The notes under the pieces are model-generated. The model saw nothing but the letters and a program-made list of their open reading frames with translations. It was not told the origin of the DNA and did no database searches. Source: a virus. From it: a DNA stretch of 64,000 nt. This document shows positions 1 to 64,000 of the stretch, in pieces (within the stretch, counting starts at the first letter, position 1; each line of letters starts with the position of its first letter). The DNA lies in the IMG/VR virus record IMGVR_UViG_3300050343_000268, positions 1 to 64,000 of that record. One strand, 5' to 3'. Position numbers and translations under genes: made by a program.

Positions 1-306
1 GAAACACACAAGTAATTGACAAATGTTACAACGAAAGTAAGACTTAAGTTGATGAATGCAATAACTTCTGTGAACGCAAGATGGAAACGAAAGTTAATTC
101 GTACGTAAACTTTAGCGTGATACGAAATCGTATCGTAAAAGAATTAACTTGAGTTTACTTGCGTGAATCGTGAGTGATATCGTAAGTGAAACTTACGCTT
201 GAGCGAACAATAAACATACGTGAACGAGCGAAGCGAGTGAACAACTGTAGATAAACGGAAGCTTGCAATCGTAAGTGCAATCTGTAGTTGTTACTGCTGT
301 GTCTCT
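1..306. other. Structured non-coding region rich in inverted repeats
   Basis: No credible gene is present. The segment is full of short inverted and direct repeats: a nested pair at 91-150, CGTAAGT/ACTTACG around a 3-base loop at 181-197, and ATCGTAAGTG occurring twice (179-188 and 269-278). It ends in a run of nine T at 308-315, which could terminate a transcript coming from the left. The function is unknown; an origin, a structured RNA or a regulatory region are all possible. Confidence 0.55.
91..150. repeat. Nested inverted repeat (60 bp)
   Basis: AAGTTAATTC at 91-100 is the exact reverse complement of GAATTAACTT at 141-150. Between them lies a second perfect hairpin, GATACG-AAAT-CGTATC at 119-134. 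The two-level symmetry suggests a cruciform or a structured RNA rather than chance. Confidence 0.6.
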
Positions 307-317
307 ATTTTTTTTGT

Positions 318-347
318 TTGACATAGCTCAAGGGTAGTGAGTATATT
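318..347 (+). promoter_or_regulatory. Near-consensus sigma-70 promoter
   Basis: TTGACA at 318-323 is followed after 18 bases by TATATT at 342-347, which matches TATAAT at five of six positions. This is the only promoter I found in the window with a consensus -35 box, so it is probably read by the unmodified host polymerase. It points to the gene at 660 with a leader of about 300 bases. One arm of an 11-bp inverted repeat overlaps the -10 box. Confidence 0.55.
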
Positions 348-439
348 AGACGTGTCAAAAATTTCATATCACTTTTGACCCCCTATAGACCGTTTTTTGC
401 CTAATTTAAGGTCAACTAGCTCTAACTCATACTCACTAC
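334..439. repeat. Widely spaced 11-bp inverted repeat over the promoter
   Basis: GTAGTGAGTAT at 334-344 overlaps the -10 box of the 318 promoter. Its exact reverse complement, ATACTCACTAC, lies at 429-439. Paired sites of this kind could be operators that a dimeric repressor bridges by looping. No repressor gene was recognised in the window, so this is inference. GTCAAAA/TTTTGAC (354-360, 373-379) is a further short pair between them. Confidence 0.4.
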
Positions 440-470
440 GGATAAGGGCTGTGTTTTGATACCCTCAAAT

Positions 471-482
471 ACCATCGATGGT
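471..482. repeat. Perfect 12-bp palindrome
   Basis: ACCATCGATGGT is a perfect 12-bp palindrome in the leader between the 318 promoter and the first gene. It could be an operator half-site pair. The remaining bases 348-659 hold no gene that I can support. Confidence 0.4.
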
Positions 483-510
483 GCTTATTTGGGCCAATTA
501 TTGGAGTCAA

Positions 511-640
511 GCACTATCTACCACGCAAACCACGGTAAAACACGCTAATTCCTTTAAACCTATTCTGTTAATCCCTCTCCTGTCCCCTATTTATAAATGC
601 ACTTTATAGAGAGTAGAGTGGTAAGTGTGGTTTTGTAGTA
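511..640. repeat. Quasi-palindromic module, copy A (inverted relative to 45961-46073)
   Basis: The reverse complement of this stretch aligns along most of its length with 45961-46073. Shared blocks are an ACTCTCTATAAA-like block, GGAATAGGTTTA/GAATAGGTTTAA and GTGGTTTGCGTGGTA. Each copy is bounded by inverted GTGTGGTT-type arms (here AACCAC at 528-533 and AGTGTGGTT at 624-632). Both copies lie just upstream of a plus-strand gene. The module may be a protein-binding control region, an origin or an integrase arm region. Confidence 0.55.
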
Positions 641-642
641 GT

Positions 643-648
643 TAAAAT
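643..648 (+). promoter_or_regulatory. TANAAT-type -10 hexamer (TAAAAT)
   Basis: TAAAAT followed by AAAT sits 11 to 17 bases before the first gene. It is one of at least fifteen similar boxes upstream of genes in this window, none with a clear -35 box. Confidence 0.35.
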
Positions 649-659
649 AAATAAAAGCC

Positions 660-956
660 GTGCCTATTAATATGCGATATACAGCTGATGCGTTGAGACA
701 AAGAAGTAGAGCTAAGCGCAGTCGTCAAGAAATGATCGACCGTACTATGTGTAAGCCTGGCTATACATGGAACGAAACACTACAAAAATGCCTTGGATAT
801 GGCGGCGGTGGCCGAGATAAGCCTGATTTCAAAATTCCAGAGAATCCAGCGTCTCCAGAATTGCCTAATGCACCCACCCCACCATCAATGCCAGATACTC
901 CACAGCAAGCAATTGCAAAAGAAGTAAGTGCAAGAGCGTTAAAGAATAATACTTAG
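660..956 (+). CDS. Small basic protein with a cysteine pair, function unknown
   Basis: A 98-residue protein opens the virion gene cluster. The N-terminus is Arg/Lys rich (residues about 8-30). A segment with two cysteines (CKPGYTWN then KCLGYGGGG) follows, and then a proline-rich tail. I do not recognise a family. The start may be GTG at 660 or ATG at 672; a TAAAAT box lies just upstream. Its position as the first gene after the control region, and the same strand as the virion genes that follow, suggest a virion or assembly role, but this is only context. Confidence 0.6.
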   Translation: MPINMRYTADALRQRSRAKRSRQEMIDRTMCKPGYTWNETLQKCLGYGGGGRDKPDFKIPENPASPELPNAPTPPSMPDTPQQAIAKEVSARALKNNT

Positions 957-962
957 ATTTTG

Positions 963-968
963 TAGAAT
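963..968 (+). promoter_or_regulatory. TANAAT-type -10 hexamer (TAGAAT)
   Basis: TAGAATAAAGA lies 25 bases before the start at 993. The identical TAGAATAAAGA string recurs at 9935, between two divergent genes. Confidence 0.4.
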
Positions 969-992
969 AAAGAAAATAGAGCTGCAAATACC

Positions 993-2354
993 ATGGGATT
1001 CGGACCTTTCCTTAGCAAAGAAGAGAAGCAAAGGATTAATGACCAAGCATATTACGGTCTTGGTGGTGCTGGCAATATGATGTCGTCGCCTGGCGGTAAT
1101 ACAGGTTTTACGGCTCAACAGAAGAAGGATGCAATAGATGCTGCTGCGGCTGAAGCCTTAGGTTTGAAAACACCTCCATCTCAGGTGATGGGACCTGGTG
1201 GACCAGGTGGATTTGGTCACACAAAAGTAAATGATCGAAGAAGGTCTTCAATGTCACCTTTAGCTTTAAAAGCTGAAAAGGAGGCTGCTGCTGCACGGAA
1301 GCGCACGGATGAGCTTAAAGCTAGGCTGGCATTAATAGAAAAAAATAAGCTGAAAGATACATCAAGCGATCTACCTCCATCAGCCCCCGTATTGCCATCT
1401 CCTTTATCACGTGACGTGATTAGTAGTGATGGAGTAAGTAATGGAACCCAAACTAGCCCTGGAGGTACACCAATCCTCGATGCTGCTGGTGCGGCCAGCT
1501 TTCTAAACAATCTGCAAGTTGGTACTGGTCAGTTCTCATCTACTCAGCTGCCTATGACGCAAAGCAGTATGTGGGAAAAGGGGAGTGTGGATGCTCAAGC
1601 GTTTAGTGGTCTTGAGCCTAGTTACACTTCAAATACTCTTGGATCTTATACGGCAAGTCCTAAAGCATTTGCAAACTTAGATGCAACTGGGACAGGTGCC
1701 GAGTTCAATGCAAATGCCTCAGTCATCCCGGATGCTGCATTGCGTATGGGCCAAGCAACTGGAGCAATTCCGACTGCTAGTCCTATGTCTTCTGGACGTT
1801 TAGCAGATGCATTGAACGATCAGGCTGGTATGCAGTCATACATGAGTAAATTTGGTGATGCGGATGCAGATATGCAAAGACGTGCAAATGCAGCGTTTTT
1901 AAATACGGGGGGCTCTATGAAGGGTCTGCGAGCTAAGGAAGCTGAGTTAGCCATGTTCTATGCAGGTGGTCAACATCTCTCATTGAATGGTGACGGCTCT
2001 GAATTCTTGCGGAACAAGGATGGACAGAATATTGCTGCTGATCCTAATGATGTCAGAAACTATAAGTCTGGTCAAATGACTGCTGAACAATTCAGAGATA
2101 CATTTAAGGGTGCCGTCAATCAAACATTCACCTCAGCAAAAGACTCAGAAAGTTCACATTCCAAGAATCCAGTTGCGGCTTCATATCAATCACCTAATAC
2201 CAATTTCGGTCCAGTCATGGATACTGAAGAGATGGGTAAAAGATTGGATGCATCAATTGGCATGAATGGAACATTCGGTCCTGTGATTGATGGTGATGTA
2301 TATGCCTCCTTCCTTGACGGTAGACGTGAGCCATTAGCACGCTTACTTAAGTAA
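993..2354 (+). CDS. Large Ala/Gly/Ser-rich virion-like protein, unknown
   Basis: A 453-residue protein of low complexity. A charged helical segment that is probably a coiled coil lies at about residues 88-120. A long Ser/Thr/Gly/Pro-rich middle follows, and the C-terminus contains two related stretches, NFGPVMD and TFGPVIDGD. There is no signal peptide or membrane segment. The ATG at 993 follows a TAGAAT box by 25 bases. Size, composition and co-orientation with the terminase and portal genes fit a structural or internal virion protein. No family was recognised. Confidence 0.65.
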   Translation: MGFGPFLSKEEKQRINDQAYYGLGGAGNMMSSPGGNTGFTAQQKKDAIDAAAAEALGLKTPPSQVMGPGGPGGFGHTKVNDRRRSSMSPLALKAEKEAAAARKRTDELKARLALIEKNKLKDTSSDLPPSAPVLPSPLSRDVISSDGVSNGTQTSPGGTPILDAAGAASFLNNLQVGTGQFSSTQLPMTQSSMWEKGSVDAQAFSGLEPSYTSNTLGSYTASPKAFANLDATGTGAEFNANASVIPDAALRMGQATGAIPTASPMSSGRLADALNDQAGMQSYMSKFGDADADMQRRANAAFLNTGGSMKGLRAKEAELAMFYAGGQHLSLNGDGSEFLRNKDGQNIAADPNDVRNYKSGQMTAEQFRDTFKGAVNQTFTSAKDSESSHSKNPVAASYQSPNTNFGPVMDTEEMGKRLDASIGMNGTFGPVIDGDVYASFLDGRREPLARLLK

Positions 2355-2395
2355 TAAATAGCATCTAAGAGTTATATACAATAGTCATAGGTTTA

Positions 2396-4492
2396 TTGTT
2401 TAAGAATGTGGCTTTAGAAGATATTCAGCAGATGCATAATCGTGCCATCACTGCTATTGGCAATACATCTGCTAGTAATAACTTTCGTCAGCATAAGCAT
2501 GATCAAAATAACAAGTTGATTGCAAGTGCAAAAGCATTTGATGCTGGTAGAACTCTTGGAATGAGTGAGGAAGAGACTCTTGCTGCACTGTCAAGGCAAC
2601 TCAGACGTCAAAAACGGGCAGATGACAAGATCACAATGCAGGATGTAGAGCGAAAATTCGTTCAATCTGCTAAAACACTGTCGGATCCAGCCAATCCTGC
2701 TGAAATTCAGGGTGTATCGCTAAGAGAAGAGCCAGAAATTGACCCATTTGGCCAAGATCAAGGTCAATATTACGAATATAAGGAAGGTGATAGTCAATAT
2801 GTAGACCAACAGCGTAGAAATACACTCGATTCCATGGCTGATATGGAAGCTCGTGACGAAATGGGGCAACGAGTTTATGATCGCTACGGTGTTCAACTAA
2901 AAAATGGCGTTAATCCTGGTGATTACGACGAATTAGCTGCTGAATTGGAAACATTGCGTGGAACAAGTGCAAGTGCTGGTGATAGGTCCCCAGTTGCACC
3001 TCAATCTGCGCTCCGAGACGCAATTGGGACACTGAACGCTGCTCAAGCTGAGCAATCAGGCTTTATGTCAAAACTCAGTGGAGTATTTGGTGGCGGCGGT
3101 AGAGAAATTCCTGGTTTAGTCGGAGTAAGGGGCGAACTGGAAGATGCATTGCGAGATGGCAGTGTTCAACGTGATGCAGACGCTGCATTATCCAAAGAAA
3201 TGGTCCGAAGAGATAATGAGAGGTTCTCTGGTCGTCGGGCAGGCTACAGCAACGTAAAAGCCGCAATGGAAGCAGAAGATATCGGTGAAACAATGTATCG
3301 CCCTTCTTCTACTTATCCAGGTATGGAGCTGCCAGCAGTTCGTGCTGATCAAACAATAGCTGCTATCGCGGCTGCTAATCCACGTCAGTTTCCAGTAGCA
3401 GGTTTCAATGATGCAGGGATTGCATTAGACCCAGCTACCGGTAATCCTATTGGAATGCAAGGTCCTTCATACCAAGGACCTAATACTGATGCGGGTGCTG
3501 CTCTTAATGCACCTATGACTACTAGAGCATGGATGGTTGAAAAGCAGCCTGGTTACAAAGAAGGCGGGAGGGTGTTTGGTGACTTCCCTCAGGTAGATGT
3601 AACCGGTGCAACATCTATGTTTGCTGACCGTATGCGAGGACTAACTGTCCCAGGATCTGATCAGCAACCATTCAGTAACGTCTCTCCTAATATTCGCAGC
3701 GTAGATGAACTGCAACGTGCAGCTGACGCAATTGTTGCTCGTATGCCTGGACCCTTCTTTACAAAAGAAGCAAACCCAGACGGTGGTGCACTCCTTAATA
3801 CACGTCAGCAAGATCCAGACATTCGTGGCGTATTAGGTAAGTTGCGCTATACACCCGCTCAGGAAGCTGAACTAGCAAATGCAATGTATCAGCTTGAGGT
3901 TGCCAAAGCCACAGAGATTAATCAAAACGGCAAAGGCCAGTACTTCACACGAACAGGACCAATGGGAGAATTAGAACCAACAGGTTTTGGTGCTACTACA
4001 CAAGGTGGTGGAAAAGTATTCTTCAATTCACCTGAAGCAATTGACCCTCGTGCTGGTCAAGCCCAAGTAGCACGTGTCATTCCTGGTCAAACCATTCAAG
4101 GAAAAGATATTGTCACAGCATTCAAAGGTCTTGAAACATCAGGTGCTCAACAGCCCTTCATTGGACAAGTCGCTGGCCAAGCGCCACGAATGCAGCGTTA
4201 CAACAGTACGGCTCCAAAGGGGCAGCCTGTACAAACTACGCCTGAAGGTATTGAAGATTATCTGAGACAACAAGAACAGCAATTTGCATATAACAAGCAA
4301 GTAACTGAGGCTAAGAAAAATCCACGTACAATTGTTAGGCCTGTTGCACAGCAGAAAGTAGATGAACCTAAGCTTCGAGGTAAAGTAGTTAAAGCACAAC
4401 TTGCACAAGAACGTGCTAACCGTGACGCTAAAAAACGTCAGACCAAACAAACTGAAATCATGCAGTATATCCCCCGCCGCTTTAGAGGTTAA
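2396..4492 (+). CDS. Large virion-like protein (698 aa), unknown
   Basis: A long polar protein, rich in Gln, Ala and Asp. The N-terminal third is helical and charged, the middle is Pro/Gly rich, and the C-terminus is basic (VVKAQLAQERANRDAKKRQ). The likely start is TTG at 2396, since the next ATG in frame (2432) loses a dozen plausible residues. GTG at 2408 is an alternative. It is followed after two bases by the next gene, so it is probably in an operon. No family was recognised; internal virion or tail-tube-associated protein is a guess from context. Confidence 0.65.
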   Translation: MFKNVALEDIQQMHNRAITAIGNTSASNNFRQHKHDQNNKLIASAKAFDAGRTLGMSEEETLAALSRQLRRQKRADDKITMQDVERKFVQSAKTLSDPANPAEIQGVSLREEPEIDPFGQDQGQYYEYKEGDSQYVDQQRRNTLDSMADMEARDEMGQRVYDRYGVQLKNGVNPGDYDELAAELETLRGTSASAGDRSPVAPQSALRDAIGTLNAAQAEQSGFMSKLSGVFGGGGREIPGLVGVRGELEDALRDGSVQRDADAALSKEMVRRDNERFSGRRAGYSNVKAAMEAEDIGETMYRPSSTYPGMELPAVRADQTIAAIAAANPRQFPVAGFNDAGIALDPATGNPIGMQGPSYQGPNTDAGAALNAPMTTRAWMVEKQPGYKEGGRVFGDFPQVDVTGATSMFADRMRGLTVPGSDQQPFSNVSPNIRSVDELQRAADAIVARMPGPFFTKEANPDGGALLNTRQQDPDIRGVLGKLRYTPAQEAELANAMYQLEVAKATEINQNGKGQYFTRTGPMGELEPTGFGATTQGGGKVFFNSPEAIDPRAGQAQVARVIPGQTIQGKDIVTAFKGLETSGAQQPFIGQVAGQAPRMQRYNSTAPKGQPVQTTPEGIEDYLRQQEQQFAYNKQVTEAKKNPRTIVRPVAQQKVDEPKLRGKVVKAQLAQERANRDAKKRQTKQTEIMQYIPRRFRG

Positions 4493-4494
4493 TC

Positions 4495-4836
4495 ATGCTC
4501 AATTCAAACTTTGACCCTAGTATTGTTAGGAGAGCATCTCAAGAAAAGCGTGAACTAGAAGAGCATCCTGCTTCTGGCTTTACTGCAAGCGGTTCAGGAA
4601 GCAATGGTTCATCAAGAGATCTAGGACAAGGAACGGCTAAAACAAGGATGGCTGGTCCAGGTGGAGCTTTTGCCAGACGAATGATGGAAGACCCTGAATT
4701 TGCAACCGATATTACAGGCTGGAGAAATATGTACAATCAGTCACCTCCTGGGATTGAGTTCAACGCATCCATGATGAACCAGGAATCGCAGAAAATGGAT
4801 GTACAAACACAATCAAGCGAAATGGGAGCAGCGTGA
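4495..4836 (+). CDS. Small unknown protein (113 aa)
   Basis: A polar, Ser/Gly-rich protein of 113 residues. It starts two bases after the preceding stop and overlaps the next start by four bases (ATGATG at the junction), so it is translationally coupled in the virion operon. No motif was recognised. Confidence 0.55.
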   Translation: MLNSNFDPSIVRRASQEKRELEEHPASGFTASGSGSNGSSRDLGQGTAKTRMAGPGGAFARRMMEDPEFATDITGWRNMYNQSPPGIEFNASMMNQESQKMDVQTQSSEMGAA

Positions 4837-5351
4837 TGATTTCTAAAATCAGAATGGCAGGTAAAGGTCTAAACGCATTAGGAAGCGGAACAAGACGCAT
4901 CCTATTTGGAGATATGGGAAAAGGTCAGATTATTGGCAGACTTGCACCTGATGCTTTCTTTGGTGGATTGGCTGCTTTCCAAACACCAGGTGATATGGGA
5001 GACAAACTTATTGCTGGTGGTTCCAGCTTCATAGGTGGAGGTTTAACAGGTCTTGCTGCTGGACGTATTGCTAGAAGGCTGCCAGGTGGAAAACATCTTG
5101 AGGGGCCAGCCGACATGATTGGAAGCCTCGGTGGTGATTATCTTGGAATGATGGCATCAGACCAGATTCAACGTGGAAAAGATGCATTAATGGGTGGACA
5201 AGGACTCACAGCCTGGGAGCGTATGAGTGCTGAGCAACAGTCACAATATGCCCAACAGTTAGAACAGCAACTCCTGGCTCAATATGGAATCATTCCAGGA
5301 ACACGTGAACAATATGCAGTCGATCCAACTACAGGCTATGGAGTTGCGTAA
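4833..5351 (+). CDS. Glycine-rich hydrophobic virion protein, possibly membrane-active
   Basis: A 172-residue protein. Residues about 40-85 form a Gly/Ala-rich hydrophobic stretch (GGLAAFQTPG, then FIGGGLTGLAAGRIARR) typical of glycine-zipper helices that insert in membranes. The C-terminal third is Gln rich and helical. Its end overlaps the next ATG by one base (TAATG). Together with the genes at 5351 and 7835 it may form the ejected protein set that opens a path through the cell envelope; this is inference. Confidence 0.55.
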   Translation: MMISKIRMAGKGLNALGSGTRRILFGDMGKGQIIGRLAPDAFFGGLAAFQTPGDMGDKLIAGGSSFIGGGLTGLAAGRIARRLPGGKHLEGPADMIGSLGGDYLGMMASDQIQRGKDALMGGQGLTAWERMSAEQQSQYAQQLEQQLLAQYGIIPGTREQYAVDPTTGYGVA

Positions 5352-6544
5352 TGGTCAAGATGACAGGAAAACTTGCACGGTTTAAAGACGCTTTTGATGA
5401 TGCCTATGGAGAAGGTCGTGAAGAGTGGACTAGATCTTTCCGTCAAGGGAGAAAGGCTGAGGGATTAGCTGAGAACGCGCCTCGCATGACCGAGATGACC
5501 GGTGCCTATCCAACAGGCATTCGCCTTGCAGAAGTCTTCCAGGATGCAGTTGGTCGTGGTGTAACTCCCCAAGAAGCTGCTCGTAGGCAGATAAGAACGG
5601 ACTTAGGTATTGGAACCAAAGAAGGCTTTGTTGACCGTGCTGGTCAGTTAGTAGGTACAGCAGCTGCAGACCTGACCCAAGACAACACCAGGAACTTCTA
5701 TTGGCTAATGAACGCTGCTCAGGCAACGGGCAACGTCATAGCTGAATCCGCTATGGGCAGTAAGCGGTTAGGTAACCCAAAGCTATATGGAAAGTCTCAG
5801 ATCAGGGACGATAAAGGACTGCCTTACAGCATTAAGAATAAGGATGACGTTGAAGTTGCTATCGCAAAAGGCTATCTAGATCCGAACGGCAATCCAACCA
5901 AGGGAGTGTCTATCGGAGACACAGATGACAAACTTCTGGAGAAGCGGAACTTTGAGCCTGGGCACCTAGCTGCATTGATGATTCCTACTGGAGTTGCCAT
6001 CAATACAGGCTTAGGATTGATGTCTCCATTCGGTGGAGCCGAGGGTTACTGGGCAGCGCTTCCGAGTGCCGAAGATCCAACTGTTACTGACAACGTCTTA
6101 GGTGAAGTAGCTCTAAAATATTTCATGGGTAAAACAGGCAACCTATTGCCGTATGACGAGTTCTCAAAAGTAAGGCCTGACGTAAGTCCAGAAGAGTATG
6201 GGAAATACCAGGGTTGGAAATACAGAAGGGGTGAAGACTGGAATCCCCTAGATGACGGACAAACCAGTATGGGTGCTGGACTCATCAGAACAACGACGGA
6301 AGGAATACATGGTCCAGAGCTTCAGTTCATGGGACGTAGCCTCCCAGTCACCACCGGTATTGTTCCTTACCTTGGAGCGCTTGCAGGAGGCGTTGCTGGC
6401 GTACGTAGTAGCAGACCAATTCGTGGTGGAATGGTAGGCGGGTTGGGTGGACTAGCTGCAGGTCAATTGGTTGGTCAATTACTTGAAGGTGAACGTCGTC
6501 GAAGAAATGCTATAGACAACGAATCGTTAAATCCTCAGTATTGA
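5351..6544 (+). CDS. Virion protein with hydrophobic Gly-rich C-terminus (397 aa)
   Basis: The N-terminal 300 residues are soluble and charged. There is one hydrophobic run (LAALMIPTGVAINTGLGLM, near residue 205), and the last 60 residues hold a Gly/Ala/Val-rich stretch (YLGALAGGVAGV, GGLGGLAAGQLVGQLL) before an Arg-rich tail. That layout resembles ejected internal proteins of podoviruses, but I see no family match. It is coupled to the preceding gene through a TAATG overlap. Confidence 0.6.
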   Translation: MVKMTGKLARFKDAFDDAYGEGREEWTRSFRQGRKAEGLAENAPRMTEMTGAYPTGIRLAEVFQDAVGRGVTPQEAARRQIRTDLGIGTKEGFVDRAGQLVGTAAADLTQDNTRNFYWLMNAAQATGNVIAESAMGSKRLGNPKLYGKSQIRDDKGLPYSIKNKDDVEVAIAKGYLDPNGNPTKGVSIGDTDDKLLEKRNFEPGHLAALMIPTGVAINTGLGLMSPFGGAEGYWAALPSAEDPTVTDNVLGEVALKYFMGKTGNLLPYDEFSKVRPDVSPEEYGKYQGWKYRRGEDWNPLDDGQTSMGAGLIRTTTEGIHGPELQFMGRSLPVTTGIVPYLGALAGGVAGVRSSRPIRGGMVGGLGGLAAGQLVGQLLEGERRRRNAIDNESLNPQY

Positions 6545-6574
6545 TAAACTATAGAAACATATATAAGAAAATCC

Positions 6575-6973
6575 ATGAGATTTGCTGCTGGAGGAAATAC
6601 AGGTGCTGCAATTGCTAACATTCTGAATAAAGATGGTGTCGATTATTCAGCATTAGGTGCTAGGCAAATAGGAGCACAGGCGCAAGAGTTTGTTGACACT
6701 ATTAATTCAAATCTTATGGTTGGAGGAGCTAACTTAGATGCAGCTGCCAGAATTGGAGCGGCAGAACATTGGAAAGATGTTCAAGGTGAAGTGGCTCAGA
6801 ATCAAGCTAATTCGAACCTTCTAGGATCAGCAATCGGTGGGGCAGGCCAAATAGGTTTATCTGCAATTTCCAGATTCGGCGGTGGTGGTGGTGGTGGATT
6901 TAATGGATCTTGGAACAGTGCAGCCGAAAGAGGAAGTTTTGGAATCGGAAGTGCTGCTCTTAGAGGCTTTTAA
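6575..6973 (+). CDS. Small virion-like protein sharing a domain with the 8928-9905 protein
   Basis: A 132-residue protein. Residues about 18-70 (VDYSALG, IGAQAQEFVD, NLMVGG, then DVQGEV) align by eye with the N-terminus of the tail-lysozyme protein on the other strand (VDYSDLG, AEAAEAVD, NLAVGD, then DVQSDL). The C-terminus is Gly rich. The shared segment may be a docking domain for the same virion partner. ATG at 6575. Confidence 0.6.
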   Translation: MRFAAGGNTGAAIANILNKDGVDYSALGARQIGAQAQEFVDTINSNLMVGGANLDAAARIGAAEHWKDVQGEVAQNQANSNLLGSAIGGAGQIGLSAISRFGGGGGGGFNGSWNSAAERGSFGIGSAALRGF

Positions 6974-7012
6974 TATAAATCGATAACATAGAAACAGGAA
7001 GGAGTTAAACAA

Positions 7013-7678
7013 ATGGCTATTGGTCAGATCCGTGGACTAAGCTTTAGTGAGCCAACTAGGCCAAATAGGATGACGGGTGGAGCCGGTGCCGGTGCATCTG
7101 CGTCAACAGGAGCAAATAGATCTGCGCTGAGAAACCCTAATTGGGGTGGAATGGCCGTTGACTTTATTGAAGCTGAATCTCTTAAGCGAAGGGCAATAAT
7201 GGGAGGCAATGCTGCCGCAAGAGCCAAGGTAATAAATGCAATTGGTATAACGACAGCGGAGGAAATTAAGGCCGAGGGGTACAAGGAAGCACAGGAAAAA
7301 CAATCCCAAGGCAATATTCTTGGGGGCATAATTAAAACAGGCGCAACACTTATTGGATCTGCATTAATTAGCGACGAAAGGACAAAAAATAATATTGAAC
7401 ATATTCAGGACGCCCTAGCGACTTTGCGTGAATTACGTCCAGTCACTTTTTACTACAATGAAGAATATAGTTCAACTCCCGAAAGACTACATCACGGGTT
7501 TATTGCACAAGAGTATATCAAGCATATGCCAGATGCTACTTACTACGATGAGAGTATTGACAGGATGTGCATCGACACAATTGAACTTATCGCTCTGCTT
7601 GTTCGCTCTGTTCAGCAGTTAGAAACAAAGGTGACTCGAATGGAAGCACAACACGCATTAGCAGGAGTAGCGTCATGA
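7013..7678 (+). CDS. Protein with C-terminal intramolecular chaperone (peptidase S74-like) domain
   Basis: A 221-residue protein. The C-terminal 100 residues follow the pattern of the S74 chaperone of phage fibres: ISDERTKNNI with the Ser-Asp-[Glu]-Arg-x-Lys-x-Asn core, then LRPVTFYYN, HHGFIAQE, and a terminal coiled coil. In this family the domain trimerises, folds the upstream spike and then cuts itself off at the Ser. Upstream there is only a short Ala/Gly-rich region and no beta-solenoid, which is unusual. The start has a strong Shine-Dalgarno (AGGAAGGAG at 6996-7004). The four final bases overlap the next gene. Confidence 0.75.
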   Translation: MAIGQIRGLSFSEPTRPNRMTGGAGAGASASTGANRSALRNPNWGGMAVDFIEAESLKRRAIMGGNAAARAKVINAIGITTAEEIKAEGYKEAQEKQSQGNILGGIIKTGATLIGSALISDERTKNNIEHIQDALATLRELRPVTFYYNEEYSSTPERLHHGFIAQEYIKHMPDATYYDESIDRMCIDTIELIALLVRSVQQLETKVTRMEAQHALAGVAS

Positions 7679-7815
7679 ATATCGGTCACGCAAGAACGGA
7701 CCTTCAATTTCTAATGGATAGAATTGGAGCTACAAGTGTAGATGACGTTCTTCGATATATAGGTGGTAAGCCTACACAAGCTCAGGTAATGGGCAGCATG
7801 GACGAAGACGCTTAA
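7675..7815 (+). CDS. Very small protein (46 aa), unknown
   Basis: A short frame starts in an ATGA overlap with the preceding stop and encodes a soluble helical protein (TDLQFLMDRIGA, then DVLRYIGGKPTQAQ). The helix-turn-helix-like spacing is suggestive, but the protein is too short to call. Translational coupling is the main support. Confidence 0.45.
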   Translation: MNIGHARTDLQFLMDRIGATSVDDVLRYIGGKPTQAQVMGSMDEDA

Positions 7816-7834
7816 TGATGTAACTTTTAAACAG

Positions 7835-8182
7835 ATGCCCAAAACCGTTGGGCGGTTTGCAGGATCATCAATTGGTCGTGGAATTGCACGAGCAATCCCT
7901 GGCTTATCCCTTCTAGGCAATGTCACTGATGTAGCGGATATTGTTGCCGGAGACGAGAGCTTTGGAAATAAGGCAATGGACGCAACTGCAATGACTGCAG
8001 GTGCTGCAATCGGGGGCGTACTTGGTGCTGGAGTATTCAGTCCGTTAACAGCTTCATTCGGTGCAAGTGCAGGGAAAATGCTTAGCGATGGCACACAGTT
8101 CTTATTCGGCGGAGGTAAGTCTCCTGAAGAACGTAGAATGGAAGAAGCACTTGCGTTGTTACAAAGTAGAGGAATAGCCTAA
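7835..8182 (+). CDS. Glycine-zipper hydrophobic virion protein (115 aa)
   Basis: Most of residues 5-85 are Gly/Ala/Ile/Val rich with small-residue spacing (IGRGIARAIPGLSLLG, AGAAIGGVLGAGVFSP), as in membrane-perturbing or ejected phage proteins. The C-terminus is charged. The stop and the next start share an adenine (TAATG), so it is coupled to the 8182 gene. Confidence 0.55.
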   Translation: MPKTVGRFAGSSIGRGIARAIPGLSLLGNVTDVADIVAGDESFGNKAMDATAMTAGAAIGGVLGAGVFSPLTASFGASAGKMLSDGTQFLFGGGKSPEERRMEEALALLQSRGIA

Positions 8183-8931
8183 TGTCAATTTTTGGATTTT
8201 TGCCTGGGGCTGATGTTAATTCAATTGTTCAACGTGAAATTAACAATAATGATTTAAACAGTCGTCGCACCGGCTTTTCAGATAGAACAGGAGCTTGGAA
8301 CTGGCAGGACGATATTGGTGCGTGGATGGCAGGCACTAACAAAGATGAAATTCTCAGGTTAGCCAAGATCAAAGCAAATGAGGATTTAACAGAGCATTAT
8401 TCAGCAAAGGCCGGTACTAATGCTGGTTTGCTAGGACATTTGACACCAGAATACCAAGGCGTAGGCAGTAAAACCGTACAAGAACTTGATCAACAATTAG
8501 CAGCAGATTACCAAAGGGGGTTGCAACTACAGAAGACACTGGGACAAGGTGACATAACTCCGGGTGATATATCTAAAACCGCTTCGCTGGGTGAAATAAT
8601 GTCAGCTGGTGTACAAGGTCTTAGAAACACGAAAAAAGGTCAAATCGAATCCGAAAGAATATATCAAAAAGGTTTGCGTGACGAAATTCGTCTGCAACAA
8701 GAAGGCTTGTTAGAAAGGCAGAATGAGCGTGAAGATCGCAGAGACGCTCGCGCAAGATTAGAATCTGCAGAAGCACGAAGGGATAATCTTGAGCTACGTA
8801 GAGACAACATGAACCTTGAGTATGCTCGTCTCAACCAAGCAGATGTTTATAGAGCTCAGGAAAGAAAAGACCAAGCAATCATGATGCTGGTTCAAGGGCT
8901 TACTAACATAGGAGTTGGCTTTACTGTTTAA
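8182..8931 (+). CDS. Helical, charged virion-like protein (249 aa)
   Basis: The C-terminal half is a long Arg/Glu-rich helix with a heptad or hendecad look (REDRRDARARLESAEARR, then LELRRDNMNLEYARL), probably a coiled coil. The N-terminal half is mixed. No family was recognised. Its stop overlaps the stop of the convergent minus-strand gene by four bases, so the two transcripts meet tail to tail with no spacer. Confidence 0.6.
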   Translation: MSIFGFLPGADVNSIVQREINNNDLNSRRTGFSDRTGAWNWQDDIGAWMAGTNKDEILRLAKIKANEDLTEHYSAKAGTNAGLLGHLTPEYQGVGSKTVQELDQQLAADYQRGLQLQKTLGQGDITPGDISKTASLGEIMSAGVQGLRNTKKGQIESERIYQKGLRDEIRLQQEGLLERQNEREDRRDARARLESAEARRDNLELRRDNMNLEYARLNQADVYRAQERKDQAIMMLVQGLTNIGVGFTV

Positions 8932-9905
8932 AAGCTATAACCACTCAAGAAGCCAGCATGTTTCTTTGATCCTGCCACTGGATCAGCAGGAATTTCCCAG
9001 GTACGCATAAAGGCATCGGATGCTGCCTGTGGAGTTGCAAAGTCAGTATTAAGGAAGTCAGAAGTGGCTTTGTTGTACTCAGGCAGTTGATTCTGAGAAA
9101 GTGCGTGATCTAGCTGTCCTTTCCAGTTTGTTTGATAGTCAGGGACCATTTGTTTCATCAGGTCACTTCGACCATAAGTGTTATTCCATTGAAGCATTCC
9201 GAATGAATTACCTCCGTCACCTCCTGGAGGTGCTATACGGAATGAGCTTTCACGGTCAATATTGGCCATTAAACCTAACGCCTGATTCCGTGACAACTTC
9301 TTTTCTCCGGTAAGGTAGTTAAACACTGTGCCCCTATCTACTGAACCTGCCGGTGCATCACCAGTAGCTACCGGTGTAATTTGTTGATTAGGTGGCAGTG
9401 TTGAGTTTGAAGCGGCTGTAGTTGATGAACCTAAATTATTAATTTGAGTTTCAATATCAGCAAGAGCCTGTTTTTTGGCAATGATGTCTAAATCGGTTTG
9501 TGAAATTTGATTGGCATATTTTGATCTCAACAGATCGTATTCAGCAACCATAGGATTGGAATCAACTTTTCTGTTTTTTAAAATATAACCGGCACCAACT
9601 AAACCAGCACCAGCAGCAAGCATTCCAGCCTTACGTTCATTTTTTCTGATATCAACAATACTGTTTGTAAGGTCACTTTGAACGTCGGCAAGCTTTGATC
9701 TTACACCTTCGGTTAGAACAGCGTCACCAACAGCAAGATTGGCTTCTACAGCATCAACTGCCTCAGCAGCCTCTGCACGAATTGCAGCACGTCCTAAGTC
9801 AGAATAGTCAACAGAATTATCTTCAATCGCTTTTCGAGCTTGAACAGCTTTCTGAACCGCACTATTAGCAGCACTAATCCAAGCGTTAGCATTGGCCATA
9901 TTCAA
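8928..9905 (-). CDS. Virion protein with C-terminal phage tail lysozyme-like domain
   Basis: A 325-residue protein. The C-terminal 140 residues resemble the phage tail-lysozyme family: VFNYLTGEKKLSRNQALGLM, NIDRESSF with the likely catalytic Glu, then GGNSFGMLQWN, AND LDHALSQN-type helices. This would locally cut peptidoglycan during DNA entry. The N-terminal part shares a domain with the 6575 protein. Between them lie a short hydrophobic stretch (AAGAGLVGAGYIL) and a coiled region. It is the only minus-strand gene in the left cluster and is divergent from the 11-residue repeat gene. Confidence 0.65.
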   Translation of the reverse strand: MNMANANAWISAANSAVQKAVQARKAIEDNSVDYSDLGRAAIRAEAAEAVDAVEANLAVGDAVLTEGVRSKLADVQSDLTNSIVDIRKNERKAGMLAAGAGLVGAGYILKNRKVDSNPMVAEYDLLRSKYANQISQTDLDIIAKKQALADIETQINNLGSSTTAASNSTLPPNQQITPVATGDAPAGSVDRGTVFNYLTGEKKLSRNQALGLMANIDRESSFRIAPPGGDGGNSFGMLQWNNTYGRSDLMKQMVPDYQTNWKGQLDHALSQNQLPEYNKATSDFLNTDFATPQAASDAFMRTWEIPADPVAGSKKHAGFLSGYSF

Positions 9906-9922
9906 TCACTCGTGTTAAACCT

Positions 9923-9940
9923 ATTGTAACTTTGTAGAAT
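9923..9940. promoter_or_regulatory. Divergent pair of TANAAT boxes
   Basis: TACAAT on the minus strand (9923-9928) faces the 8928-9905 gene. TAGAATAAAGA on the plus strand begins at 9935 and faces the 9964 gene. Only six bases separate the two hexamers, so the two promoters would compete or be co-regulated. Confidence 0.45.
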
Positions 9941-9963
9941 AAAGAGATAGTGGCAACAGCGAA

Positions 9964-11838
9964 ATGGCAACGAAAACAGCTACAGGCTTAGCAAATGTTG
10001 GTGACATCATTAACAAGATTTATAACTTTGAACCAGACGAAGATGATACAGCTGGTATAGCTGCAAAAAGAGCATGGGAATATGATACTGCTTCTTCGGC
10101 TATTAAAAATCAACAGGCTAAAGAATTAGCAACACATGATGCTGCAATTGCAACAGGTTTGACCACAACAACTGCTGCATTAGAACTGGCAAACGAATCT
10201 GCAATGAGTGCTCAGAATGCAGCGCAGGATTCAATAAGGATGGGAGCTGAATATGATTATCAATCAACTTTTGCGAAAGATGCTGATAACCGAGCTCTGA
10301 CAGCTGCAGCTCAAGGTGGTGATATACAGCAGAACCAGACGAAACTTGAAGGAAAAATTCAAACTGGATTAACAAAAACACAAGGATCACAAGAACGTCT
10401 TAACATTCTTAAGCAAGGTGGAGTTGATGTAAAAAAAATTCAAGCGCAAGGTGGTATTGATAAGTGGTTGCAGACTAAAGAAGGTCAGCAAGAGATGGCT
10501 CAACTTAAAGAACAAGGAAAGGTAGATGTAAGTAAAATTGAGGCATCTGGAGATCAAGATCGTCAAAGTATTGCAGCTCAAAGCTTTGCAGATAATGCAC
10601 TGGCTGTTACGCAAGGTGATCAAGAACGTAAGAGTATTACAAAACAAGGAACTGTCGATGTTGACAAGATCAAAGCTTCAGGTGATCAAGATCGGCAGGG
10701 CATCGCTGCACAAAGCGCTGCAGATAATATTCTTGCTATTACCCAAGGAGATCAGGAGCGTTTGAGTATCCTCAAGCAAGGCGGAGTTGACGTAAGAAAG
10801 ATTCAGACCCAAGGTGGTATTGATAAGTGGCTGCAGACTAAAGAAGGTCAGCAAGAGATGGCTCAACTTAAAGCACAAGGAAAGGTAGATGTAAGCAAAA
10901 TTCAGGTATCTGGTGCTCAAGATAGAAAAGGTATAGCGACTCAAGGACAGCAAGATAGAGCTACTCAAAGAGAAGCTTTAAGATCTGAGGAATCTCAAAT
11001 TAGAATTTCTGGAGATCAAGACAGGAGAGGTATTAGAACACAAGGACAGCAAGAAAGAGCTACTCAAAGAGAAGCTCTAAGATCTGAGGAATCCCAAATT
11101 AGAATTTCTGGAGATCAAGACAGGAGAGGTATTGCAACACAAGGAAAGCAAGATAGATATTCTATGGTTACAGAAGGTCAACAGCAACGGAAGAATATTG
11201 ATAGAGAGGGACTACAGCAAAGAGCAGGAATTAGAACAGAAGGTCAACAAGACAGGATGGCGATCGATAAACAAGGTAGGGTTGACTTATCGAAAATAAG
11301 TCGAACAGGCGCAGAAGATAGGAAAGGAATGAGGGTTGAAGCTCAAGAAGATCGTCGGGGAATGAGGGTTGAAGGTCAAGAAGATCGACGAGGTATATAT
11401 GCACAAGGCAATGTAGACAAGGCCAATATTATGGCAACTGGGAATCAAGAGAGGCTGAACTTAGGTAAACAAGGAAGGGAAGACCGTGCAGGCATGAGAA
11501 CACAGGGGGACCAGCAGCGGAAAGCTATTAGAACTGAAGGGGATCAAGATCGTAAAGGGATGCGAACTCAAGGATCACAAGATAGAAAGAATATTAGTGC
11601 ACAAAGCTTTGCAGACAAAGCTCTAACACGAGTTAAAGGTAGTCAAGACAGAAAGGGGATTACTGTCCAGGGATCACAGGATCGTCTTCTTGCTAAAACT
11701 TCTGGAAAGGAAGATCGTAAAGGCATTGCAGCGCAAGGTAAGCAAGAACGCTTGAACATGATGCAACAGACTAAAGAAGATGGTAATAAAGCGAATCGAG
11801 AAAACTCCTATGCACGTGGCTTGGCAGGTATGTTCTGA
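9964..11838 (+). CDS. Protein with 43 tandem 11-residue (hendecad) repeats
   Basis: A 624-residue protein. Residues 141-613 can be written as 43 consecutive 11-mers with no gap, consensus G-x-Q-D-R-x-x-I-x-x-Q, for example GDQDRRGIRTQ, GQEDRRGIYAQ and GSQDRKGITVQ. Hydrophobic residues at one position per 11-mer favour a long right-handed helical rod or coiled coil. LEA group 3 proteins and synucleins also use 11-mers. Blocks are duplicated, such as GGIDKWLQTKE followed by GQQEMAQLK, seen twice. Residues 1-140 are an Ala-rich helical head. It overlaps the next start by one base. A virion fibre, ruler or ejected-protein role is inferred only from its place in the operon. Confidence 0.75.
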   Translation: MATKTATGLANVGDIINKIYNFEPDEDDTAGIAAKRAWEYDTASSAIKNQQAKELATHDAAIATGLTTTTAALELANESAMSAQNAAQDSIRMGAEYDYQSTFAKDADNRALTAAAQGGDIQQNQTKLEGKIQTGLTKTQGSQERLNILKQGGVDVKKIQAQGGIDKWLQTKEGQQEMAQLKEQGKVDVSKIEASGDQDRQSIAAQSFADNALAVTQGDQERKSITKQGTVDVDKIKASGDQDRQGIAAQSAADNILAITQGDQERLSILKQGGVDVRKIQTQGGIDKWLQTKEGQQEMAQLKAQGKVDVSKIQVSGAQDRKGIATQGQQDRATQREALRSEESQIRISGDQDRRGIRTQGQQERATQREALRSEESQIRISGDQDRRGIATQGKQDRYSMVTEGQQQRKNIDREGLQQRAGIRTEGQQDRMAIDKQGRVDLSKISRTGAEDRKGMRVEAQEDRRGMRVEGQEDRRGIYAQGNVDKANIMATGNQERLNLGKQGREDRAGMRTQGDQQRKAIRTEGDQDRKGMRTQGSQDRKNISAQSFADKALTRVKGSQDRKGITVQGSQDRLLAKTSGKEDRKGIAAQGKQERLNMMQQTKEDGNKANRENSYARGLAGMF

Positions 11839-12374
11839 TGACTACAACAACAACAAAAAAATCAAAAGTATACTTGACCTTTGTAGATCAATGGCTGGAT
11901 ACACTGCCAGCTTCGGAAAGCGAAGAGTTCAAAGAGTTTGCAGAATATACACCATCCATAATTGAGATTTGGGTGTACTCTGGAATTCTGGGGTATCCAG
12001 GTACTTTTAATGACCTATCAAGATGGGTCAAGATGAAGTACAAAAAACTGAATAGACGTGAAATCCTTAATAGCGAAATTGCTGCTCTACACAGTGATAT
12101 TCAAGATCTGCGTATGGCAGTAACATCTGGTGAAATTAAGGGAGATAATGGTGCTGCAAGATTAGCAGCACTTGAGAAAGAATTACGATCACATATAGAA
12201 GTAAGTGAACGTATCAATAGATCAACTGATAAACGTGGACTTATTCTTGCAGGTGCTGATCGAGTAATGCGCGAACTAACTAATATTTTTAAAGATGATC
12301 CACAATTCTCTGAACCAATTGATAATGCAATGAATGCAGTGTGGGCGAAAGTATACAGTGAGGTAAGTAACTAA
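11838..12374 (+). CDS. terS: Putative terminase small subunit
   Basis: A 178-residue protein. It has a helical N-terminal half with possible helix-turn-helix character (PSIIEIWVYSGILGY, FNDLSRWV), a central charged coiled coil (EIAALHSDIQDLRMAV, AARLAALEKELRSHIE), and a C-terminal helical segment. This order (DNA-binding head, oligomerisation helices) fits small terminases, which recognise pac or cos sites and feed DNA to the large subunit. It lies one small gene upstream of the terminase large subunit. The assignment rests mainly on context. Confidence 0.45.
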   Translation: MTTTTTKKSKVYLTFVDQWLDTLPASESEEFKEFAEYTPSIIEIWVYSGILGYPGTFNDLSRWVKMKYKKLNRREILNSEIAALHSDIQDLRMAVTSGEIKGDNGAARLAALEKELRSHIEVSERINRSTDKRGLILAGADRVMRELTNIFKDDPQFSEPIDNAMNAVWAKVYSEVSN

Positions 12375-12661
12375 TGATGATTCCAGACTTACCCGAACTA
12401 CCTGAAGTACTAGATCAAAGTACAACAGCTCTCCGTATGAGAGGCAGATTAACTGCCCCCCTTCCTCAAATGGACAGAGTAGACTTGGGTCAGTATTACT
12501 TTATTGATCCGAGGATTGAAGAACGAAGAAGATATCAGGAAGCAGTAAGAATTGCATTTGAAATTACCCGAAGACAAAATAGGATAGCAAACGCACGTGC
12601 ATCTTATATTGATCGTTTAATGCAGTATCAAGCAGAACGTAAACGAGGCTGGTGGCGTTAG
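12374..12661 (+). CDS. Small Arg-rich protein upstream of terminase (95 aa)
   Basis: A 95-residue basic helical protein. Its start overlaps the preceding stop (TAATGATG), and its stop is 25 bases before the terminase start. The second half is an Arg-rich helix (PRIEERRRYQEAVRIAFE). It may be a terminase accessory or head protein; no family was recognised. Confidence 0.5.
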   Translation: MMIPDLPELPEVLDQSTTALRMRGRLTAPLPQMDRVDLGQYYFIDPRIEERRRYQEAVRIAFEITRRQNRIANARASYIDRLMQYQAERKRGWWR

Positions 12662-12686
12662 ACTAGAAAGACTATTAGAAGAATAT

Positions 12687-14225
12687 ATGGCAGTTCCGAG
12701 TATTGCTTTAGCGTACAGAAGAACGGCATTGATGAATGCCACTAAAGTTACAGTAAAGCCGCCATCACCCGAAGTATTAAAAGCAAGAGATAATTTTCAA
12801 GACTTCTGTGTTCTTATGGGAAAACCTCCGGCAAAGCACATGCTGGAATGGCATGCTGAGCTATGTACAGGAGAGGATAGCGAGTGCTTATTGGGAATTG
12901 CTGGTGCTAACACATCTATTCTTGCACCACGTGGTTCTGCAAAAAGTACAGTATTAGGTTTATTTGCAGCTTGGATGATTGGTAGACATACCGCAGCTAA
13001 GAAGATGCTGCGTATTCTATATATTGCCTATATGGTTGACATCAGTAGAGCAAAATCAGCAACAATTAAGGGAATCCTGACAAGCAACAAGTATAGAGAA
13101 ATCTTTCCAATGGTGAGATTATCTAAGATTAAGAGGTCAGATGAATATTGGTCAATTGACTATGAATTTGCAGGAATTGATACAGCAGGGGAAGAAGCAT
13201 TTACCATTGCATGTGGTGGTCTCAAAGGGGCTATTACTTCCAAAAGATCGCAGCTGGTTCTTATCGATGACCCTATTAAATCAGCAGCGTCAATCAACAA
13301 CCCTGACATTCGTCGCGAGATGGAACAGACTTGGTCAAACGTCATCGCACCTACCATGTTCCAAGGTGCACGAGCAGTATGCCTGGGGACACGTTTTCAC
13401 TTTGACGATATCCACGCCACTCTATTTGTACCAAAACATAATTGGAAACAGATTGTTCAAAAAGCAGTAATAACAGACAGCGAAGGAAGGCAGCGTTCGT
13501 ATTGGCCTGAGTTTTGGTCAATGAAATATCTTAATGAACGAAAACTTGAAAATCGTATTGCATTTGCTTACCAGTATTTAAACACTGCTGTTCAATCCAG
13601 TGATGTTGGGATTTCACCTGATCTAATTGTGCACGGGGAAGTGCCGGAAGATTATGATTGTTTGGGTGTAGGAATTGACTTAAGTGCTGGCTTGAACGAA
13701 AAGAACGACTGGACAGTCTTTACGTTAGGGGGTATCAAGGATGGAAAGATTTATTTAATTGACCAACGTAGGGTAAAGAGCATGGGTAATCTTGAAAAGA
13801 TGGATACGCTGTGCGAAATGCTAGCGGATTGGAACATTGTTCTTGAAAATGATGAAGGCCAATATTTTCCTTCGATGTCGCCTTGTATGATATGGCCAGA
13901 AGCAGTTGCTTATCAATCATCGTTTGAAGGTGACTTTAAGAGAGTTATGTTTGATCAACGTGCTCTATATAACCTGAGCTGTTCACCAGTCAAAGGATTT
14001 AAAGGTGACAAGTTAGCAAGACTACGTGGAGTGCTTGGCTTATATGAGCACCGTAAGGTTGTATGGAACAAGTGGCGTAAGTGGAACATTCTTGAAGATG
14101 AACTCATTAACTTTGGCCATTCGCCGCATGATGATGCAGTTGATTCAATGGTGCTGACTATGGGCGGACTTCTAAGACGTGGTGCATTACAGATGGAATT
14201 CAGTGACGATTCAGGGAATCTATAA
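12687..14225 (+). CDS. terL: Terminase large subunit
   Basis: A 512-residue packaging motor. The N-terminal ATPase has a Walker A-like APRGSAKST (about residue 90) and a Walker B LVLIDDP (about residue 190), followed by a coupling segment ARAVCLGTRFH. The C-terminal nuclease is RNase H-like: GIDLSAGLNEKNDWTV supplies the first Asp and HSPHDDAVDSM the last. It translocates DNA into the prohead through the portal and cuts it. Length is normal for the family. The divergent Walker A with Ser-Ala resembles cyanophage and T7-type terminases. Start ATG follows the previous gene by 25 bases. Confidence 0.93.
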   Translation: MAVPSIALAYRRTALMNATKVTVKPPSPEVLKARDNFQDFCVLMGKPPAKHMLEWHAELCTGEDSECLLGIAGANTSILAPRGSAKSTVLGLFAAWMIGRHTAAKKMLRILYIAYMVDISRAKSATIKGILTSNKYREIFPMVRLSKIKRSDEYWSIDYEFAGIDTAGEEAFTIACGGLKGAITSKRSQLVLIDDPIKSAASINNPDIRREMEQTWSNVIAPTMFQGARAVCLGTRFHFDDIHATLFVPKHNWKQIVQKAVITDSEGRQRSYWPEFWSMKYLNERKLENRIAFAYQYLNTAVQSSDVGISPDLIVHGEVPEDYDCLGVGIDLSAGLNEKNDWTVFTLGGIKDGKIYLIDQRRVKSMGNLEKMDTLCEMLADWNIVLENDEGQYFPSMSPCMIWPEAVAYQSSFEGDFKRVMFDQRALYNLSCSPVKGFKGDKLARLRGVLGLYEHRKVVWNKWRKWNILEDELINFGHSPHDDAVDSMVLTMGGLLRRGALQMEFSDDSGNL

Positions 14226-14244
14226 TAAATAACCTTGATATAAT
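14221..14244 (+). promoter_or_regulatory. Tandem TATAAT boxes after terminase
   Basis: Two perfect TATAAT hexamers, each followed by AAAT, lie at 14221-14226 and 14239-14244. They sit upstream of the first GNDN-cassette gene; the first overlaps the terminase stop codon. Confidence 0.45.
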
Positions 14245-14276
14245 AAATAAAATAGTAGTTTAATCAGAGAAATATA

Positions 14277-15062
14277 ATGGCATTTGTTCCTTCACAGAGC
14301 TATATTGATGCAATGAATAGGGCAGGCCGTAAAGGTGACGGTAGCGGAGAACCTCTAAACCCTAATCCATCAGCCACTAGCACCACCACTATCAGCCATA
14401 GCAGCGGGAAACCGATGCTTTCGACTAATTATCTAGAAGATGCAAAAAGGGGATTAACAACTAAACAGTCTAATGACGCACGTAGAGCTGCTTGGGCAGC
14501 AATGGAAGCTTCAAACAAAGCTAAACCAAAACCTACACCTACACCTACACCAAGGCCCACACCAAGACCAACACCAACACCAACACCAACACCAAGACCT
14601 ACCCCAAAGCCTACGCCAGCACCTACACCTACACCTACACCAAGACCAATAGAGGAAAAAGTGAAGCTTATTCCGGGCTTAGAAGAGCGGATAAGTACAC
14701 CAGCCCCTGAAGGCACAGACAAAATCACACTTCTTGTAGGCAAAAATGGTGACATGACGACCACCATCGGTGATGACAATGAAATTACAAGATCTGATAT
14801 TGGTAACGATAACAGTGAAACAGAACTTCGGCTGAAAGTAGCTCCTATAGTTATTCCCGCTACAGATGAGCAAATAGCAATTAGATCTGAAGCAAAAGAA
14901 AAAGCACAGAACTTTCTAGATCTGTTTGGAAGTGTTGGGAAAACAGGTGATATGACAACCTCTATTGGCAATAGGAACATTATTACTGATTCTAGTATTG
15001 GCAACGATAATAGTAAAACCTATGCTTCCTTTGACTATGGCACTGGATTAAATTTCTCGTAA
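14277..15062 (+). CDS. Pro-Thr linker protein with two GNDN repeat cassettes
   Basis: A 261-residue protein in three parts: a short polar head, a Pro-Thr/Arg linker from about residue 84 to 124 of the kind found in extended surface proteins, and a C-terminal half with two copies of a cassette. The cassettes read [20 protein letters not shown] then DNSET, and [20 protein letters not shown] then DNSKT. The cassette pattern G-x-x-N-x-I-x-x-S-x-I-G-N-D-N is reminiscent of curlin-type or beta-solenoid strands. Two neighbouring genes carry the same cassette. A virion surface or adhesion role is inferred. Confidence 0.65.
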
Positions 15063-15106
15063 ATCATATTTGTTAAAATCAGAATATCTAAATCATAAGT
15101 CACAAG

Positions 15107-15733
15107 ATGGGATTAAATACATCAGCTAAAAAGTCAAATGAGGGGACCACAACTCATTATGGCCATATGGACTATGCACGTGATGTAGCCAATGGTATGA
15201 GTGACTCAGAAATCTTGAGTCAAATTCATGCCGAGCCTGGAAAGATGGGAAACGGTGGCGTAGGTGGTGACTTATATAACCAAATTGCAGCTGGAGCAAA
15301 CTCAGGTGGAAGCAGCGGCGGCGGCGGTGGCGGCGGCGGTGGCGGTGGTGGTGGTGGTGGATACGGCCCTAGGCCAACACCCCGTCCAATTTCAGGTGAT
15401 CTACCAGGTGCCGATCGTCCTGTAATCAACGATGCTGACCGTATTACTATCGGTGTTGGTAAAGATGGAGATATGTATACAGGTATTGGTAATGACAATG
15501 TTATTACCAATTCAGACATTGGAAATGACAATAGTGAGACAACTCTCAGGATGCGTATGGACGCAGCTGAGCGAGCACAAAATCACCTAGACCTATTAGC
15601 TGATTTTGGCAAAAAGGGGCACATGACTACTGAAATTGGAGATAGGAACGTTATTACTGATTCTAGGATTGGTAATGATAATAGTATTACATCGGCATGG
15701 ATTGATTTTGGTACTGGGCTCGATTTTTCTTGA
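15107..15733 (+). CDS. Poly-Gly linker protein with two GNDN repeat cassettes
   Basis: A 208-residue paralogue of the 14277 protein. A run of about 15 glycines (residues about 68-85) and a Pro-Arg segment separate the head from two cassettes (GDMYTGIGNDNVITNSDIGN and GHMTTEIGDRNVITDSRIGN, each followed by DNS). Both proteins end in the same [16 protein letters not shown] motif. The linker differs completely (poly-Gly instead of Pro-Thr) while the cassettes are kept, which points to function in the cassettes. A TAAAAT box lies at 15074. Confidence 0.65.
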   Translation: MGLNTSAKKSNEGTTTHYGHMDYARDVANGMSDSEILSQIHAEPGKMGNGGVGGDLYNQIAAGANSGGSSGGGGGGGGGGGGGGGYGPRPTPRPISGDLPGADRPVINDADRITIGVGKDGDMYTGIGNDNVITNSDIGNDNSETTLRMRMDAAERAQNHLDLLADFGKKGHMTTEIGDRNVITDSRIGNDNSITSAWIDFGTGLDFS

Positions 15734-15787
15734 TTTAAAGAGAAACTGATTACATATATAATATAGAAAGATTTATGTCTAGAAGAG

Positions 15788-17620
15788 ATGGCCAAACCTG
15801 TTCCTGTTGGTAAGTTCGATAATTACGGAGTTAATGAAGCCAAAGGCCGCAAGGCAAAGCAGCTTGAAATAGCAGAGGGTTTTGCTTCGAGCCCACAGAA
15901 TGTATGGACAAGGTCTGCTGGTAACCATGCAAAAAAGCAAGCGAATTGGGCACAAACAAACCTTACAAATAGAGAGGGTTATCAGCAAAATCAAACCGAC
16001 TTTGCTTCCTGGGAAAATCTTGACAACTATTTCAATGACACTGCCGGTGCCTTTAAACAACAGGGTGGAAGTAGAAAAAATAAGTTTGGAAAAAAAGACG
16101 TTGAATATCTTACTAAAGTAGGAGTGAATCAAGATGTTATTAATTCGCATGTAAGCGGATTAGATAAAAGCGGAATCCATCAAAACTATTGGAATAACGA
16201 TGCTGCAAAGCACCTACATACTGATGGATGGGACTCCGGTGCGCACTTTAATAACAGTGATCGTAAATATGTAAAAGACAATAATATGAATCTGGTAGAC
16301 CAGATCAACGCATATGGCGCAAGAAGGAGCTCTAAAAAAGGCGGCACATCCCATTTAGATAATGCATCTAAAAAAGCATTACAAGAAGCTGGGCAATATC
16401 AAGACTACATGAGCCAATTTGCTCAAGGTCACACCAAAGAGGCTGGGATCAATTCATACAACAGAGAAGGAAGTAAGAATATTATTGGCGCAGATATTCG
16501 GTATTTGGAAAGTCAAGGATACTCTAATAAAGACATTACAAATTGGATGGCGTCACAGAAAAAGAATGACAAAGGCGAAGGTAAAGGAGTAAATCATTGG
16601 GCAGCAAGCTGGATGAATAAGCAAGGTATGGTCGATACCTATGAAAACTATCAAGCCCCTTCTACGCCTCAATCAGACGCAAAAGAACGCGCTCAAAACC
16701 AGTTAGCCAAAGGTGGTAAGACTGTTAATAACAACCAATCTTATGGAGCAAGTGACTACAACAACTCTATAAACGATAGTTACAATAAGTCATCATCTCA
16801 AGTAGCAAAAGACAGCTACAATAGACAGCTGACTAATACTACTAACAACAATCAAAACAAGTCTGTAAACGATAGCAATAATAGACAGCTGACTAATACT
16901 ACTAACAACAATCAAGACCAAAGAAGATACGACCAGCGCGATCAATCAGTACAAGATAGCAATAACTCATCCTCATCATTGAATTACTCACCTACTTCTA
17001 CTAACACTACATCAAATAGCAATAATTCTGCATCAGCTGTAAAATATGATGCAACATCAACATCCAATAGCAACAACAGAACTCAAACCAATCAACAACA
17101 AAACCTACTGACGTCTAATTCAAATAATGTAACTGATAGTGGTAACCTTAGCGCGACTATGAATTCTGATATTAAATCAGGTAAAACTGGTAACATGACA
17201 TTTAATTTAGGGGATAACAATGATGTAATGGGCTCCGCACTGGGTAACGATAATAGTGTGACTATTACAGGTGGTACAAGCGGTGGTATGGACAATATGT
17301 TAGGTCTCGCTGCTTACCAAGCCTTGAACAATAATCAATTTGCAAGATCAAGCCAGGGGTTGAACGGCACAGGCCGTAGTGCAATGCAAATAAAACAGAT
17401 GAATGATTCGATCGGTGCCCAGGATACAGCCAAAAATGCATACAACATGGCAGGAATGTACCAACAGTATTTCAACGATTCTTCTAAAGCAATGCAAGGA
17501 TCTTGGGCTGGAGATATCTTTGACTTCAACGCACCTGAATGGATGCAGGGTTCAACACCATCAAACCCCAAAGATGACACCAAAAATATTTTTAAAAATG
17601 GGATGATGCAGTTCAGTTAA
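15788..17620 (+). CDS. Asn/Ser/Gln-rich protein with one GNDN cassette (610 aa)
   Basis: The first 300 residues are soluble, with repeated motifs around Gly-x-Asn and Lys. Residues about 310-450 are very rich in Asn, Ser, Thr and Gln, and include a duplicated block (RQLTNTTNNNQ twice). A diverged GNDN cassette follows (GNMTFNLGDNNDVMGSALGN). The C-terminal 150 residues are helical and Gly/Met rich. It is the third member of the cassette family between terminase and portal. The prion-like composition is unusual. A structural role is inferred from location. Confidence 0.65.
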   Translation: MAKPVPVGKFDNYGVNEAKGRKAKQLEIAEGFASSPQNVWTRSAGNHAKKQANWAQTNLTNREGYQQNQTDFASWENLDNYFNDTAGAFKQQGGSRKNKFGKKDVEYLTKVGVNQDVINSHVSGLDKSGIHQNYWNNDAAKHLHTDGWDSGAHFNNSDRKYVKDNNMNLVDQINAYGARRSSKKGGTSHLDNASKKALQEAGQYQDYMSQFAQGHTKEAGINSYNREGSKNIIGADIRYLESQGYSNKDITNWMASQKKNDKGEGKGVNHWAASWMNKQGMVDTYENYQAPSTPQSDAKERAQNQLAKGGKTVNNNQSYGASDYNNSINDSYNKSSSQVAKDSYNRQLTNTTNNNQNKSVNDSNNRQLTNTTNNNQDQRRYDQRDQSVQDSNNSSSSLNYSPTSTNTTSNSNNSASAVKYDATSTSNSNNRTQTNQQQNLLTSNSNNVTDSGNLSATMNSDIKSGKTGNMTFNLGDNNDVMGSALGNDNSVTITGGTSGGMDNMLGLAAYQALNNNQFARSSQGLNGTGRSAMQIKQMNDSIGAQDTAKNAYNMAGMYQQYFNDSSKAMQGSWAGDIFDFNAPEWMQGSTPSNPKDDTKNIFKNGMMQFS

Positions 17621-17663
17621 TCACTCTCTTCGTTAGACTAATTAGGGATATAAATAAATAGAA

Positions 17664-19931
17664 ATGAAACACAATAGTCAGCAGTTTCAAGAAATACTTA
17701 ATGCAGCAAAAGAGAAACGTGGTGACTTACCTGTAGACACAATGATTGTGTCTTCACATCTAGCACAAATGCGTCTTTTTATTCTAAGGCGTGGGGTTGA
17801 ATTTTTCTGCGGTCAGGACACGTACGGCAACCGACGTGAATTTATTAAAAACGTTTATGAGAGCAATATGCTCGAAATGAAACTAGATAGTATTATTGAT
17901 TATTTCTTGTGTGATGGTCAAGGGTTGTTTTACTTTAGACCAGCTGGAGATTCATATCAACTATTATATTTTCCAAAAGAAAGCTATAGATGTTACCGCG
18001 ATCAATCAAGTGAGATTGAGCATGTAGAGCTTATCTACACCTTCGAGGTCAAAGAGCCATCTATGCTTGATGCTTATGCCACTCCAGGTAAACGCGGTGG
18101 ACGTAAGAAATATATAAAACTCAAAGTATATAAAGACCGTATTGAACAAACAATATCAAATGAGAAAATAGAGTTCGAGAATTCTGGTGGTTCACTCGTA
18201 ATGCCACAGGCTGGTCAGACTGAGACACTGAGTAATAGCCTTGGTTTTATCCCTGCTGTAGAGGTCTTCAATCATCTGGATTGCACAGGCGAATCGACAG
18301 GAGTTGGTGAATTTGATTGGATGGCAAATCAAATCCTTTTCCATGATGAATTAGTACGAAATGTTCGCAAGAACATGAAGTTCTTTGGAAATCCAACTCT
18401 GGTATCAAGCCGACCTCGACACGATATTTTGGAAAGTGGGGATGAAGGTACTTTTAGACCAACAATTAGTTCTCAGGCTGGGTTTTACGCACAGGACAGG
18501 CCAAGTACACGAGTCAGCCAGCCTGGATTTAGCGCGGGTGCGGATGGGCAAATTAAAGTTCCACGTGTGATTGCCAATCTTGAACCAACCGATCGTGTCT
18601 CTTATATGACACCAGATGCGGTAAGTGGGGATCAGAATATGTACGTAAAACAGTACAGATCCGAAATCCGACTTGCACTTGGTGGGGTAGATGATCTTGA
18701 TTTTAATATGGCATCATCAGCTTACGAGATGAAATCTCTATACGGACGGTGTGCAGCAACTGCTGAAAAGAAGGCTAAAGCCTTGTTTGAGTATGGTTTA
18801 TGCAAGTTATTTGCACTAATGATTCAGCATGAAGAATATTTATTTGAACAATCATTCGCCACAGCAATTGGGCTAGCTGTACCCGAACCCCCATTACAGG
18901 AACAATATGATGATCCTGAGTTATTTGAAAAGGCTCAGCAGGATTATCAAATCTCGATGCAGAAATACCAGTCTAAGTATGATAAACAGTTTTCTGCTAG
19001 TATTGAGTCAGGTGAAATACCTAATGGGGTTACTGGTTTAATCCCTGATGGCAGCAGTAAAGTCAATTGGCGCTGGACTGGTGAAATTTTTGAAGAGGAT
19101 TCACAAGGCATACTAAACAACAGTATTGTCGTAAGAAACCTTCAGGAACTTGGAGTTGATTCCATTGAATCTCTCAAATACCTATTCCCAAGCAAAACTG
19201 ACGAAGAACGCGCTGCAATGCTAACCGGCTTCCCTTTCAGGATGGTCGAAAAATCACAACAAGCGTTTAATCAATTTATTTCGATGGTTGGTCAGTTGTA
19301 TCAACTACCCCATCCACAAATGCCCAATCAGCCATTAGCAGCTGATCCGAATCTTGATATCACAGGGTTCCTATATAGATCACTCGAATTTTTACGTAAG
19401 GAGTTAAGTTACAGTGGAAAGTACAAGCCCGACAATGGCGAGCAGCTCCCAAGCAAGCTCACCGATGCAGACCGCCGCCGCGCCGAACTTGGCCTCCCCG
19501 TCAGGGACGAGCAGCCCATCAAGCTACCAGGCGTCGCCCCAGGTTTCAGTGGCACCCCAGGCTCCAATGGGTTACCAGCCAATGGCGGCCCCGCAGGCTT
19601 CGGCGGCCCCGGCAGCAGCAGCGAATCCTTGGCAGGAAGCGTTCCAGGCACTCAGCGCAAGCCTGAATACACCTCAAGCGTCCCCGGCCCAGGCGTCGTA
19701 CTCGGCTTATCAGACGCCAACGACTCAGGCCAGTACCCAGGCCAGTTGGGGCTATCAGCCCCAGCCATGGGCAGACCAGGGGCACCAGACCTACAGTCCC
19801 CAAGCTTCAACCCCGGCTTATTCGGCCCAGGAGCTCAACCAAATCCAGCAGCTGGTGGCTCAGCAGCAGTATCAGCAGCAGGCAGCAGCACAGGCTCAGT
19901 ATCTAAGCCAAGGCGCAAGCGAGGCAGGTGA
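17664..19931 (+). CDS. Portal protein with long dual-coding C-terminal tail
   Basis: A 755-residue protein. The first 580 residues fit a portal: a helical wing, LDSIIDYFLCDGQGLFYF and VELIYTFEV beta segments, and a long crown-side helix region (GGVDDLDFNMASSAYEMK). The dodecameric portal forms the vertex channel for DNA packaging and tail attachment. The last 172 residues are Pro/Gly/Ser rich and are encoded by DNA that also encodes the scaffold-like protein in the +1 frame. Removing the overlap would still leave a portal-sized protein. It starts 43 bases after the previous gene. Confidence 0.8.
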   Translation: MKHNSQQFQEILNAAKEKRGDLPVDTMIVSSHLAQMRLFILRRGVEFFCGQDTYGNRREFIKNVYESNMLEMKLDSIIDYFLCDGQGLFYFRPAGDSYQLLYFPKESYRCYRDQSSEIEHVELIYTFEVKEPSMLDAYATPGKRGGRKKYIKLKVYKDRIEQTISNEKIEFENSGGSLVMPQAGQTETLSNSLGFIPAVEVFNHLDCTGESTGVGEFDWMANQILFHDELVRNVRKNMKFFGNPTLVSSRPRHDILESGDEGTFRPTISSQAGFYAQDRPSTRVSQPGFSAGADGQIKVPRVIANLEPTDRVSYMTPDAVSGDQNMYVKQYRSEIRLALGGVDDLDFNMASSAYEMKSLYGRCAATAEKKAKALFEYGLCKLFALMIQHEEYLFEQSFATAIGLAVPEPPLQEQYDDPELFEKAQQDYQISMQKYQSKYDKQFSASIESGEIPNGVTGLIPDGSSKVNWRWTGEIFEEDSQGILNNSIVVRNLQELGVDSIESLKYLFPSKTDEERAAMLTGFPFRMVEKSQQAFNQFISMVGQLYQLPHPQMPNQPLAADPNLDITGFLYRSLEFLRKELSYSGKYKPDNGEQLPSKLTDADRRRAELGLPVRDEQPIKLPGVAPGFSGTPGSNGLPANGGPAGFGGPGSSSESLAGSVPGTQRKPEYTSSVPGPGVVLGLSDANDSGQYPGQLGLSAPAMGRPGAPDLQSPSFNPGLFGPGAQPNPAAGGSAAVSAAGSSTGSVSKPRRKRGR

Positions 19932-20463
19932 TTCCTACCTCAGTCAAATCTCTGACGTAAGCCTTGAAGTTCTTGAGCATTTTGGCGCTGAAGCTCCTGC
20001 ATTGCTGAATAACTATGCATGTGCCGTTGAGGATGCACTGATCGAACAGGTTGGCCGTAACGGCACCATGGATTTGATGCTGGATGCAGCTTCAGAAGAG
20101 CGTGCTGCAATGAACATCATGCTCACCGACCCTGATGTCCTGGCTGATTATGTCAACGGATTCTTCGGTGCTAATGGTCCTTACCCAACACCAACGCAAG
20201 CAGAAGCTGCTGCAATCAATGAGTACCTAGCACGTGAGCAGTTTGCTCAAGAGATCGCACATCAAGAAGAGCGTGGAGTTCCTAACAACTTCCAACGCCC
20301 AGTAATGGATATGCCTACGCCTGGTCGTCAGCAGAGCGCAGCCAACTCTTTCTGGGGTGACTTCAGCGAGCTAATGGATAACAACCCTGAAAATGCATGG
20401 CAGTACCTTTCCGGTGCACCAGCTCAGGCTTTCCAAAGCAAATTGCTTGTTCAGGACTACTGA
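19414..20463 (+). CDS. Scaffold-like head assembly protein overlapping the portal gene
   Basis: A 349-residue protein. The first 170 residues are an Ala/Gln/Pro/Ser low-complexity region read from the same DNA as the portal tail. Residues about 175-349 are acidic and helical (SDVSLEVLEHFGAEAPALL, then DVLADYVNGFFG), as in cyanophage scaffold proteins, which fill the prohead and leave before DNA enters. It lies between portal and capsid, the usual place for a scaffold. The 518-bp overlap with the portal is long. The start ATG at 19414 has GGAGTTAAG 12-20 bases upstream. Confidence 0.65.
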   Translation: MESTSPTMASSSQASSPMQTAAAPNLASPSGTSSPSSYQASPQVSVAPQAPMGYQPMAAPQASAAPAAAANPWQEAFQALSASLNTPQASPAQASYSAYQTPTTQASTQASWGYQPQPWADQGHQTYSPQASTPAYSAQELNQIQQLVAQQQYQQQAAAQAQYLSQGASEAGDSYLSQISDVSLEVLEHFGAEAPALLNNYACAVEDALIEQVGRNGTMDLMLDAASEERAAMNIMLTDPDVLADYVNGFFGANGPYPTPTQAEAAAINEYLAREQFAQEIAHQEERGVPNNFQRPVMDMPTPGRQQSAANSFWGDFSELMDNNPENAWQYLSGAPAQAFQSKLLVQDY

Positions 20464-20475
20464 TAAATAAAGCTA

Positions 20476-20500
20476 AGGGTTCTCTATTAAAGGGAACCCT
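20476..20500 (+). terminator. Hairpin after the scaffold gene
   Basis: AGGGTTC (20476-20482) pairs with GAACCCT (20494-20500) around an 11-base loop, with CTA/TAG able to extend the stem through a bulge. Only three T follow, so it is a weak terminator or an RNA-processing or stability hairpin that sets the scaffold transcript apart. Confidence 0.45.
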
Positions 20501-20543
20501 AGTTTGACTTAATAAGGAAAATTCTTATTTAAGTTAATTTTAT

Positions 20544-20549
20544 TAGAAT
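20544..20549 (+). promoter_or_regulatory. TANAAT-type box (TAGAAT)
   Basis: TAGAAT lies 25 bases before the gene at 20574 and after the scaffold hairpin, so a new transcript may begin here. Confidence 0.35.
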
Positions 20550-20573
20550 AGAACTATTGAATGTTATTGAAAA

Positions 20574-21032
20574 ATGGCTCAACGTATTACTCAATTACCT
20601 TACGAGGCAATCCCTGCCGCACAAGCAACCATGTCACGAGCATTGGTTGAACAAGGGAATGGAGCGATGGGGCTTCCAAATGTAGGTAGACCTAATAGTA
20701 CTGATGCTGGCGATTTCACAAACCTTGCAGCTAATCCTCAAGGAATGCGTAATATGCAACAGAAAAGTCAGGAATACCAGCAAAATGCAATCACTGGTGC
20801 ATCTGGATTGGCAGCGCAAAACTTAGGAATGGTCCGTAATGGCCTCACTGAACAAAGTCAAGCTGAATATAAAGCTCAAATAAATTTCAATAACTATAAA
20901 GCTAACGTGATACATGAGCGCATCCCAGGTGGAGGAGAAGCCGTTGCAGAAATGGCAAACCCAGATCTGTTGCCCAAGAGAATGGAAGACGTACAATTTT
21001 CACGTATGATGGGCCAAGAACGTTCTACATAA
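20574..21032 (+). CDS. Small virion-like protein (152 aa), unknown
   Basis: A 152-residue Gln/Asn/Ala-rich, mostly helical protein without cysteines or hydrophobic segments. It lies between the scaffold and sigma genes with its own TAGAAT box. Composition matches other virion proteins in this phage. No family was recognised. Confidence 0.55.
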   Translation: MAQRITQLPYEAIPAAQATMSRALVEQGNGAMGLPNVGRPNSTDAGDFTNLAANPQGMRNMQQKSQEYQQNAITGASGLAAQNLGMVRNGLTEQSQAEYKAQINFNNYKANVIHERIPGGGEAVAEMANPDLLPKRMEDVQFSRMMGQERST

Positions 21033-21054
21033 CTAATTAAATTTATAAGTTTAC

Positions 21055-21060
21055 TACAAT
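21055..21060 (+). promoter_or_regulatory. TANAAT-type box (TACAAT)
   Basis: TACAATAAAG lies 26 bases before the GTG start at 21086. The same TACAATAAAG string recurs at 22373. Confidence 0.35.
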
Positions 21061-21085
21061 AAAGTATAAGTAGTAGGTTAGTCTT

Positions 21086-21376
21086 GTGGCTCAATTGCGG
21101 AAAGCTGGCGATGAGGTAACACCTGAGGTTTATCAAAACATTTGGAAACACCTTAAGTCAGATGGAGTGCCAGATCAAGCTGCCAATCAAATGGCTGCAG
21201 AAATGGTTACACATGATGACTTTGAAGGCTCAGTTGAAAAGTATCAGCAATACGAAGACATTTATAAGTCAAAAGGGTTTAATGAGCATGCTGCTCAAGC
21301 GATGGCAGTAGAGGCATTAGAAGGAAGAGAAGAGGAACCTTCAGAATCAATTAGGTTTGCAAGACTTCGCGGTTAA
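21086..21376 (+). CDS. Small acidic helical protein (96 aa), unknown
   Basis: A 96-residue protein starting at GTG. It contains two short related helical units (DQAANQMAAEMVTHDDFEG and NEHAAQAMAVEALEGREEE). No family was recognised. It ends 54 bases before the sigma factor gene; a joint role with the sigma factor is possible but unsupported. Confidence 0.55.
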   Translation: MAQLRKAGDEVTPEVYQNIWKHLKSDGVPDQAANQMAAEMVTHDDFEGSVEKYQQYEDIYKSKGFNEHAAQAMAVEALEGREEEPSESIRFARLRG

Positions 21377-21430
21377 TGTTGACTTAGCTAGAATTTACAG
21401 CTATAGTTAATACATAGGAAAGCGAATTAT

Positions 21431-22372
21431 ATGTCAACAGCAAAGCAATCAGGAGACTCAGTACGTTCATATTTAAGAGATATTGGACGCATACCGCTCT
21501 TAGAGCATGCAGAAGAAATCCTTCTTGGACGCAAGGTCCAACGACTAATGGAGATCAAAGATCTTGAAAAAGAAATGGAAGTACAAAGTCAAGCTGATTT
21601 GGCTGGGATTCTTGGTATCACTACTCTTGAACTAAAACGTCAATTGAGGGAGGGTACTAAAGCGAAAGATAAGATGGTGACTGCAAACTTGCGTCTTGTT
21701 GTAAGTGTTGCCAAGAAGTATACTAAAAGGAATATGGAGCTTTTAGATATCATTCAAGAGGGAACAATTGGTTTAGTACGTGGTGTTGAAAAGTTTGACC
21801 CTAGCCGTGGCTATAAGTTTAGTACCTATGCTTATTGGTGGATCCGTCAAGGCATCACGCGGGCCATTGCGGAGAAATCGCGGGCAATACGCTTACCAAT
21901 TCACGTTACAGAAAACCTCAACAAGCTTAAGAAAGCTCAACGTGAGCTAAGCCAAATCAACGGTGAAATGCCATCCGTGTTCCAACTTGCTGATTACATG
22001 GAAATCACAGTAGATGAAATAAAGGATCTGATGTATAAGTCACAACAGCCCACATCACTAGAAATAAAGATTGGTGAAAATCGTGATACAGCTTTAATCG
22101 ATTTACTAGAAGACGAATCTCAACTACCAGACACTCTGCTAAATCGTCAATCAATAAAAGATAATATAAATGATGTGCTTTCTGAGCTGCCGGAGATGCA
22201 AGCAGCCGTGATCAAAATGAGATACGGAATTGGAACAGACATATTAGAACCCATGTCTATGACAGCAATTGGTCAAGTATTGAATATGAGCAGAGACAGG
22301 GTTAGGACAATCGAAAATAAAGCCTTGAAAACAATCCGTGAGTGCTCAAACGGACTTACTGACCATCTTTAA
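21431..22372 (+). CDS. Full-length group 2-type RNA polymerase sigma-70 factor
   Basis: A 313-residue sigma factor with all conserved regions. Region 1.2 is at residues about 10-35 (SVRSYLRDIGRIPLL). Region 2 is at about 80-150 (NLRLVVSVAKKYTKR for core binding, then FDPSRGYKFSTYAYWWIRQ for -10 melting and AIAEKSRAIRLPIH for 2.4-3.0). Region 3 is at about 160-235. Region 4 is at about 245-310, with the -35 helix-turn-helix MTAIGQVLNMSRDRVRTIEN. This is the architecture of cyanobacterial SigA/SigB-type factors, not the short T4 gp55 type of myophages. It would redirect host RNA polymerase to phage promoters. It lies inside the head gene cluster with only a short spacer. Confidence 0.93.
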   Translation: MSTAKQSGDSVRSYLRDIGRIPLLEHAEEILLGRKVQRLMEIKDLEKEMEVQSQADLAGILGITTLELKRQLREGTKAKDKMVTANLRLVVSVAKKYTKRNMELLDIIQEGTIGLVRGVEKFDPSRGYKFSTYAYWWIRQGITRAIAEKSRAIRLPIHVTENLNKLKKAQRELSQINGEMPSVFQLADYMEITVDEIKDLMYKSQQPTSLEIKIGENRDTALIDLLEDESQLPDTLLNRQSIKDNINDVLSELPEMQAAVIKMRYGIGTDILEPMSMTAIGQVLNMSRDRVRTIENKALKTIRECSNGLTDHL

Positions 22373-22378
22373 TACAAT
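22373..22378 (+). promoter_or_regulatory. TANAAT-type box (TACAAT)
   Basis: TACAATAAAGAAAATGG overlaps the end of the sigma factor gene and lies 22 bases before the next ATG at 22401. Confidence 0.4.
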
Positions 22379-22400
22379 AAAGAAAATGGCAAGATAGTTG

Positions 22401-23093
22401 ATGGATGTCACTAAGGATATTGAAGCAAGACACATTGCTTATGGAGCAAGTGACTACACAGCAGCAGACGGCAATGCTGCATCAAAACAATTAAATTTCA
22501 GTATTGGTCCATCTATAACTCGCCCTGACAATCAAAATGTCAGTGTGATTCCACATACATTTAAATACGAAGGATCTGTAGGACTGTTTGGTTCAGAAAA
22601 CTACTTTACCAAAATTCAATTATCAATCGTAGGGGATATCGTCAAATCATGCTTTGAGGAAGAGTTTTGGAGCTGCGCTTCGCTACGACAGTCAAGTATA
22701 AGCATTGAAAACCAATTTGAAGAAGCAGAAATAGATTTCAACAGCTTTCCTGTTGTTAATCAATACGAGGAAGCTCTTGCAAATTCTGATAGGCTGCCAT
22801 ACCTGCCTGGTGGAAGAGGATTTTTAAGTATTGAAGTAACAAACTTAAAAACTAATAATGAATTTAAGGACAAAGACTTAGATATCCGCTTATACACCAG
22901 TGACAAAGAGGAACACGCATTTAACAAGATGTATGTTCAAGTCTACGATCATTTCTATATAGGATTTCATGCAAGAAATACTAGAGTCCTAGACTACAAC
23001 GTAGAGTGCACGATTGGTACTGAACTAAGATCATATGATTCAATCACTGATAAGTCACTAATCATGAAGAGACTTAAGTCAGGCAGTTTTTAG
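22401..23093 (+). CDS. Virion-like protein (about 230 aa), unknown
   Basis: A beta-rich, acidic protein with no signal peptide and no recognised family. The segments SKQLNFSIGPSITRP and FKDKDLDIRLYTSDKEEH look like beta strands of a structural protein. TTG at 22398 precedes the ATG chosen here. Its stop overlaps the stop of the convergent Ig-domain gene. Confidence 0.55.
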   Translation: MDVTKDIEARHIAYGASDYTAADGNAASKQLNFSIGPSITRPDNQNVSVIPHTFKYEGSVGLFGSENYFTKIQLSIVGDIVKSCFEEEFWSCASLRQSSISIENQFEEAEIDFNSFPVVNQYEEALANSDRLPYLPGGRGFLSIEVTNLKTNNEFKDKDLDIRLYTSDKEEHAFNKMYVQVYDHFYIGFHARNTRVLDYNVECTIGTELRSYDSITDKSLIMKRLKSGSF

Positions 23094-23800
23094 GAATCTT
23101 CCTCTTCCTGTACCTCAACTTCAGGCTCTGGTGTGACTGTTACTACACGGAACCCTGAAATAGGACTGTCTTTCACAATCACATTATCAGTAGAAACAAC
23201 GCATGTAATACCAGCACTGCCAGAATCAACTTTAGCTATTACAGATGCTTGATCAGTTGGACCAACAAATTCTCCCTCTCCAGTCAAACTCCACGAATAA
23301 AATAAATCGGAAGCATTACCAGACACCATTGCGTTAAATGTTGAACGCTCACCAGCATCAACGGTCATCGGTCCAGTCACAGTTACTGTACCAATTTCGA
23401 CTACAACTGAAGGACGTTCTACTGCATTAACAGGAGTCACTGTCATGGTACGACCCCTGCTGATCTTAGGGAATACGTAGTGTTCAATGAGTTGATTGTC
23501 AAGCGTGAACAGAGCTCCCCTTGATACACCTTTGAAGTTACTAAAGGAGAAGTTAAAGGCACCATCATGATCAATGCGAACGCTTGAATAAGCGCTGGCT
23601 TCAACAGCAAGCAGTAAGCTTTGACCCGCTGAGGTTACTTTGAAAACTGCACAGGGCACTAACTGAACCTGCCCTGCATTGACGGCCCACCATTTTTTAA
23701 CAGTAGAGAAATTACCACGCTTCGGCAACTGAAGCTTAAGCTCAGAACCTTTATGATTTTTTACTTCCTTAAAACCCTTGAGCAAGAGACTATCGGCCAT
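23090..23800 (-). CDS. Ig-like domain protein, possible head or tail decoration
   Basis: A protein of about 236 residues on the minus strand within the head cluster. The N-terminal part (LKLQLPKRGNF, WWAVNAGQVQLVPC, VRIDHDGAFNFSFSN) looks like a virion beta-barrel. Residues about 145-225 form an Ig/PKD-like fold (VTVTGPMTVDAGERSTFNA, FYSWSLTGEGEF, ITCVVSTDN), and the C-terminus is very acidic (EPEVEVQEEEDS). Ig domains on capsids bind weakly to cell surfaces. ATG at 23800 (MADSLLL) is preferred over the upstream ATG at 23815. Confidence 0.6.
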   Translation of the reverse strand: MADSLLLKGFKEVKNHKGSELKLQLPKRGNFSTVKKWWAVNAGQVQLVPCAVFKVTSAGQSLLLAVEASAYSSVRIDHDGAFNFSFSNFKGVSRGALFTLDNQLIEHYVFPKISRGRTMTVTPVNAVERPSVVVEIGTVTVTGPMTVDAGERSTFNAMVSGNASDLFYSWSLTGEGEFVGPTDQASVIAKVDSGSAGITCVVSTDNVIVKDSPISGFRVVTVTPEPEVEVQEEEDS

Positions 23801-23852
23801 CACAAATAATATCAATTTATTCTATTTTAACCGTATCTAGATAATGAATGAT

Positions 23853-24188
23853 TCAAATATTAGTGGAGCTCTTGTGACGATAATCATCATTAATAGAAAG
23901 CCATTTAAGATTTTGAACATGATTATTCAATTTATTGTTATCAATATGAGTTAGTACACAGCACCCCTTGTGTCTACCCATAGGGGTAGGTGGGTTTCCA
24001 AGAAAAGCTAGAGCTACAAGAGTATGCACACAAACTTGCTTCTCACCTTTTTGCCCTAATCTCTGCTGAAGTACTAGTTTTCGATAACCATTTTTTGTAA
24101 TGTCGAAGTCACTTATAGCCGTCACGAGAACTATTTAGCATTCAAATCCAGGAGTTACCCACTCTTGTGTATCAACAAATTCGCTCAT
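23853..24188 (-). pseudogene. HNH homing endonuclease, interrupted
   Basis: The frame starts at 24188 (MSEFVDTQEW VTPGFEC, a NUMOD4-like opening) and is stopped by an in-frame TAA. It is open again to 23853, where YRKLVLQQRLG, VHTLVALAFLGNPP and THIDNNKLNNHVQNLKW match the HNH_3 type nuclease with the central Asn. HNH enzymes of this type spread by cutting empty alleles. It lies between the Ig-domain and capsid genes, a typical homing site. The interruption may be decay or a sequencing indel. Confidence 0.6.
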
Positions 24189-24236
24189 AATTAATGTGGA
24201 TTGATGTGGCTAATGACTATTAGTTTGGAGTTTCCT

Positions 24237-25378
24237 ATGTGGATTGATAAGCTTCTTGGTGCAGAACTTTACCGTCCTCATCCTGCCTACATCATTGAGA
24301 TGGCAGTTGAGCCAGTGGTAGTACACGATTTTTCTAAGCAGCCCGGCCAGACCGTGCAGCTTGATCGTTACCGCTTCTGGGGTAAGCCTGGCACTAAGGA
24401 GTCCCGTGAGCGGACAGCCGATCAAACCCTCGGAACCGCATCAGCTCGCAACATCGTCAAGGACAAAGTACTTGGTCACCTCTGCGTGAGTACACCGGTC
24501 CTGCCGATACCCGCGACAGTGCACAGCCTTCTACCTTCAAGGTTGCACGTGAAACCCTGATCACTGCACAGCGTCTGCTGCTTGATACAGGTAACTTGAA
24601 TGTATTCCACCAGTCAATCGGTAGCTTGACGCTGCTTGATGACTACCGTCGTTGGCGTGACCGCGTCTTTGCAAACGAACTGCTTAAGGCTGAAGCCTGA
24701 AGGCAAGTCTTCGAAAGAGCAAGGCGGTTACTACCTTCCCGGTGGCAAAGCAAAAGATGCCACTGGCGGCACTCTTGGGTGTTACCTACGCAGCTGGCGA
24801 ATCTGCCAAGTTTGATATCACTACTGACCTTCTCGAAGTTGTTAAGGACATGCGTAAGCGCAATGTTCCCACCTTCGCAGATGGTTACTACCGCTGTATC
24901 GTTGACCCCACGGCAATGATGCACCTTCGTCAGAATTCTGACTTCCGCGAGATTGCTCGCTACCCCGGTACTGGGATGATTAATCCCATGTCCCCCAACC
25001 AGGCACCCAACGCTAATTTCTACCAAGGAATGGGTCCTGCTTACGGACAAGCCGGTTTTGTGGCTGGTCAGCCCGTAATGCCTACAGGCTTCCTCTTTGA
25101 GGGTGTCCGTTGGTTCGAGTCAACCAACCTTCCCGAAACCAATTACAACTTGGTTATTACTGATGAGAACGCAGCTGCTGCTGACTATGCAGCATCGCAG
25201 CTTGATCTTCTTCGGTCCTCAAGCCGTTGGCGTGGGTATCGGTGGTAATAACGCTCAGATTCTTCTGAACAACAATGATGACTTCTCACGATTCATCATC
25301 ATGATCTGGAGTCTGTTCGCCGGTTTTGAAACCTTGAATAAGGATTTCATCACGGTTGGTTACTCTTTCGTATATTGA
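24237..25378 (+). CDS. Major capsid protein (reading frame broken by several indels)
   Basis: The frame opens with MWIDKLLGAELYRPHPAYII and, after corrections near 24472, 24690-24715, 24760 and 25205, continues through REYTGPADT, RETLITAQRLLLDTGNL, SLTLLDDYRRWRDRVF, GYYRCIVDPTAMMHL, and ends DFITVGYSFVY. This is a cyanophage HK97-fold major capsid protein of about 380 residues. The breaks occur in ordinary sequence with extra or missing single bases, so they look like sequencing errors rather than decay. A Shine-Dalgarno GGAG lies 11 bases before the ATG. The opening 13 bases TATGTGGATTGAT are repeated 43 bases upstream. Confidence 0.82.
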
Positions 25379-25394
25379 TAGGAGTTAACTAATC

Positions 25395-26037
25395 ATGACT
25401 GTAATTTTTCCAGGTAACTATGTAGCCCAACTGAACGCCTATCGCGATCAGGGTGTTGTGGCTATCCCCGGTGTTGAGTTTTATCGCGCTGTTGGCGCAC
25501 TGTAGTGCTTAACCCAGACAACGACAGCATGTACTGATGCCAGCGGTACGCTTGACAGCAGGAAGCTACACGCCTCAGATCTTGTCTCCTGACCTTCGTC
25601 AGGACGACAAGCCACGTAAGGATCGTCCTTTGACTATTCCTGCAAATGCTGTTGTATATCGCACAGCAATTTCAGCACCTGGTGTGAAAGAAGCAACTGT
25701 TGCCGGTAGCGGCACCATTGTTCTTGGAACACTTGGTTCTAATGCACCAACTAGTTCAACGCTTACTGCTGAAGCCGACGGCTTCTTCCCAGAAGCTGGA
25801 ACTTCATCCGCGCTTAACAGCATTGTTGATGGCACCGCTATCAGCACAAGTGCTGCTACTGCTGTGACTGTAACCACTGATGTGAGTTATATTCCTGAAG
25901 TCAAGCCTTCCCCTGGTGCTGGTCGTAAGTCACCTTCTGCCATTTTGGTTGAAGTGTGCTACTACATTCCCGCCCCTGCGCCTTCCTACGACGACGTAAG
26001 TATTCCTTACGCTGTTGAAGCTGGCCAAGGTTATTGA
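25395..26037 (+). CDS. Head decoration-like protein (frame broken)
   Basis: MTVIFPGNYVAQLNAYRDQG begins at 25395. After small indels around 25502, 25548 and 25555 the frame continues with TAGSYTPQILSPDLRQDD, IPANAVVYRTAISAPGV and YYIPAPAPSYDDVSIPY to 26037. The beta-rich sequence and its position 16 bases after the capsid gene fit a capsid cement or decoration protein of about 210 residues. GGAG at 25381-25384 is a good ribosome binding site. A rho-independent terminator follows. Confidence 0.6.
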
Positions 26038-26058
26038 TTTATAATCAATAAGTAATTA

Positions 26059-26089
26059 AGAACGTCTTTTAAAGAGGCGTTCTTTTTTT
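26059..26089 (+). terminator. Rho-independent terminator after the capsid genes
   Basis: AAGAACG pairs with CGTTCTT around an internal CTTT/AGAG stem, and seven T follow. It lies 22 bases after the decoration-like gene. Terminating here would let capsid and decoration mRNA accumulate apart from the connector genes. Confidence 0.75.
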
Positions 26090-26124
26090 ATGCCTATAAT
26101 AAACAAGTGTAGTAAGTCATAGTA

Positions 26125-26553
26125 ATGAGTAACTTATTTCAGGACCAGAAAACAGGTAAGCTTGTTGAATTTATCAATAAGCATGACAAAGCATTTGCAA
26201 TGGTTCGAGATGCAGGAGGAAATATTACTTATGTCCTTGATCAGTTAGTTCCCTATGACCGGGAGAAAGGACGACTGGCAAAAGTCGCTGCACCACAAAT
26301 TGCACCTGAGCCTGAAGAAGAAATGCCCACACAGTAGTTCCTATTGAAGATACACGTTTGAATTTGAATACAGCACCTGCTGAACAGATTGCAAAACGTC
26401 TGCCTGGTGTTGGTTATGCAACAGCAAACGTATTGTTGAACTACGAATGTCATCTGAGTGGTGAGCGGTTTGCAAACCTCAAGCAACTAGAAAATATTCC
26501 ACGTGTGAATTGGGAACAGCTTGATTGAAGAAGACCTTATCTTCATTAGTTAA
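26125..26553 (+). CDS. Helix-hairpin-helix protein in the head module (frame broken)
   Basis: The first frame (MSNLFQDQKTGKLVEF) stops at 26337. One base over, the sequence continues with LNLNTAPAEQIAKRLPGVGY and then a second helix and LKQLENIPRVNW, a clear ComEA-type helix-hairpin-helix with the LPGVGxxxA loop. A second indel near 26525 allows an end at 26553 (EEDLIFIS). HhH motifs bind the DNA backbone without sequence preference. In a head-completion gene this could hold the packaged DNA end. Intact length would be about 140 residues. Confidence 0.6.
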
Positions 26554-26582
26554 AATATTAATAACAAAGGTGTAGATCAGTA

Positions 26583-27127
26583 ATGGACCCACGTATTGAA
26601 CAAGTGCTTCTAGCACAAGCAGCACAAGAAGCTGAACAGGGTCCACGCTTAGTGACATGGTTGCACTTGGGTTCTGGAACTGGTGCAGCACTGGGCGCAC
26701 TAACCGGTGCTGTGCCTCACATGCAGTTGGTAAAGGATTGGCCATCTGCGTGGAACTAACCAATGATGAAACCAGGTGCTCGTATGGCAGGTGGTCTAGT
26801 TGGTCTGCAATTGTTGGGGGAGGCTTAGGTGCAGCTGCTCAAATGCAAATGGCTAATCAAACGGACCTGCTGGTGCAATGCTTGCCAAGATTCAGGCACA
26901 AGGTGGAATGATGCCAGGCGATGAAGCAAGGCTAGGAAGCAGTCTTGCGTGATGCATATTCACAACAGGGGTTACTTGGCTGATGGAATTAGATGATCTG
27001 CTGAAATCAAAAGCTCGATTCCATCATTGGAATCAATGCAGGTGCTCAAATCCCTGCTGGTGATAGAGCGCGTTTAGAAGAAGCAATGGCACTCATCCCA
27101 GATGAATTGGTACAATCAAATAGTTAA
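26583..27127 (+). CDS. Ala/Gly-rich helical virion protein (frame broken)
   Basis: MDPRIEQVLLAQAAQEAEQG opens at 26583. Pieces in all three frames follow in order: GTGAALGALTGAV, MKPGARMAGGLVGL, VGGGLGAAAQMQM, KIQAQGGMMPGDEARL, INAGAQIPAGDRARLEE, ending IPDELVQSNS at 27127. The combined product is about 180 residues with a glycine-zipper hydrophobic middle. The number of indels here is among the highest in the window. Confidence 0.5.
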
Positions 27128-27464
27128 TCACATTAGAAGATGTGATTCCGCTTGGAACAATAGTGAGTATTTTCCAGAAGACTCTGGAGGTTCTCCAAAT
27201 TACAGTAGGCTGGAGCAAATTGCAGGAGACGTGCAACGAACAATTGCAACGTCCGATCCCTTAAAGGGAGATGAGTATTTTCGAGAAATCTATTTACGAG
27301 AAGTAGATAGACTTGCTGAAACACTATATGTAGCAAACTATCGCAGGCCTGAAGTACGAAGATACTTATTTGAAAGAGCTGGATCTGAATTCATCATGTC
27401 TATTCCAGGACCTGCTGACACAGCAGTTGGGACAAGAATTATGCTAAATCTTATTTGGCGTTAA
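27102..27464 (+). CDS. Probable head-tail connector region protein (120 aa)
   Basis: A 120-residue soluble protein with two charged helices (RLEQIAGDVQRTIATSD, FREIYLREVDRLAETLYVAN) and a C-terminal beta segment. It overlaps the preceding gene by 26 bases. Position after capsid and decoration genes suggests an adaptor or connector. No family was recognised. Confidence 0.5.
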   Translation: MNWYNQIVNHIRRCDSAWNNSEYFPEDSGGSPNYSRLEQIAGDVQRTIATSDPLKGDEYFREIYLREVDRLAETLYVANYRRPEVRRYLFERAGSEFIMSIPGPADTAVGTRIMLNLIWR

Positions 27465-27467
27465 CTG

Positions 27468-27473
27468 TAGAAT
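27468..27473 (+). promoter_or_regulatory. TANAAT-type box (TAGAAT)
   Basis: TAGAATAAATA begins 4 bases after the preceding stop and 30 bases before the ATG at 27498. Confidence 0.4.
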
Positions 27474-27497
27474 AAATATAGGAATAATTAGACAATT

Positions 27498-27941
27498 ATG
27501 GCAACTCAAAAAATTACGATGGGTCGCGGTAGAGATACTGATTACCAGTCAAAACTGGCGGCAGCTACAGCACAAGCCGGTATGGGTGGTGATTACGTAT
27601 GGGGTCTACAAACTGGGATGCAGCAAGTTTATCAAAACGGAACAGGCACAGCTTCAAAAGCATCCCGTAGTCCAAAATACGGAAATGTGAACATCACTAC
27701 AGGTGATGCACTCGACGGTACATTTGGCAACTTTAAGCCAATGACCGACAGTGCTGGGAATCAAGTAACTGAGGAACCACGGAATCAAACTGGTTACCTT
27801 GAAGGTCAGTATTCAGCAACTGTTCAGCCACAGATTGATAGCGAAATTGCAGGACAACAGGCTGCAGAACGTATTCAGATGCTGGCTCAAGGACGCCAAT
27901 TCATGGGTCTAAACAATCGTCAACAAATGTACCAGGCATAA
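27498..27941 (+). CDS. Virion-like protein (147 aa), unknown
   Basis: A polar 147-residue protein (Gln, Gly, Thr rich) with an extended middle and a helical C-terminus (SEIAGQQAAERIQMLAQGRQ). The next gene starts one base after its stop. No family was recognised; structural by context. Confidence 0.55.
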   Translation: MATQKITMGRGRDTDYQSKLAAATAQAGMGGDYVWGLQTGMQQVYQNGTGTASKASRSPKYGNVNITTGDALDGTFGNFKPMTDSAGNQVTEEPRNQTGYLEGQYSATVQPQIDSEIAGQQAAERIQMLAQGRQFMGLNNRQQMYQA

Positions 27942-27942
27942 A

Positions 27943-28668
27943 ATGGCTAATTCAAAGAAACTTGCAAACAGATTAAAGGCGGGGGATAGAGACCCTAACC
28001 AAAGGACAGTGTCCACAGATACAACAAGTGGAATTCCTACTGATCTAAATCAACCACTGCCTGGTCAGCCACAAGGGCCAGGCAACATGTTAGGCAACCC
28101 CCTTAATTACCGCTCGGCAGGATCTGGTGTACAACCACAAAGGAGCATAGATCCAAATGCCACACACTCTCCTTACGGTGATCCAGTCTTTGACAATGAA
28201 CAACTAAAACAAGTAGGAGCAGTTGGCTTTGCCACTAATAGTGGAAAAAATGGAAATCAGGTGCCTGGCCAAAGATTAAATGCAATGGATTACGGCGCAG
28301 CAATCCAACCCAAAGAAGGCGAAAGTATGGATATGCTTTATGGTTATTATGCAGGAAGTTCTGCAAACAAGACAGCTGAAAGTGCGTACGCAAGAACTGG
28401 TGATGTAACGCCTTCTTATGCAATTGGTTTCATGGGACCAATGGGTATTGCTGCAGATTCAAATGCCAAAGGTGCTCTAAATCGTGGGCAAATGCCATCA
28501 CAAATGATGATGCAAAGTCCACAGTCATTGCCCTTACAAGGTGTAAATACAACTCAAAGCTTGAATGGCTCTGGACCAGAAGTGATGGGTCCTGGAAACA
28601 CTGGAAGCTTAGGCATGAACACAGGCCCAGGTGGTGGCCGCAACAAAAGACCAAATCAATCAGCATAA
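27943..28668 (+). CDS. Low-complexity virion-like protein (241 aa), unknown
   Basis: A Gly/Pro/Asn/Gln/Met-rich protein with few hydrophobic residues, probably largely extended or disordered. A short conserved-looking core lies at residues about 105-170 (NAMDYGAAIQPKEGESMDML, then YAIGFMGPMGIAAD). It is co-transcribed with the genes on both sides. No family was recognised. Confidence 0.5.
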   Translation: MANSKKLANRLKAGDRDPNQRTVSTDTTSGIPTDLNQPLPGQPQGPGNMLGNPLNYRSAGSGVQPQRSIDPNATHSPYGDPVFDNEQLKQVGAVGFATNSGKNGNQVPGQRLNAMDYGAAIQPKEGESMDMLYGYYAGSSANKTAESAYARTGDVTPSYAIGFMGPMGIAADSNAKGALNRGQMPSQMMMQSPQSLPLQGVNTTQSLNGSGPEVMGPGNTGSLGMNTGPGGGRNKRPNQSA

Positions 28669-28679
28669 GGTAAATAACA

Positions 28680-29198
28680 ATGGCATCAACCTCAACTAAC
28701 AAACAACCGCTTCTAGTCGATCGCGTACTACACGAAGTAATTGACCTTGCAGGTGCTACTGTCGCACAAAATGCAGGCGTTGATATTGCTGGTACGAACA
28801 ACGCTTCAATTGTTGTTGATAGCACAACCCAAGACGGTTGCATTATCGAAGACATCTATGCAATCGCTCGTACAATTTCTACAGGCTACAAAATCAATCT
28901 GTATCTAAGTTCTGCATCTGATTACTTGCGACAACAGCAAGCTATCTTTGTGGCAACATTGACATCTGGAACAACAACAGGTGATAGAACTCATATCACT
29001 TTGTTGCCGTATATTTTGGCTCCCGTACCACAAGGTGGGAATGTAGGGACTGAACTAGCTAACACGCATTTCCAGTACCGCTACAGAGCACTGTATGTAC
29101 CAAAAGGAAAAGCACTATGGGCTGCGGTAGAACAGCAATCGTCCGGTGACCAGGCTGCTGCTGCACCTCTACTGGGGGTTCAAGGTGGTTGGTATTAA
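28680..29198 (+). CDS. Beta-rich virion structural protein (172 aa)
   Basis: A 172-residue Ala/Thr/Val-rich protein predicted to be mostly beta strand (SIVVDSTTQDGCIIEDIYAI, YKINLYLSSASDYL, FVATLTSGTTTGDRTHITL). The composition fits an abundant tail or capsid-associated protein. The stop overlaps the next ATG by one base (TAATG). Confidence 0.55.
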   Translation: MASTSTNKQPLLVDRVLHEVIDLAGATVAQNAGVDIAGTNNASIVVDSTTQDGCIIEDIYAIARTISTGYKINLYLSSASDYLRQQQAIFVATLTSGTTTGDRTHITLLPYILAPVPQGGNVGTELANTHFQYRYRALYVPKGKALWAAVEQQSSGDQAAAAPLLGVQGGWY

Positions 29199-30985
29199 TG
29201 CCAAGAAAGCAAAACGGCTTTGGTAATGCAAAGTCGTTTGGATTAAAACCATTTAAGTCAACTGAAAAAAGTACTAGAACTGGTAAAGGTGGAGGCCCTG
29301 CTCCTTCAGACAGAAGGTTCGGAAGCACAGTTCATAAATCTATAATTGACAAATATAATATTAATTCTGATTGGGTGAAATGGCGAAAGGGATTTGAGTA
29401 TTACAACCAGATGGCATGGTATGAATTAGATACCTTTGATCCTATAACAGAAAATTATACAAGGACAGAATTATTCTCAAAACTGTACCAAGGTACTGAT
29501 GATGAACTGTCAGTAAAATTTGAAGGATATAAGTTTTCAACACAGAACTCAGACAGCAACAATCACTATGTAATGAAAAGAATCCCAATATCAAATGCAG
29601 ATATTGGAAGAATAACTACAGTAAAGAATGATCCTTTTGTAGACTTAAACAATAAATTGAACAATGAAGTCTGGTGCACTTTTAGTAATGGTCCAAACTA
29701 TTCGATGTTGCTACAGATGCTAGGAGAAAGGATAGATGACGGAGAAACTGAAGCCACAATATCCTACGTATTAAATTCAAGCTCGTATCCAGCGATATAT
29801 AACGGCAAGTCAGAAGAATTAAGCACAACTGTTGAAGTCACAATAGATATACCAGATTTGGATTACGCTACGGGTGTAGATCCAATAACTAATTACAGCG
29901 ACTTAGTTGATCAGATAGTATTCGTACCTGGCTTTTTTGTAAATAAGAACAAAACAGATATAGACAATCTAGAATTTAATGATGACATCGAAAGTTTCAC
30001 TGTTGATTTAACCGACAGCGCATCAGGGCAAACCATAGAAATATTGAACAGAGATGATTTCGAACTCCCGCCATCACTGTTTGACATAAGTCAATTAAAC
30101 AGCAGTGTAAGTACTACTAACGGTACTTACGAAGTAAAAGGTAAATTTAGTTTTGACAAAAACAGTTACCAAAGATTTTTTGGAAGAAAATATTTAACCG
30201 CAGGATTAGTAGACAGCAATACGAATAAGGCGTCTTACGCAATTATGCCATTCAGCATTCTAGGAGTAGAAGTGATTAACAACAAACTAATATTAAAATC
30301 TGTGCCAGCAAGAACAGAACTAAAACTTACATCAGATCCGGCGAATGGAACGATAATTTTCTCAGACAATAGCTTTACGAAAACATCGATAGATTCATAT
30401 GACGGTGAATACTATCATAATGATGAATTGAATGCTGATCAATGGAAACTATTTGACACCGATATAGATCCATGGATGGACGAAGTTTTTACATCAGGAA
30501 ATGCGTTAAAGCCATCAACGTTGTTTTCATGTAGTTGCCCAAATTATTCGAAGTCATTGCTAAGTGCACCGCAGTCAACTCAAAATGCAAGTGAGAGAAA
30601 AGTGAACAGGCAACAAAGGTATCCATTGCCTAGTGCTATGAGCCCAACTGATTATGAAATGCATGGTCGAAGCCAAGTGGCGGGAAAGATCACCAGTTGG
30701 GAACGGAGTAAGGACAAATTGCGATTCAAAATGTGCAAGCATACAATAGCTGCAAGATTTATTGAACATATCAAAACCAAAGAACCAAATGAATATCCTA
30801 CTGTTGAAATAAGAGAGAACTTTGATGAGAAACTAACAAAGGAAATCAAGGAGGTCGCCGACCGCTTTGTTAGTTCCTACAAACGAGGTGGCATAACTAC
30901 CTTAGAATTAATATTTGCATTAGGACAAGGATTAAATCTAGATGATGTTGAAATTGCATACGTATTATTTGGGACAAAGTTCTAA
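29198..30985 (+). CDS. Large tail-region protein with SWIM-like zinc motif
   Basis: A protein of about 595 residues. The N-terminus is basic, the middle is beta-rich and acidic, and the C-terminal third holds a SWIM-type pattern: C-S-C at about residues 445-447 (FSCSCPNYS) and C-K-H at about 513-515 (MCKHTIAARF), with about 65 residues between. SWIM zinc motifs (CxC...CxH) bind DNA or protein. They also occur in some cyanophage virion proteins of unknown role. ATG at 29198 overlaps the previous stop. The 3' half lies just before a TAAAAT box and the fibre genes. Confidence 0.55.
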   Translation: MPRKQNGFGNAKSFGLKPFKSTEKSTRTGKGGGPAPSDRRFGSTVHKSIIDKYNINSDWVKWRKGFEYYNQMAWYELDTFDPITENYTRTELFSKLYQGTDDELSVKFEGYKFSTQNSDSNNHYVMKRIPISNADIGRITTVKNDPFVDLNNKLNNEVWCTFSNGPNYSMLLQMLGERIDDGETEATISYVLNSSSYPAIYNGKSEELSTTVEVTIDIPDLDYATGVDPITNYSDLVDQIVFVPGFFVNKNKTDIDNLEFNDDIESFTVDLTDSASGQTIEILNRDDFELPPSLFDISQLNSSVSTTNGTYEVKGKFSFDKNSYQRFFGRKYLTAGLVDSNTNKASYAIMPFSILGVEVINNKLILKSVPARTELKLTSDPANGTIIFSDNSFTKTSIDSYDGEYYHNDELNADQWKLFDTDIDPWMDEVFTSGNALKPSTLFSCSCPNYSKSLLSAPQSTQNASERKVNRQQRYPLPSAMSPTDYEMHGRSQVAGKITSWERSKDKLRFKMCKHTIAARFIEHIKTKEPNEYPTVEIRENFDEKLTKEIKEVADRFVSSYKRGGITTLELIFALGQGLNLDDVEIAYVLFGTKF

Positions 30986-31002
30986 TTAGTAACAGATAAG
31001 GG

Positions 31003-31008
31003 TAAAAT
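31003..31008 (+). promoter_or_regulatory. TANAAT-type box (TAAAAT)
   Basis: TAAAATAAAGAGA lies 24 bases before the start at 31032, with the same downstream AAAGA as the boxes at 963 and 9935. Confidence 0.4.
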
Positions 31009-31031
31009 AAAGAGAACTGACTGATAAGAAC

Positions 31032-31247
31032 GTGTTTAAAGAATCTGACTTCCAACTACCTTTAGAAAAAGAATTGAGGCTACAGGTAATTAAAACAGAA
31101 ATAGAACAATGTAATGATACAGAAGCTCTAAAAGAACAACTAAGTTCCTGTGCTGACGCATTGATGAGATATCAGCATCTGCTGGGAAAGGCAGTTGAAA
31201 TGAATTTAATGGGATTGATTGATCTTATAGAGAGTGAAAATAGCTAG
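31032..31247 (+). CDS. Small helical protein before the fibre gene (71 aa)
   Basis: A 71-residue acidic protein made of two or three helices (RLQVIKTEIEQCNDTEALK, LSSCADALMRYQHLL). It starts at GTG 31032 and ends 61 bases before the fibre gene. It may be a fibre assembly factor, judged only from position. Confidence 0.5.
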   Translation: MFKESDFQLPLEKELRLQVIKTEIEQCNDTEALKEQLSSCADALMRYQHLLGKAVEMNLMGLIDLIESENS

Positions 31248-31308
31248 AAGAGAAGTATAGCAAGTTAAACTAGAAAGAGGGTTACTATTCCGGTAAAGGT
31301 TTAATAAA

Positions 31309-34300
31309 ATGGCAAAGATTCAATTAAAGAAATCTACAATCCTAGATGGAGCAAACGCTTTAGAGCCAACTAACACACAGATGTTGTTTGGCGAACTTGC
31401 TGTTAATTACAACGCAGATGATCCTTGTATCTTTTTTAAAGATAGTGATGAAAGTATTATTCGAATTGCAGGAAAGAACGCAATTGGGAACAGGGCGATT
31501 GATATTGAAGGCTATCCAACATTAACTGATGGTCTGGGAGCTGAACTAGATGATAGATATTTAAAACTTAATTCAACAGGCACACAAGTAATTGGAACAA
31601 CAGGTCTTACAGAATTCAGTGGTGGTATTAAGGTCGCTGATAGTGATACAAATCTACTTGAGCTCTCTGAAGGTGGTAGCTCGAAAGTTGTGGTCACAAA
31701 TGATGGAAAAATGGGTGTAGGTACATCCACGCCTACAAATGTGTTGCAAGTAGTAGGTACGGTTGCAGCAACCACTGCAACAATATCTTCAAACCTTACA
31801 GCGGCTCAAATCATTTCGACAGTAGCAGATGGTACTTCACCGCTATCTGTGACAAGTACAACAAGAGTAAACAATTTCAATTCAGATACTGTTGATGGTC
31901 TACATGCCGCAAGTTTTTTAAGATCTGATATAGATATTGTTGCTAGTAACAAGATTACGTTTTCTGATGAAATCACAGTAAATAGTGATGTCAAGTTAAT
32001 CACAGACAGCAAAGTAATATTCGGTTCTAATGACTTGGATATGTATGCCAGTTCAGATGGTAGCTTTTATATAGATAATAAAACTGATAATAATATTAAA
32101 ATCCGAGAAGATGGTGTCAATTCTATCATTATTGATACTGCTAGTCGCATCGTAAAGCCCAGCGTTAATAATACAGGAAGTATTGGTACTTCAACTAGGA
32201 AATGGAACGCGGGATATTTACAAAATTTAGATAGCACAGGGACTATCACCGCTAATATTATTAACGCTACAACAATTACAGGAGCTATTAATGCTTCTAA
32301 TTTGACAGGAACTATTAATACAGCTAGGTTGCCTGCAACATACACTTTAGCTGATGGGATCACTATTGAGGCGACAGGTTCTCTTGGATACTTAACATTA
32401 AATGCTGACAAAAATATTGGATTAACAGCATCAGGATCAAACAGCTTTGTACGCTTTCGAGGCAACAATGGCCAAGGATCATATCGTTTCACAAAAGCCG
32501 GCCAATCAACAATTGAAGGCCTTCTAGATTTTGAAAGTTTAACAAGTGATAGAACATTTACCTATCCTGATATTTCAGGTACGATTGCGCTTACAACTTC
32601 CACAATTGATAATGCAGATAAAGTAGATAATTTGCATGCATCAAGTTTCATAAGATCAGATGCTGACGATTCAAAAACTGGTAATTTGATACTAGACACA
32701 GCAAGCAATACTAAGCATCTTTATATTGGCAGAACAGCTAGCACTGTTAATGAATATACAAAAATAGGTCGAGATGATGCCGCAACTATCTTTTATACAA
32801 AGAACGACGAAAGTTCATCAAGGGTTGTATTTCAATTCGAGAATACAGACACTGAAGGCGCTAACGTTGGAGCAAATTCTAGCAATAGAACCATTAAGTT
32901 AATCTCTAATCAAACTAATGCGTCAATAACTGTAGAAGATAATTTAGTTTGGCATGAAGGAAATGATGGAGCCGGTAGTTCTTTAGATGCAGACTTATTA
33001 GATGGTCAGCATGGTTCTTACTACACAGGATATACAGATACAGCTGTTGCTAATTTGATCGATAGTTCACCAGGAACTCTGAATACATTAAATGAATTAG
33101 CATCAGCATTGGGTGATGACGCTAACTTCTCAACAACGATCACAAATAGTCTTGCGACAAAACTGCCATTAGCTGGTGGCGCAATGACTGGCAATATCAC
33201 ATTTTCAGGAACACAAACAGTTGACGGTCGTGACCTTTCAGTTGATGGTTCAAAATTAGATGGTATTGAAACTGGGGCAACAGCCGATCAGACTGCATCT
33301 GAAATTCTTAACTTACTTAAAACAGTAGACACAAATGGCAGCGGACTTAATGCCGACAAACTTGATGGTCAACAAGGCAGTTACTATCAAGCAGCATCTA
33401 CTGCTGTCAATACAAGTACTACCTTTGGCGGAGATGTTGTAGGTACTTACAATGCTCTTGCAGTCGTAAATGATTCGCATACCCATGACACTAGGTATTT
33501 TACCGAGACGGAAGCGGATGCACGATTCCTTGGAATTACAGCTAAGGCTGCAGATTCAGATAAACTTGATAACTTAACCTCAGGATCATTCTTAAGGTCC
33601 AATGCTGATCATACATATACAGGTATCATTACTGGAAATAGATTACTGCTTGGTGGTAGTCAAATTGTAACTAGTACTGCTAAGTTACAGGTGAATGGGT
33701 TCATGAGAACCGGAAACATAAATCTTCATGAAGGGGGGAATAGCCCAAATTCAAACAATAAAGTTTTAAGCAATAATAGTGGAGTCTTACAGTGGGATGG
33801 GGATACAGTATGGACATCTTCTAATAATGGCGCAGGATCTTCATTGAATGCGGATCAGGTAGATGGATACGAAGGTGCAGATCTATTGAAGTCAAGCGAA
33901 AATGATTCTTTCAGTGGTAATTTGACCGGAAGTGGAACTATATATACTACCGGTACTTATATGGGTATTAAGGGGGACGGTGGTGGCGTCTGCCTAACAA
34001 CGAATGATGGCGGTGGTAATGCTAATGTTACCTTTAATCATAAAGCTTTGGTACCAGATCAAGCAGGTTCTTCAGGACGTATTGAATGTGCTGTAGATGG
34101 TGGCACTGCAGCAATGTATTTTGAATTAAAAGATAATGTAACAGCCGGTTCACTTCTACCGGATTAACCAATATATTGACATTAACAACGTCAAATTTTA
34201 CGGCATTTGGCAATACGGTGTGGCATGCAGGTAATCATGGAGCCACATCTACATTAGATGCTGATTTACTAGATGGCCAGCATGGATCGTACTACACGGG

Positions 34301-37300
34301 CTACACAGACACAGCTATTGCAAATCTCATTGCTTCTTCACCGTCGTCCCTCAACACACTCAATGAGTTAGCAGCGGCATTGGGAGATGATGCTAATTTT
34401 TCAACAACAATTACGGACAGTATTGGTTTAAAACTACCCAAGACTGGCGGTACAATGAGTGGCAATATTGTATTTACAGGGAGCCAAACCGTAGATGGCA
34501 GAGACTTATCTGTTGATGGTGCAAAATTAGATGGAATTGAAGCCGGTGCAACTGGAGATCAAACTGCAGCTGAAATTCTTAATTTACTTAAAACAGTAGA
34601 TACTAATACTAGCGGACTAAATGCTGATACTCTTGATGGCATTCAAGCCTCTAACTTTTTGAAGTCCAATGAAAATGATAGTTTTGAAGGTGATACATTA
34701 ACATTTAGTTCTAATACCATTGACCCCGTCATTTTAATACGAGGGACTGGTCCTAACTTTATAACATTCACATCGGGTGGGACATCAACGGTAGATTCTG
34801 ATTCTATCAATCTTATCTACAGATCAACTCCCAACACGTTAGGCTTTGAAAGAGCGTCAGACGACACTACTCTTTTCAGTGTAGACGCGGATAATGCACG
34901 GGCAACATTTAGCGAAAATATTGTTGTAGCAGGGACAGTAGAAGTTGGAGATATCCCTAATGATAAGTATGGCTCATTCCAGTATGCAACATCCGATGGA
35001 TATGGTTTTAATTGGGAATTTAATCAATCGGTCGTAATCGTAAACGAACAAGGTACAACCCATCAAGCACTTGTATTAGGGGATGTGAGTGCTAATAGTG
35101 GTAAGTCTGGATTATTTGGTATTTCTCACACAACAGACTCAGGCAGTACATGGACTAAAAAACTAGATTTGCAAGGTGATGGTGAACTTTTTATTGGAAC
35201 TACAGGTACTAGTAAGGTCTGGCACGCAGGCAATGACGGTGATACTAGTGGTTTGGACGCTGACTTACTCGATGGGCAAGAAGGTAGTTACTATCAAAAT
35301 GCAACGAACCTAACATCTGGATCAATTCCTGGTGCACGAATTACTGATATTGGAGACTCTCAAGCAAGAATTATTACTTTTGATAATCTAGAGAAAAGTA
35401 ATCTTACTGCTGATGGGCAACTAGGTTTTGATTCTTCTCAAGGACTACTTGTTTATCGAATACAACAAGGAACTTCCGGTGCTACTACAGCTGTTCTAGA
35501 TGGATGGAATGTTGCCGCAGGTACTGGCATATCAATTACCAACCTTGGAGCCGGAGGTACAACCACTGAAGAATTTACATTCAGTGTAACAAGCGCACCA
35601 AAATGGACTACAGCAAGAACTGTATCTTTAACTGGAAATGTAAGTGGATCAGCTTCAATTGACGGAAGTGCAAATGCTTCAATTAGTACGACTGTTAATA
35701 CTTTGGGTGATATTAACAACGAAACTCATACTTCTGATGGTCAGTACGATATAACACTATTTGGTGCTAAGGATGGTGCTGCTCAAAGTGGTGCCTTTAG
35801 TAGTAAACTAGTCCTCAAAGGTGGTAGTAGTCAGACAAGAAGTCTTGAACTGTTCCAAGACCGTGATGGTTATGCAACTATTAATACTTCTTATGCTTCT
35901 AACTACTTAGATTTTACTGGTTTTAATAGACTTAGATTAAATCAACAACTTGATTTAAATGGTAATAATATTATAGAAGTAGAAGATATTGGTCTAAGAC
36001 ATAGAATATTCCATGATGGTGATACTAATTGTTATATTGAATTCCATGCTAATGATCAATGGAGAGTCGTAACTGGTAATAATGAAAGATTAGAAGTTAA
36101 TAATACTCAAACAACCATTAATCAAAATGCAACTATAGTAGGATCAACTACTATCACAAAAGATGGAGATGCACTCAATTTAAGGTCAACAACTAATGGT
36201 GAACCTGTTCGTGTAACATTTAGTTCTGATGTTCCTGATGATCAGATTGGTCATATTGAATACAATCACCTAGATGCTGAATCATACGGCAGCTCTGAGG
36301 CATTTATTTTAGGTGGAACAGAAGTCACTAGGACTATTCTTGCTGATGGCAAGTTGATGTACAAAGAGGGTATATATTCTAAACCTGGATCGGGAACTGG
36401 TGCGGGTACAAGAAAAGATGCTAATTGGGATACTGCTCATGGGTGGGGTGATCACAGTGCTGCTGGTTATGCTCAGCTGAGCGGAGCAACTTTTACAGGT
36501 GATCTGAGGGTAGACAATGACGCAGACTTAAGGATCGGAGATGGATCCGCAAACGAAAGAATCCTAATCCAAAAAGCGGATAATGGCGTTTCTGATCATA
36601 TTATCTTTTACAACGGCACTACCCGCATGGGTGAGATTGGATGTCATGACACTACTTGGTTGAGACTCAACCAAACGACCAACAAAAACATCTACACCCC
36701 TCGCTACATCCGTGCAGATGGAGGTTTCTTTGTTGACGGTACGTCCAAAGGCATTAATGGCTCTGGTAACTTCACCGGAGGAACAATTGCAGGAGCTTCT
36801 GACTACTCAACTCTCTTGAGGTCTAATACTGACGACACCATGACTGGTGCGTTAACCATCACCGTTAATGACAAGGAAACTGGTGCATTACGTATTCTTG
36901 CTAACCAAACGAATCCTGCGCTGAATTATTACTTCGCCCAAGAGATTGAATCAACTCTATCTGGTTCAAACACATTTACCGGAGACCACCACCAGGGTGG
37001 ACTTTGGATTGATGTGGACTCTACTGCTACTGGCGGAGGTACCTCCCATGAACACCGCGCATACGGAATATTCGTTGACCTTGATGTCACAGGTGATGCT
37101 GATAATGCTTACGCAATATATGCTGACTCTACTGTCACCCCTACTACGGGAACAGTTACAAATGTAACTGGAGTTTATGGTCGTGCAGAAGACAACGGAG
37201 GTGCTGGTGCTGTAACTAATGTTATTGGTGTAAAAGGTGAAGCTGTCTCAGATAATTCTAATTCAGACATTAATAATATGTACGGAGGTTACTTTAAATC

Positions 37301-39277
37301 TACCAATATTGCTGATACTGGAACCATTAATGCTGCTCATGGATGTTACGCAGAAATAGAAATACCAAATAATACTGGCGATCATTACGGAACTATGTAT
37401 GTATTCCGAGCAGAATTTGATGATAATGATGACGTTGCACAGACTGGTACATCGTACTTATATTATGGTAACTATGCCGGAACTAACCCGACAGATGCTT
37501 GGGGTGTTCATATAGCTGACGATGTTCCAAATTATTTTGGTGGTAGCATCGGCATCGGTACATCAGCTCCAGCCGCAAAATTAGACGTAAATGGAAACAT
37601 CCATGGTACAAAACTTGCTGTTGGAACAGCATCTAATCCTGGAACTAACTTAGATATTTGTTTAGGTGCTGATAACGATACTGGATTCTCATGCCCTTCT
37701 GACGGTAATTTGAAGTTTTGGTGTAACAATTCTGAAGTTGCTTCATGGACAGCTAGTACTCTGGCTTTTGCCAAGGACACAACATTTAATGGTCGTGTCA
37801 ATATTCGTGGGCACTTAGACTTTGCTGATGAGGAATATGCTTACTTTGGTGGCAGTGACGATACAAGCATCAGACATAACAGCAACGGTTGGACATACGT
37901 TGACTTCAAACAAAATGGCATTGCCTTCCGAGACAACGGTGTAGACACAACTATATTAGAAGACTCAGGGATTTTTAGACCACAAGTTAGTGGCACAGGG
38001 TCTATTGGTACTGATACAAAATACTGGGGCGCTTCTTACTTTACTTCAGGAACATTCTCAACTAGTGGCAACCAATTATTGCTCCACAATCCAGATGATG
38101 AAACTGTTATTCATAGAAATGATGGAGGTATTTACTATATATTGTTGTCTGCTGCAGGAGCAGATCCATCAGGATCATGGTCCACCATGAGACCTTTTTT
38201 CATTAACCTCCAGACTGGTATGTTAGGTTCAGAGAACAGTCAGAAGTTTAGCGGCGGCACAACAATTGAAAATTCTCCTTTACTTGTTGAAAGTGACACT
38301 GGCAACTCTATTACATTAAGCACAAAAGTTGGCAATGGTAATGATTCAACATTTATAATCCAAAAATCCAGAGGTGGATCTGGTGGCCCATCTCAAATCA
38401 CAGCTGGTGATTCTCTGGGTCAAATCTTATGGAAAGGATATGATGCAGATTCGTACAATGATGCAGCATCTATCACGTGCGTTTCTACTGCTAATACTGG
38501 TGATTTTAATGCAAACCTTATATCAGTGTAGGAGGCAATGCATCTACATTCTCATCTTCAGGACTTGCAGTTACCGGAACCATTAATAGTACGGGAGAGA
38601 TTAAATCATCATCAAATAATATTCAAGTCGGTGAAGGAAGTGGCAGTCTTGCAATGACCATTAATGATGGTCAAGGTAATTGTAATCTTACTTTTAATCA
38701 TGCCTTTGGTGAACCTGATCAGAGTGGTAGTTCTGCTCGTATTGAAAGCCCTGTTGATGGTACAAATGCCAGACTAATATTTGAACTAAAGGATAGTGTT
38801 ACTGGAGGTACAAGCACAAATTTGACCAATATAATGACAATGGACCTTGGTGCGGTAACTGTCACAGGATCCATTAGTGCCACCGCAGATATCACTGCAT
38901 ATTCATCTGACAGACGATTGAAGGAAAACTTCAGAAGTATTGAAGAACCGATTGATAAAATTAAAAAACTAAATGGTTATATATTTGATTGGAACGACAA
39001 ATCTGAAGAAGTAGGTTTTAATCCTAGACGTAAAAAAGATGAAGTTGGCTTGATCGCTCAAGAGGTTCAAGATGTAATACCACAGGCGGTAGCACCCGCA
39101 CCCTTTGATTCCGAACTTAACCATGAAGGAACGGAATTCATTTCACTCTCTGGTGAAAACTATCTTACTGTTCAATATGAAAAGTTAGTGCCACTTTTAA
39201 TTGAATCAATTAAAGAACAACAAACACAAATTGATGAACTAAGACAAGAAATTAAAAACCTTAAAGGTGATAAATAA
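31309..39277 (+). CDS. Giant tail fibre with C-terminal S74 chaperone (two frameshifts)
   Basis: Three consecutive frames (31309-34167, 34176-38531, 38654-39277) read as one protein of about 2,650 residues. Single-base breaks lie near 34160 and 38520, and the alternative reading joins smoothly at each (TAGSTSTGLTNILTLT; LISVGGNASTFSSSG). The N-terminus (KIQLKKSTILDG) is a typical virion-anchoring start. The shaft has repeated units such as LDADLLDGQHGSYY, LNTLNELA and LDGIEAGATGDQTA; one block of about 130 residues occurs near 32985 and again near 34255. The end is an S74 domain: SDRRLKENFR, YIFDWND, VGLIAQEVQDVIPQAV, QYEKLVPLLIESIKEQ. The domain folds the trimer and then cleaves itself. Confidence 0.8.
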
Positions 39278-40098
39278 TGGCATTACAATCATCTGGGTCA
39301 ATCTCACTATCAGAGATTGCTGCTGAGTTTGGCGGCTCTACGCCTCATAGCTTAAGCGAGTACTACGCTGCCGCTTCTGGTGTGCCATCCAGCGGCGCTC
39401 TAGATTTTTCTGATTTTTATGGAACAAGTTCCAGTTCTGGCCCCCCATCAAGTGGGCTAATCATGCACATGGAACCTAGTGCTTACAGTTCTGGTAGCAC
39501 TTGGAACGACTCCGAAGGAACAAATAATCAAATGACTAAAGTTGGTTCACCTTCTTATACCAGCAGTTCGCCTGAATATTTTACAACCAGTAATAGCAAC
39601 CATTGGCAAGTCACGACTAGACCTACTGGAAGTTACTCTTCTGCCACATTTATTGCATGGGTCTATAGGGGTGCATCCAAAACTCAAGGTATATTTGATA
39701 TAAGGTATGGGAACGGCACATCGTTTGGAATGGAGGTAGGTTACGACGGCGAAGAGTTTGGATACTTTTGGAACAATAATAATTCTGGTACTTATACTTA
39801 TCTGACAAATTTAGATACTCCACTCAATGCTTGGTGCATGGTAGGTGTTGGAGTTGACTCAAGTTCAGCTAAGTTTTTCATGAGAACATCCTCAGCTGAA
39901 TCTATTGACACTCGAACTTACACTCACTCATCGCAGACAATTGGATCAACTTCAACTATATATTATGGAGCAGATCCAGAAAGCTCATTTAGAGGTTGGG
40001 AAGGCCGCTTAGGTCACTTTTATATGTATAACAGGAAACTTTCTACATCAGAGTTCCAAACCATATACAATTTAAATAAGTCAGATTATGGGCATTGA
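39277..40098 (+). CDS. LamG/concanavalin-like tail protein, possible receptor binding
   Basis: A 273-residue protein. Residues 1-50 carry the phage virion-start motif ISLSEIAAEFGG with DFSDFYGTS. After a Ser/Pro linker, residues about 60-270 look like a LamG/concanavalin jelly roll (ATFIAWVYRG, IFDIRYGNGTSFGMEVGYDG, GRLGHFYMYNRKLSTSEFQ). Such domains bind sugars. The start shares a base with the fibre stop (TAATG), so it is probably made in step with the fibre. Confidence 0.65.
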   Translation: MALQSSGSISLSEIAAEFGGSTPHSLSEYYAAASGVPSSGALDFSDFYGTSSSSGPPSSGLIMHMEPSAYSSGSTWNDSEGTNNQMTKVGSPSYTSSSPEYFTTSNSNHWQVTTRPTGSYSSATFIAWVYRGASKTQGIFDIRYGNGTSFGMEVGYDGEEFGYFWNNNNSGTYTYLTNLDTPLNAWCMVGVGVDSSSAKFFMRTSSAESIDTRTYTHSSQTIGSTSTIYYGADPESSFRGWEGRLGHFYMYNRKLSTSEFQTIYNLNKSDYGH

Positions 40099-40100
40099 AA

Positions 40101-40499
40101 ATGAATTTTGATATTAATTGGAGAGTTACAAATCTGACGCGAGACCTATCAGATGGCTACGTCAAAAAAGTAAATTACGTCGCTGAAATTGTTTATAAAG
40201 ATGCTGTCGAAGTTACACATTCTTATACCCGATCTAGCGAATTAAATCTTGACCGTCCTGAGACACTTATTGCATATAGTGACTTGACAAACGAATTAGT
40301 TGTTGGTTGGATCAAAGAACAGTTAGGCAATGAAAATTGTAAATTCATTGAAGAATCGCTGACTAAAGAAATTAATGAGCAAATGTCGCCAACTCTAGGA
40401 TATGGATTCCCTTGGCCTCGCGAAACAGTCGATGACTCCGCTGAAGATGATACTGAGGATGCAGGTGTAGATGAGAGTGAAGAAAACCCTAACGAATAG
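40101..40499 (+). CDS. Conserved cyanophage-type small protein with acidic tail
   Basis: A protein of about 132 residues with the pattern INWRVTNLTRDLSDGYV, VVEVTHSYTRSSELNLDRPE and LVVGWIKEQLG, which I recognise as a recurrent unnamed protein in tail regions of cyanophages. It ends in an acidic tail (DDSAEDDTEDAGVDESEE). The ATG at 40101 follows the LamG stop by two bases; TTG at 40095 would overlap it. Function unknown. Confidence 0.6.
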   Translation: MNFDINWRVTNLTRDLSDGYVKKVNYVAEIVYKDAVEVTHSYTRSSELNLDRPETLIAYSDLTNELVVGWIKEQLGNENCKFIEESLTKEINEQMSPTLGYGFPWPRETVDDSAEDDTEDAGVDESEENPNE

Positions 40500-40553
40500 C
40501 TGCCACTTTACTACTATTAAGTGACTATACTAATAGAGAGTTAATTTATAATC

Positions 40554-40742
40554 ATGGCTTGTAAAAAATCTGAATTTGTTACTGCTGTCAACAGCTATGC
40601 CGCTGCTCGTACAACAGGTGATGTTAATTTACAACGGCTTTCGGGAGCATTGCTAGAGCAGCTCCTCAATACCCTTGAATTTGCAGAAGAAGTAGTCGAA
40701 GGTGAAACAGAAGTGAGTGAATCGGAAGTTGTTCCTGACTAA
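40554..40742 (+). CDS. Small acidic protein (62 aa), unknown
   Basis: A 62-residue protein with one amphipathic helix (LQRLSGALLEQLLNTLEFAE) and an acidic tail. Its stop overlaps the stop of the convergent lysozyme gene by four bases. No family was recognised. Confidence 0.5.
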   Translation: MACKKSEFVTAVNSYAAARTTGDVNLQRLSGALLEQLLNTLEFAEEVVEGETEVSESEVVPD

Positions 40743-41200
40743 CTAGTTGCTAATTTAACTTCAGCATCTCGCCTTTTAACAAGGCCCAACAATGGGCCGG
40801 TATTCCCATTAACCCATTTTGGGAATTCTTCCTGAAAACACAATGCTTTCTTCTCGCCGTTATTGATACGACGAGTAAAAGTACTGTTTTCTAGTGCATT
40901 ACTGCCAACGTTAAATGCAAAACTTACAATTGCATCAAATTCATGTTGAGTTAGAACAGGTAAAATGATCTTGACGACCTGCTCTTCAAACCACATGAGG
41001 TCCTTGCGTAATAACTCTTCTGCATCATCTTCAGTAATTACCTGACCATCAAATACCTGCTGAGTGTGGCCATATCCAATCGTGAGTACTGAACTGGCGC
41101 AATAGTACGCTTTAAGCTCTAAGCCCTCAAAAGACTTGATAAGGTCAACACCAGCTTGTGATGTGCGGGTAGGCTCAACCGAATGAGCTCCCGCCTTTAC
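40739..41200 (-). CDS. GH24 lysozyme domain of the lysis gene (-1 frame, no own start for the full domain)
   Basis: A GH24 (T4/P22-type) lysozyme of about 150 residues. IKSFEGLELKAYY holds the catalytic Glu, SVLTIGYGHT holds the conserved Thr, and LTQHEFDAIVSFAFNVG, NSTFTRRINNG and GLVKRRDAEVKL follow. It cuts the glycan strand. The frame is open from the end of the peptidase gene, but the first ATG in frame (40996) lies after the catalytic Glu, so the active enzyme can only be made if ribosomes enter from the upstream frame. A -1 shift at 41200 would give a 389-residue peptidase-lysozyme fusion. Confidence 0.75.
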   Translation of the reverse strand, partial: VKAGAHSVEPTRTSQAGVDLIKSFEGLELKAYYCASSVLTIGYGHTQQVFDGQVITEDDAEELLRKDLMWFEEQVVKIILPVLTQHEFDAIVSFAFNVGSNALENSTFTRRINNGEKKALCFQEEFPKWVNGNTGPLLGLVKRRDAEVKLATS

Positions 41201-41206
41201 TTTTTT
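41165..41206 (-). promoter_or_regulatory. Candidate -1 ribosomal frameshift signal
   Basis: Read on the minus strand, the peptidase frame ends CTA-AAA-AAG-TAA. This places the strong slippery heptamer A_AAA_AAG (41206-41200) exactly in phase, right before the stop. Five bases later (spacer 41199-41195) a stem begins: GCGGG (41194-41190) pairs with CCCGC (41169-41165) and GCTC (41188-41185) with GAGC (41176-41173), loop of 8. Heptamer, spacing and stem match dnaX-type signals. The alternative is a homopolymer undercall (7 A read as 6), which is a real possibility in this sequence. Confidence 0.5.
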
Positions 41207-41907
41207 AGATTTGGATCACTAACATCCATATACCATCCACTACCTTCACCTTCAACAATCCAACGTGGGTTAAAGTTTTTGTAGCTGTATTTTATCCCTG
41301 CACCATCAAGGTTATTTGTATAGCCACCACTGCGAAGTGATGCTTCTCCATTTGGATCATTGACCACCCACACTTCGTTGTCGTCGTCATAGCCAATAAT
41401 TACTGAGTAATGACCAGACCCTGAAGGTGAGCTAACAGGCCCCTCAAATAACCAACCTACTGCTACTGGTTTTCCAGCATCAATAGCGTCTTTCAAGGCT
41501 CGTGTCGTACCGTCAAACTTAAACTCTGCATCAAGATTAAGAGACTTCAGAGTGTTAACTTGTGATTGCGCATTCGTTGTATCTCCATATTGCTTACGGA
41601 TCGCGTTGTAATCGTCATCATTATCTATCTTTCCGTAGTACATTGCAACCATTGCCATGCTACTTGAAAAGCATTCTCTAAATCCCGATCCCGATGAATT
41701 ATCATTTTGACTTTGAAATGGCACACTTAATATGGTGCTGCTTGTAACCCCAGGCTTGTCACGGTAGGTCTTAACCCAAGCGTGTTGATCATCTTTAAGC
41801 ACATCTCGCATCTGCTCGTACAAAACTTGCACACCAGCCTTTTGCTGAGGTTCTGATTTGTAATACTTGAAAAAGTTTTCAAACTCTTTGAATGATAGAT
41901 TAGCCAT
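41197..41907 (-). CDS. C39-like peptidase domain of the lysis gene
   Basis: A 236-residue protein. Residues about 60-225 match a C39/papain-like fold: ILSVPFQSQNDN, then GFRECFSSSMAMVAMYYG with the likely catalytic Cys, SGSGHYSVIIGYDD with the His, and VWVVNDPNGE with the Asp/Asn. It would cut peptide bonds in peptidoglycan or in virion or host protein. The first 55 residues are helical. It is followed without a gap by the lysozyme domain in the -1 frame. The TAAGAATAGAA sequence upstream (about 41917-41927 on the minus strand) may be its promoter. Confidence 0.7.
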   Translation of the reverse strand: MANLSFKEFENFFKYYKSEPQQKAGVQVLYEQMRDVLKDDQHAWVKTYRDKPGVTSSTILSVPFQSQNDNSSGSGFRECFSSSMAMVAMYYGKIDNDDDYNAIRKQYGDTTNAQSQVNTLKSLNLDAEFKFDGTTRALKDAIDAGKPVAVGWLFEGPVSSPSGSGHYSVIIGYDDDNEVWVVNDPNGEASLRSGGYTNNLDGAGIKYSYKNFNPRWIVEGEGSGWYMDVSDPNLKK

Positions 41908-41939
41908 TTTATATTTCTATTCTTAAGCATTCTAACTAC

Positions 41940-41950
41940 TACAATATAAT
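41940..41950 (+). promoter_or_regulatory. Overlapping TACAAT/TATAAT boxes
   Basis: TACAAT (41940-41945) runs directly into TATAAT (41945-41950). They lie 16-21 bases before the ATG at 41966 and between divergent genes. Confidence 0.4.
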
Positions 41951-41965
41951 AAATGAGTCTTTATT

Positions 41966-42241
41966 ATGACACCTGAAGAACGCACTGACTTCTGGAAAGC
42001 TGTAGAAAGTGGAGAAAATCCTCTATTGTCTGTACTTCACAACTTAGTTGAAAAATGGGGATTGCCTGCAATTATTATGTGTTTAGGTGATATTTCTAAT
42101 GTCTTATCTGAAGATGCTGAAACAGCACCACTAAGCCCAAATCAGCGTGGATTAATCTTAGGTGCTTGTGCTCAAGTGTGCGCTCTAAGTGATCAAATGC
42201 ATGCTGAGATGGATTTCCTTACTCTTACAGACAATGGATAA
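41966..42241 (+). CDS. Small helical protein (91 aa), unknown
   Basis: A 91-residue mostly helical protein (NPLLSVLHNLVEKWGLPAII, LGACAQVCALSDQM). It is not hydrophobic enough to call a holin with confidence, although it lies next to the lysis gene. Its end overlaps the start of the next small gene by eight bases. Confidence 0.5.
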   Translation: MTPEERTDFWKAVESGENPLLSVLHNLVEKWGLPAIIMCLGDISNVLSEDAETAPLSPNQRGLILGACAQVCALSDQMHAEMDFLTLTDNG

Positions 42242-42362
42242 ACACGAGAAAGACAACTGGGCTAAAGTAAAAGATGCTCTGGAAAAAGCCAATAAAACTG
42301 ATTGTTATTTTTACAAACGTGCAGTAGCAATTATTGCAGGCAAACCGGACCCATTACAATAA
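42234..42362 (+). CDS. Very small protein (42 aa), unknown
   Basis: A 42-residue charged helical protein (MDKHEKDNWAKVKDALEKAN, then YKRAVAIIAGKPDPLQ). The start lies inside the previous stop (ATGGATAA), suggesting coupling. The stop codon overlaps a TACAAT box for the next gene. Confidence 0.45.
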   Translation: MDKHEKDNWAKVKDALEKANKTDCYFYKRAVAIIAGKPDPLQ

Positions 42363-42385
42363 ATGTATAGTTTATAAATAATATT

Positions 42386-42685
42386 ATGGCTGCACGACTT
42401 CCGGTTCGGCCTAAAGCTAAAGCTCCTGCCAAGAGTAAAAAGAAGGGTGCTATGAAAGGCATGACTGTCAAAGGAGGACATAAACTTTCAGTTAAAGCTG
42501 GCGCAGGCCTTACCGAGAAGGGCCGTAAGGCAATTAACAAGAAGACTGGTTCTAACCTTAAAGCTCCCGCACCTAATGGTAAACCTGGAACAAAAGAAGG
42601 TGCACGTAAGAAATCATTCTGTGCTCGTTCTAAAGGATGGAAAGGTGAAAGAGGTAAAGCTGCACGAGCGAGGTGGAAATGCTAA
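42386..42685 (+). CDS. Lys/Arg-rich DUF6321-like protein
   Basis: A 99-residue very basic protein. The segment GAGLTEKGRKAINKKTGSNL, then LKAPAPNG and KKSFCARSKGWKGERGKAAR match the recurrent phage family known as DUF6321. The role is unknown; the charge suggests nucleic-acid binding. A TACAAT box and a TATAAAT sequence lie within 30 bases upstream. Confidence 0.65.
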   Translation: MAARLPVRPKAKAPAKSKKKGAMKGMTVKGGHKLSVKAGAGLTEKGRKAINKKTGSNLKAPAPNGKPGTKEGARKKSFCARSKGWKGERGKAARARWKC

Positions 42686-42822
42686 TTCGTATGGCAGGTC
42701 AAGCATTAAAACCAATGGTAAATACAGGTGAAGGTTGTGCATCTAAGCCTGAAACTTATCCAGCAAAACCCCGTGGTGGAACAAGCCATGGCCCACAACT
42801 ACTAGGTCAAAAGTATGTCTAA
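42679..42822 (+). CDS. Very small protein (47 aa), unknown
   Basis: It starts inside the end of the DUF6321-like gene (ATG within the Trp-Lys-Cys codons) and ends eight bases into the next. It is a Pro/Gly-rich basic peptide (PAKPRGGTSHGPQLLGQKYV). Overlap on both sides supports translation. Confidence 0.4.
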   Translation: MLIRMAGQALKPMVNTGEGCASKPETYPAKPRGGTSHGPQLLGQKYV

Positions 42823-42889
42823 ACCAGCAAAGAAACCCGTAAAACCTAAAGGCAATTGCGGCTGTAAGCACAGTAAAGGTAAAAAGTAA
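42815..42889 (+). CDS. Tiny Lys-rich peptide with Cys-Gly-Cys (24 aa)
   Basis: A 24-residue basic peptide (MSKPAKKPVKPKGNCGCKHS) overlaps the genes on both sides; its stop shares a base with the next ATG. The NCGCKH group could bind metal. Too short for a family call. Confidence 0.4.
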   Translation: MSKPAKKPVKPKGNCGCKHSKGKK

Positions 42890-43302
42890 TGGCTGACGGA
42901 ACTGCTAAAAAGAAAGATCCAGCAAAGTGGGCAGCTGCTAAATCAAGAGCTAAAGCCAAGATGGGTGGCAAGCACAGTGCTCGTGCGATGCAACTGGCAA
43001 CTAAATACTACAAAGATAGTGGTGGTAGTTATGCAGGTAAAAAACCTACTTCTAAAACTAATAAGCTCAAAAAATGGGGCAAAGAGAAGTGGCAAACCAA
43101 AGACGGTGCTGGTGACAAAGCCAAGCAGTCTGATGGTTCGACTAAACGATATCTTCCTAAGAAGGCTTGGAGCAAATTAACGCCGAAACAGAAAGCCGCA
43201 ACAGATGCTAAAAAACGAGCAGCATCTAAGAGTGGGCAGAAAGTGACACCAAACACGAAAGCTGCAAAAACTGCAGGCAAATCAGCTAGAAATTCTAAGT
43301 AG
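42889..43302 (+). CDS. Lys-rich DUF5872-like protein
   Basis: A 137-residue highly basic protein. SARAMQLATKYYKDSGGSYAG, LKKWGKEKWQT and KRYLPKKAWSKLTPKQKAA match the DUF5872-type phage family. The C-terminal 40 residues are a Lys/Ala-rich tail like that of DNA-compacting proteins. It closes the run of four overlapping small basic genes. Confidence 0.65.
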   Translation: MADGTAKKKDPAKWAAAKSRAKAKMGGKHSARAMQLATKYYKDSGGSYAGKKPTSKTNKLKKWGKEKWQTKDGAGDKAKQSDGSTKRYLPKKAWSKLTPKQKAATDAKKRAASKSGQKVTPNTKAAKTAGKSARNSK

Positions 43303-43311
43303 AAGCTTAGT

Positions 43312-43317
43312 TAAAAT
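43312..43317 (+). promoter_or_regulatory. TANAAT-type box (TAAAAT)
   Basis: TAAAATAATA lies 27 bases before the ATG at 43344. Confidence 0.3.
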
Positions 43318-43343
43318 AATAGTAATGTAACTGCTTATGATTG

Positions 43344-44428
43344 ATGATTAATAATGCAAATAAAGCCTTAGGTTATGCGGAAGTTTATTACAACTATAGA
43401 ACTGAGAAGTTTTTTACAGATGCTGTAGGTAACCAATTTCTAGAACTAGATATTACTTTTGAAGGTGGCGGTGACAGTTCCGGTGTTAGTAGCATCATCG
43501 CAGGTAATGGAATTTCTGTAGATCAGTCATCAGGAGATGTCACAATTACTGCTGATACAGAGTCAAGTACTCTTGATGACGTTACCGGAAGAGGCTCAAC
43601 TACAACCAATGATATTAGCATTGGAAGGCTGACAGCATCTAAAATAGGACTACCTTCTCTCAGTGCACTTCCAACTACTAATTTAAACTTTGGTGATCTT
43701 TGCGCTTTAACTAGCGACAACCGTCCATATTTCTACGATGGGACCGATTGGCGTAAGCTTTATTTAGTTGACGTACCTCCTGCAGCAGGAGATCCCGATA
43801 CTGACTGGGATCAGGTCATTTTGCGACTCACATTCGATACGAACCTTAGTGACGGATCAGATAATGTATATTCAGATAGTCACGATGATGCTTCCGTGCG
43901 TATTGGAAGCCCTAAAAAGTTTGGCACCCATTCGGTAAAATTAGAGGAAAGTAACTCTATTATGCGAACATACCTAATTTTGTTGCTAGTGCATTTACTA
44001 TAGAATTTTGGATATATCTTGATAATCATGTCTCCCAATCTAACCTCACTAAAATTGTAACTTTATTCGATTACGACAGTACAGCGTTTAAGTATTCGGC
44101 AACAAATGGAAGTGATACAGTAACTTTTTTGTTATATGATTCTAATGGCTCAAATACTATACAGAGCGGTGTTACCTTTACTAAACAAACTTGGCATCAC
44201 ATTGCATTTACCAGGAATGCAACTACAGGTGTAATCACCTTTTACCTGAATGGGAATTCACAGGGAACAACAAGTGGTAATGATATCTCTAGCGACAACG
44301 CAAATTGGACAAGGCTCGGAGACTATAATTGGGGTGATTATTTTATGGATGATGTTAGAATCTCTAGTTTTGAGCGCTATACATCAAACTTCACTCCTCC
44401 AACCGCTGCTTTGCCTACTAGCGATTAA
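43344..44428 (+). CDS. Second LamG-like virion protein (one frameshift)
   Basis: Two frames (to 44003 and to 44428) join if one T is restored near 43965, giving IYANIPNFVASAFTIEFWIY. The N-terminal 120 residues contain a fibre-like anchoring region (ISVDQSSGDVTI, DDVTGRGSTTTNDI). Then VILRLTFDTN opens a LamG fold that runs to WHHIAFTRNATTGVITFYLN, MDDVRISSFERYT and the stop. The intact protein would be about 360 residues. It probably binds carbohydrate on the virion or the host surface. Confidence 0.65.
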
Positions 44429-44526
44429 TCAGAAACCCTAACGTGGTTCTTCTTTAAGTTTCATAATTGTATTGGCTATTATTTATAACTCATATCTACT
44501 AAGATCAAGTTAGTTGATAACATAAT

Positions 44527-44970
44527 ATGTCAAATTTTTCTAGCTGGTTTTCTCGTTGTGCAGGTGACTGGAAATCTTATAGGCGATACCTAACATTACC
44601 ATCGTACAAAGATGATTCATACAACACTGAGTTTACTATTAAAGTCGAAGACGACAAAGTAAATATCAGTTGGAATGGTGAAGTGAGTTCAGGTAATATG
44701 AACCTGACAATTGATGGGGATCTATTGCATCGTGATATTGGTTACTTTACTGATGACCCTAACGACAGCAAACTGACGTTGCTTGATGAAGACACTGTCG
44801 TTTTACACAGCGCATATGACGGTATGGAATTCCGTGAAGAGATTCGCCTGCTTGATGATGACAAGCATCGTCTTCGACAGACAGTTGGATATCGCAAAGG
44901 GAAGCCTTTTTTAGTAGGCCAGTACTGGGAGGAACGTCAAACACCTGTGGAAAAAATTGGCTTTGAATGA
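44527..44970 (+). CDS. Calycin-like protein, possibly CpeS/CpcS-type phycobilin lyase-like
   Basis: A 147-residue protein predicted to be an eight-strand beta barrel with an N-terminal helix. WFSRCAGDWKSYRRYL, VNISWNGEVSSGNM, DLLHRDIGYFTDD and KHRLRQTVGYRKGKPFLVGQ then YWEERQ follow the layout of CpeS/CpcS chromophore lyases, which attach bilins to phycobiliproteins. Some cyanophages carry cpeS-like and cpeT-like genes. Sequence match is not strong by eye; a generic lipocalin-fold protein is the alternative. It lies immediately upstream of the attachment site. Confidence 0.4.
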   Translation: MSNFSSWFSRCAGDWKSYRRYLTLPSYKDDSYNTEFTIKVEDDKVNISWNGEVSSGNMNLTIDGDLLHRDIGYFTDDPNDSKLTLLDEDTVVLHSAYDGMEFREEIRLLDDDKHRLRQTVGYRKGKPFLVGQYWEERQTPVEKIGFE

Positions 44971-45040
44971 TAAGCACAGCTGATTGTTCAAGGCATGATT
45001 ATGGGGTACAGTTAGGCAACAACGCTAATAGCGGAAGGAG

Positions 45041-45060
45041 CGAATCCCTCCCTCTCCGTT
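45041..45060 (+). other. attP: Candidate attP core identical in form to a tRNA-Ser 3' end
   Basis: CGAATCCCTCCCTCTCCGTT has the layout of a cyanobacterial tRNA-Ser 3' end: T-loop CGAAT, T-stem strand CCCTC, acceptor strand CCTCTCC and discriminator G. The matching 5' half is absent, and the T-stem partner upstream is already imperfect (GAAGG instead of GAGGG). The identity therefore starts abruptly, as at an attP crossover. It lies 76 bases before the integrase start. Integration here would rebuild the host tRNA gene. Confidence 0.7.
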
Positions 45061-45070
45061 CTCTAGCTTA

Positions 45071-45096
45071 AACCTCACCCAAGGGTGGGGTTTTTT
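45071..45096 (+). terminator. Rho-independent terminator after attP
   Basis: AACCTCACCC and GGGTGGGGTT pair around AA (one G-T wobble), and six T follow. It separates the attP site from the integrase gene. Inside a lysogen it would isolate the integrase from host tRNA transcription. Confidence 0.8.
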
Positions 45097-45136
45097 GTTA
45101 GATATGTATTGGCGTTGCTTATAACCCGAATACACA

Positions 45137-45943
45137 ATGAAAGTCTCTCAATTGCTCTTAAGAGTTCGCGATGAACAAGACATTCGCGATTCAACATTTA
45201 AATGCTGGCTTAAAGCAGCTAAGCCTATAGCTGATGTTGAGGTCAACGACATCGACAGGGCTACAGTTACTCGTTATTGGCAGTCTCAGCTCAAGCCAAT
45301 CGGTCCCCTCTCTCCTGAGACACTGCGCCGCCGCCTAAGCCTGCTGACAGGCATCTGGAATATGGGAATAGAAGATGAATTTATTGATGTGCCTAACTAC
45401 TGGAGTAAGGCAAGCAAGAAGATAAAACTAAAAACTGATTACAACCGCTTAGGTAAAGAGTATCTAGTCAGACCCTTTAGTTTCTACGGGAGGTATCAGG
45501 CAGATCCCATCTTCCTAGCCATCTGGTTTCATGGCTTCCGCATCGGTGAAATTGCAGGTCTGTTGCCAAACGAAATACGGTTCGACAATCAGATCCCATA
45601 CTTCAGAATTAGAGATAATAGCCTTAGGAATATCAAGCCCGGTGCTCAGAGAGACCTGCCTATTCATCCTGAGTTCTATCCACATGTCAATCGTCTTAGA
45701 ACTGACTACAGCCAAAACCCAGGCAAGAACTGGAGTCAGATGTTTAGCGAGCGATTGGAGCTACCAAAGGGTGAAGCAGCACACTCACTGCGTCACAACT
45801 TCATTACTCGCTGTAGGTCAGCAGAGCTGCAGGACTCGATGATCTCTAAGATCGTAGGCCACAAAATAAATGGAATGACAGCACGATACGGAACTTGGAC
45901 TTTGGAGGATAAGTTAAAAGCAATTCGTCAAGTAAGGCAGTAG
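45137..45943 (+). CDS. int: Tyrosine recombinase (phage integrase)
   Basis: A 268-residue integrase. Residues 1-110 form the SAM-like core-binding domain (VEVNDIDRATVTRYWQSQ, LSPETLRRRLSLL). The catalytic domain shows the Arg in WFHGFRIGEIAGL, HSLRHNFITR (His-x-x-Arg), IVGHKI (Gly-His), and the nucleophile Tyr in ARYGTWT. Together with the tRNA-Ser core just upstream it should catalyse attP x attB recombination. It lacks a clear arm-binding domain, as many cyanophage integrases do. No excisionase was recognised. Confidence 0.92.
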   Translation: MKVSQLLLRVRDEQDIRDSTFKCWLKAAKPIADVEVNDIDRATVTRYWQSQLKPIGPLSPETLRRRLSLLTGIWNMGIEDEFIDVPNYWSKASKKIKLKTDYNRLGKEYLVRPFSFYGRYQADPIFLAIWFHGFRIGEIAGLLPNEIRFDNQIPYFRIRDNSLRNIKPGAQRDLPIHPEFYPHVNRLRTDYSQNPGKNWSQMFSERLELPKGEAAHSLRHNFITRCRSAELQDSMISKIVGHKINGMTARYGTWTLEDKLKAIRQVRQ

Positions 45944-45960
45944 TTCGATACTTAGTTGCT

Positions 45961-46073
45961 ACGCTAACCACACTACTCTCTATAAACTGCATAAATAAAT
46001 CCCTATAGGGAGGGGATTACGGAATAGGTTTATAGGATTAACCGTAGTTTAGTGTGGTTTGCGTGGTATATAG
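45961..46073. repeat. Quasi-palindromic module, copy B (pairs with 511-640)
   Basis: It is bounded by AACCACACTAC (45966-45976) and AGTGTGGTT (46051-46059), with CCCTATAGGGAGGGGATTA and GGAATAGGTTTA inside. It matches the reverse complement of 511-640 over about 110 bases with roughly a quarter of positions changed, by eye. It lies right after the integrase gene and ends in a TAGAAT box (46071-46076) that faces the small membrane protein gene. Confidence 0.6.
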
Positions 46074-46097
46074 AATAGAAGTAGTTGAAAACATATT

Positions 46098-46241
46098 ATG
46101 GCTATTCTTGAATCAGCAGTATTTTGGATCATCTTGGCGGCAGCTAGTGAAATCATTGCTCTAAGTCCCCTGAAAGACAATTCAATCATTCAGCTTGTAT
46201 TTCATACATTGAAATCACTTAAGCCCGGAAAAAAGATCTAA
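46098..46241 (+). CDS. Small single-pass membrane protein (47 aa)
   Basis: A 47-residue peptide with one hydrophobic helix (SAVFWIILAAASEIIALSP) and a basic C-terminus. It resembles short membrane peptides found in cyanophages; the role is unknown and a holin is possible. Its codons end GGA-AAA-AAG-ATC-TAA, again an in-phase A_AAA_AAG (46229-46235). A -1 shift, or a missing A, would fuse it to the 83-residue frame that follows, giving a 129-residue protein. Confidence 0.5.
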   Translation: MAILESAVFWIILAAASEIIALSPLKDNSIIQLVFHTLKSLKPGKKI

Positions 46242-46486
46242 ACATCCCTGACGATGGTCAGTGGATATTTACGTTTGACACTCTAGGTAATGCTGAACGC
46301 TTAAAGCGTCTAATACAAGCACGTAAGTTTTATGCAACGCTTCCTCACAAGCTAGATGCTGCTGAGGAAAAATGGCTTGCGTCTCAACCAACAGACAAAA
46401 CAGTAGAGTTTACAGAAATTACTGATGGAGAAACACCTTTAGGTGGAGAAATGCGTCTGTCATTAAAGACTAAAAACAAGGATTAG
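46235..46486 (+). CDS. Frame without a start codon, likely C-terminal extension of the 46098 gene
   Basis: A frame of 84 codons runs from the slippery site to TAG at 46486. It encodes a globular-looking segment (PDDGQWIFTFDTLGNAERL, KFYATLPHKLDAAEEKWLAS, VEFTEITDGETPLGGEMRL). It has no ATG, GTG or TTG start anywhere in frame, so it needs entry from the upstream frame by -1 slippage or a sequencing correction. A hairpin CTGAC-GATG-GTCAG lies at 46248-46261. Confidence 0.45.
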   Translation, partial: DLNIPDDGQWIFTFDTLGNAERLKRLIQARKFYATLPHKLDAAEEKWLASQPTDKTVEFTEITDGETPLGGEMRLSLKTKNKD

Positions 46487-46540
46487 AAATAATGAATCAA
46501 TGTGTAGTTAGACTTATTTTAGGTTGCTAACAACAACTAC

Positions 46541-46936
46541 ATGGGATACGCAGAAGATTGGGGAGAACTTATGTTCAATCTCCAGTGCCTTTCAAAAGGC
46601 TCCGCCAAGCGACAGTTTAGAGAAGACATTCGTTACAGTTTTGGAGGACTATGTGCTTATTGCCGAATAAGAAGAGCTGACACTCTTGATCACTTGAAAC
46701 CACGCTGCAAAGGTGGAAGTAATTTAAGGTCAAATTTAGTTCCTTGTTGCAGAGAATGCAATCACTCCAAAGGAAGTGAATTATGGCTACCCTGGTATCA
46801 ACGACAGCTTTTTTATAATGCTGTTGCACAAGAGCTTATTGAAGAATGGATTGCTAACAAGCGTATTGACTTAGATGATTATGACGAACGAATTGACAAT
46901 CGAACAGAGGTTTGCCTTACAGCGAGCACGATATGA
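46541..46936 (+). CDS. HNH endonuclease
   Basis: A 131-residue protein with the full HNH core: LCAYCRIRRADTLDHLKPRC (CxxC and Asp-His), then KGGSNLRSNLVPCCRECNHS with the second zinc pair and the Asn/His. It could be a homing nuclease or a packaging-linked nuclease; its place between integrase and NblA-like genes, away from terminase, favours homing. Its end overlaps the next gene by 62 bases. Confidence 0.85.
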   Translation: MGYAEDWGELMFNLQCLSKGSAKRQFREDIRYSFGGLCAYCRIRRADTLDHLKPRCKGGSNLRSNLVPCCRECNHSKGSELWLPWYQRQLFYNAVAQELIEEWIANKRIDLDDYDERIDNRTEVCLTASTI

Positions 46937-47207
46937 AGTGGCTCGAATGAGTAGAGGTGCACTAGAGAAAACCGCTGTACGGTTGCTCAAGTCACGCATG
47001 GAACAGAAGAATGGAGTTCAAGAGTTGCTAATGGGCAATGGAATCCTATTTAAGGTGCAAGAGCTTCAACAAGGTATGCCTGAAATTATTTCTGAAGATA
47101 CTTTCATCGAGCTATTAAAAATGCAAGATGATATATTACCTGCTGACATCATGGATGAGGGTTGGGAGATTGATGATATTGATGATGACGGTCTCACTAT
47201 GATGTGA
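46875..47207 (+). CDS. NblA-like phycobilisome degradation adaptor with acidic extension
   Basis: A 110-residue protein. Residues about 5-55 (NELTIEQRFALQRARYEV, RMSRGALEKTAVRLLKS) follow the NblA pattern: Leu-(Thr/Ser)-x-Glu-Gln-x-Phe at the N-terminus, then a two-helix hairpin with a Met-Ser-(Arg/His) turn. NblA guides Clp proteases to phycobilisomes; active NblA is known in freshwater and marine cyanophages. The last 50 residues are an acidic extension (DDILPADIMDEGWEIDDID) not found in short NblA. Other two-helix adaptors cannot be ruled out. Confidence 0.45.
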   Translation: MIMTNELTIEQRFALQRARYEVARMSRGALEKTAVRLLKSRMEQKNGVQELLMGNGILFKVQELQQGMPEIISEDTFIELLKMQDDILPADIMDEGWEIDDIDDDGLTMM

Positions 47208-47241
47208 TTTATATTAGACTAATTTTAGTTTAGATATAAAT

Positions 47242-47469
47242 ATGGAATACATAATCATTGGGCCTATCTTGGCACTTCTTGTGAGCATGAAGTTTACAGA
47301 TTATAAATCCAAAGAAGCGGAAGCTAGACTCACCACTTTGGAAAATAAAATTGAAATTGTAACAAGTGTCTTAGAGCAGTCTGAAGCTGATGCACCTAAG
47401 AAAACCATGATGATTGTCGCTCCTGTCGCTAAGGCAGTAAAAGACCTTCAGTCAGCTATTGGTGTTTGA
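47242..47469 (+). CDS. Small protein with N-terminal membrane segment (75 aa)
   Basis: Residues 1-15 are hydrophobic (MEYIIIGPILALLVSM), followed by a charged helix (EAEARLTTLENKIEIVTSVL) that may form a coiled coil, and a hydrophobic C-terminus. It could be an Rz-like or membrane-anchored accessory protein. Its stop overlaps the next ATG (ATGA). Confidence 0.5.
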   Translation: MEYIIIGPILALLVSMKFTDYKSKEAEARLTTLENKIEIVTSVLEQSEADAPKKTMMIVAPVAKAVKDLQSAIGV

Positions 47470-47642
47470 TGCACTTAACTCAAATCTTTAAGCATTACAG
47501 AGAGCCTCATCAGATAGCTGCAATCAATATGCTTGAGGAAGCTTTACCTGTTGAATTGTTAGAAAGACATGCAGACTGGATAACCTGCTTCTTTGCAGAA
47601 CCTGAGCCAAAAGAACCACTTATAATAGTAGAAAAGCTGTGA
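47469..47642 (+). CDS. Small conserved-type phage protein (57 aa)
   Basis: A 57-residue protein (LTQIFKHYREPHQIAAINML, then LPVELLERHADW). I recognise the LTQIFKHY-x-PHQ-x-AI pattern from N-terminal segments of cyanophage proteins. It is translationally coupled to the 47242 gene through ATGA. Confidence 0.5.
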   Translation: MHLTQIFKHYREPHQIAAINMLEEALPVELLERHADWITCFFAEPEPKEPLIIVEKL

Positions 47643-47649
47643 AATCATA

Positions 47650-47958
47650 GTGTCTGCTTTTAGGAATGCACCTATCGACCAACGTCGATTAAATATGAGA
47701 GACAGAAGTGACCTGCGTTCTGGTGGCGGCAAAGCTAATGAGGAAAAAGCGCAAAGTTATTTACGTGCTTACAAAGGTCAAATGGACTACGAAGGTAAAC
47801 GTCAAGAACGTACAACAACGCAGACACCAGGAACTGGCGGTATGACGCAGGGATTGAGTATTCAGCAGGACAGACAGCGACAGATCGGTGACGAGAAACG
47901 AAGGGCTAAAGAATTACGGCCAGAGATGGAAGATAACATCTACGACATTTACGATTAA
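47650..47958 (+). CDS. Small basic protein (102 aa), unknown
   Basis: A 102-residue Arg/Gln-rich protein starting at GTG. The N-terminus is basic (FRNAPIDQRRLNMRDRSDLR), and a Gly/Thr middle and charged C-terminus follow. Its stop overlaps the stop of the convergent gene by four bases. No family was recognised. Confidence 0.5.
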   Translation: MSAFRNAPIDQRRLNMRDRSDLRSGGGKANEEKAQSYLRAYKGQMDYEGKRQERTTTQTPGTGGMTQGLSIQQDRQRQIGDEKRRAKELRPEMEDNIYDIYD

Positions 47959-48755
47959 TAACCAATAAGCTTTTTATAGCTGGCAGGTGATTGCCATCCA
48001 AAATCATCACCGGCCCAATAACGGCCATCTCTGCCACGTTCACCAACGATGTACAGACCTCCGTTATTTAACTCAGCTTTTTGAGACAGATCTTGCAACC
48101 GTTGATCTCTTTGCCGGATCATTGAATCAACGTTTTGTGCTGCTTTAATACGCCGATCGTTATGAGGAACGCTAGGCCGGAAGAAGTCTTTACGGAAGTG
48201 AGTGGCAGCTTGAGGCAAGCTCATGCCATCTGTTTCGCCACTTAATGCGCCAGTAAACCCTGAGAGACTTGCCCCTGGAGCAGGGTCATATTTACCTGCA
48301 TATTCAGCTGCTGCATAAGGCATTTGAAACCCTGCCATGTCGTTAGGATCACCGCCATCTTTAATGTATTCAAGACGGGCTTGATCGTAAGGATCACGTC
48401 GAGCATGAGTGTACTGAGCTACGCCTCGACCTTCACCTGCATTTACTTCAACAACGTCAGTGTTACTCAGTGTTGGATCACCGGTTTCAACAATATAATT
48501 ACCAGTCAATGCAGAGGCAGATGATGTGGACATTGGCATAATGGTCCCATCGGACAGCTCATTCATCTTGTATGTCGTAAATCCATCATGTAGTATTTCA
48601 ACATCTGGTGGAATGTTAGGACGACTTACGTTACTTACAGGTACGGCTTTTTGAGCCATAGGTGTTGGTGGTTCAGGCAGGACTTGCCTCACAGCGTCAC
48701 TGACTTTCCCATAAATGCCTCCGGCAAACCGGTTAAGACTGCCAAGTATATCCAT
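47955..48755 (-). CDS. Putative peptidoglycan hydrolase or tail lysozyme-like protein
   Basis: A 266-residue protein. Residues about 105-215 (GEGRGVAQYTHARRDPYDQA, GFTGALSGETDGMSLPQAAT, FRKDFFRPSVPHNDRRIKAA) resemble the tail-lysozyme and phage endolysin fold around GxGxAQYT/W. The N-terminal Pro-rich part looks like a virion linker. The C-terminus (NNGGLYIVGERGRDGRYWAG) may be a beta domain. It is the first gene of the long minus-strand region. A TACAATAGAA box on the minus strand lies just upstream (about 48772-48780). Confidence 0.5.
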   Translation of the reverse strand: MDILGSLNRFAGGIYGKVSDAVRQVLPEPPTPMAQKAVPVSNVSRPNIPPDVEILHDGFTTYKMNELSDGTIMPMSTSSASALTGNYIVETGDPTLSNTDVVEVNAGEGRGVAQYTHARRDPYDQARLEYIKDGGDPNDMAGFQMPYAAAEYAGKYDPAPGASLSGFTGALSGETDGMSLPQAATHFRKDFFRPSVPHNDRRIKAAQNVDSMIRQRDQRLQDLSQKAELNNGGLYIVGERGRDGRYWAGDDFGWQSPASYKKLIGY

Positions 48756-48790
48756 TTAACTGACATAAATACTACTTCTATTGTATGAAA

Positions 48791-48820
48791 AAAGTGAAAA
48801 AGGAGCCTGCGTTAGCAGGC
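48791..48820 (-). terminator. Terminator overlapping the LAGLIDADG gene end
   Basis: On the minus strand GCCTGC-TAAC-GCAGGC is followed by TCC and a T-rich tract. The stop codon of the upstream gene (TAA at 48814-48812) lies in the loop, so the last two sense codons are part of the stem. Confidence 0.7.
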
Positions 48821-49120
48821 GTCCATAGCATCAAGTAAATTTTGAGCTAAATATGTGCGGCGATATCCGAAATGTGGAAGCATTAAAAGAAGAAAGTTTT
48901 TAACTTTAGCTTTAGTGCCTAATCTCCAATCCCATATGGGTTTGTGATGAGGAGCAGTAAGTGGACGACGTTTAATTGTTCCGCCAAACATTTCTTCGAA
49001 ACGTTCTAGGATATCTAAGTCTGTCATTTTTATATGAACAGAATAGTCGTGCTTAAGCGGACTAAATTTTCTTATATAGCCTTCACCTTCGAATAGGCCA
49101 GCAGCCCATTCGATTGACAT
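48812..49120 (-). CDS. Small LAGLIDADG homing endonuclease-like protein
   Basis: A 102-residue protein with one LAGLIDADG motif (WAAGLFEGEGYI), then a beta sheet (YSVHIKMTDLDILERFEEMF, WDWRLGTKAKVKNFLLLM) as in single-motif enzymes that act as dimers. It is free-standing, between two phage genes, and has its own terminator, so it behaves like a mobile unit. Confidence 0.8.
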   Translation of the reverse strand: MSIEWAAGLFEGEGYIRKFSPLKHDYSVHIKMTDLDILERFEEMFGGTIKRRPLTAPHHKPIWDWRLGTKAKVKNFLLLMLPHFGYRRTYLAQNLLDAMDAC

Positions 49121-49156
49121 TCATAAAGTACATTGGACTTTATAAGTATAAATAGA

Positions 49157-49178
49157 AAGCCCCTTAAATGTGGGGCTT
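49157..49178 (-). terminator. Terminator after the DUF4278-like gene
   Basis: AAGCCCC (49157-49163) pairs with GGGGCTT (49172-49178) around an 8-base loop, with a T-containing tail on the minus strand. It lies just after the 49184-49366 gene. Confidence 0.6.
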
Positions 49179-49183
49179 AAATA

Positions 49184-49366
49184 CTATTTAGTGTATGTAC
49201 GCCCACGGTATACAAAGGTGCCGTGAGTCTCTGCTGGTTCGTGGTGGATTGAATAACGAGTGCCGCGATAAACAGTATCGTTAATTTTGGCAAGCTCAAG
49301 CTCTTTACGAGCACGCGCCATTTTCTTGCGAGCAGATTCAATGCTCATGATTTGAATGTTAGACAT
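49184..49366 (-). CDS. Small DUF4278-like protein (60 aa)
   Basis: A 60-residue basic protein with two Y-R-G-x-x-Y units (VYRGTRYSIHH and FVYRGRTYTK), the hallmark of DUF4278 proteins in cyanobacteria and their phages. The N-terminus is a charged helix. Good Shine-Dalgarno AGGAG nine bases before the ATG. Two palindromes lie in its upstream region. Function unknown. Confidence 0.6.
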   Translation of the reverse strand: MSNIQIMSIESARKKMARARKELELAKINDTVYRGTRYSIHHEPAETHGTFVYRGRTYTK

Positions 49367-49383
49367 TGGAAACTCCTAATGAG

Positions 49384-49445
49384 GGGAAATTTCCCGTTCC
49401 TTCAGCACTTAACTTGCTTACTTGCGTCTCAACAATATGTTGAGA
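49384..49445 (-). promoter_or_regulatory. Two palindromes upstream of the DUF4278-like gene
   Basis: GGGAAATTTCCC (49384-49395) is a perfect 12-bp palindrome. TCTCAACA-ATA-TGTTGAGA (49427-49445) has perfect 8-bp arms. Both lie within 80 bases upstream of the 49366 start, where operators would be expected. A TACACT-like -10 box lies slightly further upstream on the minus strand. Confidence 0.45.
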
Positions 49446-49476
49446 TGAACGTATTACTAGTGTAGCAATTGATCGA

Positions 49477-49731
49477 TTAGCCTGGGAAATCTCTAGGCCT
49501 TTCTTCAATTACATCTTTACCACCCGCTTTGCGAGCAGTTGCTTGAAACGAGGCTCGTTTATACCTATTAGCAAAAACATCAGGTAGCCAATAGGTTTCT
49601 AGCCAGTTTATTTCAGGGCATAGTTCAAAATGTTTCTCAACTGAATGGTTGAAGATTCCAATTTGAATATACCCATCATGAGTTATACAGCGATCCTTTA
49701 CTCTGTATATATACAGTGATTTGTTGGTCAT
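49477..49731 (-). CDS. Small unknown protein (84 aa)
   Basis: An 84-residue protein with mixed strands and helices (SLYIYRVKDRCITHDGYIQI, EINWLETYWLPDVFANRYKR). It ends three bases after the next upstream gene's stop boundary and belongs to the DNA metabolism operon. No family was recognised. Confidence 0.5.
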   Translation of the reverse strand: MTNKSLYIYRVKDRCITHDGYIQIGIFNHSVEKHFELCPEINWLETYWLPDVFANRYKRASFQATARKAGGKDVIEERPRDFPG

Positions 49732-49733
49732 TC

Positions 49734-49919
49734 TTACTTTGTGGGTCTATTGAAATCGAATTCAAATACACATCCTTGCAGTGCTGGTTTAATACCCAGC
49801 AAGCATTCTTGATCAAGTTCTCCTTGTCCGGCCCACTTATCTAAAGTAAAGACCACAGCAGAATGAAGCGCTCGTACTGAACGCTCATTCATTGTAAATG
49901 TAATTTCAGTCTCTTCCAT
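49734..49919 (-). CDS. Small unknown protein (61 aa)
   Basis: The preferred start is the ATG at 49919 (MEETEITFTMNERSV), because the longer frame would overlap the polymerase gene. It is a 61-residue helical, acidic protein (RALHSAVVFTLDKWAGQG). It follows the polymerase stop by 14 bases and is probably co-transcribed with it. Confidence 0.5.
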   Translation of the reverse strand: MEETEITFTMNERSVRALHSAVVFTLDKWAGQGELDQECLLGIKPALQGCVFEFDFNRPTK

Positions 49920-49932
49920 AGACTTAATTATA

Positions 49933-51243
49933 TCAATGTGTATCTTGCCAACTTGCTCCAGTATCAGCAGCTGCTGTAATCGGCACACGGAACTTGTAAT
50001 ACTGTCCAGCGATAGGAGCAGCTTTAACAAGTAGTTCTGCTACATGATCAGCTTCAGTTGGTACAACAGAGAGTTGAACTTCATCGTGTACGTAGGCGCA
50101 ACGGGTGTAGTCACGGTTGTAGGTAAGCCCTGCTTGGTTAAGCAAGTCTTGCCCAACTACCACCCAACGCTTGCTGAGTATGGCTCCACATGACTGGAGT
50201 AAATAGTTGAGTGACGCATGCTCTGCGCGACAGAAAATAGGGCGGCCATCGAGGCCCCTAAGACGACCGGTATCACGGACTTTTTGTTTAACAGCATCGA
50301 TAAGTGGCTCCAAACCAGGAATGGCGTCAAGGAATTTGCGTCGCAGCTCTTGACCTAGCTGCTTCTTCTGTGGGTCGGACAGCTCAGGGCTGAGGCTGTG
50401 CCCCATCTTCACGTCACCAGCGCCATAGATAAACGCATAGGTGAGCGTCTTGACTTCCTTACGTGTGCAACCCACACGGTCTGCGTTCTGCTGATGAATA
50501 TCACCGTTAAGGACAACGTCAGCAAAGGCCCCCTCATCAAAGACAGATAGGTAGTGCCCCAACGCCCGAAGTTCCAGGCCTTCCAAGTCAGCCCCGACCA
50601 TGACGTGGCCAGGGTGCGGAATAAACAGCTGCCGCGCCCACGGTGCAGATACAACTTGGCCCAGGTTGGGACCACGGTGTGCGTTCCTCCCGGTCTGCGT
50701 AGCGAGGCTGCAGCTGTGATGGATGCAGTTGTCATGCTCAATAGTGTTGAACCAGGAGTTAGCACCTTCAGACAGCTGCCCTAGCCACTTCTGCAGATGT
50801 GAATAGACGTATGAACATCTCGCACTCTTCATGCAGCAGTTCGTTCTTTTGCTGCAGTGCAAGGTCACGGATCTCAGCTAGGCAAGCTTCATCAACCTTG
50901 AGGCTTACCGCTAGGTCGGTGAGCCGTGTAAAGCGAGCACCACGGAAGGTGCTGTAGCGCCCATGACAATGTTCAGTCTGCTAGTGGGATTGAAATCAAG
51001 CAGCTTAGTGAAAGGTGCACCAGCTACATAGCCCTTTAGCTTTGTTCTGTCTCTTAGGCGTAAAGACTTTGCCTGGCACATAAGGGAAGCGCTTAAGATA
51101 ATTGCTGCTTCTAGGTCCTGCATCTCAGCAGAGAGTTCGTTGCGTACACGTTCTGCAGCTTGTACATCAAAGCGGAAGCCTGATGCTTCTTGCTGAGACA
51201 TGATCTCAGCCATACGCATTTCAAGATGTACACAATCAAGCAT
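49933..51243 (-). CDS. polA: Family A DNA polymerase, polymerase domain (frame broken)
   Basis: The C-terminal half of a T7-type polymerase, about 435 residues, encoded separately from its exonuclease. It opens MLDCVHLEMRMAEIMSQQEA. Motif A is GADLEGLELRALGHYL, motif B is KEVKTLTYAFIYGAG and motif C is CAYVHDEVQLSVV, so the active site is intact. LSEGANSWFNTIEHDN and TQTGRNAHRGPNLGQV match the palm-thumb region of phage polymerases. Indels near 50950 and 50850 break the frame but not the order of motifs. Its ATG overlaps the end of the 79-residue gene upstream. Confidence 0.88.
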
Positions 51244-51475
51244 TGTCAGGTTTCTCCTTATTGAATCCGAATTTTTCAGTCACTTCTTTTTCGCGTTCGT
51301 CTGCTCGCTTCTTCTGTGCAAGCTTCGCTACATTCTCCATGATCTTGAGAGAATCTTCAACTGTTGTTTCATCAGGCATAACAGCACGTACTACTGAAAA
51401 GAGTTCATAAAACTCTTTAGCAGCAACTTGCATCTCTTTTTTAGTTAATGGATCAGTTTTCTTAGGCATAATCAT
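51236..51475 (-). CDS. Small charged protein between the two polymerase genes (79 aa)
   Basis: A 79-residue Lys/Glu-rich helical protein (PLTKKEMQVAAKEFYELFSV, VMPDETTVEDSLKIMENVAK). It starts inside the end of the exonuclease gene (ATGATTATGCC over the stop) and ends inside the polymerase start (ATGCTTGA). It therefore replaces the normal covalent link between the two domains. It may tether or regulate them. I recall similar sequences in cyanophages but not a named family. Confidence 0.6.
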   Translation of the reverse strand: MIMPKKTDPLTKKEMQVAAKEFYELFSVVRAVMPDETTVEDSLKIMENVAKLAQKKRADEREKEVTEKFGFNKEKPDNA

Positions 51476-51990
51476 TCATCCTGCGGAGCATGAGCTCATA
51501 TAGTTTTACGGTAACTTCTGTATCTTGAATACAGTAGTCAAGCATTTCTGGGGTGTAAACATCCCAAGCAGCTTCGTGCTTACCGAAGTCACCTTTGAAA
51601 CACTTAAGGCGATAGCCCCATGCCTCTAGGCTATGACGGCCATAGAGCTTTTGTGGCATACCGATTGGCCGACGTTCGTGATCACGGTCAGCAATGTGTG
51701 GATAGAACAGACTGACTAAGAACAAGAGTGTCGATGACTTGACCTTGATAGTCAAAGTCGTATGTCTCTTTAATTAGAGGAATGTCATAGCCAATAATAT
51801 TGTGTCCAATAAGTACATCAGCTTGGCGTAGGCTTTCAATGCCATCATCAAGATCTAAGCGCGGAGCATCCCACACAAGTGGCTTGTCAGATTGACTTAA
51901 GTCACGTGCAACAATGCAATGAATTTTAGAACCACGACGCAAGAGGCCAGTAGATTCAAGGTCAAATAGAAGTGCTGTTGTTGTTTTCAT
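51462..51990 (-). CDS. 3'-5' exonuclease domain of the DNA polymerase as a separate gene
   Basis: A product of about 175 residues. MKTTTALLFDLESTG gives Exo I (Asp-x-Glu), VLIGHNIIGYDIPLI gives Exo II, and MLDYCIQDTEVTVKLYELML gives Exo III with Tyr-x3-Asp. In T7-type polymerases this proofreading domain is fused to the polymerase. One extra base near 51715 interrupts the frame (DTLVLSRLFYP in the restored reading). ATG at 51990 overlaps the deaminase-like gene. Confidence 0.8.
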
Positions 51991-52549
51991 TGATTTGTTC
52001 GTCATATTGTGAAGCATCGAAACTGCTTGATTCTGTCGGGCTATGCGTGTAGAGATCTTTGTCTTGGAATTGTTGTTCCCTGTCATCGAATCTAGGAGCT
52101 TGATTGTTGTTTTCAAAGCGTTCGTCTGCATCGTCAAATAGTGGTTCAATGGATATAAAAAGTTCTCGTGCTAATCGTGCTGCACGTCTAAATTCGTCCT
52201 TGTAATAAGGCTCCCATTCGTGAGCTAGGACGATAATTTTGCGAATGCCCATCAGATAAAGCTGAAAGACGGACGCAGAGAATGGGTATCGTGTCGAGTA
52301 AATAACTGCACCAGTGATAGGTGTGCCACGTTTACAGGCAGTGGCAATAGCATATGTAATGCAATCCAGCTCTACTTTGCAGTCAGCCAGAATACTTCTA
52401 CCATCACCGCAAATCTCTCGATCACGGATAATTACACATCCACCAGGAGCAATAGGGTGAGTACTGCCAGTAGATACTTGCTTGGCAAGATCCATAAAGT
52501 ATTTATCCTTGTTTTTGATAAAGGTTGGGTCTGACTTTGGTGCAGGCAT
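51962..52549 (-). CDS. Cytidine/dCMP deaminase-like protein lacking zinc ligands
   Basis: A 195-residue protein. Residues about 25-135 follow the deaminase fold (HPIAPGGCVIIRDREICGDG, CITYAIATACKRGTP, ITGAVIYSTRYPFSASVFQL, YLMGIRKIIVLAHEWEPYY). The zinc signature is missing: the expected (His/Cys)-Ala-Glu reads KVELD, and Pro-Cys-x-x-Cys reads YPFSASV. It is therefore probably not a deaminase but a binding or regulatory derivative. The C-terminal 55 residues are acidic and Asn/Gln rich and look disordered. Confidence 0.55.
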   Translation of the reverse strand: MPAPKSDPTFIKNKDKYFMDLAKQVSTGSTHPIAPGGCVIIRDREICGDGRSILADCKVELDCITYAIATACKRGTPITGAVIYSTRYPFSASVFQLYLMGIRKIIVLAHEWEPYYKDEFRRAARLARELFISIEPLFDDADERFENNNQAPRFDDREQQFQDKDLYTHSPTESSSFDASQYDEQINENNNSTSI

Positions 52550-52599
52550 ATCTCACATATTGAGTCGGTTGTTTCTATATTAGATAAGTGAACTAATAA

Positions 52600-52953
52600 A
52601 TGAGACATATGGATTACGGCAAGTTCAAAAAAGAATATGACGAATTTGAGGAATATAATATGAATCGCATGCCATATGAATCAATTAACAAAAAATCCTT
52701 GGCCTGGCTTGATGTTCGTAATAATTATGGCAAGCAAGATATGGTCAACAGTCCAGCTCATTACACACGAGGCAGTCAGGAAGTCATTGACATTATTGAG
52801 CAAGCTATCACTGATGCACCTGGTAATACAGAAGGATATCTACAAGGCCAAGCGTTGAAATATCTGTTGCGTGTATGGCTTAAGGACAACCCTAAGCAAG
52901 ACTGTGAGAAAGCGGTCTGGTATTTAAATCGACTTATCGATAAACTCGACTAA
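52600..52953 (+). CDS. DUF3310 protein on the opposite strand
   Basis: A 117-residue protein. VNSPAHYTRGSQEVIDIIEQ, GYLQGQALKYLLRVWLKD and DCEKAVWYLNRLI are the DUF3310 signature, often labelled nucleotide kinase-like without proof. It lies alone on the plus strand between divergent and convergent minus-strand genes, with TATATT upstream (52576-52581). A GCCGGC hairpin follows it. Confidence 0.85.
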   Translation: MRHMDYGKFKKEYDEFEEYNMNRMPYESINKKSLAWLDVRNNYGKQDMVNSPAHYTRGSQEVIDIIEQAITDAPGNTEGYLQGQALKYLLRVWLKDNPKQDCEKAVWYLNRLIDKLD

Positions 52954-52959
52954 CAAATG

Positions 52960-52975
52960 GCCGGCGTTAGCCGGC
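52960..52975. terminator. GCCGGC-GTTA-GCCGGC hairpin between convergent genes
   Basis: A 6-bp GC-rich stem lies directly after the stop of the DUF3310 gene and overlaps the stop of the convergent minus-strand gene. It would act on both transcripts; there is no strong T-run. A close relative (GCCGG-TGTTAG-CCGGC) lies at 60035-60050 in the same setting. Confidence 0.5.
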
Positions 52976-53397
52976 TAACATCGTTGAAAGTAAAGGTCAC
53001 CGTCTGCATGTGAGAGAGATTCAAACTCTTGAATATGGGGGCGGATTTTTTCTAACAAGGTTTTAGTGTCTATAGAGGCGTGTTTGAAAGTACAGGCATA
53101 GCCTTGAGAGAATGGTATGTGCTGATGAATTGGTATGTACCACATTAAAGGAATAAGGCAGTCCCAAGGCTCAAGACCCTGTGATGCCCAACAATTAAGC
53201 TCTTCTAACCGAGCTGCCGTCTTAATAATATGAGCTTCATGTGCTTCAGATTCAGGTATAAATAATTCATTATATGGAGAAACGATAGCATGCCTCCACA
53301 TTATGGTTCCATCTCTATGTATTAAACGACAGGGATGAACTTGGTTACCAGAAGGTAAGTTATAAAGAGACGCTGGCGAAAGATGCTTAACCATCAA
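52975..53397 (-). CDS. Unknown protein (140 aa)
   Basis: A 140-residue protein with many His and Trp residues (PSGNQVHPCRLIHRDGTIMW, HEAHIIKTAARLEELNCWAS, LIPLMWYIPIHQHIPFSQGY). No family was recognised. It overlaps the end of the methyltransferase-like gene by four bases. Confidence 0.5.
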   Translation of the reverse strand: MMVKHLSPASLYNLPSGNQVHPCRLIHRDGTIMWRHAIVSPYNELFIPESEAHEAHIIKTAARLEELNCWASQGLEPWDCLIPLMWYIPIHQHIPFSQGYACTFKHASIDTKTLLEKIRPHIQEFESLSHADGDLYFQRC

Positions 53398-53978
53398 ACG
53401 TTACCTTTACGCTCTTCGTAATATTCAAGATCTCTTTGCCAAGAATCACCAGTAAACTCATTTAATACTACTCGACCGATATCACGAAAACTATTATAGA
53501 AAAGTGAAACTTTGTCTACAGAGGTAATCGTCACATCTACTGGTGGTCCATAGATAATAAGGTTCCAGGTTGAAGGGCAGACTGGTTCAAATCCTTTGGC
53601 AGTAGCCCTTAGCTGTTTAATACGTTTGAATGGAATACAGAAGGGATAGTCAAGCAAAGCGGGTGCTGCTCGTAGAATCTCAGATGCATTAGTGAAGAAA
53701 ACAAAACTATTGATATGGTGATTACGATACTCATTAATTGTTTTATTCAGCCAGATGCGAGTTGTACGTACAGCTCCTTTTGGTGCGACAAACACATTCC
53801 CATGCCAGTGTTCCTGTAATGGGTTAGCTTCTACAGACGGTACAGAAGTAGCATCGACAAGCACTTGTTGTACAGGGTCAGAAGTAGGATCAAAGTCAAT
53901 TGATCCCATGACAGTACGTGCACGTTCAATGATTTGAGGGGTGGGTATAACGGGAGTTTTAATCCAGAAGCTTTTAGC
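53394..53978 (-). CDS. Dam-like phage methyltransferase homologue without the catalytic motif
   Basis: A protein of 171 residues from ATG 53909, longer if translation starts upstream. TPQIIERARTVMGSIDFDP, WHGNVFVAP, WLNKTINEYR, FCIPFKRIKQL and LIIYGPP follow the phage N6-adenine methyltransferase layout. The family's catalytic Asn/Asp-Pro-Pro-(Tyr/Trp) should follow FV, but the sequence there is APKGAV, so activity is doubtful. The conserved TPQIIERAR lies before the first ATG; ATT at 53963 is the only upstream alternative start. The gene begins right after the TAA of the 53979 gene, in the same frame, so readthrough would fuse the two. Confidence 0.5.
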   Translation of the reverse strand, partial: AKSFWIKTPVIPTPQIIERARTVMGSIDFDPTSDPVQQVLVDATSVPSVEANPLQEHWHGNVFVAPKGAVRTTRIWLNKTINEYRNHHINSFVFFTNASEILRAAPALLDYPFCIPFKRIKQLRATAKGFEPVCPSTWNLIIYGPPVDVTITSVDKVSLFYNSFRDIGRVVLNEFTGDSWQRDLEYYEERKGNV

Positions 53979-54401
53979 TTATCCGCTAAATTCTGCTGTG
54001 ATCGCTCTGAGGCTTTCTTGGCCCCCTCCTGCTTCGAGACTAAATGTTCTTGTTCCAGCATCACTGATCAATGTAATTAATACGTTTTTAGACCAGTCAT
54101 TCTCGTCAATTTCCTCAAGCAGTGAACGCAAAAACTCCACAATTTCTGTATCCTCTTCGCGTTCAGCAGAGACTAAATCAGATTCAACATCATGGCCTGA
54201 CATATATGTTGTGGAGTCGTTAACTAAATTGATGACTAAGGAGCCGGCACCTGAGGTTTCAACTCCATTCATAGCAACGTTGATTAAGTCTGTAAGAATA
54301 AGTTCAGCAGTAGCAGCCAAAAACTTTTGTTCATTGGTTTTTTCTTCGCCGAATTTATCGGATTGAAGAAGTTGCTGAAGTAAATCTGTACGTCTAGACA
54401 T
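53979..54401 (-). CDS. Acidic helical protein (140 aa), unknown
   Basis: A 140-residue protein (TDLLQQLLQSDKFGEEKTNE, AELILTDLINVAMNG, VEFLRSLLEEIDENDWSK). It ends in TAA in the same frame as the methyltransferase-like gene. No family was recognised. Confidence 0.5.
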   Translation of the reverse strand: MSRRTDLLQQLLQSDKFGEEKTNEQKFLAATAELILTDLINVAMNGVETSGAGSLVINLVNDSTTYMSGHDVESDLVSAEREEDTEIVEFLRSLLEEIDENDWSKNVLITLISDAGTRTFSLEAGGGQESLRAITAEFSG

Positions 54402-54433
54402 AATTGAATGACTCTTTGTTTAGGATAAGTAAT

Positions 54434-55249
54434 TTAAAATTCTTCTGTGGGGTTTTCATCGTTTTCCTCGTTATCAGTTGGAGCACGAAACAAACCAGGA
54501 TTAGAAGGTTCTGTTTGAGAGATATGTTTGCCAGCTAAAATATCGGTCATAACAGCTTCAAACCTATCAACATACTGCGTGTTTGGATCTAGCAAGAGCG
54601 CTGCCCTAGCTTCGATTTCAGCAGTATCATCTTTCTTCTGCTCCTCTTTAATTGCTTCTTCAATTACATATTCTTGTACTTGTTGACGTAACGTGTGTAA
54701 TTGACAAGCTAGTTCAAAGGAATCGACGTAACTGTCTTGATCTACAAATACTCCAACGTGTTGAGGAATCAGATGGAAAGGGTTGCAGCAATACTTTTCA
54801 CCACAGGTAGTCTTTACACCAGTAAAACCTAAGTCTCCCCATGTGAACCACATAGCTACACGTTGTGGGTGATGTTGAGTTGAGGTAGAGATACCAGGCC
54901 TGCGCCATGCAAACTGAGGCTGCTTGGTTCTAGGATTTACTACTCCGTTCCACATCCAGCATTCGTCTGGTTGACCAATATCAACTTGTGACCAAAACTT
55001 GAGTGCTTTATTCCTGTATTTTTTCATCAAGCGATCAATATCAAATGACAACATGCCTTCCCTTGCGGAGCTTACGCATCGCACACAGGCCTGATGGCTG
55101 TCATAGCGCATTGAGTGAGAACTAAATCTACCAAGAGAGTGACCACTGTAGATACACAGTTCGCCTTCTTCAGCAGTATTGGACATTTGCAAATGGCGTC
55201 TACCGTAAGCATGTCCTCCTCTTCGTTTATTAGGTTGAGCTTCAGCCAT
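54434..55249 (-). CDS. HNH-like (His-Me finger) nuclease or zinc-binding protein
   Basis: A 271-residue protein. Residues about 90-175 show the His-Me finger pattern of phage and cyanophage proteins: ECWMWNGVVNP, QRVAMWFTWGDLGF, TTCGEKYCCNPFHLIPQ, with the final Asn-Pro-x-His motif. The N-terminus has a Cys pair (HQACVRCVSS) and the C-terminal 90 residues are acidic and helical. It may be a mobile nuclease or a replication accessory protein. Confidence 0.6.
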   Translation of the reverse strand: MAEAQPNKRRGGHAYGRRHLQMSNTAEEGELCIYSGHSLGRFSSHSMRYDSHQACVRCVSSAREGMLSFDIDRLMKKYRNKALKFWSQVDIGQPDECWMWNGVVNPRTKQPQFAWRRPGISTSTQHHPQRVAMWFTWGDLGFTGVKTTCGEKYCCNPFHLIPQHVGVFVDQDSYVDSFELACQLHTLRQQVQEYVIEEAIKEEQKKDDTAEIEARAALLLDPNTQYVDRFEAVMTDILAGKHISQTEPSNPGLFRAPTDNEENDENPTEEF

Positions 55250-55486
55250 TTAGTTCTCTGATTTGGTACTAGCAAACGTGCCGCCCAATGCTGGGTATTG
55301 ATCATCGGCTGGCAATGCAGTCAATTGATGGTTAATCATGTATTCATAACGTGTGCTATTTTCATACTTTATACGAACAAGTTTAGTGTTGGGGGTGTAG
55401 TACTCAGGCTTACCTACAACAAGCGCTGTCATGTCATTAGAAGACACACGTACCCGCAATCCAATCTGAATATCTGATGATTTCAT
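55250..55486 (-). CDS. Small beta-rich protein (78 aa), unknown
   Basis: A 78-residue protein (IQIGLRVRVSSNDMTALVVG, KLVRIKYENSTRYEYMINHQ) with strands like a small SH3 barrel. It starts 20 bases downstream of the primase-helicase stop and abuts the HNH-like gene. Confidence 0.5.
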   Translation of the reverse strand: MKSSDIQIGLRVRVSSNDMTALVVGKPEYYTPNTKLVRIKYENSTRYEYMINHQLTALPADDQYPALGGTFASTKSEN

Positions 55487-55506
55487 TTATAAAAAATATA
55501 TAGTGT

Positions 55507-57730
55507 TTAAAAGTCGTTGAGAATATGATCGTCAGTTAATGGATCGTCAGTAGGACGAATCCATAGTCGAACTGATTTAACCTTATTCGTAACAGGATCT
55601 TTGCGTGAAGTGTTTAATCGTCTCCAGCCAAGTGTTTGTAAAACATCAGCTACTCGACGAGCTTCGCGTCGTCCTTGCTGCCTGGGGTCAAGGTCAAGTG
55701 CTTTGGTAAGAACCTCAGCAGCTGAAACCTCTTCTTTCAGACTGACGTAATGACTAATCTTTTCCATCCAAGGATCTGGATCGCCAAACTCTTGGATGTA
55801 CTCAGCGATCTGAGCGATCTCACCGCTATTGAATTCATATGAATTGCCATCACGATAAGCTTGAACAGCTGATGCCCATAGGGAATCACGTTCTTCACTA
55901 ATCTGCTTCCAAGGAATTAAGAAGCCGCTGCCGATCTCAAGAGGTACAAAGCGGCGATTGCCTGTACTATCAACGAGAAACTGGTTACGATTAGTCGTGC
56001 CAATCATAACAAAGCGACGAAGTAGTCGCTCAGGAAGACTAGCATATGGTCTTCTTACTTCATCACAACGTGTTGTAATTAGGTTCTTGAAGTTCTCAAT
56101 GTTGCGTGATTGGAAGAAGTGGTCAATCTCAGGGAGCTCTAGCAACCAAGCAACGTGCAACCTGTATTGCTCTTTCATTAAGGTCTCTAATGGAGTAGAG
56201 ACTTCAGCAAAGAGCTTCTCAGGGACAAGACTACGGCTAAACATTGACTTACCTACACCTTGAGCACCAACTAAGATTGGGAGCCAGGACATAGAACAGC
56301 CAGGGTTATAAGCACGAGCTACTGCACCAATCATCATGCGCTGCATGGCAAGCGTTGACAGATGATTTTTGTTGCCTAAGAACACTTCACCAATACGATC
56401 CCAATCTTTATGTGGGATGGCGTGAGCGGAGCAAGAATCCAAGTAACGTCTAATAGGGCAGTACCTGTTCTTACCAGCTGCGTATTGAATGGCAGCTTTT
56501 ATACGCTGCTTCAGGAATAAAGACTCCGTGCTCGCAAGCAAGCTTGGTAGTCATTAAGTCAAGGTCATTACCCTCTAGCTCAATGGTTTTACCATTAGCG
56601 TCGTCATATTCAATTGCCCCTGTAAGTTCGTTCTTACGAAGGTTAGTCAAAATTTCTTTGACCTTTTTTACATCGTCTTCGCGCTCTTTAGCAGCATCAC
56701 TGCCTGAACGCTTGGGTCTACCTTTTGTTCTTTTAGCTTGAGAAGCATCAGGTATGGGCTCAAATTCAGGATCCAATTTCACCTCCAGGTTATTAATTAC
56801 ATCATCAAAGTTTGGTAGAGCATCAAATTCTATGTAGCCTACCGCCGATCCAACAGCACCAAAGCGTAACTCTGGCGGTAATTGTGATGACCAACTACTG
56901 CTTTGTCTTTTTGCTAGTGAGTATAACTTAGCAGGTCCACTATGATTACCGAGACCGCGCCATTTAAATGGTTGAATATTCTCACGTTTCTCGCCGTGAT
57001 GTCCACGCAATACCCAGTCAACCCAGTCATCAAACACAGGCTGACCAATAGCTGCACAGGCAGCCATAACAGGTACATAGCGAGTTTCATACTCGCCATC
57101 TTCTGATGGTACTAAGAAGTTTCTTAGTAACCACTGACAACGCTTGATGTCTGCATCAGTTACGTCTGAAGCAACAAAGTCTGTTGGATCATCGTAATCA
57201 ATGTCAGTTAGCAGAAACTCAGGGACTAATGCATCTGCATTGATAAGCCATTCAGCCTTGGTGTTGCCATACCAAAGCCGCTCAGGCTTCTGTCCGCAGT
57301 TATCTTTGATTGTCTCAATACCAAGGTCAGCAAATAGTCTGTTGACTACAAGCCAGTAAGCACCGCGATGCTGTGACGTGGTCTTAAGTTCTAGCTCAAG
57401 GGGAAACAAAGCACGGAACCTGTGCTCTGATTCGGTATGACTAGCAGTGGTATAAGTAGCAACACACCAGTTACGGGCAGTATCTGTATTCCAAAATGCA
57501 TCGAGGGTAGTGTCGCCATCGATATCTACAACAACTAAGTTGCTGCCTGATGCATTATCAACACGTCTGTGCCTGCCAACAAAATGAGTGGCGCACCAGC
57601 CATAGCCAGCTTCCACCCATCCTCGTAGCCATGTGAGACTTTCTTCAATGTTTAACCAGCCCTGAGCTGGTTGCTTTTCTTTGTTGCGGCAGTCTTTATG
57701 AACTGCAATCCGCAGCTTCATTATTGTCAT
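55507..57730 (-). CDS. Primase-helicase: AEP-type primase fused to VirE-type helicase (one frameshift)
   Basis: Two frames (56471-57730 and 55507-56541) join with a one-base correction near 56490 to give about 740 residues. The N-terminal domain looks like an archaeo-eukaryotic primase: SNLVVVDIDGD carries the metal-binding Asp pair, and ASHTESEHRFRALFPL a basic strand. The C-terminal domain is a VirE/DUF5906-type AAA helicase: WLPILVGAQGVGKSMFSRSL (Walker A), LLELPEIDHF (Walker B), IGTTNRNQFLVDSTGNRRF (sensor and arginine finger). It would prime and unwind at the fork. T7-type cyanophages normally use a TOPRIM-DnaB type gp4 instead. Confidence 0.75.
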
Positions 57731-58472
57731 CCTCTGGATATAGTTCGTGGAACATTTTTGCTCTTTTTAAAAAGCGTGATTCATAGAGTTCAAGCTGGTC
57801 TCCATCAATGAAGATCGCTTGAGTTGTCTCTTCAGTGGCTACCAAAATCAGTGCCACGTCACATAGAAACCCGACACGCTCGTTCAATGCGTATCGATAT
57901 GCAGCCATCTGCTGCGCACACTTTTGAAACTTTCTCCATCCGCCATACCCGACACGATCACCTCTGTCTGGTGAAAAGGCGGAGTATGGGCCATTGCTGG
58001 TTTTGAAGTCAGCAATTACTTTTACACCACCAATCTCTCCAATGAGATCAGGGCATCCAGCAAATAAATGTTCAGTACTCCAGACATATGCGACTTCTTT
58101 GTCATCACTACGTAAGTTATTCCAGTCAGGGCGAAGTGGTCGCTCAGACCAATGAATTGTATCAAACCAATCTAGGTATTGGGATAACCCATTCCAAAAT
58201 GGTTGATATTCTTCAGGTACTCCTGGATCTAACCCACGTAGATAATTTTCACACCCAAGGTGAATAGCAGTGCCACGTGTCGCAGCAGCTTCTAGCGCAC
58301 CTGGGTTTTTGTCCTGCCACTGCCGCAAGCCTGCTTTCGACTTTTCACTTTCAGTACCTGAAAGGACGGTCGTGACTGACGGCATGTAGAGACCCGAACA
58401 TAGATATTTGCGGTGTCCTGCCGACGTCTGTATACGATAAGGCTTATCATGAGTGGTTGAGTTTGTCATCAA
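57696..58472 (-). CDS. PD-(D/E)XK exonuclease (RecB/Cas4-like)
   Basis: A 258-residue nuclease. LYMPSVTTVLSGTES and ATRGTAIHLGCENYLRG form the N-terminal helices with the His-x3-Glu motif; HLFAGCPDLIGEIGGVKVIA carries the Asp and DFKTSNG carries the Asp-x-Lys; KCAQQMAAYRYALNE is the Q-motif helix. It would resect DNA ends in recombination or break down host DNA. It overlaps the primase-helicase gene by 35 bases. Confidence 0.85.
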   Translation of the reverse strand: MMTNSTTHDKPYRIQTSAGHRKYLCSGLYMPSVTTVLSGTESEKSKAGLRQWQDKNPGALEAAATRGTAIHLGCENYLRGLDPGVPEEYQPFWNGLSQYLDWFDTIHWSERPLRPDWNNLRSDDKEVAYVWSTEHLFAGCPDLIGEIGGVKVIADFKTSNGPYSAFSPDRGDRVGYGGWRKFQKCAQQMAAYRYALNERVGFLCDVALILVATEETTQAIFIDGDQLELYESRFLKRAKMFHELYPEDDNNEAADCSS

Positions 58473-58855
58473 TAATCTGATTCTTGTTCTACGCTTTGTG
58501 CAAAGTTTTGACTGTACGTTGGGCCTTGGCTAAATTCCTGCCCTTGAGCATTGCTTTCGGGTGACGGTTGAAACATTTGATATAAAGTCCCCACTGCCTG
58601 ACCAACTGCATCAACAACATTTGAATTTGCATCAAGTTGCTGTTTTAATTCATTCACTTCTTGGCGAAGTGCAATGATGTGATCCATCAAGGAAGGTGGC
58701 TTAACTACCTGTGGTTGTTGTGCAGCAACTGGTGCTGGTTGAGTTGGTGCAGCTGGTGCGTTATCTCCAGGCACTTGTCCAGCCATGATTTGAGCCAGAC
58801 GAGCTTGCATTTCTGGAGGTAGATTTTGTAATGCAGGTGAAATTGGTTGAGACAT
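58469..58855 (-). CDS. Pro/Gln-rich protein with a central coiled coil (128 aa)
   Basis: A 128-residue protein. The low-complexity Pro/Ala/Gln N-terminus is followed by a coiled coil (LMDHIIALRQEVNELKQQLD) and a polar, Gln/Ser-rich acidic tail. The gene overlaps the nuclease start by four bases. It may be an assembly or accessory factor of replication proteins. No family was recognised. Confidence 0.5.
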   Translation of the reverse strand: MSQPISPALQNLPPEMQARLAQIMAGQVPGDNAPAAPTQPAPVAAQQPQVVKPPSLMDHIIALRQEVNELKQQLDANSNVVDAVGQAVGTLYQMFQPSPESNAQGQEFSQGPTYSQNFAQSVEQESDY

Positions 58856-58857
58856 AA

Positions 58858-59598
58858 TTAAAATTCAGTATTATCTTGTTCTGGTGCTTGGCTAGATACA
58901 GTTGGTGCAACTACAGCGCCTCGCTTATCTTGTCCGCCAGCCGGGAGACCTTTTTCGTCAGTTGAACGTCCATCAAAAGGATCCTTTCCTTCAAAGAAGT
59001 TGGGGAGCCAAATACTATCTCGTGAGGTCTGCCATTCCTTAATAATTTTCTCCGGTACTTTACGTACCTTTGGAAGGATTGAATATGTAGTTTCCAACCC
59101 AGCTCCCTTACGGCTGATTTTAATCGAAAAGTTTGCCAAACCTTCCTCTGTCCAAGTGTAATCTTCAATTTCTTGAAGGACTTCTGTAAGTTGATCACGG
59201 ATTGATTTCTGCTCAATGAATAAAACTTCTAATCTTCCACGAGTTGCTGAGGTAGCAACCCATGCAAGGAAACGACGGGGCTTGACATAACTTCCATCGA
59301 TTTTTGGTCGATCTGGTTTGGACCAGTCGGTCTCACGGGCAATGTCAGCAGGAGAACCAGGGTGGCTCCTAGTAACGACGTAGCCATTAAAACGGAGGTC
59401 ACCGGTCTTGGGATCCTTGATTTCTGATGCGTACTGCCATCCAGTGATTGCATGTCCGGTGTCGTAGCATCCAAGCAAACGAAATTCTTCGGATTCTCCA
59501 TCTTTAAGTGAGCTAGGTTTCCAGTATGGTTGTGCTTCTTTAGTTTCAATTTTATCTTTAGTTTCCAGTAATTCTGGAGGTAGGACTTGAAGTGTCAT
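58858..59598 (-). CDS. Replication-module protein, possibly an OB-fold ssDNA-binding protein
   Basis: A 246-residue protein. The pattern GESEEFRLLGCYDTGHAITG, KPRRFLAWVATSATRGRLEV, LFIEQKSIRDQLTEVLQE and LETTYSILPKV recurs in phage replication clusters and resembles gp2.5/gp32-type single-strand binding or recombination mediators. The C-terminus is Asp/Glu-containing and polar (SSQAPEQDNTEF). A genuine SSB also exists at 60058, so this would be a second one or a partner of the nuclease. Confidence 0.4.
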   Translation of the reverse strand: MTLQVLPPELLETKDKIETKEAQPYWKPSSLKDGESEEFRLLGCYDTGHAITGWQYASEIKDPKTGDLRFNGYVVTRSHPGSPADIARETDWSKPDRPKIDGSYVKPRRFLAWVATSATRGRLEVLFIEQKSIRDQLTEVLQEIEDYTWTEEGLANFSIKISRKGAGLETTYSILPKVRKVPEKIIKEWQTSRDSIWLPNFFEGKDPFDGRSTDEKGLPAGGQDKRGAVVAPTVSSQAPEQDNTEF

Positions 59599-59633
59599 TA
59601 TTTATTATTAGTAGACTCTTCAAATGTAAGATA

Positions 59634-59639
59634 TATAAT
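59634..59639 (+). promoter_or_regulatory. TATAAT box of a plus-strand moron
   Basis: A perfect TATAAT lies 25 bases before the ATG at 59664, in the divergent spacer with the 59598 gene. Confidence 0.5.
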
Positions 59640-59663
59640 ATATAAATGTGAGCTCCAGTAATT

Positions 59664-59975
59664 ATGCGATTAGCAGGTATATTTGCCGAACAATTAGGCA
59701 CCCCTCTCCATGTATCAGCGGCAGATGCACCAATTAATTATGGAGTAATTGGAAGTGAAATAGGTCACACAGCTGGGGTACTCGATGGATTAAAAGAATA
59801 TGGCAATGCACTATTGTCTCCTTTTACTGGTGGGTTTAACCAACCATTAGGAGAAACAGATCTCTATGGACGCAACCCAGATGGTTCTGGAAGATCAATG
59901 GGTGAAGCAATGGAATACATAGAAAAAGGTGTTAGAAACCGTGAGGATGCCGTAAGAATGCTGTTAAAAAAGTAA
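59664..59975 (+). CDS. Moron-like small protein (103 aa), unknown
   Basis: A 103-residue protein (MRLAGIFAEQLG, GHTAGVLDGLKEYGNALLSP, SMGEAMEYIEKGVRNREDAV). It has its own TATAAT box and its own strong hairpin at the end, and it lies on the opposite strand to its neighbours. This is the classic moron layout. No family was recognised. Confidence 0.55.
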   Translation: MRLAGIFAEQLGTPLHVSAADAPINYGVIGSEIGHTAGVLDGLKEYGNALLSPFTGGFNQPLGETDLYGRNPDGSGRSMGEAMEYIEKGVRNREDAVRMLLKK

Positions 59976-59985
59976 GCATCTATAA

Positions 59986-60017
59986 ATGAAGCGGTTAAGG
60001 GTATCTAATCGCTTCAT
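59986..60017 (+). terminator. Strong 12-bp hairpin after the moron
   Basis: ATGAAGCGGTTA (59986-59997) pairs with TAATCGCTTCAT (60006-60017) with one G-T wobble, loop of 8. No T-run follows directly, but the stem lies 10 bases after the stop codon and probably ends the transcript or protects the mRNA. Confidence 0.6.
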
Positions 60018-60034
60018 ACTCATCTATTAAAAAA

Positions 60035-60050
60035 GCCGGTGTTAGCCGGC
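60035..60050 (-). terminator. GCCGG hairpin with T-run for the SSB transcript
   Basis: On the minus strand GCCGG-CTAACA-CCGGC is followed by six T. It lies eight bases after the SSB stop. Confidence 0.75.
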
Positions 60051-60057
60051 AATGGTT

Positions 60058-60696
60058 TTAATAGTCAGGTGTTGGATCAACTTCGGTATATCCTGCTGCT
60101 GAACCACTTGATTGTGGATTAGTTGACTTTCGCGGTTGTTCTTGACGTGTGCTGAAATCGGTTGCAACGATTGCGCGATATGGACTATCGGAATCATCTT
60201 TACGATATTCACGGATATAGCCTTGTACACAAATAGCGCGACCTTTACGCACACGATCAGTAAGTTTTTTAAGGCGTGACTCGTGCGCTTCAAGATACAG
60301 CCAAGTTGTCACACTAGAGTTGTCTAGTGTTGTTCCAATCTTGACTGCGACTGTACCATTCTTGCGTTCTTTAATTTCATCACTACCAAAGAATGCATTA
60401 CCAAGAACGACTTGGTTGCAGTACATATCTTGAGGGATATTAGTTTCAATAGTCGTAACAATTAGATCTAGTGGCTTGGCAGTATCGTCACTGAAAACGA
60501 TATTACCGGTAATCAATGCACGTGTACCTGGCTTCCAACCTTGGAACGTTGTAAGTTTTGCACCTGCCCTGTCATAGCAGAGGAGCCTGAGTTTAACTTC
60601 TGATCCACTGCTGCCAGCGGGCACCACAGCGTCAGCACCCCTATAGTCCAACCCATAAGCGTTGATCGGATCATTAATTGGGCGATTTGAATTCAA
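60058..60696 (-). CDS. ssb: Single-stranded DNA-binding protein (OB fold)
   Basis: A 212-residue protein. YCNQVVLGNAFFGSDEIKER, TVAVKIGTTLDNSSVTTWLY and VRKGRAICVQGYIREYRKD follow the bacterial SSB core order, with the GRAICVQGYI strand and YRAIVATDF strand. An N-terminal extension of about 75 residues also looks like an OB barrel (KLRLLCYDRAGAKLTTFQGW), so there may be two OB folds. The C-terminus (YTEVDPTPDY) is only mildly acidic compared with the DDIPF tail of host SSB. Confidence 0.7.
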   Translation of the reverse strand: MNSNRPINDPINAYGLDYRGADAVVPAGSSGSEVKLRLLCYDRAGAKLTTFQGWKPGTRALITGNIVFSDDTAKPLDLIVTTIETNIPQDMYCNQVVLGNAFFGSDEIKERKNGTVAVKIGTTLDNSSVTTWLYLEAHESRLKKLTDRVRKGRAICVQGYIREYRKDDSDSPYRAIVATDFSTRQEQPRKSTNPQSSGSAAGYTEVDPTPDY

Positions 60697-60759
60697 CGGT
60701 TGCTGCTATAAAGTTCATTTAGACAGATATAGATATTATCAGTCTTAATCTTACGCAGT

Positions 60760-61403
60760 TTAGTAGTTAATTGTGGGATGTGGCCACATTGCTTCTGTAA
60801 TTGTTGGCAGTTTTTCTCGAATAATCTCCATTGCATTTAGTGCAATTTGTGTATGCTCCCATTGGGTGCCATGCCAACTTCGCAAGTCGATGTAATGCAG
60901 CCAACTACGGATTGTGCCCGACATATACAGCCTAGTTTTGGTGTTCATAGGCAGAACTGCACGTGCACACTCCTTAGCAACGCCTGCATCAAGCATCCGT
61001 TCGTGAGTTTCATGCCTTCACAAAAGTGAATTGAGCAATATCTGAGCCGAAGTTCTCATTAACCGACTGTGGTATGTCGTCAATTGAGTTCTGACGGTTG
61101 ACTACGTCTTGCCTACGAAGATGTGGAAGTTCAAATTCAGTAGCAACTGCATAGCGTTGACTAAATTCTTGAAAAGAAAATGAACGATGTCTTAAGATCT
61201 GCGGTGCAATCGCTCGTGTTGTCTCAATCTCTAAGCACATGGAAGCCATTTCAAACGGGCTCCAGTGCTTGTGCTTAATTAAGATACTTAAGAAGACCAA
61301 CAACGTTAGGATTGTCTTCGTTAGCTGGGTTTGAAACCCTAGCAATTTTACCGATTAGTTTTTCAGCGTCTGGAGTAATCCAAACAAGTTTGGCGTCATG
61401 CAT
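60760..61403 (-). CDS. thyX: Flavin-dependent thymidylate synthase ThyX (two frameshifts)
   Basis: ThyX makes dTMP from dUMP with FAD and methylene-tetrahydrofolate. The frame opens [20 protein letters not shown] at 61403. After a one-base correction near 61285 it continues [20 protein letters not shown] and then [17 protein letters not shown], the ThyX motif (Arg-His-Arg-x2-Ser-x4-Ser). A second correction near 61010 leads to [20 protein letters not shown] and [20 protein letters not shown] to 60760. The intact length of about 214 residues is normal. Confidence 0.9.
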
Positions 61404-61410
61404 AAAATTA

Positions 61411-61425
61411 TATAATAGTTACAAT
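61411..61425 (+). promoter_or_regulatory. TATAAT and TACAAT boxes between divergent genes
   Basis: TATAAT (61411-61416) and TACAAT (61420-61425) lie 27-41 bases before the gene at 61452 and directly upstream of thyX on the other strand. Confidence 0.4.
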
Positions 61426-61451
61426 TAATCTAGAGAATATTTTGATTTGTT

Positions 61452-62147
61452 ATGGCGTTTGGAAATTATAGACCAAAGAGTGCATTGGCTATGCGCTTTG
61501 GCAATGAAGATCGTAAAGCAGGAGATGTTTGGTATGGTGGCTATACTCCTTCAAGTAAAAGCAATAGCAGCAATAAAACTAGTGAATCTTCGTTGAAATT
61601 GGGGGTTAAAGATTCTACGAGGAATTATGGTGGCCCCACTAAGGAGTCCGAAGCCGCTAAAGCTGAGCAAATAACAAAAGCCGCTAAAGTTTCAGAGCCT
61701 TTAGTAAATGGCGGGTTTACAAACGATAAAAGCCCACAACCAGTAACTTACGACGAAGATCAATATAGATACTATGTGAGTGACTTTGGTACAGGAACTG
61801 GGGCTGAAGCATATTCAACAGATATGGAAAATTACCAAGGGTGGGTAGACATGAACAATGGTGATGGAGGTGCAGCTGGTCATCTGGGGTTAGTAGCTCA
61901 AATGATGCATCCTGATTGGGGACGTTCACAGAGAGCTGGTGGTGGGGCTGAAGCACCTGTAGCGCAAGACTATGCGACTAAACCTAACTTTGCACCTGGA
62001 AGCAAACAAGCAGCGGTATTTGAGAGAGATTTCCCCGGTGCATTCGGAGGCAACGATGAAAGTTATCAAGGTAAAAAGGTACAAAAAGGATTGCAAATGC
62101 CGGATAAATACGGAAGGGTGCGTCCAAAGTACAAAGGTTGGAATTAA
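61452..62147 (+). CDS. Plus-strand virion-like protein (231 aa), unknown
   Basis: A 231-residue Gly/Ser/Lys-rich protein, partly low complexity in its first 90 residues. A more ordered core follows (YYVSDFGTGTGAEAYSTD, HLGLVAQMMHPDWGRSQRAG), and the C-terminus is basic. Composition is like that of the virion proteins at the left end, but the gene stands alone in the replication module. No family was recognised. Confidence 0.55.
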   Translation: MAFGNYRPKSALAMRFGNEDRKAGDVWYGGYTPSSKSNSSNKTSESSLKLGVKDSTRNYGGPTKESEAAKAEQITKAAKVSEPLVNGGFTNDKSPQPVTYDEDQYRYYVSDFGTGTGAEAYSTDMENYQGWVDMNNGDGGAAGHLGLVAQMMHPDWGRSQRAGGGAEAPVAQDYATKPNFAPGSKQAAVFERDFPGAFGGNDESYQGKKVQKGLQMPDKYGRVRPKYKGWN

Positions 62148-62149
62148 TC

Positions 62150-62260
62150 TTAACTTTTTACATAGCTAGACAGTAGAACTCTCAATTGTTTTACTGTCAT
62201 TTTATCGAGTTGCTTGTCAATATATTCAAGTAGCTTTTGCTTATAATCAGCTTTGTTCAT
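62150..62260 (-). CDS. Very small charged helical peptide (36 aa)
   Basis: A 36-residue peptide (MNKADYKQKLLEYIDKQLDK) encoded between the 61452 stop and the 62247 gene, overlapping the latter by 14 bases. It forms one long amphipathic helix. Support is the overlap and coding-like composition only. Confidence 0.35.
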   Translation of the reverse strand: MNKADYKQKLLEYIDKQLDKMTVKQLRVLLSSYVKS

Positions 62261-62447
62261 TTAGCTTTTCGGTTAGCCTATCTAATTCAAGAACTTGCTC
62301 AGCATGGTATTTCCTCCATGAGCTTAATGCAAGTTTAAAAGCTTCGACTAGATTGTCGCCATATGCAGGCGCATCATAAGAGGCATCGGCGATAATATCA
62401 GAGAACATTTCTACGTAATGTTCTTTGCTTCCATAATCAATCATCAT
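62247..62447 (-). CDS. Small unknown protein (about 66 aa)
   Basis: The preferred start is ATG at 62447 (MIDYGSKEHYVEMFSDI), with a GGAG-containing site upstream; a longer frame to 62492 exists. It is a helical acidic protein (AYGDNLVEAFKLALSSWRKY). It overlaps the next gene in the minus-strand operon. No family was recognised. Confidence 0.5.
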   Translation of the reverse strand: MMIDYGSKEHYVEMFSDIIADASYDAPAYGDNLVEAFKLALSSWRKYHAEQVLELDRLTEKLNEQS

Positions 62448-62733
62448 TTGTTTCTCCTGTTTTAATTTTTCCGTATAGATTTGGGCGTACATTGCCGTAG
62501 CCAGATCTTATATCTAATACACTACCGTTTTGTGATTTAAGTTTATCGTGGTAGGCATCAAATATGTCAACCTTAGTGTAGCCACGTACAGCGTCATATA
62601 GAGTCTTGCCACCTAATACATACATAACAATGTGTATATCAGTTGGCAAGCCTTTGTCGTCAAATAGATCTGGGTTTATTTCTTGTGCGTGTACTTGGAT
62701 TTTATTTAGTTCTTTAGCTGTAAATTGAAGCAT
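62437..62733 (-). CDS. Small unknown protein (about 98 aa)
   Basis: The start at 62733 (MLQFTAKELNKIQVHA) avoids overlap with the RNR gene; 62778 is the longer choice. The protein has an N-terminal helical half and a basic C-terminus (VDIFDAYHDKLKSQNGSVLD). It follows nrdB directly and may be co-expressed with it. No family was recognised. Confidence 0.5.
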   Translation of the reverse strand: MLQFTAKELNKIQVHAQEINPDLFDDKGLPTDIHIVMYVLGGKTLYDAVRGYTKVDIFDAYHDKLKSQNGSVLDIRSGYGNVRPNLYGKIKTGETNDD

Positions 62734-62740
62734 TAATAGC

Positions 62741-63484
62741 TTATGCGTATTGAGGTAGGTTTTGGTTGGCAGTCTCAAAAAACGCCGGCATTCTGCTAGC
62801 TCTAGTGTCTGCTAGTCCAACAGCTTTCCCTGATGTGTAGAGGCTATCCGAACATCCCATCCAGAAGTTTGACGAGAGATGTTTGTGATCAGCTTCCCCT
62901 TTGAGGGATTGAAGAGTCCAAGCAATCGTAGCTCTTCTAAGCTTATCGAGCTCTTTGTCAGTCTTAAGACCGAGCTCTTGGCAGACGATTGTGTTCGCCG
63001 CGACGTGTGTTGTTTCGTCCCGGCTAATATCTGCAGAAGTGGTGCGTAATCCTGTATCTCCGAGGAATCGGAATATGGGCAGGAGCACGAAGAACACAGA
63101 CCGTTCGAGGACGACTGCTTTGAGAACAGGGTGCCTGTCAAGTTCGAGCCACGCCTTAGTAATGCGAGCAGCTTCCTTCTCAAATTGAGCGGGGATCTTA
63201 TGTGCTTCAGCCGCGAAATTAAGGGCAATGTCATGCTTTTCCTCATCTTTTACGTTAGATAACAGCAGCTCTCTACAGCCTTCAGCTTCAGTGCCTTGTG
63301 GCAGCTCGCCTTTCATAGCCTGTGAAATAAAATCTCCAACTGGGATTTCTAGGCTCCGCAAAGACAGTGCTCGTTGCACTGCTTCTTCACCACCAGCTAA
63401 TAGCTGACCAGCAGATACTTGAACTGGGGTCCATGTACGCTTGCGCTGATGAAGGTGGATGTATTTAGTAGCTGCTTTGGTCAT
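62741..63484 (-). CDS. nrdB: Class I ribonucleotide reductase small subunit, short cyanophage type
   Basis: A 247-residue ferritin-like protein, short for NrdB (usually over 300). The metal-site helices are recognisable by NVKDEEKHDIALNF (Glu-x2-His) and SRDETTHVAANTI (Glu-x2-His). It makes the radical needed by the large subunit to reduce ribonucleotides. The gene lies 18 bases after the large-subunit gene. The short form matches the podovirus-type cyanophage RNR that has been confused with class II enzymes in the past. Confidence 0.75.
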   Translation of the reverse strand: MTKAATKYIHLHQRKRTWTPVQVSAGQLLAGGEEAVQRALSLRSLEIPVGDFISQAMKGELPQGTEAEGCRELLLSNVKDEEKHDIALNFAAEAHKIPAQFEKEAARITKAWLELDRHPVLKAVVLERSVFFVLLPIFRFLGDTGLRTTSADISRDETTHVAANTIVCQELGLKTDKELDKLRRATIAWTLQSLKGEADHKHLSSNFWMGCSDSLYTSGKAVGLADTRASRMPAFFETANQNLPQYA

Positions 63485-63502
63485 TTCAATATGTTGTTAG
63501 GT

Positions 63503-64000
63503 TTACTCTGCACAACCCACACACATAGTGGGGTCGCTGAACACGTCGTAATTAGGCGTTGATTCGTCTGTCTCATTAATGTCAGAGAAGTCAAAATCAA
63601 ACTGATCATCTAAGGCAACCATGGCATCATCTTTGGCTTGAGTATTTTGCATTACTTGAAGTGAGTAATACATACTTGTTTGCGGTGATGACAACCACTC
63701 ATCCACAAAATGATCGGTGTAAGTAATTACATCGCTCCATGTGTTGTAGCTGTAGCCGTGACATAGATTTGTACGCATCAGCATTTCCATGATGCCATCG
63801 ACAACTTTTTTATAGACATCCCAACCAACTTGGTCTGCTGTCTCAACGTTGCCGTAGTCGTAATGTTCTACGCCAAATGTGGAGCTGTCCCTATCAACCT
63901 GACGCCCAATCGGTGGTGCGATTTCGGGTGCAGTTGTATAGCCTGCTCGGTCCTTGTAGCGGTATGAGCAAGAAGCTGTCGGTGCAATCGCAAATGCTCG
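63503..64000 (-). CDS. nrdA: Ribonucleotide reductase large subunit, C-terminal part (runs off the window)
   Basis: The frame is open from the window edge to 63503. APTASCSYRYKDRAGYTTAP is a substrate-site loop of RNR alpha, and SPQTSMYYSLQVMQNTQAKD and the C-terminal MCVGCAE, with its pair of redox cysteines, complete the end. It reduces ribonucleotides to deoxyribonucleotides together with NrdB. Only about 165 C-terminal residues are visible, so the start and allosteric domain cannot be judged. Confidence 0.82.
   Translation of the reverse strand, partial: RAFAIAPTASCSYRYKDRAGYTTAPEIAPPIGRQVDRDSSTFGVEHYDYGNVETADQVGWDVYKKVVDGIMEMLMRTNLCHGYSYNTWSDVITYTDHFVDEWLSSPQTSMYYSLQVMQNTQAKDDAMVALDDQFDFDFSDINETDESTPNYDVFSDPTMCVGCAE

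Follow-up and report, generated by a model that had tools for sequence, protein, structure and literature searches.

Does the endolysin locus of this phage encode a lone peptidase, two separate lytic proteins, or a peptidase that is extended in a fraction of translation events into a peptidase-lysozyme? The window analysed here, i.e., a 64,000-nucleotide stretch of viral DNA (positions 1 to 64,000 of IMG/VR record IMGVR_UViG_3300050343_000268), carries on its minus strand a peptidase ORF that overlaps a lysozyme ORF in the -1 frame. An earlier note, based on the window sequence, proposed that a programmed -1 ribosomal frameshift fuses the two, with the caution that a miscounted run of A would leave the same pattern.

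The peptidase and lysozyme reading frames

The zero-frame ORF (41907-41197, minus strand) encodes a C39-like peptidase of 236 aa and ends CTA AAA AAG TAA, as originally read, with its TAA stop at 41199-41197. It matched the Pfam family Peptidase_C39_2 (PF13529; E 1.9e-14, 54.8 bits against a cut-off of 24) and the PHROG endolysin family phrog_10051 (E 3.4e-71). The C39-like domain covers residues 60-186 (41350-41730, minus strand) and contains the conserved Cys (RECFSSS), His (GHYS) and Asp (NDP); these catalytic residues, by which a C39-like peptidase is recognized, are invariant in the alignment.

On the same strand, the -1 frame runs without a stop from 41215 to the TAG at 40741-40739 and encodes a GH24 (T4-type) lysozyme domain (40760-41137) with the catalytic pattern E-x8-C-x5-T, which is one form of the E-x8-C/D-x5-T pattern of GH24 phage lysozymes. 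The GH24 assignment agrees with the Pfam match to Phage_lysozyme (PF00959; E 2.2e-38, 131.8 bits against a cut-off of 22.3), and comparison with solved GH24 lysozymes gave a best E of 1.9e-24. When read with a -1 shift, the junction gives ...KKVKAGAHS...

The lysozyme could in principle be made separately, from a non-canonical start codon or by reinitiation coupled to termination, and ATGA or TTGA overlaps allow reinitiation in S-SRM01 and nine other relatives. In the window, a search of the -1 frame for ATG, GTG and TTG found none ahead of codon 73, which lies downstream of the catalytic Glu, a residue that sits early in the GH24 domain; the claim that the lysozyme has no usable start is therefore borne out. 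The earliest near-cognate codon, ATC at codon 25, falls within the conserved start of the domain. With the distribution of stems described below, these observations make separate synthesis of the lysozyme very improbable.

Between the window and the related locus L007, dN/dS was 0.08 for the peptidase and 0.09 for the lysozyme, and across comparisons the values ranged from 0.08 to 0.16 and from 0.08 to 0.23, respectively. Both domains are under strong purifying selection, and the lysozyme values indicate that the -1 frame encodes a functional protein. Additionally, no stop codon was found in any lysozyme -1 frame across 65-85% identity. That the lysozyme is a decaying remnant and the peptidase the sole product might be suggested by relatives that have a peptidase without a lysozyme (S-CBP2, S-SRP02, L099 and L103, as well as L104); nevertheless, with a lysozyme dN/dS about as low as that of the peptidase and with every -1 frame free of stops, decay is scarcely conceivable.

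Slippery heptamer, spacer and hairpin of the window

The heptamer A_AAA_AAG (41206-41200, minus strand) adjoins the stop codon of the peptidase and is exactly in phase with its frame, as had been stated. In-phase A_AAA_AAG occurs at 3 of the 17,662 codon positions in the long ORFs of the window, and the peptidase is the only long ORF that has it in its final four codons. In E. coli, -1 shifting with a stimulator has been found to be most efficient on three heptamers, A_AAA_AAG, C_CCA_AAG and G_GGA_AAG (PMC4066793).

The heptamer is followed by a 5-base spacer, TAAAG (41199-41195), which has the length originally given and contains the zero-frame stop, and by a putative stimulatory hairpin made of two stems and a 6-base loop (41194-41165). 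The outer stem, GCGGG/CCCGC, pairs 41194-41190 with 41169-41165, as previously described; the inner stem, which had been given four pairs, has five (GCTCA/TGAGC; 41188-41184 paired with 41177-41173). The stability of the hairpin corresponds to a z of -3.2 against codon-preserving shuffles, in which synonymous codons are shuffled within each lysozyme so that protein and codon usage are kept, and to a z of -2.3 against dinucleotide shuffles (61-base stretch, single-sequence fold). The window-type hairpin hardly varies, and no compensatory changes were seen among its three alignable members; support from covariation is therefore provided by the S-PM2 group, which is more distant.

No Shine-Dalgarno-like stimulator was found upstream of the window heptamer, nor was one found at a consistent upstream place among the junctions examined. 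Part of the S-PM2 group has a GGGGAG-like stretch at -16, which overlaps conserved Gly-Trp-Gly codons. An Rfam search of the endolysin region returned nothing relevant, and no tRNA genes were found in the window.

Recurrence of the split in relatives and in isolated phages

Apparent indels are numerous in the window contig, which makes its gene ends unreliable. Nine of its ORFs are split over two or three frames and are whole in the close relative G001 (IMGVR_UViG_3300050343_000277), whereas the endolysin is split alike in both. The breaks, placed by comparison with G001 or by sense, are located at 24200-27500, 34150, 38530, 43950, 51700, 53950, 56500 and 61000-61400. The caution about indels is thus justified for the contig at large and does not hold for the endolysin junction, where the split recurs in relatives.

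Our survey took in every fetched locus with both domains, after duplicates were dropped; L193, L270, L271, L276 and L279, which have no overlapping junction, were left out, and L273, L274, L277, L280 and L281 were used as ATGA-type controls. We obtained 22 distinct junctions in which the lysozyme has no start, from about 16 lineages by our own count, with L007/L013, L181/L182/L184, L190/L191 and S-CAM7/L264 being near copies and not independent. In all of them the peptidase comes first, and the lysozyme ORF overlaps it by 10-34 bases in the -1 frame. An in-phase X_XXY_YYZ heptamer is present in 22 of 22, 0-6 bases ahead of the zero-frame stop, and no lysozyme-frame start codon was found at the junction in the window or in the 21 others. 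Relatives with 85%, 67%, 68% and 65% lysozyme identity keep the split, with the same heptamer or with C_CCA_AAG in its place; in L011 and L012, for example, the A run is replaced by CTC CCA AAG TCG TAA, which contains C_CCA_AAG in phase.

The junction of L010 was placed by hand because of a nonsense codon within its peptidase. This single in-frame codon (NDPNG*ASLF, near position 2335 of L010) interrupts an otherwise conserved protein and reflects either a contig error or a decayed copy. S-CRM01 was considered and excluded, since its lysozyme is broken in the -1 sense but inside the domain and without a heptamer; the apparent -1 change (L262, about 1330-1385, near GAA AAA GAT) is possibly a sequencing error in the record.

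No close isolate was found when the window region was searched against phage records at the DNA level, and isolates were reached by searching with the fused protein sequence. Synechococcus phage S-PM2 encodes a hypothetical protein, S-PM2p153, whose gene ends GCA AAA AAG TAA and is followed by a complete GH24 lysozyme in the -1 frame, without a start codon. The split is present in three records (AJ630128, NC_006820 and LN828717), and the bases at the junction are identical in the original record, the RefSeq record and a separately deposited deletion-mutant genome. In S-CAM7, three isolate records have GTT TTT TTT CCA CAG TAG, i.e., the heptamer T_TTT_TTT. In both phages the lysozyme frame is open as far as the heptamer, and its product would be joined to the hypothetical protein encoded upstream; none of their records joins the two ORFs.

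The S-PM2 lysozyme is annotated from an internal ATG only, as a 72-aa 'putative lysin', and that of S-CAM7 as a truncated 'lysin'. The C-terminal fragments annotated in GenBank and RefSeq (L167, S-PM2, 1424-1933; L169, S-CAM7, 1442-1969) comprise 72-90 residues without the catalytic Glu, and the present analysis would correct them.

If seven A had been read as six, the gene would truly be one continuous peptidase-lysozyme frame. Homopolymers are error-prone, and further broken ORFs lie near 34.1, 38.5, 43.9 and 50-61 kb of the contig. Nevertheless, comparison of the A run among homologues, which the earlier note had recommended, showed that the six-A split recurs in S-PM2 and that L011 and L012 have no A run and yet have the slippery C_CCA_AAG; the split is found in 22 distinct junctions from separate metagenomes and from isolates with several records each, and a continuous frame has no need of a covarying stem 5 bases past the heptamer. 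Homologues with both domains in one continuous frame, which the note expected to count against its proposal, do exist (ACG-2014f, L033 and L266, with the peptidase first) but belong to other lineages, and what they demonstrate is no more than the viability of the fused protein. An error is therefore extremely unlikely in the window and already refuted for the family.

Conservation, spacing and covariation of the stem

Among the junctions without a lysozyme start, the main stem begins 4-7 bases past the heptamer, mostly 5; for L181/L182/L184 the predicted fold includes an extra short outer helix, and 6 bases separate the heptamer from the 10-pair main stem. In L011, L177 and S-CAM7, where the stop codon comes 3 or 6 bases later, the stem keeps its 5-base distance. 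The position of the stem is tied to the heptamer, not to the stop codon.

This arrangement bears on transcriptional slippage, in which RNA polymerase would add a base at the A run and the edited mRNA would be normally translated into the fusion. A runs are slippery for polymerases also, and S-CAM7 has eight T. Transcriptional realignment has been described for runs of more than 7 A or more than 8 T (PMC3711429); the six A of the window are short for this, being fewer than the roughly eight or more of a long homopolymer. In addition, slippage of the polymerase cannot account for C_CCA_AAG in L011, where there is no run, and an RNA hairpin at a fixed 5-base spacing fits ribosomes and not RNA polymerase. 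We regard this explanation as very unlikely, and ribosomal frameshifting as the one that the heptamers and stems point to.

In ten further junctions the lysozyme has its own start and begins at ATGA or TTGA. A_AAA_AAG is retained in S-SRM01 and its kin, five of the ten, and the other five have no heptamer. Their -1 frame is uninformative on slippage, since the ATGA overlap itself sets it. Against codon-preserving shuffles, z ranged from -0.75 to -4.5 in all 22 start-less junctions and from -0.55 to +1.7 in the ten with a start, with no overlap between the groups, for which no P value is given because their members are related. In single-sequence folds, z was -4.6 for L011, -2.8 for L010, -3.3 for S-PM2, -3.6 for S-CAM7 and +1.2 for S-SRM01. 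A stem and an own start codon are mutually exclusive among the junctions, and the absence of the stem where a start is present, together with its presence where the start is missing, argues further against reinitiation as the source of the window lysozyme.

L168 (S-SRM01), L183, L185, L186 and L188 combine an ATGA or TTGA start with A_AAA_AAG and have no stem; from this arrangement, they may produce the peptidase, a low-level fusion and free lysozyme.

Across the eight S-PM2-type stems, both partners have changed at 5 of 12 pairs (9 cells). The 3′ arm lies within the conserved GVELIKEF codons, and some of the covariation pairs a synonymous third base with the 5′ arm. The covariation score and percentage paired of these stems were reached by none of 500 shuffles, the 5′ arm having been placed by best pairing within 26 bases, which somewhat favours pairing; all six slid versions score far lower. 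Because aligning entire S-PM2-type junctions with MAFFT put the 5′ arms of short-loop members in the wrong place, the arms were aligned separately. Arm swaps between members lowered the pairing from 11.4 to 10.4 of 12, which is a weak test because conserved codons hold the 3′ arm.

Proposed mechanism

Taken as a family, these loci have the attributes of a bacterial -1 frameshift signal, namely a heptamer, a structure at short spacing, compensatory changes (in the S-PM2 group) and a conserved frame under selection. Based on these comparisons of sequence, it is highly probable that the endolysin gene of this phage carries a programmed -1 ribosomal frameshift, the explanation put forward at the outset; it is preferred over a homopolymer error in view of the conserved split, the covarying stems of the S-PM2 type and the lack of a stem where the lysozyme has its own start.

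Ribosomes translating the peptidase would meet A_AAA_AAG directly ahead of the stop codon, and the hairpin 5 bases downstream would stall them on the heptamer. In a fraction of passages, the tRNA-Lys in the P and A sites would slip one base back and re-pair with AAA AAA, giving rise to a 389-aa peptidase-lysozyme, while ribosomes that did not slip would terminate and release the 236-aa peptidase. One mRNA could in this way yield two forms of the endolysin, one with a single catalytic domain and one with two, and the signal would determine their ratio. We infer from the arrangement of the locus that ribosomes slip, with what efficiency they do so, and that both products act in lysis; the signal would likewise be what sets the dose of lysozyme.

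Relatives exist whose endolysin is a peptidase alone, so the 236-aa form is plausibly active without the lysozyme. The stop codon at the heptamer persists in many lineages although one inserted base would create a permanent fusion, which suggests that both products are useful. At the same time, frameshifting is not indispensable for the enzyme, as relatives exist with a continuous frame or a coupled start. The reverse order, lysozyme-peptidase, also forms one continuous frame in S-CREM1, S-CBS2 and many contigs.

In-frame fusions stand between the window clade (6 rows, support 99/97) and the S-PM2/S-CAM7 clade in the tree built from lysozymes, and the five own-start junctions included form one group. 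The tree thus places the frameshift form in at least two lineages. More speculatively, and with rather more doubt than conviction, the endolysin of these cyanophages might be a mixed enzyme in which the frameshift signal fixes the proportion of peptidase to peptidase-lysozyme subunits; the signal would have arisen or been kept separately in at least two lineages and elsewhere been exchanged for a coupled start or an in-frame fusion, so that three translational devices would tune one enzyme.

Comparison with known frameshift systems

Conserved programmed frameshifts of tailed phages are known chiefly from tail assembly chaperones. In the lambda-type chaperone (G/GT), as in the IS3 and IS1 transposases, the -1 product fuses two ORFs and X_XXA_AAG heptamers are common; unlike these, the cyanophage product is a lysis enzyme, and the stop directly follows the heptamer. 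The dnaX gene of E. coli (tau/gamma) also has A_AAA_AAG with a stem-loop a few bases downstream and yields two products of different length with a common N-terminus. In dnaX, however, the shifted product is the short one, whereas in the cyanophage endolysins it is the long one and gains a catalytic domain; dnaX, a different gene, additionally has an upstream Shine-Dalgarno stimulator, for which the cyanophage endolysins have no counterpart at a consistent place.

Among relatives, the endolysins of ACG-2014f, S-CREM1 and S-CBS2 have homologous domains in one continuous ORF and would yield the fusion only. The S-SRM01 type has homologous adjacent domains and keeps A_AAA_AAG, and it differs in its ATGA-overlapping genes, its own lysozyme start, the lack of a stem and two separate proteins.

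A frameshifted lysin has been suggested before, as far as can be judged from a citing paper: a frame change was proposed for a lactococcal phage lysin (Shearman 1994, cited in PMC10885494), from a different host. Our literature search found no report of -1 frameshifting in cyanophage endolysins, and the S-PM2 case may have been noticed before. The signal is of the canonical bacterial -1 kind; a conserved endolysin family that uses it, also in cultured phages whose records miss it, is new in the literature searched so far. A lysis enzyme with a conserved frameshift would have its catalytic make-up decided at translation. The relatives with a frameshift, a coupled start, an in-frame fusion or a peptidase alone offer a natural comparison, and use of the frameshift is testable in cultured phages.

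The phage and the neighbouring genes

A terminase family search with PF03237 found nothing. The window phage is distantly related to Synechococcus phage S-EIV1 (terminase 54%, second large protein 45%), whose endolysin genes are arranged differently from those of the window. In this relative of S-EIV1, an integrase-like protein is encoded at 45137-45943 on the plus strand (PHROG phrog_1, E 7.6e-23).

Adjoining the endolysin, a plus-strand ORF (40554-40742) encodes a 62-aa protein (MACKKSEFVTAVNSYAAAR...) with no PHROG match, which is possibly a lysis accessory. A protein similar to this 62-aa type is encoded in L004 and L005 (2196-2405), directly upstream of a different peptidase endolysin.
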